DNA of 64,000 bases, from positions 3,637,001 through 3,701,000 of the forward strand of contig CM067312.1 of assembly GCA_034231615.1 (NCBI GenBank), written 5' to 3'. Positions 1 to 64,000 of this stretch are shown here, piece after piece. How positions within the stretch are numbered: the stretch's first letter is position 1; every line of letters starts with the position of its first letter. The position numbers and the translations under genes were made by a program. This stretch comes from Meghimatium bilineatum (Eukaryota; Mollusca; Gastropoda; Stylommatophora; Philomycidae). Under the pieces are notes generated by a model. The model was not told the DNA's origin and did not search any database. It was given only the letters and a program-made list of their open reading frames with translations.

Positions 1-930
1 TAGCATTTATACTCGAAAGCCTGTAATCTTCTCTCCATGTCCGCAGTGAGTGTCCAACTCTTACAACCATACAACACAACAGAAAGCACCAGCGACCTAT
101 ACAGTTTGATTTTCACTCCAACACTGATGTTGCTTTTCCAAATCACAGTTAGCCTTGACAAGGATGCTAAAGCCATCTCCAGCCTTATTTTTAGTTCTGC
201 TTTGCATTTACCATCGCTGCATATACTGGATCCGAGGTATTTGAAGGTATTCACCTCTTCAAGCTTATGTCCATTCATCATGATATTAGTCTGGTTTTCT
301 GTGTCTCTGCTGTTTACCAAGATTTTGCTCTTATCTGAATTGATTTCCATTCCGTACTTGCTGGTAACTTTTTCTAACTTTGATGTTAATTCTTGCAATG
401 ATTGTTCTGACCCAGCTATAAGATCAATATCATCAGCGAAACGCAAGTTGCAAATAGGGCGACCTCCGATCGATATAGACGTGTTGTAGTCATGTAATGT
501 CTCTTGTATGATGTGCTCTAAGTATATGTTAAAAAGTACTGGGGACATTATGCATCCCTGTGGAACTCCCACAGTTGTTTTGAAGAACTCTCCAATTGTA
601 TTGTGTGACAAGACAGCACTATTTGCTTTTCGTGCAGAGCTTCAATAATGTCTATAATTGTGGTGTCAAAATTAAATTTCCTCAGTATGTGCCACAGACC
701 ATCATGCCAAACACGATCAAAGGCCTTTGTAAAGTCAATGAAGTTGTGGTATAGATCACGTTGGTGCTGAATATGTTTTTCGATTAGTGTTCGGATGTTA
801 AATATTTGTTCAACAGTGCTTCTGTTTGCTCTGAAGCCAGATTGTTCTTCTGCAATTATTTCTTCCGACTTGTGTTTTATTCTGTTAAGTAGTATTTTGA
901 GCATCACTTTACTGGGGTGTGTTAACAATA
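1..930 (-). mobile_element. LINE family a, reverse transcriptase part
   Basis: Non-LTR reverse transcriptase, read from about 930 down to the left edge and continuing beyond it. Motifs in order: EEQSGFRANRST and DFTKAFDRVWHD (first part, 928-548), then GVPQGCIMSPVLFNIYLEHI, the catalytic LRFADDIDL, NTFKYLGSSI, and YGCKSWTLTADMERR near the left edge. The first and second parts are in different frames, so there is a frameshift at about 590-640; the second part stays open to base 1. The 5' end stops abruptly against a SINE tail at 931. The clade is RTE-like by memory only. The plus-strand open frame over 37-489 is a shadow. Confidence 0.85.
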
Positions 931-1000
931 CATTCTGTTCTCTGGATGATATCCTGCTAATCAGCAGGAGTTTGAGAACTAATGCAGAAGAAGACTTAGT
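931..1000 (+). mobile_element. SINE 3' end fragment
   Basis: The text TTCTGTTCTCTGG...CAGCAGGAGTTTGAGAAC...GAAGAAGAC matches the 3' end shared by the SINE-A and SINE-B copies elsewhere in the window. Only the last 70 bases are present, abutting the LINE at 1-930. Confidence 0.6.
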
Positions 1001-1375
1001 ATTATTGGCAAGTCTATTTCTGGTAAGTCTATCATTAGTACTGTAATTATATTACTGGCAAGTCTATTATTGGTACATCTAACCAGGTATTTCTGGCAAG
1101 TCTATTTCTTGCAAGTCTCTTACTGGTAAGTCTATTACTTGTATAATTTCTTGCAAGTCTATTTCTTGCAAATATCTTACTAATAAGTCTATTACTGGTA
1201 AGTCTATTTCTTGCAAGTCTCTTACTGGTGAGTCTATTTCTGGCAAGTCTATTATTGGTACATCTAACCAGGTATTTTTGGCAAATCTATTTCTGGTAAG
1301 CCTATTTCTCACAAATCTATTACTGGTACTGTAATTCTATTTCTGGCAAGTTTCATACTGATAAATCTATTTCTG
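985..1375. repeat. Degenerate minisatellite, about 17-18 bp unit
   Basis: Imperfect head-to-tail copies of a unit like GGCAAGTCTATTTCTGG / GTAAGTCTATTACTG. A longer block containing TCTAACCAGGTATTT appears twice (near 1078 and 1264), so there is a second repeat level. A minus-strand open frame through it (residues of the type DLPVRDLQEI) is only a product of the repeat. Confidence 0.8.
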
Positions 1376-1426
1376 CCTGTTTTTTTTAAATGTGTGTTAA
1401 ATTTATCAAAAATTACATATTATATA

Positions 1427-1562
1427 AATGATGTGTCTGGCCATTGGTGCAAATAAAACTGCTATAGCGCATTTCACTTCTCAGGACTATATTCTGCTGG
1501 AAATATTGTAAGACCGTTGCCCTACTATAAGACAGATCCATTGGTAGTTTGAGAATTGACGT
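1427..1562 (+). mobile_element. SINE-B copy
   Basis: Aligns with the SINE-B copy at 57625-57780: CCATTGGTGCAAATAAAAC, then GCGCATTTCAC, CTGCTGGAAAT, CAGATCCATTGG and GTTTGAGAATT. It is diverged and lacks the GAAGAAG tail. Confidence 0.65.
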
Positions 1563-2280
1563 GCAAAAAATTATATGAACCGAACAACATGTAATATGAA
1601 GGACATACTGAATATGAGATTGGAAGACCTTAGGACATGTCCCGGTGTACTATGATGATGAATATACTGAATATGAGATCGAAGCACCTACGCACAATTG
1701 TCAAAGTGTGCCATGATGATAATCAGCCAACTAAATAACTAATCCACCTGTAAAATCAAACACCCATTACACAGGAGCATTGCTGACATCAAGAGAACAA
1801 AGTGGGGAACATCATGGATAGCACAGGCAGACGTAATTGGGAAGATGACTACAGATGAGAACACAGACTCAGCTGCCTTGCAGCCTAATAATCGTATACC
1901 TTATCTTACACTTTGAAATATTCCCAAATTATATTGATAATTGAGCACTTTAAATTTCACATCTGCTATATTAAATAGGAACAATTACATAACCTTAATA
2001 GCCACAACATTATAAGAATCAAATGAAAATTATAATTACTTATAACAGAACGTCTAGCATGAATATAAATTACTACGTCATATAGGATAAGTTATTCCAT
2101 AGTTGTACAGTACCCCTACCTGGTGTACAGAACTACTCCATTGTTGTACAGTACTCATACCTGGTGTACAGAACCATGCTATCTGTGTGATGTCATTAGT
2201 AGATGAAAGGAAAAAATACTGTGCGACACAAACTGAATCGCTTCATTGAGTTCAGGTTCGTAGACACGTCTTCAGTAATT
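1563..2280. other. Unassigned, two short duplications
   Basis: No gene seen. A stretch around CTGAATATGAGAT...GTGTACTATGATGATGAA occurs twice (about 1606-1660 and 1667-1720). A second pair of about 45 bp around TTGTACAGTAC...CCTGGTGTACAGAAC lies at 2098-2185. The text near 1760-1860 resembles the end of a LINE reading frame but is too decayed to assign. Confidence 0.5.
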
Positions 2281-2342
2281 GGGGGGGGGGGGTTATAAAA
2301 AATCAATTCTCTCAGTCTCGTCGTAATACCCCCCCCCCCCCC
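2281..2342. repeat. Poly-G and poly-C runs in inverted order
   Basis: A run of about 12 G at 2281-2292 is followed about 36 bases later by a run of about 13-14 C ending near 2342. The two could pair as a hairpin stem or act as G-rich structure-forming tracts. Confidence 0.8.
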
Positions 2343-2421
2343 TTCACTATCTTTTTTATTAATACTATTTACAAAAAATCGCCAGTACGGGAGTTACCTA
2401 CCTTTTGGGCGGGGGAACCCC

Positions 2422-2565
2422 CAGTGGTGTAGCATGGCGCCCGGAGCGGAATCATAATTTTCCGCCTTAGTGACATTAAAAAAATATGTCAGTAATTGTG
2501 AAAGACTGGACGAAAATAAATTAGCCGCCCGGGGCGGTCCGCACCTCCACCTCGCTACGCCACTG
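2422..2565. mobile_element. Short terminal-inverted-repeat element (MITE)
   Basis: The left end CAGTGGTGTAGC (2422-2433) and right end GCTACGCCACTG (2554-2565) are inverted copies with 11 of 12 bases matching. The element is 144 bp, with GC-rich subterminal text (GCGCCCGGAGCGG and GCCGCCCGGGGCGG). No clean target duplication is seen; the flanks are GGAACCCC and GGGACCTA. The CAGTG...CACTG ends suggest a cut-and-paste family, but I do not assign a superfamily. Confidence 0.7.
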
Positions 2566-2679
2566 GGGACCTATCTGCGGGCTTACCCTCTTATCTGCGG
2601 GCTTGAATAAGTAAATAAAATAATTATACTGTTTATACAATATATTTTAATGAATTTATGCGTCGTGGTTCCCTGAAGA

Positions 2680-2800
2680 TGGATCTGTCGGACAATTGGC
2701 GCAAATACAACGCCGGCACAGCGTGTTTCCAGTTGTTATATAGGGAAGTTTGTTATGAAATGGTGCGTTATAGAGAGATTCCACTGTGCTATCCTACCTT
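2680..2800 (+). mobile_element. SINE-B head joined to a pogo-like MITE end
   Basis: 2680-2735 holds the first third of SINE-B (GGACAATTGGCGCAAATAC...GGCACAGCG). 2736-2796 then matches the right end of the MITE at 30771-30945: TTATATAGGGAAGTTTGTTAT...GAGATTCCACTG. The same two families sit together at 57.6 kb. Confidence 0.65.
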
Positions 2801-3039
2801 TACAAAAAATCTTTGTTATGTGTTGTCTAGAGGCCACGCCTATCCTCACTCCCAAATTGCGCATTCGACATTGACTCATGCACATTTAACTCAAAATCCT
2901 CTAACCGTACAAACTCACAAGAGCGCTGAGCATGTCTGCTAGGTCCAAAGGCTGACCATCTGTTATGGTGGCGAGACTAGCTACCATTGGTCGGCCTGTT
3001 TGTTTCCCTCCACACCCTTGTGTCCGGGGACAAAGATGA

Positions 3040-3275
3040 GCGTGCTTTTTTGCAGTGAGATCCACATTTTCGCCCTCTTCTAATGACTCCAAGGCAAATG
3101 ATGGAGGGCAGAGTAGACTGAGAAGGAGCAGACCAAGAAGAAAATGGACTGACATTAAAGATAATTTGAATACGTCGTTAGAAAATGCACGACGCGTGGC
3201 ACAAGACAGAGAGAGGTTCAGGGAGTTTATTGGGAAGACAACGTTCTGGAGAGAATATGTCTCTTGATATATAAA
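3040..3275 (+). mobile_element. LINE family b, 3' end of the reading frame
   Basis: The peptide RPRRKWTDIKDNLNTSLEN...AQDRERFREF...KTTFWREYVS then stop matches the C-terminus at 14346-14535 (KTTYWKEYVT) and 50205-50390 (KTTFWKEHVT). It is a 5'-truncated copy. The 2801-3039 stretch before it shows nothing recognisable. Confidence 0.75.
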
Positions 3276-3449
3276 TATAACATGTAATTAAGCTTCAAAG
3301 TGAGCTTTTTTTTTTGTTCGGCCCATGACCATCTGTGTATTTGTGAATCCAGCATTCCGACTATAAAAGGCTGCCGACACCTGAGTCAGATAATTGGGAC
3401 AAGTGAAGATAAAAACAGTATATTAAGACCAGCAAGCAGCCTTGAGAGT
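3276..3449. other. Unassigned spacer with a TATA-like motif
   Basis: Contains TATAAAAGG at 3362-3370 and an AP-1-like TGAGTCA near 3384. No gene start follows, only a LINE relic, so I do not call a promoter. Confidence 0.3.
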
Positions 3450-3870
3450 AGATATTGAAACTTCTGATTGGTTCAACGAGAAAAAGGAGTGAGACAAGGA
3501 TGTGTCATATCATCATATCTCCTTAATATTTATGCGGAGAACATAATAAGGAATATAAGGAATGACTTCGAATGTGAGAGATAACTTGGATTCATTCAAC
3601 ATCGGAGGTCACAAGATACCAGGACTAAGATATTCTGATGATACAACATTATTGGCACACAGTCAAGCAGGTCTCCAACATTTCATAAACTCCATTAAAG
3701 AACATAGTGAAAACAAAACCTATTTCTAAATGGAAACAAGACCAAGATTATGACAAACAACAAAACCACTAGCAAGTTCTCAATCAGTATCAACAACAGC
3801 GAATTAGAAAGAGTCACCAGTTTTGAATACCTTGGTTCTCTTATGATTGCTATTAAGAAATCAGAAGGAG
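3450..3870 (+). mobile_element. LINE family d, reverse transcriptase relic
   Basis: Broken reverse transcriptase: KGVRQGCVISSYLLNIYAEN, then IGGHKIPGLRYSDDTTLLAH (YSDD in place of the usual YADD catalytic box), then GLQHFINSIKEHSEN. Frames change several times. No second copy of this family was found in the window. Confidence 0.75.
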
Positions 3871-4324
3871 GTTAGCTATCGTGGTAAACAAGCTGATACA
3901 AATGGAAAACATATGGCTGAAGTTTTTTTTTACAAGGGAGGTGGTGGTTCAGAAATTGCTGATGTAATTTATGAACAATCCCTAAGATCCATAAACTGTT
4001 TGGGTATTAGTAGTGCCACACTGAAGACATTAGCCTAAAAAAATCCTCCAAACACATCTGTCCCCAGCCATTTGGACAAGTGTAGGAAAATTATGCACAG
4101 ACTATTCCTTGATGTTGTCAACCCTGGATTTTATTTATCGCTTTTTATCCTTCTAACATTAACTGCTCCTTGTAAAATAGTTTTAGTAAGTCAGTCTTGG
4201 CCTGTTACATGTTGGAAAAAGCAAACCAATTTACTCCGTTTTGCCACTGTTAAAAATATTTCTTGAGAACCTACAAGTTTGTTTATTTGCAGTTGGACAA
4301 ATATATTTATCTTGTGTTGCTGTT
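3871..4324. other. Unassigned
   Basis: No gene or recognised repeat. An open frame of 63 codons at 3847-4038 has no supporting features. Confidence 0.4.
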
Positions 4325-4387
4325 AGCATAAGTGCGTGGTAGAAGTGAATGATGCTCAGTTTTCGAGCTATGGCACATTTTGTCGCT

Positions 4388-5011
4388 TGATATGCGATAA
4401 TATTGTGACATCTCTCTCTCTCTTGATATGCGATAATATTGTGACATCTCTCTCTCTCTCTCTCTTGATATGCGATAATATTGTGACATCTCTCTCTCTC
4501 TCTCTCTCTCTCTCGATATGCGATAATATTGTGACATCTCTCTCTCTCTCTCTCTTGATATGCGATAATATTGTGACATCTCTCTCTCTCTCTCTCTCTC
4601 TTGATATGCGATAATATTGTGACATCTCTCGCTTGATATGCGATAATATTGTGACATCTCTCGCTTGATATGCGATAATATTGTGACATCTCTCGCTTGA
4701 TATGCGATAATATTGTGGCATCTCTCTCTCTCTCTCTTGATATGCGATAATATTGTGACATCTCTCGCTTGATATGCGATAATATTGTGACATCTCTCGC
4801 TTGATATGCGATAATATTGTGACATCTCTCGCTTGATATGCGATAATATTGTGACATCTCTCGCTTGATATGCGATAATATTGTGACATCTCTCGCTTGA
4901 TATGCGATAATATTGTGACATCTCTCGCTTGATTTGCGATAATATTGTGACATCTCTCGCTTGATATGCGATAATATTGTGACATCTCTCGCTTGATATG
5001 CGATAATATTG

Positions 5012-5047
<36 letters not shown>

Positions 5048-5335
5048 ATATGCGATAATATTGTGACATCTCTCGCTTGATATGCGATAATATTGTGACA
5101 TCTCTCTCTTGATATGCGATAATATTGTGACATCTCTCGCTTGATATGCGATAATATTGTGGCATCTCTCTCTCTCTTGATATGCTATAATATTGTGACA
5201 TCTCTCTCTCTTGATATGCGATAATATTGTGGCATCTCTCTCTCTCTTGATATGCTATAATATTGTGACATCTCTCGCTTGATATGCTATAATATTGTGA
5301 CATCTCTCGTTTGATTTGCGATAATATTGTGACAT
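4388..5335. repeat. 32-bp satellite with variable CT tract, about 27 units
   Basis: The unit contains TTGATATGCGATAATATTGT followed by GACATCTCTCGC (32 bp). In about ten units the CTCTCGC part is replaced by a longer (CT)n run of differing length; these lie mainly at 4386-4620, with singles near 4710, 5020, 5165 and 5230. Minor variants are GTGGCATC, TATGCTATAAT and TTGATTTGCG. No frame on the minus strand has a stop, so three overlapping open frames of 264-311 codons appear (cycling MSQYYRISSER, CHNIIAYQARD, VTILSHIKRE). These are not genes. Confidence 0.95.
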
Positions 5336-5562
5336 TTAAGAATGTTTGTAACTCAATTTATATTGTTCTTGGTATTCCTCTGTCTATTGCTGTTTCCATT
5401 TTTATGTTGTATGCTCTTGCTACTGGCCAGTATGAATTCAATCTCATTAAGCGACCGAACCATTTCAGTCTCTATTTTTCAATATATTTGAGTACAAACG
5501 TTGTTCCAACAGTTATTGTAATCTCTTCATTTCTCACATGATCTCTTCCTGTTCAGTTCGCT

Positions 5563-5652
5563 GTTTTTCTTAGACCACTTATTTCACAAGTACTTTTCTT
5601 AGACCACTTATTTCACAAGTATTTTTCTTAGACCACTTATTTCACAAGTATT
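5563..5652. repeat. Minisatellite, about 30-bp unit, 3 copies
   Basis: Unit TTTTCTTAGACCACTTATTT plus CACAAGTA, three tandem copies. The single-copy equivalent is present in LINE family c near 37735-37770. Confidence 0.9.
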
Positions 5653-6689
5653 AAGCGTTCCCTCTTGTTCTTTTGTTAGCTACTATGATCTATATAACTG
5701 TGAATAATTAAATAAATAAGTCAATTGTCTGTCCCTAGGTGAACGATGGTTGCTTGTATTCACACTTAGCGTTAATCGTAGGGGTGGGAGCTTCAGCTGT
5801 TATTCCAAGCCTAGATGTGTCGCATTGGTTGCATTAAGTCCCTGTTTGTTTAAGGATATCTTGGTGTTTTCTATTCACGGTTTTCTTTGTCCACCTTTAG
5901 CTTTATGCACGGATATTATTTTGTTATATGCTCTTATTGGTATTTGGTTTTATGTTCATTCTCATAAAGTTACCGTACCATTTTGCTTGCTGTCTTTTGA
6001 TATGTTCAATACATGATTATACCAACTCTTCACTTAATTTCTTATTTTACCTAGTGTAGTAACCATTACAGCTCTTCTCAGACACTCCATTTCATATGTA
6101 ATGATTTTTATCTGCTGCGAGACTGTTAATGGCCATGTTTGATATTGGTAGAAGAATGTTGGTATAAAGATTGTAGATATTATCTATCGTTTGATTTCTA
6201 TCTTGATCTTTGGGTGAAGAAGTAGTGGTGTAAGTTGGTAGGTCACTGTGTTTGCTTTCTGGCATCTTGTTTCTATTTTGTTGTCTAGTCTTCCATTTTT
6301 GACCCCCCAAAAAATGCTGCCTAGATATTAAAATTCTTTGGCTTGTTTCACTTTGGTGTTATCTATTGTTATATCCATTGGTGTTACAGACGTTCTAATT
6401 TTCATAACTTCTGTATTTTTGTAGGTTAATTTTCATGTTGTACTTCTTACATGCAAATAGCAATGCATTGATGTGGTTTTGCAAATTTTCTTCATTAATT
6501 GTATAGGCCTATTAGACTTTGATCGTCGGCAAATAATAGTTCGTTGATTTCATTATTAAATTCTTCATCAAGTTTATTTGCACTTTTTTCTCTTTGTTAA
6601 CGTGGGCTTCTTTTATTATTCTGTCCATGTATATTTTGAAATGTAGAGGTGAAAGCCTAATGTAAATAAGTGAAGATATAAGTGATAGC

Positions 6690-6950
6690 ACGCCCGTGTG
6701 TTGCCGGGGCCCGAAAGGGGTCAAAGAATAGCAACACTGTTTACCTTCCACGCATGTCGTAAAAGGCGACTAGGGAGGTTATGGGATGGAGTTGGCTGTC
6801 CCATTCATATAGGGTAAGTGACCCAAAGTCATGCTGAAGTCGGATGTGTCAGGCCGAAAGGCGCAGATATCGCAGCTATGCTGTAAACCATGACACAACG
6901 CATTCCGGACTATATCTCTGCAGGAGTTTAAGAACGAACGAAGAAGAAGA
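6690..6950 (+). mobile_element. SINE-A copy, nearly full length
   Basis: Starts GCCCGTGTGTTGCCGGGG, has the inner CATGTCGTAAAAGGCGACTA, then GGAGTTGGCTGTCCCATTC, GATATCGCAGCTATGCTG and CAGGAGTTTAAGAAC, and ends GAACGAACGAAGAAGAAGA. Full alignment with the flanked copy at 48189-48466 fixes the limits. A possible, imperfect target duplication is AGTGATAGCA (6681) against AGTGAAGAGCA (6950). Confidence 0.8.
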
Positions 6951-7604
6951 GTGAAGAGCACAAAGAGAGATAATGTTTTTTTTCCTTGCGCATTATTTCC
7001 CCTTAACTTGGACAATCTAAAAATGGAGGCAAGTAAACTTATTATTAATTATTATAGTAGTACGCTTACTCGTTGGCGAACAACGTTTTGTAGTGCAGAA
7101 GGCAAAACACAGAGATAATTATTAAATAATTACAGTGATGATATCATTGTATCTGCATTATTGTAATATTTATATTAATAGGTCCTACAATTTAGCATAT
7201 ACTTAGTATGATAAGATAGGCCATAGTTTGGCAATATAACGGCTCAATTGAATTAATAACAACAACGTCAACGGACGTCTTCGTCTTGCTTCTTATCTCA
7301 ACTAATATTAATTTATTTGGTTTATATTATTATAGGATTTAATTCATATTTTCTTGTTGTGGCCATCAAACGTCAATACGTGATGGAATTATTAGAATTA
7401 TTTAAAGCTGTCTTCCAACATATCGATAATAAGTGAAACTGCAATGCAACTTTTACTTTATAACAACTTGCTTGACTCTTGCCTTGTTTTGCTCTGTTTG
7501 TGCACTATCATCTTTTGTCTATTATTTGCCAATATTTTGTCATGTTTTTATTCTACTGTGAAAATTTCATTGTGGCCTTCATCTATATCACTATTTTGTG
7601 ATGT
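6951..7604. other. Unassigned
   Basis: AT-rich. No gene, repeat or RNA gene seen. Confidence 0.4.
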
Positions 7605-7778
7605 CCTATCTTGTTATACTTTGTGAGACCCTCTCCTGTTATATAGTTATACCTTATGAGACCTTATCTTGTTATACTTTGTGAGACCCTCTCCTGTTAT
7701 ACCGTAGGCGTATGAGACCTTATCTTGTTATACCTTGTGAGACTCTTGTCTTCTTATACCTCATGAGATCCTATATTG
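7605..7778. repeat. Degenerate minisatellite, left part
   Basis: Copies of a unit like CTTGTTATACCTTGTGAGAC of about 25-30 bp. The array continues at 9468-9545; the two parts join cleanly when the transposon at 7779-9467 is left out. Confidence 0.8.
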
Positions 7779-9467
7779 TAGGTATTAGCACTAAATTTTC
7801 AAATTGGGTTTATAACATTATAAACACCACAGTTAGATAGCCCTTGAAATTTGCAATTCAACTATACCTCAACCAAGTCTGTAGGTCGATTCTGTGAAAA
7901 GTTATGAATTTTTTTTGTCGAAATTTCAGGAAAAGATAATTACATGGGAACATATAATAAAATATGAACGGACTGATGATGAAAGTTGTGACCAAGAATT
8001 GAAGCAGAACTAGCATTTTATGAAATATTTCAGTTATTTATGATAATATATGCATAAAACTATACATTTTTGTGTTCGGGAAGGCAAGACGCATCTGTTG
8101 AATATACTGTACCAATTGTCAGGCATAATTGGGGCTAATTAATATTCAAAATGGTGGCTAATTTGCATAATTTACTTGTAATTTAATTGTCTAATTATTA
8201 ATTATTTCACTTATTTATGATAAAACACCATACAAACTATACATTTTTGTGTTCGGGAAGGCAAGACGCATCTGTTGAATATACTGTACCAATTGCCAGG
8301 CATAATTGGGGCTAATTAATAAGAAAATTCTGGAGGTAAGGTAGGACATAGCGAATGCCAACTGACTAGAGTACAGGAACTGTATGGCGAATAACTAAGT
8401 GGGAGGTTTGGAACAGAGGATGAAAAAATGCAGAGGTGGAGAATACAAGAGGAAAAAAGAAAAGAAGAAAAAAAGAAGAAAATATGTGGTGGATAGACGG
8501 AAGCCCCGAGACGGAGATACGCCAGCAAGAAAGTAAAGTGTGGGTGGGAGGGATGAGGGAACCCAGATGCCTAAAGCCTTATGCATTAGGTCTCCAGTCA
8601 TAACATCACTGTCACTATCAGAATTAAATAGAATATCCAATAATGCATCTTAAAAATTATCTTTACGGTAATTCTAATTTATACCTAGACCTACTAATAA
8701 TGTTTGAATAGAAGCTATCTGAGTTTGATTACAGTGACAGTGAGACACAAACACTTGTCATCGTCATGGTAACATGGGCTGCAAGCATTCTGACGCGCTG
8801 ACATGTTTTTTTATCTGTACCCTTGAATAATTTAATACAATACTGTTTGAAGACATTTCAATAAACACTAGTACATAGTGTCACATTAAATTAACTAAAG
8901 GATGATAAGATGTAGAAATTCATTAAACTGTAACTTAAATTTTTAACATTATACACGAATATCGATAATTAACGGCGCGGCAACATTGAACAGCCGAAAA
9001 CGAACTCTAAAGTTAGTAGCGTGGTCAGTCGATCACCATAGCATTTTTAAAATTTAATAATAATTAATAGGTACTTCTAGAAATGTTAAAATTTGGTACA
9101 TAAAGATAGAAATGGTTGCTGAATATGTTAGACATGGTTTCACATATTACTTTTAATCAAAATTTAGAAATATACGTGTGCAAAGACAAAAAACACCTAC
9201 CTCGTCTTGTTTAATTGCTTGGTGTTAATTGTAGATAAGGTATCTCCAACATTTATAATCTTAATACACTGCAGAAATGGATGATAAAAAGTATACAGTT
9301 CACTTTTATATGATCTAAAGCTGCGTGGCGTCACTAAATGACAATTCCATTGGATAGTACACACATGGTCCATGAAAAAATGAAAATGTCGGCACATGGC
9401 ATTTTTATCAAGGGACATTACTCTAAATATCTTTTTGCGGAAATATTTCGATTAGTGCTAATGCCTA
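7779..9467. mobile_element. 1.69-kb terminal-inverted-repeat transposon
   Basis: The left end TAGGTATTAGCACTAA (7779-7794) and right end TTAGTGCTAATGCCTA (9452-9467) are inverted copies differing at one base. Both sides carry the 7-bp target duplication TATATTG (7772-7778 and 9468-9474), and removing the element restores the minisatellite it hit. Inside is a direct duplication of about 115 bp (8030-8150 and 8205-8325) sharing TTTTGTGTTCGGGAAGGCAA. No transposase-sized frame is present; the longest inner frames are 70-81 codons with no known motif. This looks like a non-autonomous element. The superfamily is not recognised: 7-bp duplications with TAGG ends do not fit the families I know well. 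Confidence 0.85.
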
Positions 9468-9545
9468 TATATTGTTATACCTTGTGAGACTTATCTTGTT
9501 TTACCTTGTGAAATACAATCTTGTTATACCTTGTGTAATATCATT
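9468..9545. repeat. Degenerate minisatellite, right part
   Basis: Three further copies of the CTTGTTATACCTTGTGA unit. The array ends just before the splice acceptor at 9554-9555, so it occupies the place of the polypyrimidine tract. Confidence 0.75.
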
Positions 9546-9555
9546 TTGTTACAAG

Positions 9556-9744
9556 GGATCCAACTTAGACCATGATGGAGAAGTTTTGCAAGATGCACCG
9601 GCTCTGAAGAAATCTAGCATACCAGAAACAGTACTGGATGTATCTTTTGAGAAAGACCCACTTTCAGTAACCATATTTGGACCTTGTATGGTCAAGGTTG
9701 AACCCAGGGAAGAAAACTCACCTGACCTAGACAGCAGCTTGCAG
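9556..9744 (+). CDS. C2H2 zinc-finger gene, first visible exon
   Basis: An exon of 189 bp, exactly 63 codons, phase 0 at both ends, with AG at 9554-9555 before it and the donor GTGAGG from 9745. It reads GSNLDHDGEVLQ to DLDSSLQ: an acidic, Ser- and Pro-containing segment with no folded domain that I recognise. MVKVEPREEN at residues 44-53 contains VKVE, which fits the SUMO-attachment consensus (hydrophobic-K-x-E) common in zinc-finger transcription factors. The only in-frame Met is residue 44, so a start exon probably lies upstream; I could not find it. The next exon begins in the same phase, 5309 bp away. The assignment to the gene rests on phase, splice signals and composition, not on a homology search. 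Confidence 0.7.
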
Positions 9745-9764
9745 GTGAGGACAATTTGAATTAG

Positions 9765-10235
9765 TTATTTTGTTCCTTTTGTGCTGCAGGCGGCACATAG
9801 GGCAGAGGTTTTGATTCTCCGTGTGTTGCTGCCTGCAGTTTTAGTTCTTGTTCAGTCTTGCAGCCTGCTATTTTCCCTTCTTTAAGTATTGTGTTTTTTA
9901 GGGTTGATTTAGGCCTTCCTCGTTTTCTTTTGCCCTCAGGTGTCCCCATAAGGGTTTGTAAATTTATTCTGTTTTCATCTAGTCTTAAAACGTTATCTAG
10001 GTATGTTCATCTGCGTCTTCTTATGATATTTGACACATGTTCTCTGTGTTTTGTTTCTTAAATACCGGTAACTATTTGTGGCAAAATTGCTCCATTTTAT
10101 GTTCTTTAGTTTCTGGAGACATTTGCTTTCGAAGCTGTTTATTTTTTGGTCTGTTGTTTGAGTTGATTTCCAGCTTTCACTTCCATATGTTAATTAGAAT
10201 TACTGTATATTTATCACAGTTGGTTTACGTGTTCA
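9765..10235 (-). mobile_element. LINE family i, C-terminal part
   Basis: Minus strand: GSESWKSTQT (near 10170), FESKCLQKLKN, then TPEGKRKRGRPKSTLKNTIL (near 9940), and YVPPAAQKEQNN then stop at 9761-9763. The same ending is found at 41235-41600. It is a 5'-truncated copy with frame changes, sitting in intron 1 only about 20 bases past the exon donor. Confidence 0.8.
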
Positions 10236-10286
10236 AACTAGTGGGAAATAAGTGATTATTACACTGGTCTCTGCATTCTGCTTTAA

Positions 10287-11205
10287 CCATTAGATCCCTG
10301 GCTTAAAATTACAAAACTTCCCCCTGGGCCTGACTTATTTTTTGGAAAATTTTGCGTTATTGAAGGTGGGTGTTTTGAAAACGTCATAACTTTTTTGTTT
10401 TAAAAGATATCAAAATAATATTTGCACATCTAAATACAGGAGTGAATAGTGAATATAATCGTGTTTTTTTGTTGTTGTATGTGTGATATGACAGTTGTGA
10501 GCAAGTTTTGAAGTTGAAAATTCGGGCGAAAAACGTAAAACGCCATTTTCAAAATCGCAAATATATTTTCGTGACGACCCTAATACATGAGCAATGTGTG
10601 ACAACATTGAAAAATCCTCATAAATAGCTATGCTTATTGTATATATATTGTTTTATATCAAAACTAATATAATATGAACTAAAAAAACGAATAAAACGTG
10701 AAAAAATCGCATATAATGTCCGTCCGGTCAACACTAGGTCTATGCCGACACGCAGTGTAATTATTGTCCATGCACACATGTGTCACCCCTGATACATATT
10801 ATTTTTGTGTTTTTTAATGAATACACACACATTCTTATCAAATAACAGCATATTAAACACAAAAAACAACAATTAGAACATGTAGTTACGATCACTTACC
10901 CATGCCACGCGGTACTCAATTTGATAGTAAAATACGGCCGAAAATGGCTAAAGTCGCTCTAGAAATGCGTTGACAAATTCAACCGGCTTTCTCTCTCTTA
11001 CAATCGTAATGAGTAAAGGAATTTGACCTTTAAACTGTGACGTATTCCTAGCTTTGTGTGGCGGGAATTCTACGTCATATAAGCTTTAACTTCGTGAAGT
11101 TCCGTACTCGGGAATGGAGCGATATCGTATGGCGTGTGATTGCGACCACAGACAAGGTGGTACGCACACGCATGGCGCAATGTTGCGACCATAGGGGCCT
11201 AAAGG
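10287..11205. mobile_element. TTAA-flanked element, piggyBac-like, non-autonomous
   Basis: TTAA flanks both sides (10283-10286 and 11206-11209). The left end CCATTAGATCCCT and right end AGGGGCCTAAAGG are imperfect inverted copies. The length is 919 bp with no coding frame. TTAA target sites and CCnTTAG ends fit piggyBac-type MITEs. The start of a related copy is at 23598. It lies in intron 1 of the zinc-finger gene. Confidence 0.7.
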
Positions 11206-11274
11206 TTAAGTGACATTGCTTTTTAGAACATAGTCTTCTTTATGCATACTCTTAACTAAAAGTTTCAAAAGTCG

Positions 11275-11335
11275 TATTCAAACTCATGTCCTTCTTGAAC
11301 AGAATGCGAACAGCTTAACCACTACACTAGGGGGA
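11275..11335 (-). mobile_element. tRNA-derived SINE relic
   Basis: Minus strand reads CTAGTGTAGTGGTTAAGC (box A-like), then GAGTTTGAATACG (box B-like) about 30 bases later. It is a short decayed fragment, not a tRNA gene. Confidence 0.45.
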
Positions 11336-11624
11336 TCCCCGATAGCTCTTAACTATTCTGGGCGAGTTTATCTACTGCAGCCAAGGAAATATTAAAACAT
11401 TCTGTGATGTTTCCTGTTCAACATTGCCTTGGTTGTTTTGATTTACAACCATTCCTTCTATTATTTTTCCATGCAATTATGTCAGTTTAGTGAACTGTCT
11501 CATTCCTAGTTATAATATTGTTTTGAAGGTCTCCCACGTCTTAAATGTTCATAGTACTTGATGATTTATCAGTTTAGTTATCTATGATATTCTGTCTGTA
11601 TATTCATTCTCAAAATCCTGTAGA
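11336..11624. other. Intron sequence, unassigned
   Basis: No recognised feature. Confidence 0.35.
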
Positions 11625-11870
11625 TTAACAGGATGTAATCCAGAGAAAAGAATGCATTATTACATCCTTTACAACTTGGTGGAGTTATCTGCACCTTTCG
11701 GCTCAACTTATCTGATTTCAGCATGGCTTATGGGTCACTTTGACCATCTATCAATGGACAGCCAACCCTACTGCCAAAATATCCTTAGTTGCCTCGTACA
11801 ACATGAGTGGTAGGTAAGTGTGTCACTATTCTCTGCTCCCCTTTTAGGCACTGATAACACATGGCCAATC
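11625..11870 (-). mobile_element. SINE-A copy
   Basis: Reverse complement of SINE-A: AACAGGATGTAATCCAGAG, ATCTGCACCTTTCGGC, GGGTCACTTTGACC, ACAGCCAACCCTACTG, CACTATTCTCTGCTCCCC. Diverged; the tail is absent. Confidence 0.75.
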
Positions 11871-12084
11871 TATAGTATTACCAAAATTTGTTGATTCTGT
11901 GAAAATATGAATAGTAAAGTTAGATCAATTGTAGTGGTCATCCTTGGACAAGTTGATAGTGGCCCAGAAAATGGCATAAAGGTCAAACAAAGATGACAAT
12001 GACCATAATTTGGATTGGTGACCAACAAGGTTTAAAAATTTGTGCCTACAACACTGATAAATAAGTTGAGACACATATGCTTGC

Positions 12085-12290
12085 CTGATAGTGACATGGC
12101 TACAGATGTCCCCCGTTCAGTGGAATTGGTAAAATACACCACTGCCGAAAGTAATATGTGCTGGGCTATTGGCACGAAATAAAATTTTAGAACAATGCAT
12201 CTCCTTTCTCAGGACTACACATTTCTGGAAATCTAGTTTGGTCATTGCACTGCAAGACGGACCCAGTGGGAATTTGAGAAGAACCCTAAA
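12085..12290 (+). mobile_element. SINE-B copy with extra head
   Basis: GGGCTATTGGCACGAAAT...GCATCTCC...AGGACTACACATTTCTGG...GACCCAGTGGGAATTTGAGA match SINE-B. The preceding ACATGGCTACAGATGTC...CGTTCAGTGGAATT is shared with 59540-59580, so some copies carry a longer 5' part. Confidence 0.65.
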
Positions 12291-12461
12291 GATAAAAAAT
12301 ATCAATCATGAAATATCTTTTATGTTAATTCTTCATCAAGTCTCCCATAGAGATAACTGATAGAGATAACTGTTATTATAGGACTTGGGCTTACTTTTTC
12401 TGCTTTATCCTGGCTAAATTAGCTCGGATCTTGTTTGAGTCTGTCTTTCTCTGCAGAGTTA

Positions 12462-12550
12462 ATGCACTTTTGTGTCTTTCTCCTAGATGACTGCTACACT
12501 TTTGTGTCTTTCTCCTGAGATGACTGCTACACTTTTGTGTCTTTCTCTAG
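12462..12550. repeat. Minisatellite, about 30-bp unit, 3 copies
   Basis: Tandem copies of TGACTGCTACACTTTTGTGT followed by CTTTCTCCT. Confidence 0.85.
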
Positions 12551-13020
12551 AGGTGATACCTCACTGCCAAAATTGTATGTTTTTGGTTGGAAATTAACAC
12601 TTCATTTTTATGAGATATCATTTAAACTTCAGTCGCTTTTTGACTTGGTTTTGTCAATTTGAAGGACCATTATAAAAATGTGTAGTCCCAGGTGACCAGA
12701 TTTTATAATGCTGTCAAGATATGCGTGTTACTGTATGTATCGTGAACCTGAATAACAATCATAATAAATAAATGATAACCATATTTTTGTGTGCGTTACT
12801 GAGAAGTTTATGAGTTATTTTGGTTTTATGGTAGTTTCTCTACTCTATGAGCTGGCATCCCTGACAGGGATTAATGAACCAGTCAAATAGTCCCAACTCA
12901 AGTGAGCATCATTGTTTGAGTACTGCTATGCGTCATGGGAGCCAGAGTCTTTCTTTCTTTTGTTAACTGTGTTGCTGCTGTCAAAGTGCAGGCTTGGTGT
13001 TCTAGTATTTCTCTGATGTC
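12551..13020. other. Intron sequence, unassigned
   Basis: No recognised gene or repeat. Confidence 0.35.
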
Positions 13021-13345
13021 TTCTTCTTCTTCTTTCGTTCACTTGAAACATGTCTATATCTGTAATTCTGTCTCCTTAATAAAACTCACTGTCTTTTGTA
13101 GTTCATACAGTGTCCCATAGAGTTTTGATTCCAGTGTTGTTTCCTCTGGCCAATATGTCCGCCTCAGCGTTTCATGCTCAGAACACTCTTGAAGTATATG
13201 TTTGGCACTCTGTGCTGCCTGTCCACATGTACACATGGCTGTGTTGCCAATCTTGAACTTTGTATATATGTGACTTCGGAGTCGGTTGTGTCCTGTTCTG
13301 AGACGTAGAATTATAACTTGTTCTGGTCTGTTCATAATATGATAG
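13021..13345 (-). mobile_element. LINE family f, 5'-truncated copy
   Basis: The C-terminal peptide ILRLRTGHNRLRSH...CTCGQAAQSAKHILQEC matches the end of the 4.56-kb element at 41585-46142 (IFRLRTGHNRLRSH...CNCG). After the stop it ends GTTTCAAGTGAACGAAAGAA and a (GAA)n tail at 13021-13035. It lies in intron 1, antisense to the zinc-finger gene. Confidence 0.85.
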
Positions 13346-13620
13346 TCATCTTGTGTTGGTGTTTGTGGCTTTCTTATTGACTTGATCTGATGTCATCTAT
13401 CCATCTTCGACTGGGTCTTCACCTGTTTCTCTTTTCAGATGATCTTCTATTGATGGCTATCAATGGAATCCAATATGGTTCCATTCTGATAAGATGGCTG
13501 AACCATTTGATTTTTTGACTGTCTATGTATTCTTTGCATGATATTTTTTTCATCATATTTCTTATAGTGTCATTTTTAAAATTCCATCTCTTTTTGTTAT
13601 CCCCAGAGCTGTTGTCAGCT
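13346..13620 (-). mobile_element. LINE family c-like, C-terminal fragment
   Basis: Minus-strand peptide: NFKNDTIRNMMKKIS, YIDSQKIKWFSHLIRMEP, IPLIAINRRS, RPSRRWIDDI. It has the same layout as the family c copy at 34.2-34.8 kb (IEHQQIKWFGQLVRMNP, IPLRAYNK, GRPRKRWIDNI). One or more stops lie between the segments. Confidence 0.7.
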
Positions 13621-13737
13621 ATTTCATTTGACATACTGTAAACTAGAGGACATAAATTTAGAGTATTTGTACACAAACAAAATAAGTAAAGTAACCCATA
13701 GCATTTATTAATGCCGTAGGGGTGTGAGACGTTAGCG

Positions 13738-13947
13738 ATCTCACATTTCAGAGGCTCTGCAAATGAGGGCGGTAGCCATCTCCTCTCCCTCGCAGCCTTT
13801 TCCTGGATTAATCCGGTACCCATTTAAGGTTGGGTCGACCCGGGAGTTGTTGTGATCTGAAAACCATATCCGCCTCAACTGGAGAATGAACCCAGGACCA
13901 CTCATATACGAAGCCAGTGCACTAACCACTGTGCTAACGCGGCTCCC
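13738..13947 (-). mobile_element. tRNA-derived SINE
   Basis: Minus strand begins GGGAGCCGCGTTAGCACAGT and carries a box A-like TTAGCACAGTGGTTAGTGC and, about 35 bases on, a box B-like GGGTTCATTCTCC (13881-13893). These are the two internal RNA polymerase III promoter boxes. A non-tRNA body follows (CGGATATGG...GGGTCGACCCAACC). No cloverleaf beyond the head and no close second copy in this window. The 3' limit is approximate. Confidence 0.7.
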
Positions 13948-13994
13948 AAACATAGCTCTGGAGACTGCGCTGTAGTAATCAAGAGAATTGCAAT

Positions 13995-14540
13995 GGTGAC
14001 GCTGAAACTTGCCCAATTGAAAAATCTTTGGCAAGGTACCAGCTGCATAGACAAACTATGTATGATCAGAACATGCATATTTCCAGTGGCAATATACGAT
14101 TGTGAGACATGGACATTAAATAAAGCAGTAGCAAAGAGAATAACTACTTTCGAAATGAGATGCTACAGAAGAATTGTATGTATACCATGGACATCAAAAA
14201 TATGTCAAATCGACAAATGTCTAAAAAGACAAATCAAGAAATCAAGTTTATGGTTAAGATCAATAAATGTCGAAGACGGCTGGCTCCTTAACAACATCGT
14301 AACAAGAAAGCTGAGTTATTTTTGGTCATATAAAGCGACAGAACAGTGTATGGAAATATTGTAGCTGGCAGAGTTAATGGCAACAGAGGAAGAAGGGGCC
14401 CAACACATCGACAGCGCTGTGATATATCTGATTGTTTAAACATGTGTCTAGCTGCAGCAGATCAACTTGCCCAGAATCGTGGAGTGTTCAAAACATCCAT
14501 ACGGAAGACTACTTACTGGAAAGAATATGTCACATGATGG
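13995..14540 (+). mobile_element. LINE family b, C-terminal part
   Basis: Reading frame end of a LINE: YDCETWTLNKAVAKRITTFE, MRCYRRIV, SINVEDGWLLNNIVTRKL, then after a frame change AGRVNGNRGRRGPTHRQR, AADQLAQNRGVF, KTTYWKEYVT and stop at 14535-14537. It is homologous to the minus-strand copy at 50205-50530 and the fragment at 3040-3275. Lies in intron 1, sense orientation. Confidence 0.8.
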
Positions 14541-15053
14541 TACTGCAAGTTTTTATTCTAGTTTCTCTGTCAAGAGTCCAGTTCTGGCATTGGTAAAACA
14601 CAGTGTCAGCATGAACACTTTGTTTATGAACTTTCTGCACACATCTGTACAGTATAAAAAATCATTTGGATAGCCTGAGCTATCGAGGCGCCCAAGTTAT
14701 TCAGGCGATGGCCATTATGTCATGCTTCTCTGATGACCGGACCCATCACCTGCTTAAAAACTGCTACATATATCAGTTTAGCATGCTTGAACCTTTTGGG
14801 ATCAATGCCTGCCAGTCGTCTGGATGATATCATGTTGTTCCATCATTTTTCTGTTTGCCTCGTTTCACATGTATGTGGGTGTGTTTTGTATATTTCATGT
14901 TTGTGATGTTTCACATGTATTTGGGTGTCCAATAATGTGTGTTTCTAGTGATTAGCAAACATCAGTATGTTGTTGCAAGCTATACTTATTAAACTTTGTA
15001 AGGCTTTTTAAGATAAACTATGGTAATCATATGGACGCATGTATTTATTGCAG
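14541..15053. other. End of intron 1, unassigned
   Basis: A TTTCACATGTATKTGGGTGT segment occurs twice (about 14866 and 14910). Otherwise nothing recognised. GTATTTATTGCAG at 15041-15053 is the intron acceptor. Confidence 0.5.
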
Positions 15054-15189
15054 GTTCATTTTGGTGACGTCCCCACCAAAGATTCTAGCATTCAGAGTCA
15101 AACATTGAAAAACTTGGAACAAAAAGTGTCGAGAACTGATAGCGTGCTTAACTTAAATGGAGAAAGTACAGATAAACAAGTAACAGATG
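15054..15189 (+). CDS. C2H2 zinc-finger gene, second visible exon
   Basis: An exon of 136 bp: 45 codons plus one base. The acceptor is TTTATTGCAG ending at 15053; the donor GTAATA starts at 15190. It enters in phase 0, as the exon at 9556-9744 requires, and leaves with one base (G), which is what the exon at 18824 needs to rebuild GAT (Asp). It reads VHFGDVPTKDSS...KNLEQKVSRT...NGESTDKQVTD: polar, no recognised domain, probably a flexible linker between the N-terminal region and the DNA-binding fingers. The frame stays open past the donor for about 17 codons, but the exact phase match favours splicing here. Confidence 0.7.
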
Positions 15190-15429
15190 GTAATATCATG
15201 TTTTTTTGCGTAGACTATTCAAAGCTGCACGGTACATTCTGATTGGCACTAATAGAACATGCTGGAAATATTTGATAGTTTAGATTTACAGTTTGCAAAG
15301 AAAACTGTCTCACAACACATTCCAGTCTTAGCTTGGCAGTTCTTATGTTGCCAATCATTTCTGCTATCATTGACAGATTATTCAGGTGAACTATCATCAT
15401 AGTTTTGTACAAGCTGTTCTATTTCCTGT

Positions 15430-15970
15430 AGATGATAATTCCCATAAGTGCTCTGCCCTCCATTCCAGCAGCCATCCCAGTGTATATAGACTCAGAGTCC
15501 CAGTCAGGTGTTGACCATGCGATCTGTGGAACTTTCCAAAAATATTACCCTTCCCTCCCTCACCTCCAGACACTCCAACATTCTCCGCATGTGTACGTTC
15601 TCAGCCTCATTGACATCATCTTCATCTTAAAATGAATTTATTACTGCCTTCATTAAGTCTGCTTTATCTCTTATCAGCATTGTGCCATCAATCACAGCAT
15701 TGCCTGACAATAAGTCGGCTCTCCCACCTCCTCTGACCCCAGCAGCATGACCAGGGCAGTATATCCATAATGCTCCGGACAGTTGGGTCGCTATACAAGC
15801 CTCTCAATTCCCCTCTCAGCATGAACTTCCCTATCCTGCGCAGTACGCCCTGAGAGTCTGTGAGCATCACAGAGTGCGTCGATGCATCAACACCAAAAAA
15901 TCAAGTGCTGCAACTCCCTCCATCCCCCATCCCCACGCCTGATGTGACAGCTGAATATGCTGAAGCTGTT
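15430..15970 (-). mobile_element. LINE family g-like, RNase H and C-terminal part
   Basis: Minus strand: SVMLTDSQGVLRRIGK, then in another frame HAAGVRGGGRADLLSGNAVI (the PGHxGVxGNxRAD RNase H region), RDKADLMKAVINSF, then LTGTLSLYTLGWLLEWRAEH. The last part parallels HRTGTVSRSVMADTLKERSE at the end of the LINE at 62936. Frameshifted and old. In intron 2, antisense. Confidence 0.7.
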
Positions 15971-16369
15971 TTCGAAATTTTCAGCATATTATTCAGATAC
16001 TGAAATAGAGTTGTGAATGGTGATTTAGATCTATGCCATGTCAATTTAATGAGTTGATGATTGGTCAGAGATGACATAGTGATGTTAGCATGAGAGTGTT
16101 ACCTGATGTGTGTCAGAGAACACCGTTCACAATGAATGAAGATTTTATTGTAACGGTACGGTGTACACACATGCATAACTTAATGAAAAGTGGGTTGCTT
16201 ATTGCAAAATATACCAAATAGTTTCATTTTTTAGCAGAATAAGCAGACAAGAAAAAATACAAGGCAGACAGAAAAAACAAAACTAATATTGCAAATGGGC
16301 CAGACAAGGATATTTAATAATAGAAAGACACAGGAAGCAATGATGCATTATGGTAGAAGCAGCCACATT
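15971..16369. other. Intron 2 sequence, unassigned
   Basis: Nothing recognised. Confidence 0.35.
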
Positions 16370-17585
16370 TGTTTTAGGTTGTTGTGGGTTTCCTACAGCT
16401 TGTTTTTTATTGATCTGCTTGTGGTCCAGAATGTTGTTTTGTGAACAGCAAAGCTGGGGCAGTTCTGTAGGATGTGCTGTAGTGTCTGTTGTTTCTCTGT
16501 AGATGCAGGCTACAGAGTCATTGAAGCAGATTTGTTGTAAGTGTGCCTTTAGATAACAGTTCCCATTTTCAGCTGAAATGACTTAACTATTTGTTGCTGT
16601 TCAATTTGCCTAAATTTTCTTATTTTTGTCTTCTATGAAATAATCCCAATGGATGACGAACAGATGCAGGATTGCAGACATTACATCTGTGTTCTTTTGG
16701 CAGATGCTTAGGTGACAGAGAATGCTAGGTGTGTCATGAGTAAACAAATCTGATAGAAAAAAATGATAAGATAATTTATCCAGTAGTGTGTGCTGTTCTC
16801 CTGGTAGGATGTGGTATCCTAGGATACAGGCACACTGGAATGCCTTCCCTCAGGGACTAAACAGACATCTATAAAACACCCCTCATACAACCATGCCTCA
16901 GACAATCTTATATCCTTGAGTCCTGGTGTCGCCTCAGTTACACAACTTAAAAGAGCTTGTGTTTTTGTCAGAAAGGCTTTGGGCTGTCAAGAGCTACCTC
17001 CCCCCAGCTAAAAGGATTATGTCATCATAGTCGGTTCAATTTTTTTATGTCATGCTCAGGCCTATAGTTTCCTTTTAGTCTCACCACTGAAATCTCATTT
17101 AGCAGAGCCTTTACTTCCCTGAAACTTTGGATTGAGGGAGGTTTCCTCTCATTTTTACAAATGTTTATGCTGTTTAATTGCCATGGAAATAACAGTAAAC
17201 TGGTATCCATTGTAGTTTTTCTGGATAATTCGGAGATGCATTGCTTGATGTCATGAATGAGTTTGTCTTGTTTTGTTGGGCAGCTTGTAGAACTGATTTT
17301 GAATCACTAAAGATTGTTATTTTTACCAGTATGGACTCTTGATTGTTGAACAGCTGTATGGCTGTTGCCAGTGCTTTGAAATTTTTGCATTTTATTCTTG
17401 TGGCAAGGGACTTCTCGTACAATATCACCTGGAGACATGATGTGTATTCCATTACTATGCTATTTGTTGTGGATTTTATTGATGATCCATCTATATGTGG
17501 GTCCAGATATTTTGGTGATATATTACTGGTTGCATAAAGATGTTGACACAAACAAACATATTCTGCCATTAAAACATACATTAAG
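16370..17585 (-). mobile_element. LINE family h, RNase H to C-terminus
   Basis: Minus strand: a degenerate RNase H region with HIDGSSI, ITIFSDSKSVLQAAQQNKTN and LQWIPVYC (17540-17180); further C-terminal text including QHILQNCPSFAVHKTTFW near 16480-16400. The 16620-17005 stretch aligns with 29535-29890. Many breaks. The order RNase H then a Cys/His-rich tail fits the I group of LINEs. Confidence 0.7.
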
Positions 17586-17734
17586 ATTTCTATATAATTT
17601 TGAGACCAGAACGCTTAAGGTTACCATAATCAGATCAATAGAAACTTTCAATATATGGTGATTGACAGTATGCACACCCAAGTTCTCTTGTGGGCAGTAT
17701 GCACACCCAGGTTCTCTTGTTGTGCTTTTTAACT

Positions 17735-18085
17735 ACCTGAGATTGTATACTCCCTAAGATTGTATGATTCCTGAAATTGTATGCTACCTAAGGCATACTT
17801 AAATGCATGGACAGACAACATCAAAGAATGGACAAGAAAAGATTTTTCCTCACTCATCTGCATCGCTGAGGATAGAAATCGCTGGAGAACTCTGTGTGCT
17901 GAAGCATCCAATGTGGTACCAATATGACCCTGGCGGGTACGGGTATATGATGATACTCCATAAGATTGTATGATTCTTTGAATTGTATGCTCTCTAAGAT
18001 TTTATGATTCTTGGGATTTTATGATTCTTGGGATTGTATGCTCCCTAAGATTGTATGATTTCTGGGATTGTATGATTGCTGGGAT
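17735..18085. repeat. Minisatellite of about 18-20 bp with a LINE end inside
   Basis: Copies of AAGATTGTATGATTCCTG and similar at 17735-17790 and again at 17955-18085. Between them, 17795-17945 (plus strand) is the C-terminus of LINE family a: WTDNIKEWTRKDF, AEDRNRWRTLCAEASNVVP and a stop, ending in a GATGAT tail. Confidence 0.75.
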
Positions 18086-18094
18086 TGAAAAATA

Positions 18095-18775
18095 ATGATG
18101 GTAATGCCCTGGTGCTGTCAGGGGTAGAAAGAAGAGAAAAGAGTAGCAGCACTATAACTGTTCATGTATGTCATAAGGGAAGACTAAGCAGAAGTTGGGT
18201 TGGTTGTTCTGTTCCAAATAAATGCATATAGTCGGTAAATTGAGAATGGTTAAGTGGAACACTAACGTTGCTTAGTCAGCATATGTTAGATGTGGACACT
18301 GATAAATTGCACATCTAGAATGTGATTGGGAGTATTTGGTATTAAGTATGGCATGAGTAGGATTAGGCATCTGGCCCATGAGTAGGAATAGGCTTCTGGG
18401 CATGAGTAGGGTTAGGCATCTGGTCCATGAGTAGGATTAGACATTTAAGGGCAGAATGAGAACAATAAGACATTATTTCTTTGTTAACCATCAAGCCACA
18501 ATAACCATCATTGTGCCTACACTTTGATATTTGCTGGGGAGACTGTGCACCTATGGGTTTTCCCAGAGTACAATAACATCTGCTTATGACCAATAACTAT
18601 AGAAGTTTATATTGACTCAAAAGCTGTGCTGAAGTAAGATGTGTCAGTGTGAAAGGTACATATATTGCAACCAAGCTGGAAACCATGATACAGCTTATTC
18701 TGTTCTCTGGATTACATCCTGCTAACAACAGGAGTTTGAGAATGCACAGAAGAAGACCTGTATTACCATGTACAA
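18095..18775 (+). mobile_element. SINE-A copy split by an insertion
   Basis: The 5' half (AGAGTAGCAGCACTATAACT...GGTTGGTTGTTCTGTTCC) is at 18095-18230. The 3' half (GTGCTGAAGTAAGATGTGTC...CTGTTCTCTGGATTACATCC...GGAGTTTGAGAATG...GAAGAAG) is at 18608-18757. About 370 bp separate them, including a 4-copy repeat of GCATGAGTAGGATTAGGCAT at 18349-18445. The 3' half supplies an open reading extension upstream of the zinc-finger exon that is not host protein. Confidence 0.7.
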
Positions 18776-18823
18776 GAGATACATTAATAGTGTACCAAAG
18801 TCAATTATATATTTGTATTCCAG

Positions 18824-20025
18824 ATACAAACGAGAACCTGACAGCAACAAAACTGATGAGTGAAAACTCTCTGAAACTGCACAAGAGGAAGGTTGAAATT
18901 TCTGAATGTAAAAATGATAAGATGAGCTTACATGACAACTGTAACAAAGCTTCTGATGCAGAGTCATCTGATAATCTGACAACGTCTGAGACACAAGTCA
19001 GCGACAAAGATGAGAACTTGAGTAGTAAGTTAAACTCCAATAAAAGACGGATTAAACAGGAGAAGATTCTGAAATGCAATATCTGCAATGCTGAGTTCAC
19101 TAAAAGTGGTGAGTTAACTAAACACAAGAAAGTACATCTTGAAGATAGGCCTTACAAGTGTGATGTATGTGGTGCTGGGTTCAATCTCAAGTATGGTCTC
19201 ACGAAACATCACAGAACACACTCTACAGAGAAACCGTACAAATGCGATACCTGCGGTGCTCAGTTTAAGTACAGCAGTGGTTTGAGTGGTCATAAAAGAA
19301 TACACACCGGGGAGAGACCTTTCAAGTGTGAAATCTGTGATGCTGGGTTTAAATATAGCAGTGCTTTGAATGGTCATAGGAGAATACATTCTGGTGAGAG
19401 ACCGTACAAATGTAACGTATGCAGTGTAGAGTTCCGGCAGATCAGCGATTTGACTCGACACCTAAGAATACACACTGGAGAGAAGCCATACAAATGTACT
19501 GTTTGTAATGTAGAGTTTAATTATAGGTTTAGTCTAACTCGACACAAAAGAATACACACGGAGGAGAAACCTTACAAGTGTGACATTTGTGGCGTTGAGT
19601 TTAATTACAGAAGTAGCCTAACGACACACAGAAGAATTCACACAGGGGAAAAACCTTACAAATGTAATGTTTGTAGTGTAGAATTTAGTCATAAAAGTAA
19701 TCTAACCTCACATCAGAGAATACACACTGGAGAGAAACCTTACAAGTGTGATGTTTGTGGGGTAGACTTCAATCATAAAAGTAATTTAACTTCCCACTTA
19801 AGAGTACATACTGGGGAGAAACCATACAGATGTGAGGTCTGTGGTGTGGGATTTAATCACAGGAGTAACTTAACCTCACACTTAAAAATACACACAGGGG
19901 AGAAACCGTACAAATGTGATGAGTGTGGTGTTGAGTTTAACCACAGAAGTAGTCTGGCTACACATAAGAAAAAGAAACACACACAAGAGATATGCCAGAT
20001 TGAAGTGACTGTGGTGAAGGTTTGA
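18824..20025 (+). CDS. C2H2 zinc-finger gene, last exon with 11 fingers
   Basis: Probable sequence-specific DNA-binding nuclear protein. The acceptor is TTTGTATTCCAG (ends 18823); the exon enters needing one base from the previous exon, which ends in G, giving Asp-Thr-Asn. Residues 1-84 of the exon are polar and acidic, ending in NKRRIKQEKIL, which holds a basic NLS-like patch and IKQE, a second SUMO-consensus site. Then come 11 C2H2 fingers from 19075 to about 19980, each C-x2-C-x12-H-x3-4-H, joined by HTGEKPY or close variants. Helix residues -1/2/3/6 read K/G/E/K, L/Y/G/K, Y/S/G/G, Y/S/A/G, Q/S/D/R, Y/F/S/R, Y/S/S/T, H/S/N/S, H/S/N/S, H/S/N/S, H/S/S/T. The frame ends with QIEVTVVKV and TGA. 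The frame can be opened back to 18649, but that part is SINE-derived and precedes the acceptor. Confidence 0.9.
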
Positions 20026-20075
20026 ACCCAACAACTGATCTGATTAAACACCAAAGAATTTACGCTGAACAATAT
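19984..20075 (+). pseudogene. Decayed twelfth zinc finger
   Basis: Overlapping the stop, in the next frame, is CGEGLNPTTDLIKHQRIYAE: the second Cys, a leucine in the Phe position, then L and H of a C2H2 helix, R, Y for the last His, and a remnant of the TGE linker. Upstream, HTQEICQI takes the place of HTGEKPYK; one base is missing there, which moves the frame into the present stop, and the first Cys codon position now reads TGA in the old frame. I infer that the protein once had one more finger. Confidence 0.7.
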
Positions 20076-20120
20076 TCTTTGATGCCATGTTTGTTGCTAT
20101 ATAAATTTCAGTATTTCTGG

Positions 20121-20159
20121 TACAGATATAAACATGTTTCAAGTGAACGAAAGAAGAAG
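20121..20159 (+). mobile_element. LINE family f 3' tip in the 3' untranslated region
   Basis: CAGATATAAACATGTTTCAAG followed by TGAACGAAAGAAGAAG matches the last 38 bases of the LINE-f copy ending at 13021. It is a very short 5'-truncated insertion in the probable 3' untranslated region. Confidence 0.75.
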
Positions 20160-20204
20160 TATTTGTGGCATAAATACATACTTACCGGTATTTATATAAA
20201 TCTT

Positions 20205-20293
20205 ACCACCGAAATTGAGATAACATAAAAGTCTTACCACCGAGACAGAGATAACATGAAAGTCTTACCACTGAAACTGAGATAACATGAAAG
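20205..20293. repeat. Minisatellite, about 34-bp unit, nearly 3 copies
   Basis: Repeats of AGATAACATGAAAGTCTTAC plus CACTGAAACTG. Confidence 0.85.
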
Positions 20294-20305
20294 AAACCAA
20301 ACTGA

Positions 20306-20354
20306 AATAAACTTATAAATTATATTTCAGTACTTGGATGGCATGTGTAATAAA
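20306..20354 (+). promoter_or_regulatory. Candidate polyadenylation signals
   Basis: AATAAA at 20306-20311 and again at 20349-20354, about 280 and 325 bases past the zinc-finger stop. Both fit the sense strand of that gene; which one is used cannot be seen. Confidence 0.45.
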
Positions 20355-21734
20355 ACAAAGTTTTCCGAACAGGATTTCCATAGATGATATAGTGGGGGAA
20401 AATGCACTTCGTAGTGGGGAAAAATACACTTCGTAGTGGGAATTTTCTGAAATGATAAATATGTTTATGGCTGTTTAATCTATGTCAATTATTCAGTGAA
20501 CTTCATCGACCCAGTAACGGGAGCATATACACAAATGAAGGGTTGGAGTTTGTGTTTTGTATGAAACTAGACATGCATCATCAACGTCCCTGTCATGGTT
20601 AAATAATGATGACGAAATAATCCCCTTAGATGTGAGAACGTAGCTCTTGACACATGATGACAGCTCTTGACAGTCCATAGCCTTTCTGACAGCAGCACAG
20701 GTTCTTTTCAGTTGTGTAACTGATGTGACTGCTGGACTTGCATAAGGTTAGCCATCTCAAAGACATGGTTTTGTTAGGGGGGGGTGGGGGAGGTGTTATG
20801 GATGCATGCTTAGTCTCTCCATTCCAGTCATGTCCATTAGAGACATTCAAGTCAACAATATCTAAGATCTTCATGTCCTGCGTGTCCTGCTTTTACATCT
20901 GGGCTAACCATTTCATCCTTCCTCTGTCAGATCTGTTGATCCATCTGCGGTGATAGCACAGCAATCATTTCTCACCATGTAGGAATCTGCCATAAAAGGG
21001 CAAAATGACATGTTGTTGGCAGAAATCTCTTCATCATCCACGAGGACCATTCGACAGAAGACAAAAGTAAGAAATCGAGACAAGACATGCACTGACAACG
21101 ATTTTCTCACAGGTGACAGGTTGTCAGTCTGTCCCCAACTTTCCTTAAGTCACAATTCATAAGTATATATAGACAGAAATATCAAAGGGAAGTTAAATAG
21201 AAGTTTTACATGAAATAATACACATTGTGTAGTACTGTTTCACATAAAACTGATGTTTAACCACTTTTATATTTTTTGTTCTGTATTTACACCCTGGACT
21301 AGAAAACTCTGGTTGCTCTGGTTGATGGTTAAATAATAATCACTAACATTGCCACAATTAAAAAAAAATAAATTATAAAGTACTGATATAACCAACTTCC
21401 TCATGTTTGAAAGGAAGAGTACCTCACTATAAAAGGTATATTTTAGCCATAAATAATTGCCACGCAAAAAAGACATGCAAGAAAAATTAGTCGCAAGCAT
21501 TTTATCAATCCAGGGACTTATCTATTCTATGGAAATCTGGTTGGGACATTTTCTATATTTTGTATACATATTCCTCCAAGTATCAAGATTTGTTATTTAG
21601 GTTCTAGTTTGATGAAATGTCTATAGTTTAATAGTGAAAGTGACTTACTAAAGAGAATCATAAGTAACATACTAAATACTGAATTTAAAAATATACTATT
21701 AAAAAATTGTGTTTTCATTTTTTTCCAGTAAGGT
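20355..21734. other. Unassigned
   Basis: A 22-bp motif (GTAGTGGGGGAAAATGCACT) repeats three times near 20388-20445, and a G-rich run lies at 20777-20797. On the minus strand 20900-21110 stays open for 65 codons without a known motif. No gene called. Confidence 0.4.
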
Positions 21735-23110
21735 ATATATACAGAACACAAGTTAGTGAGTTTTACCGTTCACAATCAGACTAATGGACATGAACAAATA
21801 TAGATGACAATATACAAAACAGACTACATCAATGTTTCAACCATAAGGTCTTTCTCAAGAAAAACACAAACAGAAAGCAATTGATAAATCTAATAGTCTA
21901 GGTTTTATAAGAAGTAAAATTAGGTTCTTGTTTGGAAAGCGTACCCCAGATGTGATTATTTTCCTTGGCAATGTTTGTCAGTTTAGTTTATCCTTTATTA
22001 ATTTTAATATAAATTTATTTATGGTTAGGGTTAGTTATGTAAAACAAAACTTCTCCAAACCCTAAGTCTAACTCTAAAAACATTAATAGTTAAATTAATA
22101 AGTGATAAATGTCAATTGGCAAATAAGGAAAATAATCAAATTAACAATCACAATGGGGGAGAGGAGTACGCTTTCCACACCAGAACCAAACATTATATAT
22201 ATATATTTGTTCTCTGTATTTTTTGTTAACTTTTTTATTTTTTGAATTTTTATTTTTGTTGAAACATTAATTTAGTCTGTTGTGTATACTGTCATCTATA
22301 TTTGTTCATGTCCAATTAATCTGATAGTCTGTTTGTGAACAGCACAACTCACTAACGTGTGTTCTGCATAAGTACCTCCAATTAATCTGATAGTCTGTTT
22401 GTGAACAGCAAAACTCACTACCGGTAACTTGTGTTCTGCATAAGTACCTCCAATTAATCTGATAGTCTGTTTGTGAACAGCAAAACTCACTAACGTGTGT
22501 TCTGCATAAGTACCTCCAATTAATCTGATAGTCTGTTTGTGAACAGCAAAACTCACTAACTTGTGTTCCGCATAAGTACCTCCAATTAATCTGATAGTCT
22601 GTTTGTGAACAGCAAAACTCACTAACTTGTGTTCCGCATAAGTACCTCCAATTAATCTGATAGTCTGTTTGTGAACAGCAAAACTCACTAACTTGTGTTC
22701 CGCATAAGTACCTCCAATTAATCTGATAGTCTGTTTGTGAACAGCAAAACTCACTAACTTGTGTTCCGCATAAGTACCTCCAATTAATCTGATAGTCTGT
22801 TTGTGAACAGCAAAACTCACTAACTTGTGTTCCGCATAAGTACCTCCAATTAATCTGATAGTCTGTTTGTGAACAGCAAAACTCACTAACTTGTGTTCCG
22901 CATAAGTACCTCCAATTAATCTGATAGTCTGTTTGTGAACAGCAAAACTCACTAACTTGTGTTCCGCATAAGTACCTCCAATTAATCTGATAGTCTGTTT
23001 GTGAACAGCAAAACTCACTAACTTGTGTTCCGCATAAGTACCTCCAATTAATCTGATAGTCTGTTTGTGAACAGCAAAACTCACTAACGTGTGTTCCGCA
23101 TAAGTACCTT
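21735..23110. mobile_element. Inverted-repeat element with satellite in one arm
   Basis: The left arm (about 21735-21845) contains GAACACAAGTTAGTGAGTTT and CATGAACAAATATAGATGAC, then ACAGACTA...TCAATGTTTCAAC. The right arm is its reverse complement at about 22262-22375, read as ATGTTCATGTCCAATTAATC inward. The same arm sequence is then repeated as the 66-bp satellite out to 23110. The spacer (21850-22260) has no coding frame. This resembles a foldback or long-TIR DNA element whose arm has expanded. Superfamily and target duplication are not identified. Confidence 0.65.
22312..23105. repeat. 66-bp satellite, 12 units
   Basis: The unit contains CTCCAATTAATCTGATAGTC, TGTTTGTGAACAGCAAAACT and CACTAACTTGTGTTCCGCA. 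Being 22 codons long it leaves two long minus-strand frames (262 and 281 codons) made of one 22-residue block such as SFAVHKQTIRLIGGTYAEHK. Variants TGTTCTGC and AACGTGTG cluster at the left end and the outermost right unit; the middle eight units are almost identical. Confidence 0.95.
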
Positions 23111-23593
23111 ATGGGATATATATATATATATAGTGTTGTTGAAATTCTCACTTATTTTCACTTTTTCAGTTGTCATAAACAAATTAATTAGTTTGTTAAT
23201 TTTCAGCAAATTTTGAGAAATTATTTCTCATTCTGTAGTGATATATTGCTAATGTTATAATAAGCCAAATTGGATGTGTTCATTGTCGTTCCAATTGGTT
23301 GTTTAACATTTTACTGACCAACAATGCAGAACATACCAATTTGCCACTACTAAGGGTGTTCACACACTTTTTAGAAATCAATATATTCATCTTTAAAAAT
23401 CTGTATAAAATCGAACTCACATGAGAGAACTTTGTATATGTCGTAATGAATTTGTCCGTTTTTTAATCAATTTGAAAGCCCACTTTGAGGTATTTCAAGA
23501 GCGAAATCCTACTTATTATAATGTTGGCATGGATTTACATGACTTTCTATATATCACATAATCTCACCTTCCAGAAATTCGGTGACTTCATGA
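23111..23593. other. Unassigned
   Basis: (TA)n at 23117-23134, otherwise nothing recognised. Confidence 0.4.
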
Positions 23594-24125
23594 TTAACCT
23601 TTAGCAAGCCGGATTAAAATTACAGAATCTTTCCTATGCCACCGGTTTCAATGTAATGTTTGTTAGGTATTTGGAAAACGCAATAACTCTTTTATTTTTA
23701 GACATTTTAAAATAATTATGTGTACATGTAAGTAAAGAATTTCATGCTGCAAATATGTGTATAATTTGTGTTTTTATGTGTGATACGAGAGGTGTGAGGA
23801 AGTGGTCAAAAGGTTTTTTTTGCAAAACAAAACCAAAAGCTAAACGTGTGTTTGGAAAATGCAATATTTTTGTTCTTATAGATTTTAAAATAATGATTTT
23901 ACATATAAATAAAGAATTGAATACTGCATATATTGCATAAGTTTTGTTTGTGTACATGTGATTCAAGAGGTGTGAGAAGGTTGCAAGGATGGGAAAACTG
24001 AAAAACATTTTAAAAAATTGCTCACCTTTATTTATTTTTAGATGTGGCAACCTTGAAAATATCATTTTACACACTGTAACACACCTATGTCTATTGTATT
24101 TATGTAGTTTCATAACCAAGCTAAC
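23594..24125. mobile_element. TTAA-flanked piggyBac-like relic, left end only
   Basis: TTAA at 23594-23597 followed by CCTTTAGCAAGCCGG and TTAAAATTACAGAATC aligns with the left end of the element at 10287. An inner block of about 175 bp (TTGGAAAACGCAATAAC...TGTGATACGAGAGGTGTGAG) recurs once or twice in diverged form up to 24080. No matching right end was found. Confidence 0.55.
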
Positions 24126-24166
24126 ACAATATCACTGGAGAAATAAATAAAATATGTAAAAGTAAC

Positions 24167-24526
24167 TTAACTTGTCAAAAAACTTGTTCTTGAAATTAGA
24201 CCTAGTGTCATCGATAAATCCATTAATACAATAGTGTCATACTTGTTCACGGTCATATAATGAAACCAACGTGTTACTATTTCTACTTTTTCTACTTGCT
24301 GCGGTTGCCGTGTTTCTGAAGTATAACGGTTTAGATGATCGTGGAAGTTTGTCACCAAGAATTTATAATGGAAATTGAAGGACCATTGAATTTGGCCATT
24401 AAAGTGTTCATATAATGGAAAACCTCCCTGCACTCCTTGACATGAAAGTATGCAGTAATGAAACAGAAAGTGTTGATGTGTTGAAACTAAATACCTAGTT
24501 TCTTCTTCCCACTTGAAGTTGAACAT
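24167..24526 (-). CDS. Uncharacterised open frame, 119 codons
   Basis: Starts MFNFKWEEETRY and ends SMTLGLISRTSFLTS. It contains GGFPLYEHFNGQIQWSFNF and VNKYDTIVLMDL. No family recognised. Codon composition looks less AT-biased than the surroundings. It could be a host exon, a transposon fragment or chance. No splice partner was proven; the frame at 24659-24964 lies upstream on the same strand. Confidence 0.3.
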   Translation of the reverse strand: MFNFKWEEETRYLVSTHQHFLFHYCILSCQGVQGGFPLYEHFNGQIQWSFNFHYKFLVTNFHDHLNRYTSETRQPQQVEKVEIVTRWFHYMTVNKYDTIVLMDLSMTLGLISRTSFLTS

Positions 24527-24658
24527 GTCTACTCAACAAGTAAAATATGTTGTGATGACGTGTCAACTGATCGGGTTGCTTGATACTATGGTTACTGATG
24601 CGCCTCTCAGCTTGGTATCTCCAACTTAAGCACGGGATGGCCATACCAATCCTAGTTT

Positions 24659-24964
24659 TCAGACTCTGTTGGGAACTACTGATCTCCGATTGGGAACTAT
24701 GATGTTCAAAATGTTGGAAACTATTGATCTAAGGAACCTCGTTGATTTAATAAGTTGTGGCAATACAGCCTTGTTGTAAACAGAAAATTCATTCTTTTTA
24801 TTGAAGAAGATGAATGGAGACTTGTAAAATATCACTAAATACTTCCAATGCCACCAGCAACCAAATAAACAATATAAAGCAGCGGCCGCCAGTCCAGGTT
24901 TTATACTTAGAATAAAGTGCCAGGACATCATCTTGGTATGTTTGACAGTTTTGTGTTTAACCAC
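24659..24964 (-). CDS. Uncharacterised open frame with a hydrophobic start
   Basis: 101 codons from ATG at 24964, with alternative Met codons at residues 12 and 13 (MMSWHF). The segment PGLAAAALYCLFGCWWHWKY would suit a signal anchor or membrane helix; after it come FNKKNEFSVYNKAVL and VPNRRSVVPNRV. Family unknown. It may be the first exon of a minus-strand gene that includes 24167-24526, but this is speculation. Confidence 0.3.
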   Translation of the reverse strand: MVKHKTVKHTKMMSWHFILSIKPGLAAAALYCLFGCWWHWKYLVIFYKSPFIFFNKKNEFSVYNKAVLPQLIKSTRFLRSIVSNILNIIVPNRRSVVPNRV

Positions 24965-25675
24965 ATATTACTTATATGACGTTCTCATTTTATCATTGTA
25001 CAATATTCTTGTTGTGAGGTACATGCATGAGAATTTGTTTTATAACTAATTGTTAAATAAATATTCTTAGATTACAGTTGTTTGTTGAAGGTTTGTGTTC
25101 TGCAGGAAGTTGAAAAGTGAAGAGAAAATGTTTTATTTATTTATCTCACGTTATTGCTATCTTTGGCATTAAAATATTGTTTATAAATTTGATCTTATCT
25201 GGAGAACTGTGTCTTGTTTTGTCTGCATTTTTGTCATTTGAAATGTAAATGTTTTGTGTGTATATTTGTCATTTGAAATGTAAATATTTTTGTGTGTATG
25301 TCATTTAAGCATTTTTCGATCAGGTGTACACTGTGACCTTTGCTCTGGTTTGGAGGTATAAAGTTTGTTGTGTAAAATAATATTTCTAATGTGTGCGCAC
25401 CTCGATCAGTGTATAGCGCGCAGAAGTAATGAGCGTGCAGTACAAAACTGGAAAATTAAAAAAAATTATGTAGATTGGAAAAGAAACAGATTATGAAATA
25501 ATTTCGTCTGTGTCTAGATTTGAACTCGGTGATTGTCGGGATGTGACGTTACGGCAGCCATTAATTTCATTGGTGTTACAACGGAATTTCATGACGTCGC
25601 CTACTTAAAAATGAAAGCCTGAAAGAAAAGTTCACCGTCATTTGAAATGTAAATGGTTCATCTGCATATTTGGGA
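24965..25675. other. Unassigned
   Basis: A 40-bp unit around GTCATTTGAAATGTAAAT repeats near 25235-25310 and once more near 25640. A box B-like GAGTTCAAATCTAG lies on the minus strand near 25507-25520, possibly a tRNA-derived SINE relic. No gene. Confidence 0.4.
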
Positions 25676-27330
25676 AAATGAAGGCAAGACTCATGATGTT
25701 ATGGGGAGATGAAGGTAAGACTCCTGAGGTCATGGGGAGATGAAGACAAGACACATGATGTCATGGGGAGATGAATACTTGACTCATTTTGTCATGGAGA
25801 GATGAAGACATGATGTCATCAGGAGATGAAGACAAGACTCATCATGCCATGGGGAGAAGAAGACTAGACTCATGATGTCATGGGGAGATGAATAGACTCA
25901 TGATGTCATTGGGAGATGAATAGACTCATGATGTCATGGGGAGAAGAAGACACGACTCATGATAGTTAGTTAGTCGTCGGATCATCATCACTGCAAACTG
26001 GACACATCCATAGTTGCTCCGATCTCTCCTTGAGTGTATCCGCCATCACACTTCTGCTGACAGTACCGGTCCTATGCTGGTTGACCATCATTCTTCTGCG
26101 CCCTCCAAAATGTTCACCTCTAGCAACACCGCATTTCAATCCCTGATCTTTAATCCTAGCCATTGAAAAGGAATCATCATCCACATTAGTCTCACTCTCG
26201 CGTGTTATATCTCTTAAGGAGTTCAAAACGTCAGCGCGATCCATTGCCCCATCGCCCTGTGCCACAATCGCACACGATGCCAGTTGATCCGCTCTTCCAT
26301 TGCCTCGAACGCCCACATGTCCCGGCACGAAAATAAATGTAACCGCTTTCAAGCTCACATTTCTCAAGGCCTCAATCCACTGTTCGCAAACGAGACCCAC
26401 TTGTACCTTCTTAATCATACTCATAGAGTCACTCAAGATGCAGACCTGCGCTACCTTCTGTGTGCGTAGCCACTCAAATGCCTTGGTCACCGCCATAGTC
26501 TCCATGGTCATACTACTCGTAGTGACCGCAAAGGCACCACTTTCCTCCTTGATCGCTTTACCTGCGCACTGAGCTGTAAAGCCCAAGCACTGCGAACATG
26601 TCTAATCACAGATCCATCAGTGTATATAATCACATCCCCCTCTTTGGTATTCTCACTGATTAAAGCCTGCACTTCTTTCTCCACAGCTGTGGGACACCAT
26701 TCTCTACATTCCCTGCCTCATGATATCATGGGGAGATGAAGATAAGACTCATGATGTCATGGGGAGATAATAAGACACATGATGTCATGGGGAGATGAAG
26801 AGTAGACTCATGATGTCATGGGGAGATGAAGACAAGACTCATGATTTCATGGGGAGATGAAGGCAAGACTCATGATGTCATGGAGAGATGAAGACTAGAC
26901 TCGTGTCATGGAGAGATGAAGACAAGATTCATGATGTCATGGGGAGATGAAGACAAGACTCATGATGTCATGGGGAGATGAAGACAAGACACATGTCATG
27001 GGGAGATGAAAACAAGACTCATGATGTCATGGGGAGATGAAGACAAGACTCATGATGTCATGGATAGATGAAGACTAGACTCATCATGTCATGGGGAGAT
27101 GAAGACAAGATTCATGATGTCATGGGGAGATGCAGACTAGACTCATGATGTCATGGGGAGATGAAGACAAGACTCATGATGTCATGGGGAGATGAAGACT
27201 AGACTCATGATGTCATGGGGAGATGAAGACAAGATTCATGATGTCATCGGGAGATGAAGACTAGACTCATGATGTCATGGGGAGATGAAGACAAGATTCA
27301 TGATATCGTTGGGAAATGAAAAGAAGACTT
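25676..27330. repeat. 31-bp minisatellite split by a LINE
   Basis: About 30 copies of a unit containing CTCATGATGTCATGGGGAGA and TGAAGACAAGA. They run from 25676 to 25963 and from 26717 to 27330; the LINE at 25964-26716 interrupts them. Units vary in one or two bases (AAGACTAGA, GATTTCAT, ATCATGTC). Confidence 0.9.
25964..26716 (-). mobile_element. LINE family g, young 5'-truncated copy
   Basis: The RNase H domain and C-terminus of an I-group LINE, nearly identical to 62936-63690. From residue 1 of the frame at 26586: SGAFAVTTSSMTMETMAV, ILSDSMSMIKKV, FIFVPGHVGVRGNGRADQL, VNQHRTGTVSRSVMADTLKE, and the closing Cys motif LWMCPVCSDDDPTTN with stop at 25966. The 3' tail is (AGTT)n on the plus strand. 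An 8-bp target duplication CTCATGAT flanks it (25956-25963 and 26717-26724). One frame change near 26586 separates the YTDG part from the rest. Confidence 0.9.
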
Positions 27331-27859
27331 TCATTGTGACAATGAAAGAACCCAGAGATGAAGATAAGACAATTATATTTATTCTATATTGTTTCTACTG
27401 TATATAATGAATGACTGTTATTACATACATATTTTGTCAACTCTTGACTCAGTTACAACGGGATCCCACTGTATAATAATACGAGGCAGCTTAAACAATT
27501 TCCCGGAATATTCAACTAGTGTTTGAATGAAAGATAATGTTATGATGGAGATTATATGTTTAGATGTTATGATGGAGATTATATGTTTAGATGTTGGTAA
27601 TGACCTTCACAAAAGGACATTGCAATTGTGACCTTCACAGAAGATACAGATGTTTATTTGCCTGTTGTGCAAGTTGCAATGTCACAGTTGAAAATGTCTT
27701 TTATTGAGCAATGTACAAATGTCAAAGTCTGTTTTGCTTGAGAAGTCATCCTCAGAGATAACATTGCTTAATAAAGCTTATGGTGATACAGCAATGAAGT
27801 ATCCTTCATTGTCAAAGAGATGCAATCTGAAGAAAAAGATCAGAAAATGGAGAACAAAC
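27331..27859. other. Mostly unassigned; one MITE end and a small duplication
   Basis: GTTACAACGGGATCCCACTG followed by TA at about 27452-27473 is a right-hand end of the pogo-like MITE family. TGTTATGATGGAGATTATAT occurs twice at 27538-27590. No gene. Confidence 0.5.
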
Positions 27860-27867
27860 AGCTGGAT

Positions 27868-28090
27868 TATACTGCTAGTTAGTGGTTGGATCATTGTCAC
27901 TGAACTCCGGACAAGTCCATAGGTGCTCAGATCTCTCCTTGAGCGTAGCCGCCATTACACGTTGACTGACAGTCCCAGTACGCAGTTGATTGACTATCAT
28001 TCTTTCTTGCCCATGAAATCGCTCCTTTGTAGCGACACCACATTTCTAATCAAATTCCTTTATTCTAGTCATGGAACAAGTCATACTGTA
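27868..28090 (-). mobile_element. LINE family g, old copy
   Basis: Minus strand: MTRIKEF, KCGVATKERFHGQERMIVNQ, LRTGTVSQRVMAATLKERSE, HLWTCPEFSDNDPTTN then stop. It covers only the last 75 codons and is clearly older than the copy at 25964-26716 (several replacements and a frameshift). Confidence 0.8.
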
Positions 28091-28154
28091 TTGCACGACA
28101 GTGAGCTGGTACATTGATCCCTTTTGGTAAAGCAGTAACAAAACAATTTGGTTA

Positions 28155-28375
28155 CCTTGGAGCAACCTCAATATTCTCCCGACCTAGCAATGGCTAAATT
28201 ATTCTTGTTCCTTCAACCGAAATCTGCACTGAAAGGTCAGCAACTCAAGGATGCAGATGATTTTATCATCAATGCAAGACAGCTGAGATAAGTGTCAGGG
28301 AATGGGTTCCACGAATGTTTTCAGAAGCTGTTATGCAAGTTGGCAAGTGTGTAGTTTTAGAAGGGAACTAATCTG
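28155..28375 (+). mobile_element. mariner transposase C-terminal relic
   Basis: YSPDLAMAKLFLFLQPKSAL, KGQQLKDADDFIINA, ELR, and after a stop NGFHECFQKLLCKLASV and KGN. YSPDLAxxDxFLF with the third catalytic Asp region is the mariner signature; here the residue after MA is K where D is expected, and stops follow, so the copy is dead. The 5' part is absent. Confidence 0.8.
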
Positions 28376-28904
28376 AAGGAAATGTAGTGTAGATAACTCT
28401 ATTGTTACTTATTTCTGTATAGTCTATATAGTCTCCAGGAACTTTGTGAAGCTACCTTGTATATACCGGTATGTAAGTGAAGCATATACTGTATAGGAGA
28501 TTACTTTTCAACGACACATATATTTAAGTAATTTGAAACAGCAAGATCCATGGCGAGTATTGAAACCATGAGAAAGATCTCAAGTATTAACTATTTTACT
28601 GTCTCACTAACCCCCTCAGTCAAGGAGATAGGCAGAAGACTGTATGATAATATTTTAATTGCACAGAATTTCAAGGAATGTAGTTTATGAAGTATTTAAC
28701 AATGGCAAAAGTTATAATAAAAATGCTATATGTTTGGCACATCTAAAATATAACATGACAACCTGATGTATATTCAGGAATTCTTTTTACCATCTCTTCT
28801 CCTTCAGCCCTGAACTATTCCTTATACAATAGTTTTATAAAGTGAACTGTGGCTCATTATATGTCGAAATCAAGATAGCTTATGAGTTGTGATTCAGGTT
28901 ATCA
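28376..28904. other. Unassigned
   Basis: AT-rich, nothing recognised. Confidence 0.35.
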
Positions 28905-29035
28905 TCAATGTGCACCAGAAAAGTTCATAGTTGCTTCAATACTCATCTTAATAAATCGATCAGAGTGTAGCGGCTAACAGTTCCTGTTTGATGTTGATTG
29001 ATCAGCTAATGCCGCTGACAACTATCAAGTTTGTT
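28905..29035 (-). mobile_element. LINE family g, very old fragment
   Basis: TGATCAATCAACATCAAAC, then CTGTTAGCCGCTACACTCTG and AACTATGAACTTTTCTGGTG on the minus strand parallel NQHRTGTVSRSV...LW in the younger copies. Heavily decayed. Confidence 0.55.
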
Positions 29036-29167
29036 CCCAAACGAATATATTTGTTTGACATAAGTCGATATGTAGCAGATGTCTATAACACTTATTCACA
29101 AGCCTAAGGATATCATAATGACAGGTGAATAAAATGTGTAACATGAGTGAACCTCATAACAAATACT

Positions 29168-29337
29168 AACATAACATTTGGTTGATACCTACATAGCACA
29201 TCATTCATGGATATAACATTTGGTTGATACCTACATAGCACATCATTCATGGATATAACATTTGGTTGATACCTACATAGAACATCATTCATGGATATAA
29301 CATTTGGTTGATACCTACATAGAACATCATTCATGGA
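29168..29337. repeat. 42-bp minisatellite, 4 copies
   Basis: Unit ATAACATTTGGTTGATACCT plus ACATAGCACATCATTCATGG AT. The length is a multiple of three and gives a short repetitive open frame on the minus strand. Confidence 0.95.
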
Positions 29338-29429
29338 TAAATATCCAAAGATGGCAGATGTTTCTACAAAAAAAGATGGAAAACTTCAACAAATCATCCG
29401 CCCATGTGGCAACCAGGAATTTCTATATA

Positions 29430-29520
29430 GTTCAGGGTGCAAAGAATAGGACCACTGTCTTCTTTTCAGGAATGCCGTAGGAGACGGCTAAGGAAAGTTG
29501 GAGGATAGACTGACTGACCT
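29430..29520 (+). mobile_element. SINE-A, 5' half
   Basis: GTGCAAAGAATAGGACCACT...ATGCCGTAGGAGACGGCTAA match the SINE-A head. Truncated at its 3' side where LINE-h sequence begins. Confidence 0.6.
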
Positions 29521-29534
29521 GTGAAAAAATTATA

Positions 29535-29890
29535 ATTTCTTACTTTTGTCTTCTAGCAGACATTCAGCCTTTGTCCTTTTATGGCAGACTTGTAGGTGAT
29601 GGGGAAATCTAGATATGTCATCAATGTGGATGGGTCAACAAATCTGACAGAAGAATTATGAGATAGTTATCCCAGAAGTCTGTGTTGTACTCCTGGCAGG
29701 AAGTTGTAATCCTGGGATACTTGCACACTGGAATGTCTACCGTAGGAGACTCACATGCATCCATAAATCTCCCACTTACATGTCTCTGAGATAACCGTAC
29801 ATGAGGCCGGTGTCACCTCTCAACTGACAAGGGTTGTGTTTTTTGTCTGGCAGACTATGGGCTGTCAAGAGCTTCCTGCTCACAGCATCA
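29535..29890 (-). mobile_element. LINE family h fragment
   Basis: Aligns base by base with 16620-17005: TTTTGTCTTCTA, AACAAATCTGA, GTGTGTGYTGTTCTCCTGG, GCACACTGGAATG and GGGCTGTCAAGAGCT are shared. The coding frame is broken. Confidence 0.7.
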
Positions 29891-30355
29891 ATAAATCACA
29901 CACATAAATCACACACATAAATCATGAATAGTGGTTTACAAAAGTCCATCTATAAAATGTATAAGTTAAAATTCCCAAAGATAACAATATAAATGCACAC
30001 ATAAATTATTCATACATGTACAGTACAGTATATTGTGAAAACCAATAAAATATACAACACAAAAAATCTCATCTTTTCTCTGATTTTGCTATTAGGCGTC
30101 ACATGATGGAATGACGATCAGTGTTCGGGTTATGGCACGATTGGTTACATGAATGAATATAATTGAACAAAAAAAAGTATTATGGATAAATAATCAAATT
30201 ATTAAACGCAGACAAATAGCTGTAAAAACTGTATGTTCAACAACAAACATAAGCACCGATTTGTTTCTATTCTTAGAAAAGGTAACAATAATTTATACAA
30301 GATTTAAAGTACTGTAAACAGAATATTCTGTACAGATTATTCCCTATTATAACTA
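29891..30355. other. Mostly unassigned
   Basis: 30098-30160 (GGAATGACGATCAGTGTTC...TTATGGCACGATTGG) matches the LINE-c 3' text at 37375-37410, minus strand. The rest holds nothing recognised. Confidence 0.45.
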
Positions 30356-30440
30356 CAGCGGAATCTTATTATAACAAACTAGTCTAGACCAACAAAATAT
30401 GTATGGAATAACAGATATTCACTATATACAGTATATATAT
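30356..30440 (+). mobile_element. pogo-like MITE, left half
   Basis: After TA at 30354-30355: CAGCGGAATCTTATTATAAC, then TATTCACTATATACAGTATA, as in the complete copy at 30771-30945. No right end. Confidence 0.65.
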
Positions 30441-30770
30441 CCAGTGATATTATGAGCAATATTAACTTTCAGTAGATTGCCATTGCTTTCTTAAGTCTTG
30501 ATGCACTACTGCCTGTATATAAAATTGAACCAAGTACCTTGGTGATGTGAGACAAGCTTTGTACCTCGCAATCACGTAGCCCACAAAATATTTAATAGGG
30601 CACTAAAAAATTTCCTACAAATAAGATCACCACATGAAAAAAAGATGACACTAAGGACACTTGCCAGTGCTATGGAGTATATTCTCTGCTGCTGAGATCT
30701 TTCTGTGTAAGAAATATATTGAAAACCAGATCTCTACCTTAAATATCTGCCTGCGCTAAGAAAACAGATA

Positions 30771-30945
30771 TAGTGGAATCCCGTTATAATAACTTGGTCC
30801 GGAACAACAATATATGTATGTAACAACAGAAATTCGCTATATACAGTATAAATAATATAGAGCAAATATAATTGGGGATTTTGAAAAATGTTGTTATAAC
30901 AGGAAAATTTGTTATATAAGAATGTGTTATAGAGGGATTCCACTG
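30771..30945. mobile_element. pogo-like MITE, complete
   Basis: Flanked by TA (30769-30770 and 30946-30947). The left end TAGTGGAATCCCGTTATAA and right end TTATAGAGGGATTCCACTG are imperfect inverted copies. 175 bp, no coding. The TA target and CAGTGGAATCCC ends fit Tc1/mariner or pogo-derived MITEs. Confidence 0.8.
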
Positions 30946-31093
30946 TATAATTTATATGTTTCAAGTTTGCCTGTTTTAAAAAATGCAATCAAATCAGAAA
31001 ATATAGTACAACATAATTCTGTGATTTATTGAATATAAATAACCAAATGGTCGGAGGGTGTCCGACAAAGTGGAGGGTGCCGCAGTAACCTAA

Positions 31094-31431
31094 TGAACAA
31101 ATAGTAAAGCAAAATGAATTAAACAGGTTACTAAAAACACTTACCTTGCCTATGAATAAAAATATATAAAAAAGTATATATAAAAAAACATACAATAAAA
31201 CTAAACTGGACAATTCTCCATGTATTGGCTCAAATAGAACCTTTTTCAAGAGACAAACAACAGTAAACACCACAATAATAAACAAAATAGATGACTTAGA
31301 TTTCATAAAGCCACGTATCCATGACGTAGGAATGGAAACGCATCTAGTAAAAGAGAAAATGTGTACATTCATTATAAACAAACTGGAAAGTGGGAAATTA
31401 GAGGCAATATAGATGTGGTTGGGGTGTTTAT
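31094..31431 (+). repeat. Inverted repeat, left arm
   Basis: About 338 bp matching the reverse complement of 32949-33288 at roughly 95 percent by eye. Shared blocks: AAGCAAAATGAATTAAACAG, AGACAAACAACAGTAAACAC, AATAGATGACTTAGATTT, GAAAGTGGGAAATTAGAGGC, GGTTGGGGTGTTTAT. The arm reads inward. Confidence 0.9.
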
Positions 31432-32703
31432 GATGATGTTCGTCCGTCGTGATTGACGATGACCAAAAACTCAACCATAATAATAATAACAATAAATAAT
31501 AAAATAATAAAGTTAATAGTGCGTTTTTAAATGACTAGCAAGTCCAATGCGCGCACAAAATGTTCTTTTACAGAATTGACAACAATAGAAGGTATCTGTG
31601 TGAGGTTGAGATGTTTTTTCTTTTCTACGTGTCCGCTTCTGTCTTGCAGTTTCTTGTCTGAATTCTTCTGCCGCTAGTGCTCCCGTTCTAATGCTGTAAC
31701 GCCATGCTGTTCTATCCTGAGCGAGGCTCTCCCAAGCGCCTACGTCAATGTTAAGATGTTTCAAGGATGACTTGAGCGTGTCTTTGAAACGCTTTTTCTG
31801 TCCACCAGCTTTTCGAAATCCTGCCTTGAGTTCTCCATAATATATTTGTTTTGGCAAACGCGAGTTCTCCATACGCACAAGATGGCCTGCCCAGCGTGCC
31901 TGCGCCTTCATAAGTATTGTGTGGATGCTTATTGAGGTTGATTTTTCCAAGACCTCGTAGTCTGGTACTTTGTCCCACCAATGGATGTTTAGTAATTTAC
32001 GTAGGCAGGTAAGATGGAAATGATTTAACTTTCTTGCATGTCTAGCATACACTGTCCACGTTTCGCAGGCGTATAGTAAGGTTGGTATAACAGCAGCATG
32101 ATATACTTGTAGTTTGGTGGTTGTTCTTATACCTCTTCTGTCCCATACATTTTTGCGTAATCTGCCAAATACAGCACTAGCTTTTGCCAGTCTATTGTTA
32201 ATTTCCACATCAATGTTGACATCGCGAGAGAGAGTGCTTTCAAGGTAAGTAAAATTGTCGACTACCTGCAGTTTTTCCTGATTGACGATGATGGAAGTAG
32301 CAGTATGTTGGCTATTTGATGTTGCTTGGTGCATGACTTCTGTTTTTTTGGTGTTAATAGTGAGACCAAAGTTGTTGCAGGCCTTTGAGAAACGGTCTAT
32401 GGTGCTCTGCATGTTTACGACAGAGTCAGCATACAATGCACAGTCGTCAGCATAAAGTAATTCTCTAACAGTACTAGATTTAGTTTTCGTGTTTGCTTTT
32501 AGACGACGTAAATTGAAAAGACCACCATCCGTTCTGTAATTGATCATTATGCCTGCTGTTTCATTACTATGGTGTGTTTCCGTAAACATGGCTGTAAATA
32601 ACAGGCTGAAAAGAGTAGGGGCCAGCACACATCCCTGCTTTACACCATTTGTGACAGGGAATGCAGGAGATACTCCTCCGTCGCAGATAACACTAGCCAT
32701 CAT
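31432..32703 (-). mobile_element. LINE family e, 396-codon open frame
   Basis: Open from 32703 to 31513: GVKQGCVLAPTLFSLLFTAM, the catalytic ELLYADDCALYAD, VDNFTYLESTLSRD, LLYACETWTVYARHAR, RWAGHLVRMENSRLPKQIYY, GGQKKRFKDTLKSSLKHLNI and a closing C2H2 finger CQFCKRTFCARIGLASHLKTH, then the stop. A 3' untranslated part of about 80 bp follows, with (AAT)-rich text and the end CGACGGACGAACATCATCAT against the left inverted arm. The endonuclease and fingers of the reverse transcriptase are missing, so the copy is 5'-truncated but otherwise unbroken. A related relic is at 54560-54860. Confidence 0.9.
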
Positions 32704-32714
32704 ACCGTCATGAA

Positions 32715-32910
32715 AGAATAATATAAGAAAAAGACCCCTTTTGTCACTTTATTAGACAGGCAGGTTTTAAGAACATAGTCACAACAGGCAAGACTGAAGG
32801 GAACAGAGACAGATGAGACAACGTGAGAAAATATTCATGTGACAACCTAGCAAGGCATGGAAACAACAATGACCCTGATAACAATACTGTGGACAGAGAG
32901 CCATGGTCGC
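32715..32910 (+). mobile_element. LINE family k, 3' end relic
   Basis: GACAGGCAGGTTTTAAGAAC, ATAGTCACAACAGGCA, GAAGGGAACAGAGACAGA, ACTGTGGACAGAGAGCC match the copy at 48640-48935 (MRQAGLENIVTTGIIEGNRD...VDREL). Broken frame. Confidence 0.75.
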
Positions 32911-32948
32911 ATTTTCTTATATTTTTCTTATATTATTCTTGCATTCAT

Positions 32949-33288
32949 TATAAACACCCCAACCACATCTATATTGCCTCTAATTTCCCACTTTCCAGTT
33001 TGTTTATAATGAATGCACGCATTTTCTCTTTTACTAGATTCGTTTCCATTCCTGCGTCATGGAGACGTGGCTTTATAAAATCTAAGTCATCTATTTTGTT
33101 TATTATTGTGGTGTTTACTGTTGTTTGTCTCATGAAAAAGGTTCCATTTGAGCCGATACGTGGAGAATTGTCCTGTTTAGTTTTATTGTATATTTTTTTA
33201 TATATACTTTTTAATATATTTTTATTCATAGGCAAGGTAAGTGTTTTTAGTAACCTGTTTAATTCATTTTGCTTTATGATTTATTGAA
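32949..33288 (-). repeat. Inverted repeat, right arm
   Basis: Reverse complement of 31094-31431. On its minus strand it stays open for 88 codons: IGSNGTFFMRQTTVNTTIIN, KIDDLDFIKPRLHDAGMET, NLVKEKMRAFIINKLESGK and a stop. The left arm has the same frame with several breaks. The peptide looks protein-like (charged, regular) but I do not recognise it. Confidence 0.85.
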
Positions 33289-33524
33289 TGCTTGCCATTA
33301 GGCAATAACATGAAAATGTTTATGTATAAATGTGTTATATTTCTTCTTCCCTTGCATTCATTGTTCAGTCACTGAGAAAACAATGCTACACCAACTCATT
33401 GTTGTTCAGTCACTCACAGAACTATGCTATACCAACTGTGCTTACATTTGATTCTAAAATATACCTTAAAATAGAGATCAAAAGGCACAGAGAATTTATT
33501 GTACTTAGTTCACTTTCCTGTTCT
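33289..33524. other. Unassigned
   Basis: A short motif (TTGTTCAGTCACT...ACAATGCTAYACCAACT) occurs twice near 33360-33440. Nothing else. Confidence 0.4.
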
Positions 33525-33785
33525 GTGTTTGTTCTCATCAGCAGGATGTAGCCCGGAGATCAAAGTCCATTGTCATTTTTACAGCACTGCTGCAATATCT
33601 GCACCTTTTAGCCTGGCACATCCAACTTCAACATGACATCTGGGTCACTTTGTCCCTATATTGGACATGAAATCCAACGCCAACCAAAAACTCCTTAATT
33701 CCATCTTACAATATGCTTGGCAGGTTACAGTGTCATTCTGTGCTCCTTTTTCAGGCCTAACAACACATGGGCAGCGGGTTCTGCT
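33525..33785 (-). mobile_element. SINE-A copy
   Basis: Reverse complement of SINE-A: CAGCAGGATGTAGCCCGGAG, AATATCTGCACCTTTTAGCC, CATCTGGGTCACTTTGTCCC, GTGTCATTCTGTGCTCC, ACAACACATGGGCAGCGGG. Confidence 0.8.
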
Positions 33786-34194
33786 GAATATACTACAAAG
33801 CCTCCTCCCCCACCTTCCCACTCAGAGCAGGGAGTGTAGTAGTTAATACAATAATCCCAAGAAACTGCTGTAAAAAAATTGCACTTGTAAACAAGACATC
33901 ATGGTATGATTCCAAATCCCATAACCTTGTGTACAAAAAAGGCAAGTGACTTGACCACAGAGATTCCCTGTTGTGAGTGTGATCTGTCAATATTGACATG
34001 TTATTTTGAACAAATGTGAGATTCCTCAGTGTTTATTTATCAATGTTTGATATTTGTAACACATCTGAAATAAATGGATCAACCATAAAAGTTCATGTGA
34101 TAGAACAAATCATGTGAAATTTGTCAATTAATTCATAGAAATAGATTACTACACATAATAGATAATAGATTACTATAAATAAAATAATACAAAA
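33786..34194. other. Unassigned
   Basis: Nothing recognised. Confidence 0.35.
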
Positions 34195-34800
34195 GATGAC
34201 TCAATGAAACAAACAAAAGAATTCAAATATTTTGAAAATGTATTTTCTGAAAATGGAAAACTAGACAGAAAAATAGAATCAAGGTGCCAGAAGGCAAACA
34301 CAGTGACATATCAACTTTCACCATTACTCCTGTATCCAAAGATCAATATGGACATAAAGAGGCAAATACTATCTACAATTTTTGTATACCAACACTTTGT
34401 TACCAATGTTAAACATGGTCTTTAACAACCTCACAGCACAGACAAATCATCACATGTGAGATGAAGTGTTTGAGGAAAGCTGCTATGGCCACCAAACTAA
34501 ACAGAATAAGAAATGACAATATCAGAAGAGTAGGAATAATGACTTGTATCGGGTACATAGAACATCAGCAGATAAAGTGGTTTGGTCAACTGGTGAGAAT
34601 GAACCCAAGCCAAATACCATTGAGAGCTTATAACAAACAATCACATGGATACAGAGTCAAGGGTAGACCAAGAAAGAGATGGATAGATAACATCACGACA
34701 ATCCTTCACAAACACGGACTCAGCATGACTCAGGCGTCACATCTGGCCTTGAACAGAAACCTACATTTCCCACCCTATTCTTAACGGTAAGTGTTGATGC
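34195..34800 (+). mobile_element. LINE family c, C-terminal part
   Basis: Plus strand: KQTKEFKYFENVFSENGKLD, SRCQKANTVTYQLSPLLLYP, MKCLRKAAMATKLNRIRNDN, YIEHQQIKWFGQLVRMNPSQ, GRPRKRWIDNITTILHKHGL, ASHLALNRNLHFPPYS then stop. There is one frame change near 34425-34460. This is the best copy of the C-terminus in the window and serves as the reference for family c. Confidence 0.85.
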
Positions 34801-34879
34801 TATCAACCAGCTTTCACCCGGGAAAAGACAATAGAAAAATAGATAATTAATATTGAAATGCATCAATATTAATCACTAA

Positions 34880-35072
34880 TCATTTGGTAGTTAAAACAGA
34901 TCATGTGAAATTCATCAATATTAATCATTTGATGGTTAAAACAGATTATGTGAAATACATCAATATTAATCACTAATCATTTGGTAGTTAAAACAGATCA
35001 TGTGAAATTCATCAATATTAATCATGTGATGGTTAAAACAGATTATGTGAAATACATCAATATTAATCATGT
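34880..35072. repeat. Minisatellite, about 45-57-bp units, 4 copies
   Basis: Alternating copies of GGTTAAAACAGATTATGTGA AATACATCAATATTAATCA and the variant with GATCATGTGAAATTCATC; the optional CTAATCATTTGGTAG block makes a two-step pattern. Confidence 0.85.
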
Positions 35073-35746
35073 GATATTTGGTTTATCCTTGATGATTCTC
35101 TATTACATTTTACATTTACTCATATCACATCTGAAGCAATCTTGTGTATGTGTTATTTATGTTTACAAGCTAACTGGTCCTTGTAGAACTGAGGCCTTCT
35201 GGCTCGTGCTGATGTCTGTGGTTCTCAAGACGTTCACATACTTATACAGTGTGTGTGTTGCTGTGTTTGTGTGTTATTCGAGTGGTCCATATTCATATAT
35301 ACACGTTGAAAGTCTTGACTAAAATCACATTTTTTTTAAGGATGTGATTGAAGATGGAAAACATGTTGATTAAAGTTTTAGACGAGCATGTACCATCTGA
35401 GTGGATCTGGTTCGAATCCCATTTCTGCTTTGTATTTATATTTGGTTTAGGTAAGAATAGCTTTACCATCCAGTTATTGTTTCAAACTCCACTGGATACT
35501 CAGATCAACAAAAATACTCCAATTCACTTAATAGTTTCCATCAGGCAACATTTATAGGTTTATCCTGTAAGAATCGACTTACATGACCTTGAACTGTATC
35601 ATTCTGACGTCCATCTAAAATCATAAGTTCTGTCTTCTCTATCAACAGTCTGTGTCATTCTCATTTTTCAGCCTGTTCTTTTCCTTGGACTCTGTTGAAA
35701 GTAAACAAATTTATTATTGTAGCAAGATATAATTATTTACAAAAGT
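35073..35746. other. Mostly unassigned; a tRNA-like box
   Basis: 35350-35425 reads ...TTTTAGACGAGCATGTACC...TCTGGTTCGAATCCCATTTC; GGTTCGAATCC is a perfect box B, suggesting a tRNA-derived SINE relic on the plus strand. No cloverleaf. The rest holds nothing recognised. Confidence 0.5.
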
Positions 35747-35914
35747 GATTGTGCAGTGAAAGTCTGTTACACATGATTGAGCAGTGAAAGTCTGTTACAC
35801 ATGATTGAGCAGTGAAAGTCTGTTACACATGATTGAGCAGTGAAAGTCTGTTACACATGATTGAGCAGTGAAAGTCTGTTACACATGATTGAGCAGTGAA
35901 AGTCTGTTACACAT
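35747..35914. repeat. 28-bp minisatellite, exactly 6 copies
   Basis: Unit GATTGAGCAGTGAAAGTCTG plus TTACACAT; only the first unit differs (GTGCAG). Confidence 0.95.
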
Positions 35915-36039
35915 TTAGTGGCACACACATGAGAGAACGAACGCACAACTGATGTACAAGAACTTTGTTTGATAAATTATACATGTCAATGAGTTAAACT
36001 GTAATTTGTAAATATCTTTTCATTATTTCATATACAAGA

Positions 36040-36545
36040 AAGATGACACATATTTTCGAGAACAAAAATGTAAACATAGACACTAAAGTTGCAGTATACA
36101 AGACTATTATTTTTCCATCACTGTGCTACCAGTGTCAAACCTGGACAATGACAGCACAAAACAAAAGAAAAATAGTGACAGCAGAAATGAAGAAATGTAG
36201 AAATGTCTATGAAGAATACTCAGTGTCATTAGGAGATAGAATAAGAAATGATAACATCAGATAGATAACCAAAACAATACCAGTATTGGAACATATTGAA
36301 AGACAACAGATCAAGTGGTTTTCACACACTTCCAGATTACCAACAGACAGCAACAGAAGACCAACAGGTATCATGGACATCACGGCTCTTAAACCAGAAG
36401 CAGAAAATGTAAAAGCTGGACTAAAGAAATCAAAGAAGCCACAGGAACAAGCTTACAAACAGCACACAAGAAGGCCATCTCCAGAGAGCTTCTCTACCCC
36501 TGACGCCACAAGGCAAATAAGTGCCACAGCGTATAGATAGATTAA
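36040..36545 (+). mobile_element. LINE family c-like, C-terminal part
   Basis: FENKNVNIDTKVAVYKTIIF, CYQCQTWTMTAQNKRKIVTA, SLGDRIRNDNIR, stop, HIERQQIKWFSHTSRL, TRRPSPESFSTPDATRQ and a stop at 36538-36540. A decayed inverted remnant of its last 60 bases is at 62860-62922. Confidence 0.8.
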
Positions 36546-36564
36546 GTAATAAGCTACAGAGTAT

Positions 36565-36763
36565 TTTAGTAATAAACACTTTGAATACCGGTACTGTTTT
36601 AGTAATACACACTTTCAATACTGTTTTAGTAATACACACTTTGAATACTGTTTTAGTAATACACACTTTCAATACTGTTTTAGTAATACACACTTTGAAT
36701 ACTGTTTTAGTAATACACACTTTCAATACTGTTTTAGTAATACACACTTTCAATACTGTTTTT
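36565..36763. repeat. 27-bp minisatellite, 7 copies
   Basis: Unit TTTAGTAATACACACTTTCA ATACTGT, alternating CTTTGA and CTTTCA variants in strict order for the first six units, a two-unit higher-order pattern. Repetitive frames on both strands are not genes. Confidence 0.95.
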
Positions 36764-37329
36764 AAAAATAAATCTAATTGGAAATTATATATGGGGCCTG
36801 CTTATTCTATCTTCTTTTGCAATCAGTTTCCTATTCTCAGAAGTCTATATATGCCACCTCCATTAATTCAGTTGTCAATAGGAGGTCCTCACGGTTGCCT
36901 CACAGATTCATTTCCAGATCTGTCTCTTGGGGAACGGTTTTAGTCCTCAAGTTGCCAAAAAGTGCACATGTCTACATAATGTGTTCTGGAATCTGGGGAC
37001 CATTTTTACATGCATATTGGTCAGTTTGGACAACCTTTATTTTGTGGAGATGTACTTGTAGTCTACAGTGTGGAGCTAAAAATGGTAGTTTGCTGTGCTT
37101 TGTTCAGCTTTAGGATGGAGTCTTGTGGAAAGTTGCTGCCAGTTCTCTGACTCCATGTATGTTTATATTTTATTTTGGTGAGAGTTTTTGCTTTAGTCAG
37201 TGATATTCTGTGATGGATTATTCCTTTTTTTTGTACCTTCTATTGTCAGTCTGTCAGCTGTCTCATTTTCTGTAATTCTGCAGTGTGTAGGAATCCAGTT
37301 GATTTAAAAGTTCTAGAGTATTATTATAT
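36764..37329. other. Unassigned, LINE-like on the minus strand
   Basis: Text such as TCTCTGACTCCATGTATG and ACTGACAGATGTTC-like motifs suggest RNase H-type LINE sequence on the minus strand near 36860-37300 but I could not align a domain. Confidence 0.3.
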
Positions 37330-37605
37330 CTATTGTCTTTTCTTCACTTTTGCTGTAAAGCGTTGTAGGATTGAATGACGTTCAGTTTTATGGCACATTT
37401 GGTTGTTTGATAGGCAGTAATATAGTGATGTCGCAGGACATTGGTAACTCCATAAATCTACTTTTTCCATGATTTTCCTCAGTCTCCTGGTGTTTCTATT
37501 CTCATGGTGTATGCCCGTGCTGCTGGCCAATATGGGTTCATTCTCATTAAGTTGTTGAACCATTTCAGTCTCTTTTTCAATATTATTTGACCAGTTTTTG
37601 TCATC
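37330..37605 (-). mobile_element. LINE family c fragment, unexpanded
   Basis: Aligns with 4330-4400 and 5375-5490 of the satellite-bearing copy: GAATGACGTTCAGTTTTATG, GGCACATTTGGTTGTTTGAT, then TGAACCATTTCAGTCTCTTT. Here the region that became the 32-bp satellite is single copy. Confidence 0.75.
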
Positions 37606-37723
37606 TCTTCATTCATCACATGATCTCTTCATTCATCACATGATCTCTTCATTCATCACATGATCTCTTCATTCATCACATGATCTCTTCATTCATCACA
37701 TGATCTCTTCATTCATCACATGA
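37604..37723. repeat. 20-bp minisatellite, 6 perfect copies
   Basis: Unit TCTCTTCATTCATCACATGA, perfect repeats. Inside LINE-c sequence; the related copy at 5520-5545 has about one and a half units. Confidence 0.95.
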
Positions 37724-37769
37724 TCTTTTTAATTTTGCTGTTTGTCTCAGACATCAAATTTCACATATA

Positions 37770-38345
37770 GCAAAATATGAAAGTGTATATATCTTGGACA
37801 CATAGTTACAAATGATGGCAGATGAACAGAAGTTAAAAGGAGAATAGGAATGGCTAAAAGTACCTTCAATGACATGAGGAAAATAGTAACATCTAAACAA
37901 ATTACAAACAAGCTAAAAATGAGAATTATAAAATGCTACATCTATTCTATATTAATATATGGCTCAGAAACATGGACACTAAATAAATAATTAGAAGACA
38001 GAATTGATGCCTTTGAGATGTTGGTATATAGGAGAATATGGAGAACATCATTGAAGGAGAAGAAAACAAATAAAGAGGTGCTAAAAACACTTAATATGAA
38101 GAAGGAACTACTAAGAGAAATAAAGATCAGGCAAATAAAATATTTTGGACACATTAAAAGACATGACACCTTATTGAAGACCTTACTTGAGGGTAAAATC
38201 AAAGGGAAGCGAGCAAGAGGTAGACAGATACAAGTGGGAGAGTAACATCACCGGATAGACAGGTTACAGTCTAGCAGAGTGCACCACCAAAACAAGAGAC
38301 AGGGGATGATAGAGATCTGTTGCAGCCAACCTTCGCTGTGGAGAT
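37770..38345 (+). mobile_element. LINE family j, C-terminal part
   Basis: Several frames: KSTFNDMRKIVTSKQITNK, KMRIIKCYIYSILIYGSETW, DAFEMLVYRRIWRTSLKEKK, EIKIRQIKYFGHIKRHDTLL, EGKIKGKRARGRQIQ, then WRWHLMMM. A common metazoan LINE end. Two or more frame changes and one stop. Confidence 0.85.
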
Positions 38346-38427
38346 GGCACTTGATGATGATGAAAGTGAATAAACTTATTGTACAAATTAGCTAAGTAAC
38401 AATATGCCATCATTTTTCTACAGTTAA

Positions 38428-38750
38428 ATAAACTTGACTTTGAGACTTATCATTAGATTTAATATAAACCTGACTTTGAGACTTATCATTAGATTTAATA
38501 TAAACTTGACTTTGAGACTTATCATTAGATTTAATATAAACTTGACTTTGAGACGTATCATTAGATTTAATATAAACTTGACTTTGAGACTTATTAGATT
38601 TAATATAAACTTGACTTTGAGACTTATCATTAGATTTAATATAAACTTGACTTTGAGACTTATCATTAGATTTAATATAAACTTGACTTTGAGACTTATC
38701 ATTAGATTTAATATAAACTTGACTGTGAGACTTATCATTAGATTTAACAC
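38428..38750. repeat. 36-bp minisatellite, 9 copies
   Basis: Unit AAACTTGACTTTGAGACTTA TCATTAGATTTAATAT; one unit lacks 3 bases. Being 12 codons long it is open on both strands (MISLKVKFILNL one way); not genes. Confidence 0.95.
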
Positions 38751-38860
38751 AAGTGATGACCTAGTTAACTGTTAACAAATATTTAATAACAAACCGTTAT
38801 CAATCATGAAGATAATGAGGATGATAATAATGATGATGATGATGATAATTCATGGGGGTA

Positions 38861-39245
38861 AGAATTTGTCACTTTTAGTCACTCCGCCTGGTAATAGAAT
38901 TTGTCACTTTTAGTCACTCCGCCTGGTAATAGAATTTGTCACTTTTAGTCACTCCGCCTGGTAATAGAATTTGTCACTTTTAGTCACTATGCCTGGTAAT
39001 AGAATTTGTCACTTTTAGTCACTATGCCTGGTAATAGAATTTGTCACTTTTAATCACTCCGCCTGGTAATAGAATTTGTAACTTTTAGTCACTATGCCTG
39101 GTAATAGAATTTGTCACTTTTAGTCACTACGCCTGGTAATAGAATTTGTCACTTTTAGTCACTCTGCCTGGTAATAGAATTTGTCACTTTTAGTCACTCT
39201 GCCTGGTAATAGAATTTGTCACTTTTAGTCACTCCGCCTGGTAAT
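38861..39245. repeat. 35-bp minisatellite, exactly 11 copies
   Basis: Unit AGAATTTGTCACTTTTAGTC ACTCCGCCTGGTAAT. Most differences are at the CTCCGCC / CTATGCC / CTCTGCC position. Confidence 0.95.
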
Positions 39246-39601
39246 AGAATTTTACTTTCAGCTTTAGACTGGTGCTTCTTTCACACTTTTGCTTGATGAG
39301 TAACTTTTCTTGTTTGTGCACGCTCAAGATGGCTGTTTACTTAAAATGTGACTGTTGGGTGCAATTCCATGATCTAGGCAGACATTCTATACTGGAGGGA
39401 TTATTCTACAACATTCGTGCAATTGTGAGGCATATTGCAGATAGAAAGGTTGATTCCTTCCCAGCAGTCTTCTATATGTTTACAGCAGGTTTCATGAGGT
39501 GGAGGTCATGATGTGGGGTAGCCGCACCTATGGCCAACTTCCTAAGGTATCTTTTTTAAGATAAATGGTAGGTGGTTGTGCTAGGTTTTTCTTTCTTTTT
39601 C
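39246..39601. other. Unassigned
   Basis: An open frame of 61 codons from ATG at 39329 (MAVYLKCDCWVQFHDLGRHS) has no known family. No other feature. Confidence 0.35.
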
Positions 39602-39690
39602 ATTAGTTCTCAAACTGCTGTGGATTGTCTGTTGTAGCAGAATTTTCCAACTAGATTTCTAGCAGGATGTAGTTTAGAGATATGTAACGA
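39602..39690 (-). mobile_element. SINE-B 3' end
   Basis: Reverse complement: CTCAAACTGCTGTGGATTGT, GTAGCAGAATTTTCCAACTA, GATTTCTAGCAGGATGTAGT. Confidence 0.6.
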
Positions 39691-39785
39691 GACAAAGCTC
39701 ACTTTTTAAAATTATTGTGCAAGGAACAGTTACGGGTGCAAGGAGAAGAGAACAGAGAAAATACTGGATTGATAACATCCAGGAT
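39691..39785 (+). mobile_element. LINE family a, 3' fragment
   Basis: IIVQGTVTGARRREQRKYWI DNI, the basic stretch before the C-terminus of family a. A matching remnant is at 58690-58900. Confidence 0.55.
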
Positions 39786-39946
39786 GTTCTTCTTCTTCAG
39801 TGTTTGTTCTCAAACTCCCGCTGGATTTCTCTGGTAGCAGGAAAATGTTACTAATAGATTTCCAATAGGATGTAGTCCAGAGAATGGAAATGGGCTGTGT
39901 CACTGTTTTATTTGCACCAATTACCCGACACATCTGTCTTCTGCAG
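39786..39946 (-). mobile_element. SINE-B copy with tail
   Basis: Reverse complement of SINE-B nearly end to end: starts AGATGTGTCGGGTAATTGG, then CAAATAAAACAGTGACACAG, TCTCTGGACTACATCCTATT, CCAGCGGGAGTTTGAGAAC, and tail CTGAAGAAGAAGAA. Confidence 0.8.
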
Positions 39947-40319
39947 ATTTTGTAATCTAAGAAGAGGAATCTTAGAAAACATTAAAATTTACAATATTCA
40001 AGATAAGAGTGTGGATTGACAGTGAGAGTTACAAAAATAAAACTAGAATTCAATGCATAAAAAGTGAGTACACTGGAACAGACAGAAGTTAGTGGAGATG
40101 TATGATTCAAGCGCAACACATGATGATGTTTATGCAAAGAGAAGATAATAAGCAGTGAAAACTTAAGAGTTATCATGCTGAAAATGCTTCTAATAAACAT
40201 CAAACATACAAAAATGTGATTGCATGAAACTACAAATAAAAGTACACAGCTACAGAATAAAATATTGCTTCCATTTATTGTCTTTTTATTTGCCTTTTCT
40301 TCTGCTTTTTCCTATCTAT
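39947..40319. other. Unassigned
   Basis: Nothing recognised. Confidence 0.35.
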
Positions 40320-40550
40320 CTATTTATTGTAATTTCCACTTGTGCTGTTAAGCGTTGTGAGGGTAAGTTGGAGTTTTCTCTCTTTGATCATTTGGGTTGC
40401 ATTGGCTATGGTCAGCCCTTGTCTATTTAAGTTTTCTTTGATTGTCTCCACCCATCTAGTTCTTGGTATGCCTTGCAACTCAATCATCTGCTGTTGCATG
40501 CATGAAGAGCTGGTTTGTATTGGTTCAAATCTCATGCCCTTTTTTCCTTT
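40320..40550 (-). mobile_element. LINE family c-like, C-terminus
   Basis: Minus strand: GIPRTRWVETIKENLNRQGL, TIANATQMIKERKLQLTL, NSTSGNYNK then stop. It parallels GRPRKRWIDNITTILHKHGL in the reference copy. Confidence 0.7.
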
Positions 40551-40764
40551 GTGTCATCTAGGTACTGGTGATAGGGTGATGGTCATTGCTGGCTACAGTA
40601 AGGTATGCCCCATCCATATGTTGCAGAGGTTATTCAGAGAGAAACCGACAATCTTAGCTTTGGAGGGATTAACAACAGCATTTTTAGTAATGTACCATAA
40701 TGACAGTTGATCTAATTTGATTTGTATACTAGCAGTTATATTAGTTTTGATTACTCAGGCTGTA

Positions 40765-40878
40765 AAGCAAAATGTCATCATGTGAAAACCCTACCTGCCC
40801 TAAAGCAAAATGTCATCATGTGAAAACCCTACCTGCTCTAAAGCAAAATGTCATCATGTGAAAACCCTACCTGCCCTA
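40765..40878. repeat. 38-bp minisatellite, 3 copies
   Basis: Unit AAAGCAAAATGTCATCATGT GAAAACCCTACCTGCCCT. Confidence 0.95.
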
Positions 40879-41234
40879 AAGTTTGACATTGTGCAATTTT
40901 GAAGGTGTATATATTGAAAAACATGGAGACAATGGGGATCCCTCTGGCAAACTGAGTGCGATTGTCATGATCTTTGAGTTCTAGAATCCACATCTTAGAG
41001 CAACTTTTCTGCATCACTGAGACCGCAGTTTCCTCTTTCATCTTGAAGCCATCATAAATTTTGCATACAAGAAGTTTGTGCTTACATGAGTGTATATATT
41101 TGCATTTTCTTATATAAACACCTGTATGTGTATATGTGTGTGTGTTTATATTGAAATTGTCTTATATGTCTATGTGTAACAGTATTTTCTTATGTAGGTT
41201 AAATTAATGCAAATTATTGGAAAATTTATTCGTA
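40879..41234. other. Unassigned
   Basis: (TG)-rich near 41125-41150. Nothing else recognised. Confidence 0.35.
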
Positions 41235-41572
41235 TATATTGTAATAGTTAGTTTGTTCCTTTGGTGCCAAGGGCAGCAGATAGGGAAGATGTCATGTTTG
41301 TCTATTCCATGTGGCTCACTGCAAGTTGCTGTAATGCTTGGGTAGTGTTAATACCCACTGTCATTGCCTCGTTCTTGTTAATTCTTCACAATGTTGTTCT
41401 AGGTCTTCCACGTTTTCATTTTCCTGTCGCAGACCATGACAGAGCTTGATGGGTAAATATATTCTCGCTTGATCTAAGATCATGAACTAAACACTGTCAT
41501 CGTCTTCTTGTAATAATATTTGACACATATTCTTGTTTGGATATGTCTCTTATTGATTCATTTGTGACAAAG
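41235..41572 (-). mobile_element. LINE family i, 3' part of an interrupted copy
   Basis: Minus strand from 41572: AACTTTGTCACAAATGAATC, YVSNIITRRR-type text, LDQARIYLP, RQENENVEDLEQ, ending TTGGCACCAAAGGAACAAAC. Its 5' continuation is at 46155-46300; between them sits the LINE-f insertion. Confidence 0.75.
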
Positions 41573-41584
41573 TTTTTCCAATCT

Positions 41585-44500
41585 TCTTCTTCTTCATCGT
41601 TCTTCAGTCAGATATCAGGTTACAGCACCAATAGCTTGAATGAATTGTGTGATTCGCTTCAGGTCATCCATGGAACCCCTCAAGTCTGGAAGCAGTGCCG
41701 TCTCAGTAGGCCATATTTTCTCCCTCTCTTCTTGGTAGAGTTGACAGGTATGAAGAATGTGTTCTGCAGTCTATGGGCTCAGTCCACAGTTGCAAAGGTC
41801 TGTCTCACCAATCTTCAGCTTTCGGAACATGTGACTTCTCAGTCTGTTGTGACCAGTTCGTAGTCTGAAAATGATGGTTTGTTCCTTGCATGACATTTGG
41901 TGGTAGGGGTCATTTGGTTCTGCAGTTGGGTGCATTTGCTTCCACTTTTTCTTATATTCTGCTTTTAACATAGTCTTACTTTTATAGTACATATTATCAT
42001 TTTATATTTGTTCCAGTGATCCCCCTTTCCTTGCCAGGAGATCAGCTTTTTCATTTCCAGGTATGCCACAGTGACCTGGGATCCACTGCAGTACTGTTTC
42101 TTTGGTGGTACTGCTGAGGTGTAGTAAGCAGGCCGTAAGTTCATTCATGCTCGTGTTCTTTGGATCTTTCAATGCCTGCAATACTGACTTTGCATCCGTT
42201 AGAAATACTACATGTCTGTTGTGACTCGGTAAGCAATTCATGAGCATTTTGGCTGCCTCTATTATGGCTTCCATTTCTGCTTTGAAATTTGTGGAATGTT
42301 TGCCTGTGGGTATGGATTTCTCTATTTCTTTTCCATCTGGTGTTAATATATACATATTCCTGATCCTCCATCTAATACTGCCTCTTTCGCTGATCCATCT
42401 GTATATACATGTGTCCATATATCCTTTGGGTATGCTTTCTGTATGTGATTCTTAGTTGTCTCCTTTAGTACTTGTATAGTAGTTTCTGTTTTCGAAATAA
42501 TGCTTGGTATATTGTCCATAATTCTTGGGAAGTTTTTCCTGTCCCATGTTGGGTATGTGTTAAAGGTGTTTAGTGGTTTTAGGTTTTTTAGGTATGTATC
42601 TGTGAGTGATTTCTGGAGCTGTTTAGCGGAGTGTAAAAAGCTACCTCTTTTGAGTCGCTCTTTTGTAGGTCTGCTTAGTCTTTGGTTCATTTGATGACTC
42701 TCCAAACATTTGAACTTTGCATACAGTGTGAGGATTTTTTCATTTCTTCTTTCTTCCATTGATGGCAAACCTGTGCATGTTTCCATTTCTGTGATTGGGG
42801 TAGTATTCATACCTACTGTTATAATTCTGAGATTGCGGTTTTGTATCTTTGATATCTTTTGATTGTTACTCTTGGCTGCAGTCCCCCATGCTGACATTCC
42901 ATATTCCGAAGCTGGTATTACATAACCTGTATATGCTCTACTTAGGGTTTTTCCATTTGCACCACAATCTGTTCCAGCCAATTTTTTAAGGAGTGCTGTT
43001 CTCATTGCACCTTTTGTTTGGCACTTGTCTATGTGCTGTTTCCATGTAAGTCTTGGATCAAAAGTGACTCCAAGGTATGTAGGTGTCTCATCTTTTGGCA
43101 ATGTTTGACCATTTATGGTTAGTAGGATTTTTCTGTGGTTTGGTGGACATGCTGAAGATGGTATAGGTAGTTTTTTGGGCATTGATAGACATGGCCCATT
43201 GGTCTGTCCACTTGGCCAAATTGTCCATAGTTTCTTGCAACCTTATTTTTGTTGTGCCAACGCTCTCTTCACTGCACCATATCGCCAAATCGTCTGCATA
43301 CATTGCAGCATATACTTTACGCGAGAGAATTTTGTCAATGTCATTCATGAATATAAGGAATAGAGTGGGGGATAGAACACCTCCCTGTGGTACTCCATGC
43401 TTAAATAGTTTCTTTCTGCTGTGCTTCATTTCAAGCTTCACTGCTGCTTTTCAGTTGTGCCGGTATTATTTTATCCAGTAATACATGCACCCTGTCACTT
43501 TGTTTTGTTGTAGTTTAAGGAGGAGTCCATCTTTCCATACACAATCAAAGGCTTTTTCCATATCTACCCACACCACTGATGTCTGCTTTTTTTCCTGGAA
43601 AGCATCCTCTACTTCCTGGGCAATTAGTGTAATCTGGTCTTCAGTTGATCTACACTTTCTGAAGCCAGCTTGCTGATTTAGCAGGATTTTATTTTTTTCT
43701 AGGAACCACATCATTCTTTTGTTTACCAGGCGCTCCATTAATTTGCAAACACAGCTGGTCAGACTTATTGGGCGATAGCTGTCCACCTTATTTTTTGGCT
43801 TGCCTTTCTTGTGGATGGGTAACATTATGGCAGTTTTCCACACCTATGGCACTAGACCTCTATCGCAACAGTTGTTAAAGTTTTTTATTAATTTCTTTTT
43901 TGCTGATGGTCCGATGTGAATTAGCAGTTCATTTGGTATGTCATCAGGGCCAGGTGATTTCCTAAGTTTTAATACTGCTAGTTCTTCATTTAGTTCATTA
44001 ATCGTGAATGGAATATTCATGACATCTTGTTTATCTTTGCTGATCTCTTTTTCGATATTCCGTAGTTCTTTTCTTACTTCTCTTCTTCTATTTTCATCGA
44101 CTTTGTGGCAGGCAGTACTTTGGTAATGCTGTATAAAGTGATTTGCAGCCTTCTTTCCTGTGAGTACATCTCCACTATTCTCTATAGCTACTGGTGCTGT
44201 TTTGTTATCTTCGTTGTTGAGCATTTTTGTTATTTTCCATAGCTTTCTTCCCTCTTTGTCGAAGTTTAAATTTTCTGTTTTTTCATGCCAGCTTTTCCTT
44301 GTGTTTGTAATTGTCGTTTTTCTTAGTTTGGCTACAGCAGCTTTAAGTGATATGTTGTTTTCTGTGGATGGGCTTTTTTCTGCTGTGTCTCTGGCCTTTG
44401 ACACTTCTTTCTCCAACTCATCGAGTTCATCAGACCAGTACGGTTTGTAATTTTTCCTAGTACCTCTTGGTATGGTTTGCTTGGCTGCTTGAAGAAGTGC

Positions 44501-46142
44501 AGAAGCCAGGAGTTGGGCAGTTTTGTTCACGTTTTTAATCCTTGGATTTAAGGTTTTTGTGAATTTGTCTGTCAGGTCAGCATACTTACTCCAGTTTGCT
44601 TTCTTGAAGTTCCATCTGGGTGTGGTTGTAGGGCCAGCAGGGGTATGGTTAATGTCAATGGTGAGTTTGATGGGGAGTTGGTCACTTCCACCAAGCTGCT
44701 CCAGCACTTCCCTGTATGTTATTTTCGCTAAGGTGTCTGTTGCAAAGGCTAGGTCAGGGGTTGAGGTGGTGTGCCATCTTCTAGAGTAGAAAGTTGGGTG
44801 GTCTTCAGGTTCATTAAGCAGTTGAAGTTTCACCTCACACTGCCAGTCTTCCACTTCTTCTCCTCTAGTATCTTGTTCTGTATATCCCCAACTCTGTGAG
44901 TGGCTATTGAAGTCACCAATCACAAGACAGTTATCTTTTTCTGTGTTAATTGTGTGTAGAGATAGGCTCTTGTCTTGTGGACAGTAATAGTTATATACTG
45001 TGATCTCTTTAGTTGGAAGGGTTAGACAGGTTCCAATGATTTCAGCCTGTTCTTCTGTGTTTACTCGAATTTCAGAGGCAACGATATTGTTTTTCACAAG
45101 TATAAGAACTCCTCCTTTATGTCTTTTTTCTCTATCGTTCCGAAATGTTTGGTATCCTCAGATGTTGAATCTATTGTTGTTTGTGTACACACCCTCTGCA
45201 TTCCATGGCAATATTTTTAAGTGCTTATTTTTGTCTTTGTCTGTATCATGATCTATATGTGATTTTTGTGAACCAGTAGTTTTTTTCCTCTGATCTCTTT
45301 TCCTGGCTCCACAAATTGAGACAGAGGTACCACCAGTCGCTGAGGGTGGGCTCCTTCGAGGCTTAGAGCCCGGAATTTCATCCGCCTGACAGGATTCCAC
45401 AGATGAAGCACCAAAACGAATCATCTGTAACCTTTTATTTGACATGTGAAGTCATTGCGTGACACTGTGGTTTTCAGCCTTGGCTAGACTATTTTGTACC
45501 TTTCGGTCCAGTGTCTCCATCTTTCATCTTACTTTTGAGTCAGGATGTGTTTCCCTAGCCCTTATCCATCCAAGGATTGTCCACAGGACAGTGGAGGTTT
45601 CATTTTGGAGTTTTCCTTCTCCTAGACAGCGTGCCTAACAGGGTTAACGAGCACTATCTGCCCGGGGTTCTGAGGTAGAGTTCCCCTCTCCTAGGATAAT
45701 TTTTTTGTTGCCAGGTATTCATTATCCTCCTCTGTGGTTTATTTCTTGTAATCTAAGACACCTCTCGCTCAGGGAAGGTCATTTAAGAACATTGCTCTCT
45801 CTTGTTCTAATATCTATAATTCCCCATTTACCCTACCCAACCCTCTAACCCTACCTAACTACCCCCTCCCCTCCCCCCCTGGCACAATCCTGGAGTGGGG
45901 TCAGTGAGCCCACTCCAGCAACCTGAGCTTATAGCGGCTCATACTCGCTTTGATGCTGCCAGTCAATGGACATATGGGGTATTTCAGTGGGGATATCAGC
46001 GCTGCCTGATATCCCACCCCGTCCTCATGGTCAGCGACACCGTTTGGTCAGCGGCTGTTTATTTGCCCAGAGGGTTATTCACAGCTGGCCTCAAGAGGCT
46101 TTTCCACTAAAGCTCCTGGTAGGGGTCGGTATCCCCGCAGTG
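41585..46142 (-). mobile_element. LINE family f, 4.56 kb, both ends present
   Basis: Complete length element of the I group (endonuclease, reverse transcriptase, RNase H). The 12-bp target duplication TTTTTCCAATCT flanks it (41573-41584 and 46143-46154). Minus strand: 5' leader of about 700 bp starting CACTGCGGGGATACCGACCC with GC-rich text, then one long frame and a 3' end GAACGATGAAGAAGAAGA. No gag-like first frame is seen: only about 697 bp precede the ATG at 45445. C-rich, T-rich plus-strand frames over it are shadows. Confidence 0.95.
41615..45445 (-). pseudogene. LINE-f polyprotein frame (endonuclease, RT, RNase H)
   Basis: From ATG at 45445: a basic, Ser-rich start of about 75 residues, then endonuclease LKILPWNAEGV, GDFNSHSQSWG (near 44910) and SDQLPIKLTID; RT with SPGPDDIPNELL, YRPISLTS, QAGFRKCRSTEDQ, FDCVWKDGLL, GVPQGGVLSPTLF, MYADDLAIW (near 43290) and TYLGVTFDPRLTW; RNase H with HVYTDGSAKEA, NFKAEMEAIIEA, FLTDAKSVLQAL and IPGHCGIPGNEKAD; then RLRTGHNRLRSH and CNCG; end QFIQAIGAVT, stop at 41615. 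In-frame stops at 45158 (TGA) and 43844 (TAG) fit C-to-T changes of CGA and CAG; others are at 42002 and 41771, and the frame shifts near 43450, 43130, 42380 and 41690. About eight breaks, so a moderately young dead copy. Confidence 0.9.
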
Positions 46143-46154
46143 TTTTTCCAATCT

Positions 46155-46300
46155 ATGTTCAGGACTTTTTTGTAGACATTTATTCTCAAAATTATATAGC
46201 ATTTTTTCTATGGCTTGAGTGGATTTCCAGCTTTCATATCCATATGTTAGTACAGGGATCATGCAGTTGAAAATTTTGATCTTAATTGTTAGGTTAATTA
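46155..46300 (-). mobile_element. LINE family i, 5' part of the interrupted copy
   Basis: Minus strand: IKIFNCMIPVLTYGYESWKS, TQAIEKMLYNFENKCLQKS, then AACATAGATTGGAAAAA. Joined to 41572 downward it gives the same order as the copy at 9765-10235, so the two were one copy before LINE-f inserted. Confidence 0.8.
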
Positions 46301-46736
46301 CAATGTTAATAGAATAATTACAATGTTAACAACATCGTAATAGACATATGAAATATTGTATTCATGCTATGTTACTCAAAACACTATATGAACAAGCAGG
46401 AATCTATCTAAGTTACCATTTAACTCAATATGTGCTGGAACTGATGGAGTTTCTCCATGCAGATCAATCTGTTTAGCTTTGTTTCGTTTCGAAAGAATCT
46501 CCCATAAGCTTTTTGATTTCTTTCTGTGCACCATGTGAAAAAATTATGTGCAAAAGCAATGATCACATCTAGCAAAATAAAACAGAGAATGTGAATGGAA
46601 AACTATGACAACAGAATATACAAAATATGTAATGACAAAGTTACATCTAGTTTCAGCCTGCATGTGGCAAATATTGATAGAAAATGTGCAATTGACATAA
46701 GAAAAGAAATGACAGAATACACAAAATGTACAATAG
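46301..46736. other. Unassigned
   Basis: Nothing recognised. Confidence 0.35.
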
Positions 46737-47148
46737 GTGGTAAAAATTATACAAGGTGGTAAAGTTATACAAGGTCATAAAGTTATTCAAGGTGGTAAAA
46801 TTATACAAGGTGGTAAAATTATACAAGGTGGTAAAATTATACAAGGTGGTAAAATTATACCAGGTGTAAAAGTTATATTAACATGGTGGCAAAGTTATAT
46901 GAACATGGTGGTAAGTTACCCAAGGTGGTAAAGTTATACTAATAAGGTGGTAAAGTTTAACAGGGTATAACAAGCTGGTAAAGTTATATTAACGAGGTGG
47001 TAAAGTTATACTAACATAGTGATAAAGGTATGCAAGGTGGTAAAGTTATACAAATAAGGTGGTAAAATTTAACAAGGTATAACAAAGTGGTAAAGTTATA
47101 CTAACAAGATGATAAAGTTATACTAACATGGTGGTAAAGTTATACTAA
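46737..47148. repeat. Minisatellite, 18-bp core, variable spacing
   Basis: Core GGTGGTAAAGTTATACAA; in the left part regular 18-bp units, in the right part longer units with ACTAACATGGTGG or TTTAACAAGGTATAACAA. Confidence 0.9.
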
Positions 47149-47205
47149 ATTGACAGAATGTCAACAGTTGTGACAAAATACAGAATTATAAAGAGAAATA
47201 ATAAA

Positions 47206-47318
47206 CTAAATCTCCTGACATAGTTAACTCTCCTGACATAGTTAAATCTCCTGACATAGTTAAATCTCCTGATATAGTTAAATCTCCTGACAAAGTTAAA
47301 TCTCCAGACATAGTTATT
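47206..47318. repeat. 18-bp minisatellite, 6 copies
   Basis: Unit CTCCTGACATAGTTAAAT, 18 bp. A (GTATT)-like run follows at 47318-47335. Confidence 0.9.
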
Positions 47319-47335
47319 GTATTGTATTGTATTAT

Positions 47336-47984
47336 TCTGAGTCCACTCAGAATATTTTCTAAAGTGTGAATCATGGTCTCTCTCGAGACAGCGCAGGATT
47401 GGTGTAAAGATCAAAACATCCCGTAAATAGAAACAGAATAGACATCCGAAGAGACTGAAAAATCTGAATTGAACTGGAACTGTTGGACTCTAAATTCTGA
47501 TGGATTTATTGAGACGGGGATCGAAGTACCAACGTACTTGTCCGGTGTTCTTTGATGATAACTAGCCTGTAGTCATATCTATTCAACTCATAATTCAATC
47601 AAATAAATTATTTGCAAAAGCACTTTAGATTACTAGTAAAAGTGTGGCAGAAATAATAGGACAACTGTGTTGTGGGGTTCTCATCATCATCATGTGTTTT
47701 GTCGAGTGGCATAGGCAATCATTGATCTCCACAAGATTCTATCTGCAGTAATTGGTATTATTTCTACTGCTGACTTTTTAACATGACAAACTATCCAGTA
47801 TCTTCTCTCTTTACTGTTCTGTCTCTTTCTTTAGGGAGAGGGCGGGATGGGGATCCTGAGCCCCTTTGAGATTATGAATTTGCTGATCTCTGTTACGTAG
47901 TTCTGTGTCACAAAATTCCATTGAAGTAGGATGTTACAAGGATGTCTACCATGTAATGAAAATGTCACTTTGTTCTAGACCTGT
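47336..47984. other. Unassigned
   Basis: A (CAT)n tract near 47680-47692 may mark a LINE 3' tail on the minus strand. No gene. Confidence 0.35.
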
Positions 47985-48177
47985 TATCCTTGGAGTTTAG
48001 CATATTTATCCTTAGATTTTAGCATATTTATCTTTGGAGTTTAACATTGTTTAGCATATTTATCCTTGGAGTTTAGCATTGGAGTTAAGCAAATTTATCC
48101 TTTGTCGTTTGGCATATTTATCCTTGGAGTTTATCATATTTATTCTTGGAGTTTAGCATATTTATCCCTGGAGTTTA
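47985..48177. repeat. Minisatellite, about 22-bp unit
   Basis: Unit CATATTTATCCTTGGAGTTT AG with skipped or merged copies (AACATTG, GTCGTTTGG). Confidence 0.85.
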
Positions 48178-48188
48178 GCATATTTAAT

Positions 48189-48466
48189 GCCCATGTGTTG
48201 CCATGGTCTAAAAGGGGAGCAAAGAATAGCAACAGTATTTACAGTCCATGCATGTGTAAGAGCTGACTAAGGAAGTTATATGGTGGAGTTGGCTGTCCCA
48301 TTCCATATAGGTTCAAAGTGAACCAAAATTTATGGTAAAGTCAGATATGTGAGGCAATAAAGCTGCAGATATCGCAGCTAAGCTGTAAACCATGATACAA
48401 CTCATTCTGTTCTCCGGACTACATCTGGCAAATCTGCATGACTTTAAGAACAATGTGGAGAAGAAG
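48189..48466 (+). mobile_element. SINE-A copy with target duplication
   Basis: Starts GCCCATGTGTTGCCATGG, includes CCATGCATGTGTAAGAGC, GGAGTTGGCTGTCCCATTCC, GCAGATATCGCAGCTAAGCT, TTCTCCGGACTACATC, and ends GTGGAGAAGAAG. Flanked by the 11-bp GCATATTTAAT (48178-48188 and 48466-48476), the left copy being the edge of the minisatellite. These flanks set the true ends of SINE-A. Confidence 0.9.
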
Positions 48467-48489
48467 CATATTTAATTTATTATCGTCAT

Positions 48490-48620
48490 TCATTCTCAAA
48501 CTCCTGCTGGCTAGCAGAATGTAGTTCAGAGAATGGAATGTGTTACAGTTTGCAGATGTAATAAAATGTCTGTACATTTCAGCCCAATATATCTAACTTG
48601 TATCTAACATCTAATGCTAA
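48490..48620 (-). mobile_element. SINE 3' part
   Basis: Reverse complement: ATTCTCAAACTCCTGCTGG, AGCAGAATGTAGTTCAGAGA, then diverged SINE-A-like text TTTCAGCCCAATATATC. Confidence 0.6.
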
Positions 48621-48639
48621 GAATACCATGGTCTGCCAG

Positions 48640-48935
48640 AAAAACTAATGTAGAGGTGTTGAAAGAGTCAAATGCAAAACAGACCTTAATCAACAATATA
48701 AGAAAAAGGCAATCTTCTTTTTTGGTCACTTCATGAGACAGGCAGGTTTAGAGAACATAGTCACAACAGGCATAATTGAAGGCAACAGAGACAGAGGGCG
48801 ACAACATGAGAAAATATTAGAATGTTTGACAGCCTGGCACGGCAAGGAAACAACAACGACCTTGATACATAATATTGTGGACAGAGAGTTGTGGAGAGTC
48901 ATGACCGCCTATGCCAGCCAGCATGGCACCTGATG
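48640..48935 (+). mobile_element. LINE family k, C-terminus
   Basis: SFFGHFMRQAGLENIVTTGI, EGNRDRGRQHEKILECLTAW, LIHNIVDRELWRVMTAYASQ, HGT, stop at 48931-48933, then a (GAT)n tail. 5'-truncated, last 75 codons open. Confidence 0.85.
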
Positions 48936-49227
48936 ATGATGATGACATCTAGTTTCAGCATAACATATTTTTGTCACTAACAAAAATTGTACAGGTTGAA
49001 GCAGAAAACAAATACTATACCAAACCTACTTAGTCACCTCTTATGATATGTAAGTTAGGTCACAGTGGTACCATTCTTATCTTTACTTATGGGCTTGACA
49101 ACACACTGTTTACAATCCCGCAGGTAAGAAGAGGTTTAGGGGTTATAAGTTTTAGCACAAGGAACCCCCACGTTGAGGCCAACTCCTTGAAGTGGAGATG
49201 GGGGCTTAGTCCAGCCCGGAAACTAAG
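48936..49227. other. Unassigned
   Basis: Nothing recognised. Confidence 0.35.
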
Positions 49228-49363
49228 ATTGGTTGAGACATCACCTACATCAGGCAGGACCACAGTCCTGGCTCAAGCAAGGACAGGTGCTGAAGATTGG
49301 TTGAGACATCACCTACATCAGGCAGGACCACAGTCCTGGCTCAAGCGAGGACAGGTGCTGAAG
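49228..49363. repeat. 68-bp direct duplication
   Basis: Two adjacent copies of GATTGGTTGAGACATCACCT ... GGACAGGTGCTGAA differing at one base (GCAAGG / GCGAGG). Very recent. Confidence 0.95.
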
Positions 49364-49737
49364 GAGATACCAGGCAGAGAGGAGCACCAGCAACATTGGT
49401 ATCACACAACATGAAAAGACAAACCATGTCTTTACAACAACATTTCTGTTTACAATTATTAATTTTCATGAGATTGTTGCAACATTTTTTGGAAAACTGT
49501 TGGGGAGAGGGGGAAGGTTGTGTGTTTACTACCTTTGACTAAATTCATAGTTGAAAATGAGTGAATGACCTTTGTTTTTTAGTTTAACTCCCTCCCCCGT
49601 ACTGACGATGTATCTATGGCTCTTACTGATAATAATGGTTTCAAACCTCCAGTTTTGAAGAGTTACCGGTAGTATGTATGCAAAATGTTTCTGGTGTAAT
49701 TCTGAAAAGTCATCTACAGCTGTACAACTCAAACTTT
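49364..49737. other. Unassigned
   Basis: Nothing recognised. Confidence 0.35.
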
Positions 49738-50049
49738 GTGAGACCAGGCCTGGTAAAAAAAATGTTTTATAAGACCAGGCCTGGTAAAAAAAATGTTTTA
49801 TAAGACCAGGGCTGGTATAAACAAATGTTTTATAAGACCAGGCCTGGTAAAAAAAATGTTTTATAAGACCAGGGCTGGTATAAACAAATGTTTTATAAGA
49901 CCAGGGCTGGTATAAACAAATGTTTTATAAGACCAGGGCTGGTATAAACAAATGTTTTATAAGACCAGGGCTGGTATAAAGAAATGTTTTATAAGACCAG
50001 GGCTGGTATAAACAAATGTTTTATAAGACCAGGGCTGGTATAAACAAAT
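49738..50049. repeat. 32-bp minisatellite, about 10 copies
   Basis: Unit TTTTATAAGACCAGGGCTGG TATAAACAAATG. Two unit types, with GGCCTGGTAAAAAAAATG and with GGGCTGGTATAAACAAATG; the first type fills the left end, the second the right. Confidence 0.95.
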
Positions 50050-50204
50050 TCTATTATACTCATAAAGAACTTTACAATTCAAAGATAAGCTCTGGAGGCT
50101 TGGTAGACATGTTGACACAGCCCGGTGGGTTGAGAAGCACAGCAGTTCCCCACCTCCTACAATAATCTCAATAATTCCTGTAACATTACTGATCATCATC
50201 ATGT

Positions 50205-50530
50205 GACATGTTCTTTCCAGAACGTAGTCTTCTTTAAGGACCTTCTGAAAACCTCATGATCTTGGGCAAGTTGACTTGTCCCCTCTAGGGACATGTTTAA
50301 ACAGTCAGATATATCATTTGTCCATTTTCGTCTTGGGTGGCCTCTTCCTCTGCTGCCATTTACTCTGCCTTCTGCTATTAGTCTTTCCATGCTGTTATAT
50401 CTCTTTAGATGACCAAATTCAACTTTCTTGTTATGATGTTATTTAGGAGCCAACCCTCATCGACGTTTAATGATTGTAATATTTCTTTGTTTGTCTTTTT
50501 TTTGCTGTCCATGGTATATGCAAAATTTTT
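50205..50530 (-). mobile_element. LINE family b, C-terminus
   Basis: Minus strand: NVDEGWLLNNIITRKLN, then EGRVNGSRGRGHPRRKWTND, ISDCLNMSLEGTSQLAQDHE, KKTTFWKEHVT, stop, tail with (GAT)n. Parallels 14270-14535. One frame change near 50390. Confidence 0.85.
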
Positions 50531-51351
50531 CTGTAGCTTTACAGATATCAAACTAAATTGATTATTATATAAGATGCATTCTGCAAGACATGATGCACCC
50601 TAGAGAGATAAAAATTAGCCAGTTCTTCAAAACAGAGTAGACTATCCTTAATCGTTAATGAAGAACATAAAATCTAGATCAAACAGTTCATGTTGTACAG
50701 TGACACATTAGTTTTTCAGATCTTGGTAAGCAGAGATGAACAAGTTGTGTTGGCTTGCTAGACTAATGAGAGCTGCGTCTCATTCTTCCTATGGAATGAG
50801 GCCAATAACCATTTATTTTTAAATACTCCTTTGAAGTTCTAAAGAAGTCAAAGCTTGGCATGGGGGGTGGGGCAACATTTTATTTAGCTAGTAACATTAT
50901 AGATTTGGCGTAATAATTTCCTTCTTCTCATTGTTTAGTATTATATTTTACAGATTGGCTCAGATAGCTTGTGAGTTGGTATTTTCTGTTCTCAATGGCT
51001 AGTGTATAATATGTAATCAGACTTATAAGCCAGTATAAATAACTTAGAAGATCAAAGTTGGCATGCAAGCTATATTTTGTCTACATTTGCACTAAAGGAT
51101 TGTGTTGCACCGAACAAATGTTAGGACATGAACCATCCTAGTTGGATAGGAATTAATATTTTTTCAAAAGCAGAGTAAACAATCTTTAAATCATGAATGA
51201 AAAACCTATAATCTAGATTTATCAGCAAAAATGGCAGAAAAACCTAAAAGTAATAGCATTAGTTATATAAAGACAAAGCAAACATTTGGAGTAACACATG
51301 AAAAAAGCCGCAACAATAAATCTAGAAACAAACACTTAATTTAAAAAATGC

Positions 51352-51395
<44 letters not shown>

Positions 51396-51834
51396 CATCA
51401 ATATTGAGTGTTAGGTTATTACTGTGAATGAAAACAGAAGTAAAATACAAGTAAAACACAAGTAAAATACAAGTAAAATACACATTTAATGCAAGAACAA
51501 AAATTAATTTTTCAAATATTACATTATGTTGTATTTTTGTGTGTGTGTGGGATGATAATGAAATAATCCATTTCGCTGAAAGCTGTAGTTTGTTGTTGAC
51601 CTATCATAAGTGATGATGACTTTTTTGTTACATCCACTTTTGAAATTCAGTTAGAGTTTTGTCTTTGACTATGAGTTCATAGATGGTTAATAAACCCTAT
51701 TCTGGTTGAAAATGTCCTTGGACAGCTAGGTCATTGGATGACCACTGTAGATGGTACAGAGTGTTTGTAAAGCCTAACTACATTTTGTAAGTAGAACAAA
51801 TAGGACATCACCATAGAAAGTTCAAAAAAGACAT
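50531..51834. other. Unassigned, with a diverged duplication and (AAT)n
   Basis: About 110 bp at 50585-50700 (AAGACATGATGCACCCTAG, AAACAGAGTAGACTATC) recur in diverged form at 51120-51230. A (AAT)n run of about 14 units is at 51351-51394. No gene. Confidence 0.5.
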
Positions 51835-51837
51835 TAA

Positions 51838-52789
51838 CCCCTTAGCTGCACTGAGTAAAAAGCATAAGTCGTATCTACAGTGCGAGGAAATTTCAAGGGC
51901 TGTTAAATATTTTTCCTCTAACCAATTTGCCCACTACATTCTCACGTTAAAGAATTGGAATGTAAGCCTATTATTATTGTAGGCATATACATTAGGCCTA
52001 TACTCTAACTTATAAATTTTTGAATAATGTTTCTTTATATTATGTAGGAGATGTGAAAACCTTAATATACATTAGTCTCGCAAAATAAACATTATGTAAA
52101 ACTAATAGACCTAATCATAATAACCCGTTTTATTTCGGATGCAAAGTTTTTCCTACCAGTAATATGCTTCTCAGCATATTTATTTGTCACATCATAAATA
52201 TCTTGTATAATAGTATCATGTCATACACATTCAAAGATTCTGAAAACGTTTGCATGATCAATGTTTTGAATCTTAAACTATTATTGACAGAAGACAAAAA
52301 TGTTTACCTTACCCCGTATCACGAATTTGAAACACATGGTCTACATAAAACTGAATCTAATTCTATATCCTCCAAATCACGAATACTATCACAAATCAAA
52401 TTAACACTTTCTAAATCACTTTCTAAATTAGATAAACTAATGCTAGAACTATCAGAAAAACTTTATTTCAAAAGCTCATAAATCTCTGATTCACTGAGTT
52501 TTCGCTTCGACATATTTGTAGGCCTAGATATTGTGGCTAGAGAAAAAAATTACTGCTCTGTCCACTGACAAAATTTGAAATGAAACTTACACGCATGCCC
52601 AATTTCAAAGTCTTGATTTGGAATTGACCTGTAGATAGCTTGGACTAGCCAATAAGAGTATTTTATAACATTGAGGTTCTTTCAGGGGAAAAATATATGC
52701 ATACTTAAACAAGCACACCTTAAGGAGATTTCCGTAACACAGTAGACACTTTTATTCGTATCCTAAAGGCTGCTTCCGCAGGGAACGGG
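51838..52789 (-). mobile_element. piggyBac remnant with transposase start
   Basis: TTAA flanks (51834-51837, 52790-52793); the ends CCCCTTAGCTGC and GCAGGGAACGGG (reverse CCCGTTCCCTGC) are weak inverted repeats. On the minus strand ATG at 52513 opens MSKRKLSESEIYELLK, stop, SFSDSSSISLSNLESDLESV, LEDIELDSVLCRPCVSNS: the usual Ser- and acid-rich N-terminus of piggyBac transposases. The catalytic DDD part is absent, so this is an internally deleted copy. Confidence 0.75.
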
Positions 52790-52799
52790 TTAATATAGT

Positions 52800-53260
52800 T
52801 ATAATAATTACTGCTATGGTCCAGCACTGTTTTGGGGAAGCTGGAAAGTACCAATGGAATTTTTATTAAAACAGGTGTTGGAAATGTCCACCACAGGTTC
52901 TTTCACATGTCGTTTCATATTGTCGAAATTCTTTTTTCCGTTGATAACACCATTCTGTTTTGCATGCAAAGAATTTAAGCTAGCAGATGACAGCCATTAT
53001 GTGCATATTGCATCACGATGGACTGTATAGCACAATTTGTGATGACATCATCTACATCATTTTTCAAATGTTTTCTCCATACAAAGTGTAGTGAGACTTT
53101 TCAAACACTGTATTAGATCTACCAGTGACTTTCTAGCTTCTCTCCACTGTTGAGCTGCTGCATTTCTCTTCTTTTCACAAGATACTGCTTTTTTGACTGC
53201 AGAGCATCATGTAGCTCCATTTTGCACAAATTCTTTTCATGGTCTATTTCAAAGGTTTTC
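52800..53260 (-). other. Protein-like relic, family unknown
   Basis: Minus strand text translates in pieces as KNLCKMELHDALQSKKQYLV, KRREMQQLNSGEKLESH, LIQCLKSLTTLCMEKTF, and KNFDNMKRHVKEPVVDI, in changing frames. Charged and regular enough to be decayed coding sequence, but I do not recognise it; host pseudogene or transposon both possible. Confidence 0.35.
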
Positions 53261-53490
53261 AGTGAGGTCTTTGTGTGAGGTCTTTGTGTGAGGTCTTTGT
53301 GTGAGGTCTTTGTGTGAGGTCTTTATGTGAGGTCTTTGTGTGAGGTCTTTGTATGAGATCTTTGTATGAAATCTTTGTATGAAATCTTTGTATGAAATCT
53401 TTGACGAGTCTTTGTATGAGATCTCTGTGTGAGGTCTTTGACGAGTCTTTGTATGAGATCTTTGTGTGAGGTCTTTGACGAGTCCTTGTA
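53261..53490. repeat. 13-bp minisatellite
   Basis: Unit TGAGGTCTTTGTG (13 bp), about 17 copies, with TATGAGATCTTTG variants and an inserted GACGAGTC in the right half. Confidence 0.95.
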
Positions 53491-54559
53491 GCACTTGTTT
53501 TCACCAACTTTAAAATGCAGATAACAACATTCCCTCCAAACAAATTAAAAAAATTCCGTCCAAGCAAATAATATCTCCTACAAGCAGATAAACAACATCC
53601 CCTCCCCCATCCCTGAGCAGATGCAAGAAACCCATGTCCCAAAATCTACTGAAGAGCAAACAAAGATTGGGAATCGGTATAAATATGACCCAATTGTTAA
53701 TCGTATTGGCACAGATTCAATGACATAATTTGGTGAAGTAAAAGATATCTCTTATGGCAATATACACTCCTTTCAACCATGGAAGTTAGTCCAATTTGGT
53801 TATATCAGAGCTTTTCATTAAAAAAAAATAATTGAGGTTGTGATTCAGCAAACCACAACCTCTGAGGTTTATCAATACACAGGTTCAATTGGTGCCATTT
53901 ATACCATGTCATAGCCAAGGGACACAAATCCAAACTAAGTATCAGGTAAATTTTGTTGCAGTCTGTTGTGCATCTGAACCATTCAGAAAGCAATAGAAAC
54001 CTACTGACTGTAAATATTTTCTATAAAATCAATAGATGGGATAAACTGATGGGATCACAGCATGAATAGGATATGTTACCAACAGCAGATAGAGCCTAAT
54101 AACTAAGCTACTACACCAGTATAGTTATTGACGAGCTTGTTGTTATATTAAAACTGTTTCTTGTTGATAAAAATTACCTTCTGCTGTGTCGTTCTACAGC
54201 TGGACTTCCTGTCTCCTTCTCATAATTAATGACTGGGCTAGAAGATAATAAATTGAATTATATAATTACTATTATTTCTCTTATTCAATGTTGTAGTTAG
54301 TTGTGTCTGCTACTTCTCTTGTTCCCTGACATACATAGCTATGTTTGCTTGTCTGCTAATTATTATTTTTCTTGTTCAATGCCCGTAGCTAGTTATATCT
54401 GTTTGTCTGCTATATGTTAAATTGTTAAATACTTGTTAGTGAAACATATTTAAATGTCTAAAAGTGATTTTTTAAAGCAAAGTAATTGTAGTGGTACCCA
54501 CACATTTTTCAGGATAAAGTGGTAAGATAAAGTATCTCATACTGAAGTCCTCACTTGAG
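53491..54559. other. Unassigned
   Basis: A tRNA-like stretch (minus strand CTGGTGTAGTAGCTTAGTTA near 54100-54120) may be a SINE relic. A duplicated motif GTCTGCTA...TTATT lies at 54300-54420. No gene. Confidence 0.35.
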
Positions 54560-54860
54560 CCAATATGCCATGCACTCATACAACACCGAAGAAGGCCCAA
54601 CTGAGATGGGCTGGACATGTTGGGTGCATGCCTGACAAACATGACCCAAAACAACTGCTGTATGGTGAGCTCCAAAAAGTTGACCAGTGGACAGAAGAAA
54701 TACCTCACAGTGTCCCTAAAAAATGTTTTGGGGCACATGTGGGGATTCATCTACACAGTAAGAACTATAGATTTGGACAAGTTAACTGTAATGTGGATAT
54801 TGAAAAGGAAGAGTTGTAACAAGGTCAGAGGTGAAATGATACCAGATAAAAAATATACAA
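54560..54860 (+). mobile_element. LINE family e relic
   Basis: LRWAGHVGCMPDKHDPKQLL YGELQK matches RWAGHLVRMENSRLPKQIYY GELK of the copy at 31513-32703; a frame change then leads to KYLTVSLKNVLGHMWG. Confidence 0.75.
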
Positions 54861-55369
54861 AAATATAAAAATTTAGCTACATACATGTGACATGAAACAA
54901 ACAGAAAGATGATGGACCAACTAGATATCATTCATGAGAGAGGCGCTCCATGTACAATATAAAAAAATACTTTATACCGTTTATGTTTCTCGTACCAATA
55001 TTATGTCTTTCTTTCCCAATATGCAAAAAGGTCTGTATTCTCTACCACTGTCAAAATCACAAACATTTTGTTTTACAACTCATCACTTAAAATAATATCT
55101 TCTGCTATCAATCTCTCAAAAAATAATAGAGCCAGATTTTTGCTAAATTTTTGAGATCTCTTATCAGTGGAAGAGAACACCATTTTTAAAATTTCACAAA
55201 AGCTAAACCTACTTTGATCAAGCAAATTTTAATTTAAAATGTAAATGTTACTGGCATCACTCAGATGACATTGTACCATGATAGTTTTGTTTCATTTATC
55301 AAAACTTCTACATTTTAAGCAGCTGAATTAGTTAATGCAAATTCATTTACTATGGAAACGAAGCAAAAT

Positions 55370-56745
55370 TAGAGGTCTATCTGTAACAACGATATATTGT
55401 TCTTATGTCCAGATAGATTTAACAGAAGGGGAAATTGTCTCAAATGACTAAAAGTAACAGAAATGAATTATATCTGTGATTGTGTGTCGAGAAAATTAAT
55501 TTTCCATTCAACTCGATGAATTCACTCTCCCACATAATGAAGTACTACTCTTATCATACGTATGATTCATAAAAGATGAAACAGTTTGTCAAGAATTACT
55601 ATTTGCTAAAAACTTGGAAGTGAACACAAATGGAGAATCTATATTTAATATCGCGTATACATTTTTTTTTCAAGAGAAAGATATTCCTATTCAAAGTATT
55701 TTGTCTGCTGCTACTGATGGTACTCCAGCAATGGCAGAGCACCACAAGGGTTTCAAAGCGCTTTTGAAACAAGCAGTATATGTACTCGCTTATATAAACA
55801 AATGTACTCGCTATGCATTGTGTACTTCATCGCCAGCATTTGGTTGTGAAGAATTTAAGTGAACACTGCATAGGTCACTGCATTATGTTGTTAGAGCAGA
55901 AGCCATTCGTTGAGTGACAGATTGTTTAGTCAACTTTGTAGTGAAAATGATGAGGATTTCAATCATTTGCTGCTTCACACAGAAGTTAATGGCTTTCAAA
56001 AGGTATTTGTCTGAATCGATGTTACAATTTGTTTGATTCAGTACTAGAATTCCTATAAAACAGAGACGATGGATTGACAGCCAAGCCGATTACATCCAAA
56101 AATGATATCTCTCTTATTTGACAGACATATGTAAAATATTTAATGAAGTCAACAATTATAAGGTGATGAATTTAATTTAATTAAAATAAAAAACGTTATT
56201 ACCTCTTTCATGGGGAAACTTTTCTGTTCAAGCAGAATCTAGGCTAAGAGGAATATAGCCACTTTTGATAATTATCAGCAGTGTCTCTCAAACAGGGAAG
56301 ATTTACTTATATACTGCCAAAACTTGAAGGTTCTTCATGCTGATTTCAATGAGCAATTCAAGGATTTGCTTAACATGAATATACCAAATTGGATTCTAGA
56401 TCCTATCTCATGTGTACACACAGCAGGATCAGCAAATTTAGAAGAGGAACTCATAGACCACGTAACAAATGGAGAACTAAAATTAAAATTCTGTAGTGGA
56501 TACCAAAAGTTCTGGCTTCGGAAATCAATACCAACACTTTAGCCTAGATTATGGGAAATAGTGTAGCAATTATTAATTACATTTCCATCTTCCAATTTGG
56601 CTGAGCATGGGTTTAGTGCTGTAGTGAATTTACTGTCTAAGAAAAGAAACTGATCACATATAACCGAGCTTTTCCGGTTTTCAACTGTTTTTAATGACAG
56701 TTAAACCAGATATAAAAAACTTTTAAAAATGCATCAGGAAAATCC
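55370..56745 (+). mobile_element. hAT-superfamily transposase relic
   Basis: Pieces in order: ETVCQELLFAKNLEVNTNGE, QSILSAATDGTPAMAEHHKG FKALLKQAV, LFSQLCSENDEDFNHLLLHT EV, HADFNEQFKDLLNMNIPNWI LDP, EEELIDHVTNGELKLKFCSG, LITFPSSNLAEHGFSAVVNL LSKKRN. The TDGxPAM and the closing hAT dimerisation motif (FPxSxxAExGFSAV) match the ZBED5/SCAND3-like branch of hAT transposases. At least six frame changes or stops; inner catalytic part lost in places. Ends of the transposon not found. Confidence 0.85.
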
Positions 56746-57606
56746 TTCACATTAATTTTTTAATTTATGCTTTGTATTATTACTTTAGAAGTTCACAATG
56801 AACAATTTGCTAATATATTTTATGTTGTTTTAATTATAGCAATAAGATTCTTACTAATACAATGCAATCTCTTGATATATAATCTGAATTTTCATAAAAA
56901 ACATTGCATGAAACTGTTCATAAATATTATTTGAGTATCTATGGTACTTTACAATTTTCACATATGGGCTATGTTACTTCAAAATCTGTATAGCAATAAC
57001 TGTGTTCAAGATGAAACACATAGTGGTCACTTCTTTTACAGTGATTTAATGACATAAGCAGCAATGTATCATTAGTTGCTATTTACGTAGAAAATATCAA
57101 ATGGTTGTCCAAAACTGTTATAATGGGGGGAATGGGCATTACAACAATTTTGTCTTGCAAAGGGAGCGGTGGCCCCAAAAAATTGGGGGAACATATGCTC
57201 CAGCCTGCAGAAAACTTACTGCCAACTTCTGAGTTCATAGAAGACTCATAATATTCTTAGAATCCATTGATTTCAGAGTACAAATTGACATCATATTGAC
57301 AAGCACTTTCATCACAAAGGTTTATCTAAAAAGTATGATTTTTCAATAACATAAAAACACAAATTTGTGTTCTCGGCTATAGCGAAAGTACCCTTTTTAA
57401 TCATACTACCTTTTGTAATCTGGCTATGACCCGGTACAGATGAAACTGAAAAAAGTTCAGATGTAATTATTTGACTCACCTTTCACCTCTTGGGTTGGAA
57501 TGGCTAACTGACTTGTGGCTACCTTTAGTGACCTCATTGTCTTCCTCTTCTGTGATAACATTCTTAGACAACCTACAAATATTCAGAAAACTTCCATAAT
57601 ATTTTA
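56746..57606. other. Unassigned
   Basis: Nothing recognised; AT-rich. Confidence 0.35.
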
Positions 57607-57994
57607 CACTCAAATCTCATTATATCAGCTAAAGATAGATGTGGCAGGCTATTGGCGCAAATACAACGTTGACACAAAGCATTTCCATTTTCTGAACTAC
57701 ATCTTGTTGGAAATCTATTATGACTATTGTCCTGCTACAAGAGAAATCCAGTGGGAGTTTGAGAATGAATGCTGAAGAAGAAATCTCATTATAACAACTT
57801 GGTCAGAATCTACAAAATATGTACATAACAATAAAATTATAACAACTTGGTCTGGATCTACAAAACATAATAATAAAAATTTGCTATATACAGTACAAAC
57901 AATAAAGGTTATAACTGGGAATTTTAAAAAGTGTTACTATAGGCCCTATAGGGAAATTTGTTATAATAGAATGCACTATAGAGGGATTACACTG
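57607..57994. mobile_element. pogo-like MITE carrying a SINE
   Basis: TA (57605-57606), CACTCAAATCTCATTATA left end; right end TATAGAGGGATTACACTG then TA (57995-57996). Outside the SINE at 57625-57780 the body matches 30771-30945 (TAACAACTTGGTC, TTTGCTATATACAGTAC, GGGAAATTTGTTATAATAG). A short inner segment (ATTATAACAACTTGGTC) is repeated once. Confidence 0.85.
57625..57780 (+). mobile_element. SINE-B, full length with target duplication
   Basis: 156 bp: AGATGTGGCAGGCTATTGG, GCGCAAATACAACG, CTGAACTACATCTTGTTGG, ATCCAGTGGGAGTTTGAG, tail GAATGAATGCTGAAGAAG. Flanked by the exact 13-bp AAATCTCATTATA (57612-57624 and 57781-57793), so these are its true ends. No clear tRNA-type promoter boxes. Confidence 0.92.
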
Positions 57995-58117
57995 TACAAT
58001 GTTATACTAATGATCCTACCATCCTCAGAAAAGTAATAGATTCAAACATTCATAGTAACTTATTCTGTAATCAATTGTTACTATGGGTTCTGTGAGATAA
58101 TATTATATACACAATTA

Positions 58118-58593
58118 TGGGTATGATCACATATCACAGAACTACCCACTTTTTCCAAAATGTAGACAAAGTATGATTTTATGTGCAGATTCATTCCAAG
58201 TTTGTTATTGTACATGCAATTCTCATGTCTGCAATATTATTAATTACTAACAACAAAATGGCTAATTTAAGTGGAGATTAAAATATGCCATGATTTAATG
58301 CCACAAAGACGCATTGGAGGAGAAGGGATGATGGTGGACATTTGGGGTATGGTTAGGATTAGATCTAATCCTAAATCCCATTCCCCCTCCTAACCTATAT
58401 ACATCTGTCTCCCCAATATTAGAAACAAAAATAAAAAGATATCAATTGAAGGCAAGTTCAGCATTGAGACGACAGCCACTTTGCTAATAAAAATGAACCG
58501 GCAGAGTATGTCACAAACTACTGAAAAATTGCAATTGGTGGGACACCTTAAAAACTGTGAGTGCAGTAGGCCCATGATATGTGATCATACCCA
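58118..58593. mobile_element. 476-bp element with perfect 19-bp inverted ends
   Basis: Left TGGGTATGATCACATATCA (58118-58136) and right TGATATGTGATCATACCCA (58575-58593) are exact inverted copies. No coding frame with a known domain. Near the middle is the 16-bp palindrome GGATTAGATCTAATCC. No clear target duplication; superfamily unknown. Confidence 0.75.
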
Positions 58594-58689
58594 ATCATGA
58601 AATGAAAAACATCTGAGAGAGAAAAAATAACTGTTTTTATTTTAGTGATAATTAATTATTACTTAGATTAAATGCCAATAGCTTGCTCT

Positions 58690-58900
58690 ATTTGAACGTG
58701 TGGTGAAACATGGTTCACTTTCAAAAACTATTTTGCAAGGAAGTTGTGGGTAGAATGGAGAAGAGGCAGTCACAGAAAACAGATTGACAACATAAAAGAA
58801 TGGTTCAGGTATAATTTTTCCACTCTCATTAGGCATGACAGACAGAGGACTTTTTTATGCTGTCTCCAAAGTAGGTACAGCTATGACCCATGACTTCATC
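58690..58900 (+). mobile_element. LINE family a, 3' relic
   Basis: GTGAAACATGGTTCACTTTC, TTGCAAGGAAGTTGTGGG, then AGATTGACAACATAAAAGAA TGG match the basic C-terminal region (ILQG...RIDNIKEW). Old and broken. Confidence 0.5.
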
Positions 58901-59236
58901 TCTAACAGTAGATGTTGGATTTTATACATCAATGGTTCTCAATTTGGCTATATGGCTCTTTAGAGGGCAAGGTGATTTCTGCAGAGCTACGAAGGAAAAA
59001 TATTGAATATTGTGGGGAGGGGGCACAGACCCACTGAGGGAGAGGAGACACAGAAAGAAAACTATTTGAACAATATTAAATCAGAAATATAGTAATAAAC
59101 TGTGACTAAAATTAAAAAGTTTTTTTTTTAGGTTCCAGGGAGTCCATAGAGAAAAAATAATTGTCCCCCCAAAAAAGTGAGCAGGTGAACAAAGTTTGAG
59201 AACCACTGCTATACATTGTGAAGATTATTGCAGTTT
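58901..59236. other. Unassigned
   Basis: GTGGGGAGGGGGCACAGACC and related G-rich text near 59010-59050; nothing else. Confidence 0.35.
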
Positions 59237-59371
59237 AAATAACCTTATCATACTGTCATTCTCAGGTGGAAATAACCTTATCATACTGTCATTCTCAGGT
59301 GGAAATAACCTTATCAATACTGTCATTCTCAGGTGGAAATAACCTTATCATACTGTCATTCTCAGGTGGAA
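59237..59371. repeat. 33-bp minisatellite, 4 copies
   Basis: Unit AATAACCTTATCATACTGTC ATTCTCAGGTGGA; one unit has an extra A. A 32-bp pair (CAGAAAAGTCAAGTATGCGT) follows at 59407-59467. Confidence 0.95.
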
Positions 59372-59534
59372 ATCTGTAGCTATGTTAATAGCGATGCAAG
59401 ACAGTGGCAGAAAAGTCAAGTATGCGTGATCGTGGTTTCAGAAAAGTCAAGTATGCGTGATCGTGGTTAGTTTTCAGCTTAGTGATCAACATATAAGAAT
59501 GCAAACCAGTTCTGTCATACAGGGCTGACATACT

Positions 59535-59640
59535 ATACCAGTTATATGGTTACAGATGTCTATCGTTCAGTAGGATCATTGTCCTGCTGTAAGAGATATC
59601 CGGTGGGAGTTTGAGAATGAGAACACAATAAAAAATAAAA
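59535..59640 (+). mobile_element. SINE-B, head and 3' end only
   Basis: GGTTACAGATGTC...CGTTCAGTAGG, then directly CATTGTCCTGCTGTAAGAG, TCCGGTGGGAGTTTGAGAAT; the middle is missing. Confidence 0.65.
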
Positions 59641-59907
59641 AAGCCATACTCATGGAAAAAATGTCATCTCAGAAAATGATATTTTTCTCCAAGTGATTAA
59701 GCAGCACAAACTCTGTCACACGAACCCATTCTCCTCTATCGGCTTACAATATTTTAAAAAACCAGGTTTACACATATGTCAATGAAAAAAAAACAACTTA
59801 CAAATCTTCAGGAAAAAGGTGTAAGAAGTCAACATCTTTGCTAGAAGGAATATCTTCATTCAATTTTCTCTGAACCAAGTATTGTTCCTGTCGGAAGACG
59901 AAAACAT

Positions 59908-60417
59908 GCAAATGTATTAACCTACTAGTGTAATATCTAACAAATGTATTAACCTACTAGTGTAATATCTAACAAATGTATTAACCTACTAGTGTAATAT
60001 CTAACAAATGTATTAACCTACTAGTGTAATATCTAACAAATGTATTAACCCACTAGTGTAATATCTAACAAATGTATTAACCTACTAGTGTAATATCTAA
60101 CAAATGTATTAACCTACTAGTGTAATATCTAACAAATGTATTAACCTACTAGTGTAATATCTAACAAATGTATTAACCTACTAGTGTAATATCTAACAAA
60201 TGTATTAACCTACTAGTGTAATATCTAACAAATGTATTAACCTACTAGTGTAATATCTAACAAATGTATTAACCTACTAGTGTAATATCTAACAAATGTA
60301 TTAACCTACTAGTGTAATATCTAACAAATGTATTAACCTACTAGTGTAATATCTAACAAATGTATTAACCTACTAGTGTAATATCTAACAAATGTATTAA
60401 CCTACTAGTGTAATATC
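59908..60417. repeat. 32-bp minisatellite, 16 copies
   Basis: Unit CAAATGTATTAACCTACTAG TGTAATATCTAA. Almost identical; one unit has CCCACTAG. Confidence 0.97.
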
Positions 60418-60894
60418 AGTAAATGAATAATGTAATGTAGCAGCATCAAGGATTTATTATTAAAGAAAAATCATAATACAAAAAAATGATTCGCTCAGAT
60501 GACACTTACCTCACAACCTGTTCAACACATCTTCTGTTTTTGGCCACACTACATCCCTAAAATATGGTTTGCTCAGATGACACTTACCTCACAATCTGTT
60601 CAATATATTTTCTGTCTTCGACCACAGTACATCCTTAAAATATGATGTGATTTCAGTCAAGACTTTTTGTATATTTTCAAATCACTACCAATATGGACTG
60701 GTTGATCAACACTCAGACAACAATGCACACACACACAAAGAATGTCTTGAAAACCAAGGACATTTAACATTACTTGCAGAATGTCTCAATACTATACAGA
60801 CCAATTAGGCAAGTAAGTGACATAAGAGTGAATGTGTTTCAAATCATGTTTGCTGCATTATGATTTTTGTCTTTAGTGTAATATCTTACATCAC
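60418..60894. other. Unassigned, with a diverged duplication
   Basis: CAGATGACACTTACCTCACA and its flanks occur twice (60497-60560 and 60572-60640). (CA)n at 60727-60740. TTTAGTGTAATATCTTACAT just before the next array resembles a partial unit of the array at 59908. Confidence 0.5.
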
Positions 60895-62780
60895 CAAGAG
60901 ACTTATACAGTAGAAGCTACAGGACCAACCATGAGACTTATACAGTAGAAGCTACAGGACCAACCATGAGACTTATACAGTAGTAGCTACAGGACCAACC
61001 AAGAGACTTATACAGTAGTAGCTACAGGACCAACCATGAGACTTATACAGTAGCAGCTACAGGACCAACCAAGAGACTTATACAGTAGAAGCTACAGGAC
61101 CAACCAAGAGACTTATACAGTAGTAGCTACAGGACCAATCATGAGACTTATACAGTAGAAGCTACAGGACCAACCAAGAGACTTATACAGTAGAAGCTAC
61201 AGGACCAACCAAGAGACTTATACAGTAGTAGCTACAGGACCAACCAAGAGACTTATACAGTAGTAGCTACAGGACCAACCAAGAGACTTATACAGTAGAA
61301 GCTACAGGACCAACCATGAGACTTATACAGTAGTAGCTACAGGACCAACCAAGAGACTTATACAGTAGTAGCTACAGGACCAATCATGAGACTTATACAG
61401 TAGTAGCTACAGGACCAACCAAGAGACTTATACAGTAGAAGCTACAGGACCAACCAAGAGACTTATACAGTAGTAGCTACAGGACCAACCAAGAGACTTA
61501 TACAGTAGTAGCTACAGGACCAACCAAGAGACTTATACAGTAGTAGCTACAGGATCAACCAAGAGACTTATACAGTAGTAGCTACAGGACCAACCAAGAG
61601 ACTTATACAGTAGTAGCTACAGGACCAACCAAGAGACTTATACAGTAGTAGCTACAGGACCAATCATGAGACTTATACAGTAGTAGCTACAGGACCAACC
61701 AAGAGACTTATACAGTAGTAGCTACAGGACCAACCAAGAGACTTATACAGTAGTAGCTACAGGACCAACCAAGAGACTTATACAGTAGTAGCTACAGGAC
61801 CAACCAAGAGACTTATACAGTAGTAGCTACAGGACCAACCAAGAGACTTATACAGTAGTAGCTACAGGACCAACCAAGAGACTTATACAGTAGTAGCTAC
61901 AGGACCAATCATGAGACTTATACAGTAGTAGCTACAGGACCAACCAAGAGACTTATACAGTAGAAGCTACAGGACCAACCAAGAGACTTATACAGTAGTA
62001 GCTACAGGACCAACCAAGAGACTTATACAGTAGTAGCTACAGGACCAACCAAGAGACTTATACAGTAGTAGCTACAGGACCAACCAAGAGACTTATACAG
62101 TAGTAGCTACAGGACCAATCATGAGACTTATACAGTAGTAGCTACAGGACCAACCAAGAGACTTATACAGTAGTAGCTACAGGACCAACCAAGAGACTTA
62201 TACAGTAGTAGCTACAGGACCAACCAAGAGACTTATACAGTAGTAGCTACAGGACCAACCAAGAGACTTATACAGTAGTAGCTACAGGACCAATCATGAG
62301 ACTTATACAGTAGTAGCTACAGGACCAACCAAGAGACTTATACAGTAGAAGCTACAGGACCAACCAAGAGACTTATACAGTAGTAGCTACAGGACCAACC
62401 AAGAGACTTATACAGTAGTAGCTACAGGACCAACCAAGAGACTTATACAGTAGAAGCTACAGGACCAACCAAGAGACTTATACAGTAGTAGCTACAGGAC
62501 CAACCAAGAGACTTATACAGTAGTAGCTACAGGACCAACCAAGAGACTTATACAGTAGAAGCTACAGGACCAACCAAGAGACTTATACAGTAGTAGCTAC
62601 AGGACCAACCAAGAGACTTATACAGTAGAAGCTACAGGACCAACCAAGAGACTTATACAGTAGTAGCTACAGGACCAATCATGAGACTTATACAGTAGTA
62701 GCTACAGGACCAACCAAGAGACTTATACAGTAGAAGCTACAGGACCAACCAAGAGACTTATAGACTAGTAGCTACATGAC
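60895..62780. repeat. 35-bp satellite, about 54 copies
   Basis: Unit CAAGAGACTTATACAGTAGT AGCTACAGGACCAAC. Two variable positions: AGTAG/AGAAG/AGCAG, and CCAAG/CCATG or TCATG before AGACT. The TCATG type recurs at about 61136, 61382, 61661, 61905, 62116, 62290 and 62676, i.e. every 5-11 units. Confidence 0.97.
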
Positions 62781-62859
62781 AAGACTATTCAAAGCATAAA
62801 TCACAAAGAAGAACAACAGTAATCCTATGAAATAATCTTTCGATGTGAAAATGCAAGTT

Positions 62860-62922
62860 AGTTTATTATCTATATGCTGTGGCATCAGGGATAGAAGACT
62901 TCTCTGGAGATGGCCTTCTTGT
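62860..62922 (-). mobile_element. LINE family c-like 3' remnant
   Basis: Reverse complement of 36465-36535: CACAAGAAGGCCATCTCCAG AGAAG, CCTGATGCCACAGC, ATATAGATA. It borders the tail of the LINE at 62923. Confidence 0.6.
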
Positions 62923-64000
62923 GTTAGTTAGTTAGTTAGTTAGTCGTCGGATCATCATCATTGCAAACTGGACACATCCATAGTTGCTCCGATCTCTCCT
63001 TGAGTGTATCCGCCATCACACTTCTGCTGACAGTACCGGTCCTATGCTGGTTGACCATCATTCTTCTGCGCCCTCCAAAATGTTCACCTCTAGCAACACC
63101 GCATCTCAATCCCTGATCTTTAATCCTAGCCATTGAAAAGGAATCATCATCCACATTCGTCTCACTCTCGCGTGTTATATCTCTTAAGGAGTTCAAAACG
63201 TCAGCGCGATCCATTGCCCCATCGCCCTTTGCCACAATCGCACACGATGCCAGTTGATCCGCTCTTTCATTGCCTCGAACGCCCACATGTCCCGGCACGA
63301 AAATAAATGTAACCGCCTTCAAGCTCGCATTTCTCAAGGCCTCAATCCACTGTTCGCGAACGAGACCCACTTGTACCTTCTTAATCATACTCATAGAGTC
63401 ACTCAAGATGCAGACCTGCGTTACTTTCTGTGTGCGTAGCCACTCAAATGCCTTGGTCACCGCCATAGTCTCCATGGTCATACTACTCGTAGTGACCGCA
63501 AAGGCACCACTTTCCTCCTTGATCGTTTTACCTGCGCACTGAGCTGTAAAGGCCCAAGCACTGCGAACATGCCTAATTACAGATCCATCAGTGTATATAA
63601 TCACATCCCCCTCTTTGGTATTCTCACTGATTAAAGCCTGCACTTCTTTCTCCACAGCTGTGGGACACCATTCTCTGCATTCCCTACTAAGTGATATTAC
63701 TACTCTCAAACAAGTTTCGAAATCTGTGGGTAGACCTATCCATTCCGCACCAACTGCCACATCCTGTAATCGGCACACGCTTTGTATTACATCTTCAGCA
63801 CGTCCCATCCACGACCTTCCTCTCTTGAGTCTGCTGCCTTTAACTTTCTGTATTTCGGAATGCAACGGGTGTTCCTTATCTGCATGTATTTGAAGGTACG
63901 CCCGTGCACGGCAATACTGTAATCTATGCTCAGCTGTTGGGCAGTCAAGTAGGTATCGCATAGCTCTTGTCGATGTGTCTCTTGTGCATCCCAGAATGAT
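62923..64000 (-). mobile_element. LINE family g, young, open to the window edge
   Basis: One unbroken frame from the right edge (at least 354 codons) to the stop at 62936: ILGCTRDTSTRAMRYLLDCP, RLKRGRSWMGRAED, RECREWCPTAVEKE, RNase H with IIYTDGSVIRHVRSAWAFT, SSMTMETMAVTKAFEW, ILSDSMSMIKKV, FVPGHVGVRGNERADQL, then HRTGTVSRSVMADTLKE and a Cys motif LWMCPVCNDDDPTTN. The 3' tail is five TTAG units on the plus strand (62923-62944). The domain order fits the I group. No defects seen, so the copy may be recent; the 5' part lies outside. About 98 percent like 25964-26716 by eye. Confidence 0.92.

Follow-up and report, generated by a model that had tools for sequence, protein, structure and literature searches.

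The window, a 64,000-nt stretch of the Meghimatium bilineatum genome (assembly GCA_034231615.1, contig CM067312.1, positions 3,637,001-3,701,000, forward strand), contains the following LINE and SINE copies.

6690..6950, plus strand: SINE-A copy; end GAACGAACGAAGAAGAAG; subfamily without the GTTCTCCG arm
13021..13385, minus strand: LINE-g fragment, 5'-truncated; end TAG-ACATGTTTCAAGTGAACGAAA-(GAA)n; 9-bp candidate duplication GACATCAGA at both sides
20121..20159, plus strand: LINE-g insertion, last 39 nt only; flanks TATTTCTGG / TATTTGTGG, 8 of 9 bases identical
36811..37070, minus strand: LINE-k 3' fragment, decayed; end ATAGACTTCTGAGAATAGGAAACTGATTGCA-AAAGAAG
39790..39948, minus strand: second SINE-B copy; 81% match to 57624-57782, inverted
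41572..41583, minus strand: LINE-f target-site duplication GATTGGAAAAAC, 12 bp, 3' copy
41584..46141, minus strand: LINE-f copy, 4558 nt, with endonuclease, reverse transcriptase and RNase H domains; end TGA-TATCTGACTGAAGAACGAT-(GAA)n
46142..46153, minus strand: LINE-f target-site duplication GATTGGAAAAAC, 12 bp, 5' copy
48189..48465, plus strand: SINE-A-like copy (assigned by eye); 11-bp duplication GCATATTTAAT at 48178-48188 and 48466-48476 (by eye)
57625..57780, plus strand: SINE-B copy; end GAATGAATGCTGAAGAAG; 13-bp duplication AAATCTCATTATA

The tail of the LINE-f copy reads GAACGATGAAGAAGAAGA (41602-41585, minus strand) and that of the 13 kb element GAACGAAAGAAGAAGAAG (from 13040, minus strand). 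The SINE-A and SINE-B tails, GAACGAACGAAGAAGAAG and GAATGAATGCTGAAGAAG, start at 6932 and 57763. All four are present as the original prediction quoted them, but the 13 kb tail, which it assigned to LINE-f, belongs to LINE-g. Both SINE copies are atypical, and the family ends are GAGAACGAACGCAGAAG (SINE-A) and GAGAATGAACGCTGAAG (SINE-B). The ends of three elements were also said to be fixed by target duplications. This holds for LINE-f (12 bp), SINE-B (13 bp) and the SINE at 48189-48465 (11 bp); at the 6.7 kb SINE-A copy the sole candidate is 8 bp long (shuffle p = 0.05) and sits ~13 nt before the conserved start.

LINE and SINE families with GAA tails

Over 98 C-terminal residues the 13 kb element is 46% identical to LINE-f at the amino-acid level. 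It also has near-identical copies of its own, and is therefore considered a separate family, LINE-g. Five LINE families (f, g, h, i and k) have related C-termini of a common W-P type. In LINE-f, LINE-g and LINE-i the stop codon lies 33 codons past the W, and the 3' UTR between stop codon and repeat is 16-21 nt long. Three LINE-f fragments match PF14529 (2.6e-17), PF00078 (1.4e-18) and PF00075 (4.5e-11), so that LINE-f, the one family profiled, contains the apurinic-type endonuclease, reverse transcriptase and RNase H domains of the I group. We take the I-group label for its clade from domain content, rather than from placement in a reverse transcriptase tree. In another abundant LINE (L081, of a family with 1026-aa frames), presumably RTE-like, the one copy read ends in GAT units and has no GAA tail within 4.5 kb. 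The GAA tail is thus not general to all LINEs in this genome.

SINE-A and SINE-B are short and dispersed, and carry target-site duplications. A third family, SINE-C, may be longer. Structure alone is the basis for the term SINE here, and a diverged head is possible. Neither a tRNA, 5S nor 7SL head was found: Rfam gave no convincing match for the window SINE-A copy (one at E = 4.2, far under the gathering score), and ARAGORN found no tRNA in 14 loci. SINE-B was also considered, and rejected, as a 3'-terminal piece of a longer LINE. The flanks of 30 loci show no common extension (by eye), and none of the 40 longest flank matches listed lies directly upstream. One SINE-B locus (L055) has SINE-A-like sequence upstream.

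Target-site duplications flank 9 of 15 LINE-f copies (11-14 bp), 16 of 19 SINE-A copies and 20 of 30 SINE-B copies (8-16 bp). The SINE tally includes one locus in the wrong orientation (L013), scored as a miss; it is also in the split of loci by hairpin arm and in the divergence set, where it is probably the source of the 0.584 maximum. Insertions consisting of the tail only (33-39 nt, with short flanking duplications) are observed both for SINE-type sequences (L085 and L093, by eye) and for LINE-g (window position 20121). The duplications and tail-only insertions fit target-primed reverse transcription. That tail-only SINE insertions start upstream of the terminal motif was set aside as an argument, as it is circular: the search pattern required motif-upstream sequence.

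The terminal motif

SINE-A, SINE-B and SINE-C all end TGAGARYGAACGCW(GAA)n. The LINE ends are variants of this: TGAAGAACGAT in LINE-f, GTGAACGAAA in LINE-g, GAACGCA in LINE-h, TGAGAGATGATCGCA in LINE-i, and GAAACCGATCCCA (copy L009) or GAAACTGATTGCA (window copy) in LINE-k, each followed by GAA-like units. The part common to SINEs and LINEs consists of 7-15 nt plus the repeat. The motif, also written TGAGARYGAWCGC, is linear, ~15 nt long (TGAGARYGAWCGCW) and lies just before the repeat. The sharing claimed by the original prediction thus exceeds a bare GAA repeat, with a motif preceding the repeat in each of these LINE and SINE families. LINE-f keeps GAACG and the repeat, and LINE-h shares GAACGCA and the repeat. 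In LINE-i the ~15 nt motif nearly fills the 3' UTR, and the match spans the whole UTR in two genome rows, with weaker matches in other copies. No LINE was found with the SINE sequence that precedes the motif (GGAGTTT and beyond), and the three SINE families are far more alike mutually than any of them is to the LINEs seen.

Genome-wide, TGGCC at LINE spacing before CGCAGAAGAAGAAG occurs at 2681 places, compared with 2 for the reversed pattern. Among 100 of these matches listed, 90 have readable letters and comprise 59 LINE-h, 4 LINE-k, 1 LINE-i, 17 SINE-C, 8 SINE-A-like (counting one that reads as SINE-B) and 1 other. The LINE-h coding end followed by GAACGCAGAAGAAG occurs at 1782 places (control 0). 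LINE-h carries the longer SINE tail GAGAACGAACGCAGAAG at no place, and CGAACGCAGAAGAAG at only 6. The LINE-i stop codon and UTR occur at 167 places (control 0; up to two mismatches), one of which falls within the LINE-i row from the TGGCC listing. Just 2 of the 167 are exact and 26 have one mismatch, the rest having two, so the LINE-i family consensus differs from the pattern.

Directly before the repeat, LINE-f matches SINE-A, SINE-B and SINE-C at 5, 6 and 5 of 7 bases (p = 0.014, 0.001 and 0.015); anchored gapped comparison gives p = 0.03, 0.006 and 0.03. In end-anchored shuffles against the same three SINEs, two exact LINE-i rows give p = 0.0008, 0.0010 and 0.0003, a third row 0.015, 0.0010 and 0.013, and copy L016 0.015, 0.003 and 0.12; the LINE-i letters come from two decayed local copies and three genome rows, two of the latter picked by pattern match. 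LINE-k (L009) against SINE-C gives p = 0.0010, and LINE-k values spread from 0.001 to 0.37 across comparisons, leaving out the 7-base values for the window copy, whose end was cut two bases off. Single values of 0.01-0.05 carry little weight, as five related LINEs were compared with three related SINEs. The signal is clearer for the LINE group overall than for LINE-f alone. When the last 60 bases are compared unanchored, LINE-f gives p = 0.64 against SINE-A and p = 0.95 against SINE-B, neither significant, and p = 0.012 against SINE-C, the one significant pair among 12 LINE-SINE pairs, with a match far from the end.

The 3' ends of SINE-A and SINE-B fold into strong hairpins (z = -4.1 and -4.6), and that of SINE-C does not (z = +0.2). 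A hairpin of the SINE type is absent from the ends of LINE-f, g, k and i (z = -0.7, -0.8, -0.6 and +1.3), of which the k and i ends are decayed single copies; the LINE-h end was not readable and was left out. A common stem-loop of the UnaL2/UnaSINE kind is therefore not borne out for these four families. Six of 20 SINE-A loci lack one arm, half of the hairpin, and have spread nonetheless; the automatic arm-less group includes three loci (L009, L010 and L018) in which the arm is mutated. The outer SINE stem (G-C in 11 of 16 A-like and A-T in 20 of 22 B-like copies) was not used as evidence, since its two sites are both CpG positions in SINE-A and 6 of 20 SINE-A loci are arm-less.

Candidate partners of the SINEs

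The SINEs are likely copied by a LINE reverse transcriptase, because the shared tail extends beyond GAA and the insertions look target-primed. This part of the original prediction is supported; its choice of LINE-f as the partner is not. The tails suggest that three SINE families borrow the copying enzyme of a LINE group, and this is probably not the enzyme of LINE-f. On balance, it seems somewhat probable that SINE-A, SINE-B and SINE-C are copied by a single clade of RNase-H-bearing I-group LINEs with (GAA)n tails, the donor being near LINE-i or LINE-h. The enzymes of this clade (LINE-f, g, h, i and k) would act in trans on the non-autonomous SINEs. Reverse transcription would start at or beside the terminal GAA repeat and the ~15 nt motif TGAGARYGAWCGCW before it. 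From these comparisons we infer use in trans, the identity of the donor and the exact recognition element, and the most likely donor would be an older clade member rather than LINE-f.

That LINE-f itself partners SINE-A and SINE-B appears improbable. It is abundant and young, and its GAACG is spaced from the repeat as in the SINEs, giving the 5 of 7 and 6 of 7 matches to SINE-A and SINE-B. However, LINE-i and LINE-h match the SINE tails better, an outcome that the original prediction had itself named as telling against LINE-f. The copies also appear to differ in age: divergence from consensus is ~0.3% for LINE-f, ~5% for SINE-A and ~10% for SINE-B, in sets of best matches to the window copies that bias the ages. 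Target-site bases were proposed earlier as a point of comparison. In LINE-f, SINE-A and SINE-B, position -2 is mostly T and position +1 mostly A; at -3, T occurs in 8 of 9 LINE-f sites and 8 of 36 SINE sites (p = 0.0004, for a position picked post hoc after viewing ten). One locus (L014), with the same flanks as L015, was left out of the divergence and target-base sets. LINE-f was set back as direct partner on tail match, age and position -3.

A classical stringent pair, in which the partner is a LINE not yet seen with a much longer 3' match and perhaps a hairpin, is unlikely. The closeness of the three SINE families to each other rather than to the LINEs seen would fit such a partner, as would the strong hairpins of SINE-A and SINE-B. 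Against it, TGGCC followed by 85-115 nt and GAGAACGAACG occurs at 387 places (reversed control 7), with no LINE coding end among the matches listed (by eye). Likewise, none of 14 places with the SINE tail but non-SINE bases at six upstream positions has a recognisable LINE end (by eye), in a sample of part of the LINE diversity and with a filter that a single LINE family passes with only ~18% chance. Rather unlikely, too, is a relaxed recognition of the GAA repeat alone, comparable to that of poly-A by L1, in which the motif is inherited among related LINEs and its likeness to the SINEs is due to chance or slippage. The repeat is the sole feature in all families, the motif match is short with several weak anchored p-values, and arm-less SINE-A loci spread without half the hairpin. 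Yet five LINE families and three SINE families have the motif just ahead of the repeat, with p-values as low as 0.0003 in the anchored tests. Microsatellite growth or an assembly artefact could account for the variable number of GAA units among copies, but is extremely improbable given that duplications start right after the repeat in many copies and that a non-repeat motif is conserved.

Known SINE/LINE pairs and implications

The Vingi group lies near the I elements, and the Drosophila I element has RNase H. A protostome SINE with an I-clade LINE tail, as here, is listed in Table 1 of PMC3747384 (Gecko with MosquI/I-74_AAe, Aedes aegypti), whose reference list gives the Gecko paper a title on 3' tandem repeats and slippage. 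Compared by table row, the present case differs in host, in its GAA repeats and in having three SINE families on the motif of one LINE group. SINE2-1_Acar and Vingi-2_Acar of Anolis, paired in a row of the same table, resemble the present case in the kind of LINE partner. I-clade pairs are rare in that table (one I-clade row, Gecko, and one Vingi row). In stringent pairs such as UnaSINE1/UnaL2 the SINE and LINE also have a 3' end in common, including the terminal repeat, and a stem-loop is common in such ends (PMC3747384). Here, in contrast, the common part is short, with no SINE-type hairpin in the LINE ends folded. The Drosophila I element, likewise an I-clade LINE, has a short tandem repeat in place of poly-A, but this repeat is TAA (PMC3747384) rather than GAA, and the LINEs here have 16-21 nt of 3' UTR before it (f, g and i). 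Mammalian L1 needs only poly-A repeats (PMC3747384); as inferred here, a LINE copies a SINE in trans in L1/Alu, whereas in the present case a motif before the repeat is also common to both. A literature search on GAA repeats of such elements found no paper on that term.

Tail pairs of this kind reveal which enzyme copies which parasite. It is possible, though doubtful, that an I-group reverse transcriptase reads the ~15 nt linear motif TGAGARYGAWCGCW by the GAA repeats rather than a stem-loop, with at least three SINE families making use of this. The 3' UTR of 16-21 nt leaves only a few bases for the LINE recognition element, making it directly testable, and an assay is feasible given the many near-identical copies of the recent LINE families. 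If true, such short linear recognition would be a mode between stringent and relaxed, in which the SINEs carry almost no LINE-derived sequence.

Family ends and copies in the window

The four tails of the original prediction, those of LINE-f, an element near 13 kb, SINE-A and SINE-B, are all present in the window as given. Family ends were derived from 20 SINE-A, 30 SINE-B and 29 further LINE-f loci, and read ...CATCCTGCTAATCTGCAGGAGTTTGAGAACGAACGCA(GAA)n, ...GATCCAGTGGGAGTTTGAGAATGAACGCT(GAA)n and ...TGA-TATCTGACTGAAGAACGAT(GAA)n, respectively. The kinship of SINE-A and SINE-B spans their 3' bodies, beyond the tail alone. Median divergence from consensus is 0.3% for LINE-f (last 606 nt), 5% for SINE-A and 10% for SINE-B (best-matching copies). 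A third family, SINE-C, ends in ...TATATGAGAGCGAACGCA(GAA)n, as read in locus L017, and could be the terminal part of a larger non-autonomous element instead of a SINE. Hundreds of bases 5' of this end are common to L017 (1-800), L077, L029 and L025 (L017 against L077: 81% over 653). Further SINE tails lie at 927-984 and 48487-48544 of the window, with the outer stem pair in G-C and A-T versions.

Features of the window
46141 to 41584, minus strand: LINE-f copy bounded by 12-bp duplications GATTGGAAAAAC
13385 to 13021, minus strand: the 13 kb element
20121-20159: LINE-g insertion cut down to its 39-nt tail by extreme 5' truncation, the two copies of its 9-bp duplication differing at one position
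from 60753 and 59781-60545: long arrays of tandem units, 35 bp and 32 bp in size
31096-31436 and 32945-33285: inverted repeat of 341 nt, 95% complementary, spacing 1508 nt

Fragments of LINE-f match endonuclease, reverse transcriptase and RNase H families and, since it also has a tandem-repeat tail, LINE-f is assigned to the I group by content, not by tree. The 13 kb element has a tail of LINE-f style but belongs to a separate family, LINE-g, which shares 46% of its amino acids with LINE-f across 98 C-terminal residues. A search with the LINE-g C-terminus scored 150 places of 73949 candidates, every one at 96% identity or more, and a number of these have open frames near 1305 aa. A zinc-finger-like coding stretch lies just upstream of the 39-nt insertion. 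Several LINE families look recently active in the genome, because LINE-g has many near-identical copies with such frames and a LINE rich in 1026-aa open frames forms the bulk of 150 scored RVT_1 matches.

Extent of the shared tail

A W-P codon pair occurs in LINE-f, LINE-g and LINE-i, with the stop 33 codons past the W in each and the repeat 19, 21 and 16 nt beyond the stop, respectively. In LINE-k this distance is 19 or 27 nt (two stop codons are possible, and both local copies are decayed). A pattern combining this W-to-stop spacing with CGCAGAAGAAGAAG gave 2681 hits, and its reversed form gave 2. The 90 of 100 listed places with letters comprise 59 LINE-h (WPEDTDLRQKLWGSRSDLEKTVDFVL), 4 LINE-k, 1 LINE-i, 17 SINE-C, 8 SINE-A-like (one of them SINE-B by eye) and 1 other. 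Among the rows listed, LINE-h differs from its commonest row by a median of 2.9% over 70 nt. The LINE-h coding end is followed by GAACGCAGAAGAAG at 1782 places (0 in the control), by CGAACGCAGAAGAAG at 6 and by GAGAACGAACGCAGAAG at none in the genome pattern search; most LINE-h copies therefore have GAACGCA and the repeat in common with SINE-A, and nothing further.

LINE-i was first met in the flanks of loci L016 and L055. Its search pattern was taken from these two copies, with CGCA chosen after the GCA of L055 and the SINEs, and matched 167 places with at most two mismatches (0 in the control). Because the rows shown, ordered by mismatches, include 2 exact matches (AACC-TGA-CTGAGAGATGATCGCAGAAG), 26 with one mismatch and 72 further with two, the true family consensus differs somewhat from the pattern. 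The third printed row reads AACCTGACTGAGAGATTATCGCTGAAG. On the minus strand of locus L009 (~780-830), the end of another LINE (...ANRHGP stop, TGATGATGATGAT) is followed at once by CGCA(GAA)n, as might result from a mixed tail or from an insertion of the tail alone.

Ends were aligned backwards from the repeat, and the LINE UTR was shuffled 4000 times to provide a control. Against SINE-A, SINE-B and SINE-C in turn, this repeat-anchored comparison gave p values of 0.0008, 0.0010 and 0.0003 for the two exact LINE-i rows, 0.015, 0.0010 and 0.013 for the third row, 0.015, 0.003 and 0.12 for the decayed copy in L016, and 0.03, 0.006 and 0.03 for LINE-f. LINE-g gave about 0.04 with each SINE, and LINE-k 0.001 to 0.37, varying with copy and SINE. 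The common part is short and terminal, since an unanchored 60-nt comparison gave p<0.05 in only 1 of 12 pairs (LINE-f against SINE-C, 0.012), and that match is located far from the end.

Hairpins and target sites

Stringent-type ends commonly carry a stem-loop, according to Ohshima (2013; PMC3747384), and the original prediction, which drew an analogy with UnaL2/UnaSINE, suggested a test for a shared one. The SINE-A and SINE-B ends do fold into strong hairpins (z -4.07 and -4.60). The folded SINE-C end has no strong hairpin (z 0.18), nor has any tested LINE end (z -0.72 for f, -0.82 for g, -0.57 for k and 1.26 for i, the last two from decayed copies). By eye, 6 of the 20 SINE-A loci (L001, L003, L006, L008, L012 and L013) form a subfamily that lacks the GTTCTCCG arm; it folds more weakly (z -1.92) and has also spread. 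As far as tested, the link between SINEs and LINEs is thus not a common stem-loop.

Duplications of 8-16 bp passed a shuffle test in 9 of 15 truncated LINE-f copies, 16 of 19 SINE-A and 20 of 30 SINE-B. T stands at -2 in 6/9, 12/16 and 13/20 of these, and A at +1 in 9/9, 13/16 and 15/20, although this A may be part of the tail. Target preference is not the same at -3, where T occurs in 8/9 LINE-f against 8/36 SINEs (Fisher p=0.0004, for a position chosen post hoc from ten). The SINE-A tail with altered bases just upstream occurs at 14 places, mainly SINE variants. Two of these places hold insertions of essentially the tail only, with short target duplications by eye:

L085: about 39 nt
L093: about 33 nt

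These and the insertion at 20121-20159 are of the kind that target-primed reverse transcription would leave behind if it started at the tail and soon aborted. Locus L082, within a tandem array, may be another.

Candidate partner LINEs

The link between SINEs and LINEs is real, but LINE-f, the partner originally named, is probably the wrong LINE. Among the rows consulted of the Ohshima catalogue of SINE/LINE pairs, the I clade is represented by Gecko of Aedes and Vingi by a single row; the I element is described there as terminating in TAA repeats (PMC3747384). A bivalve survey was seen in part (PMC10294476), and the matches listed for GAA repeats or for squid, octopus and gastropod SINEs include no closer case. 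The SINEs are consistent with an I-group LINE clade as partner, linked to it by a linear tail that is very short, and the leading candidates so far are LINE-i or LINE-h.
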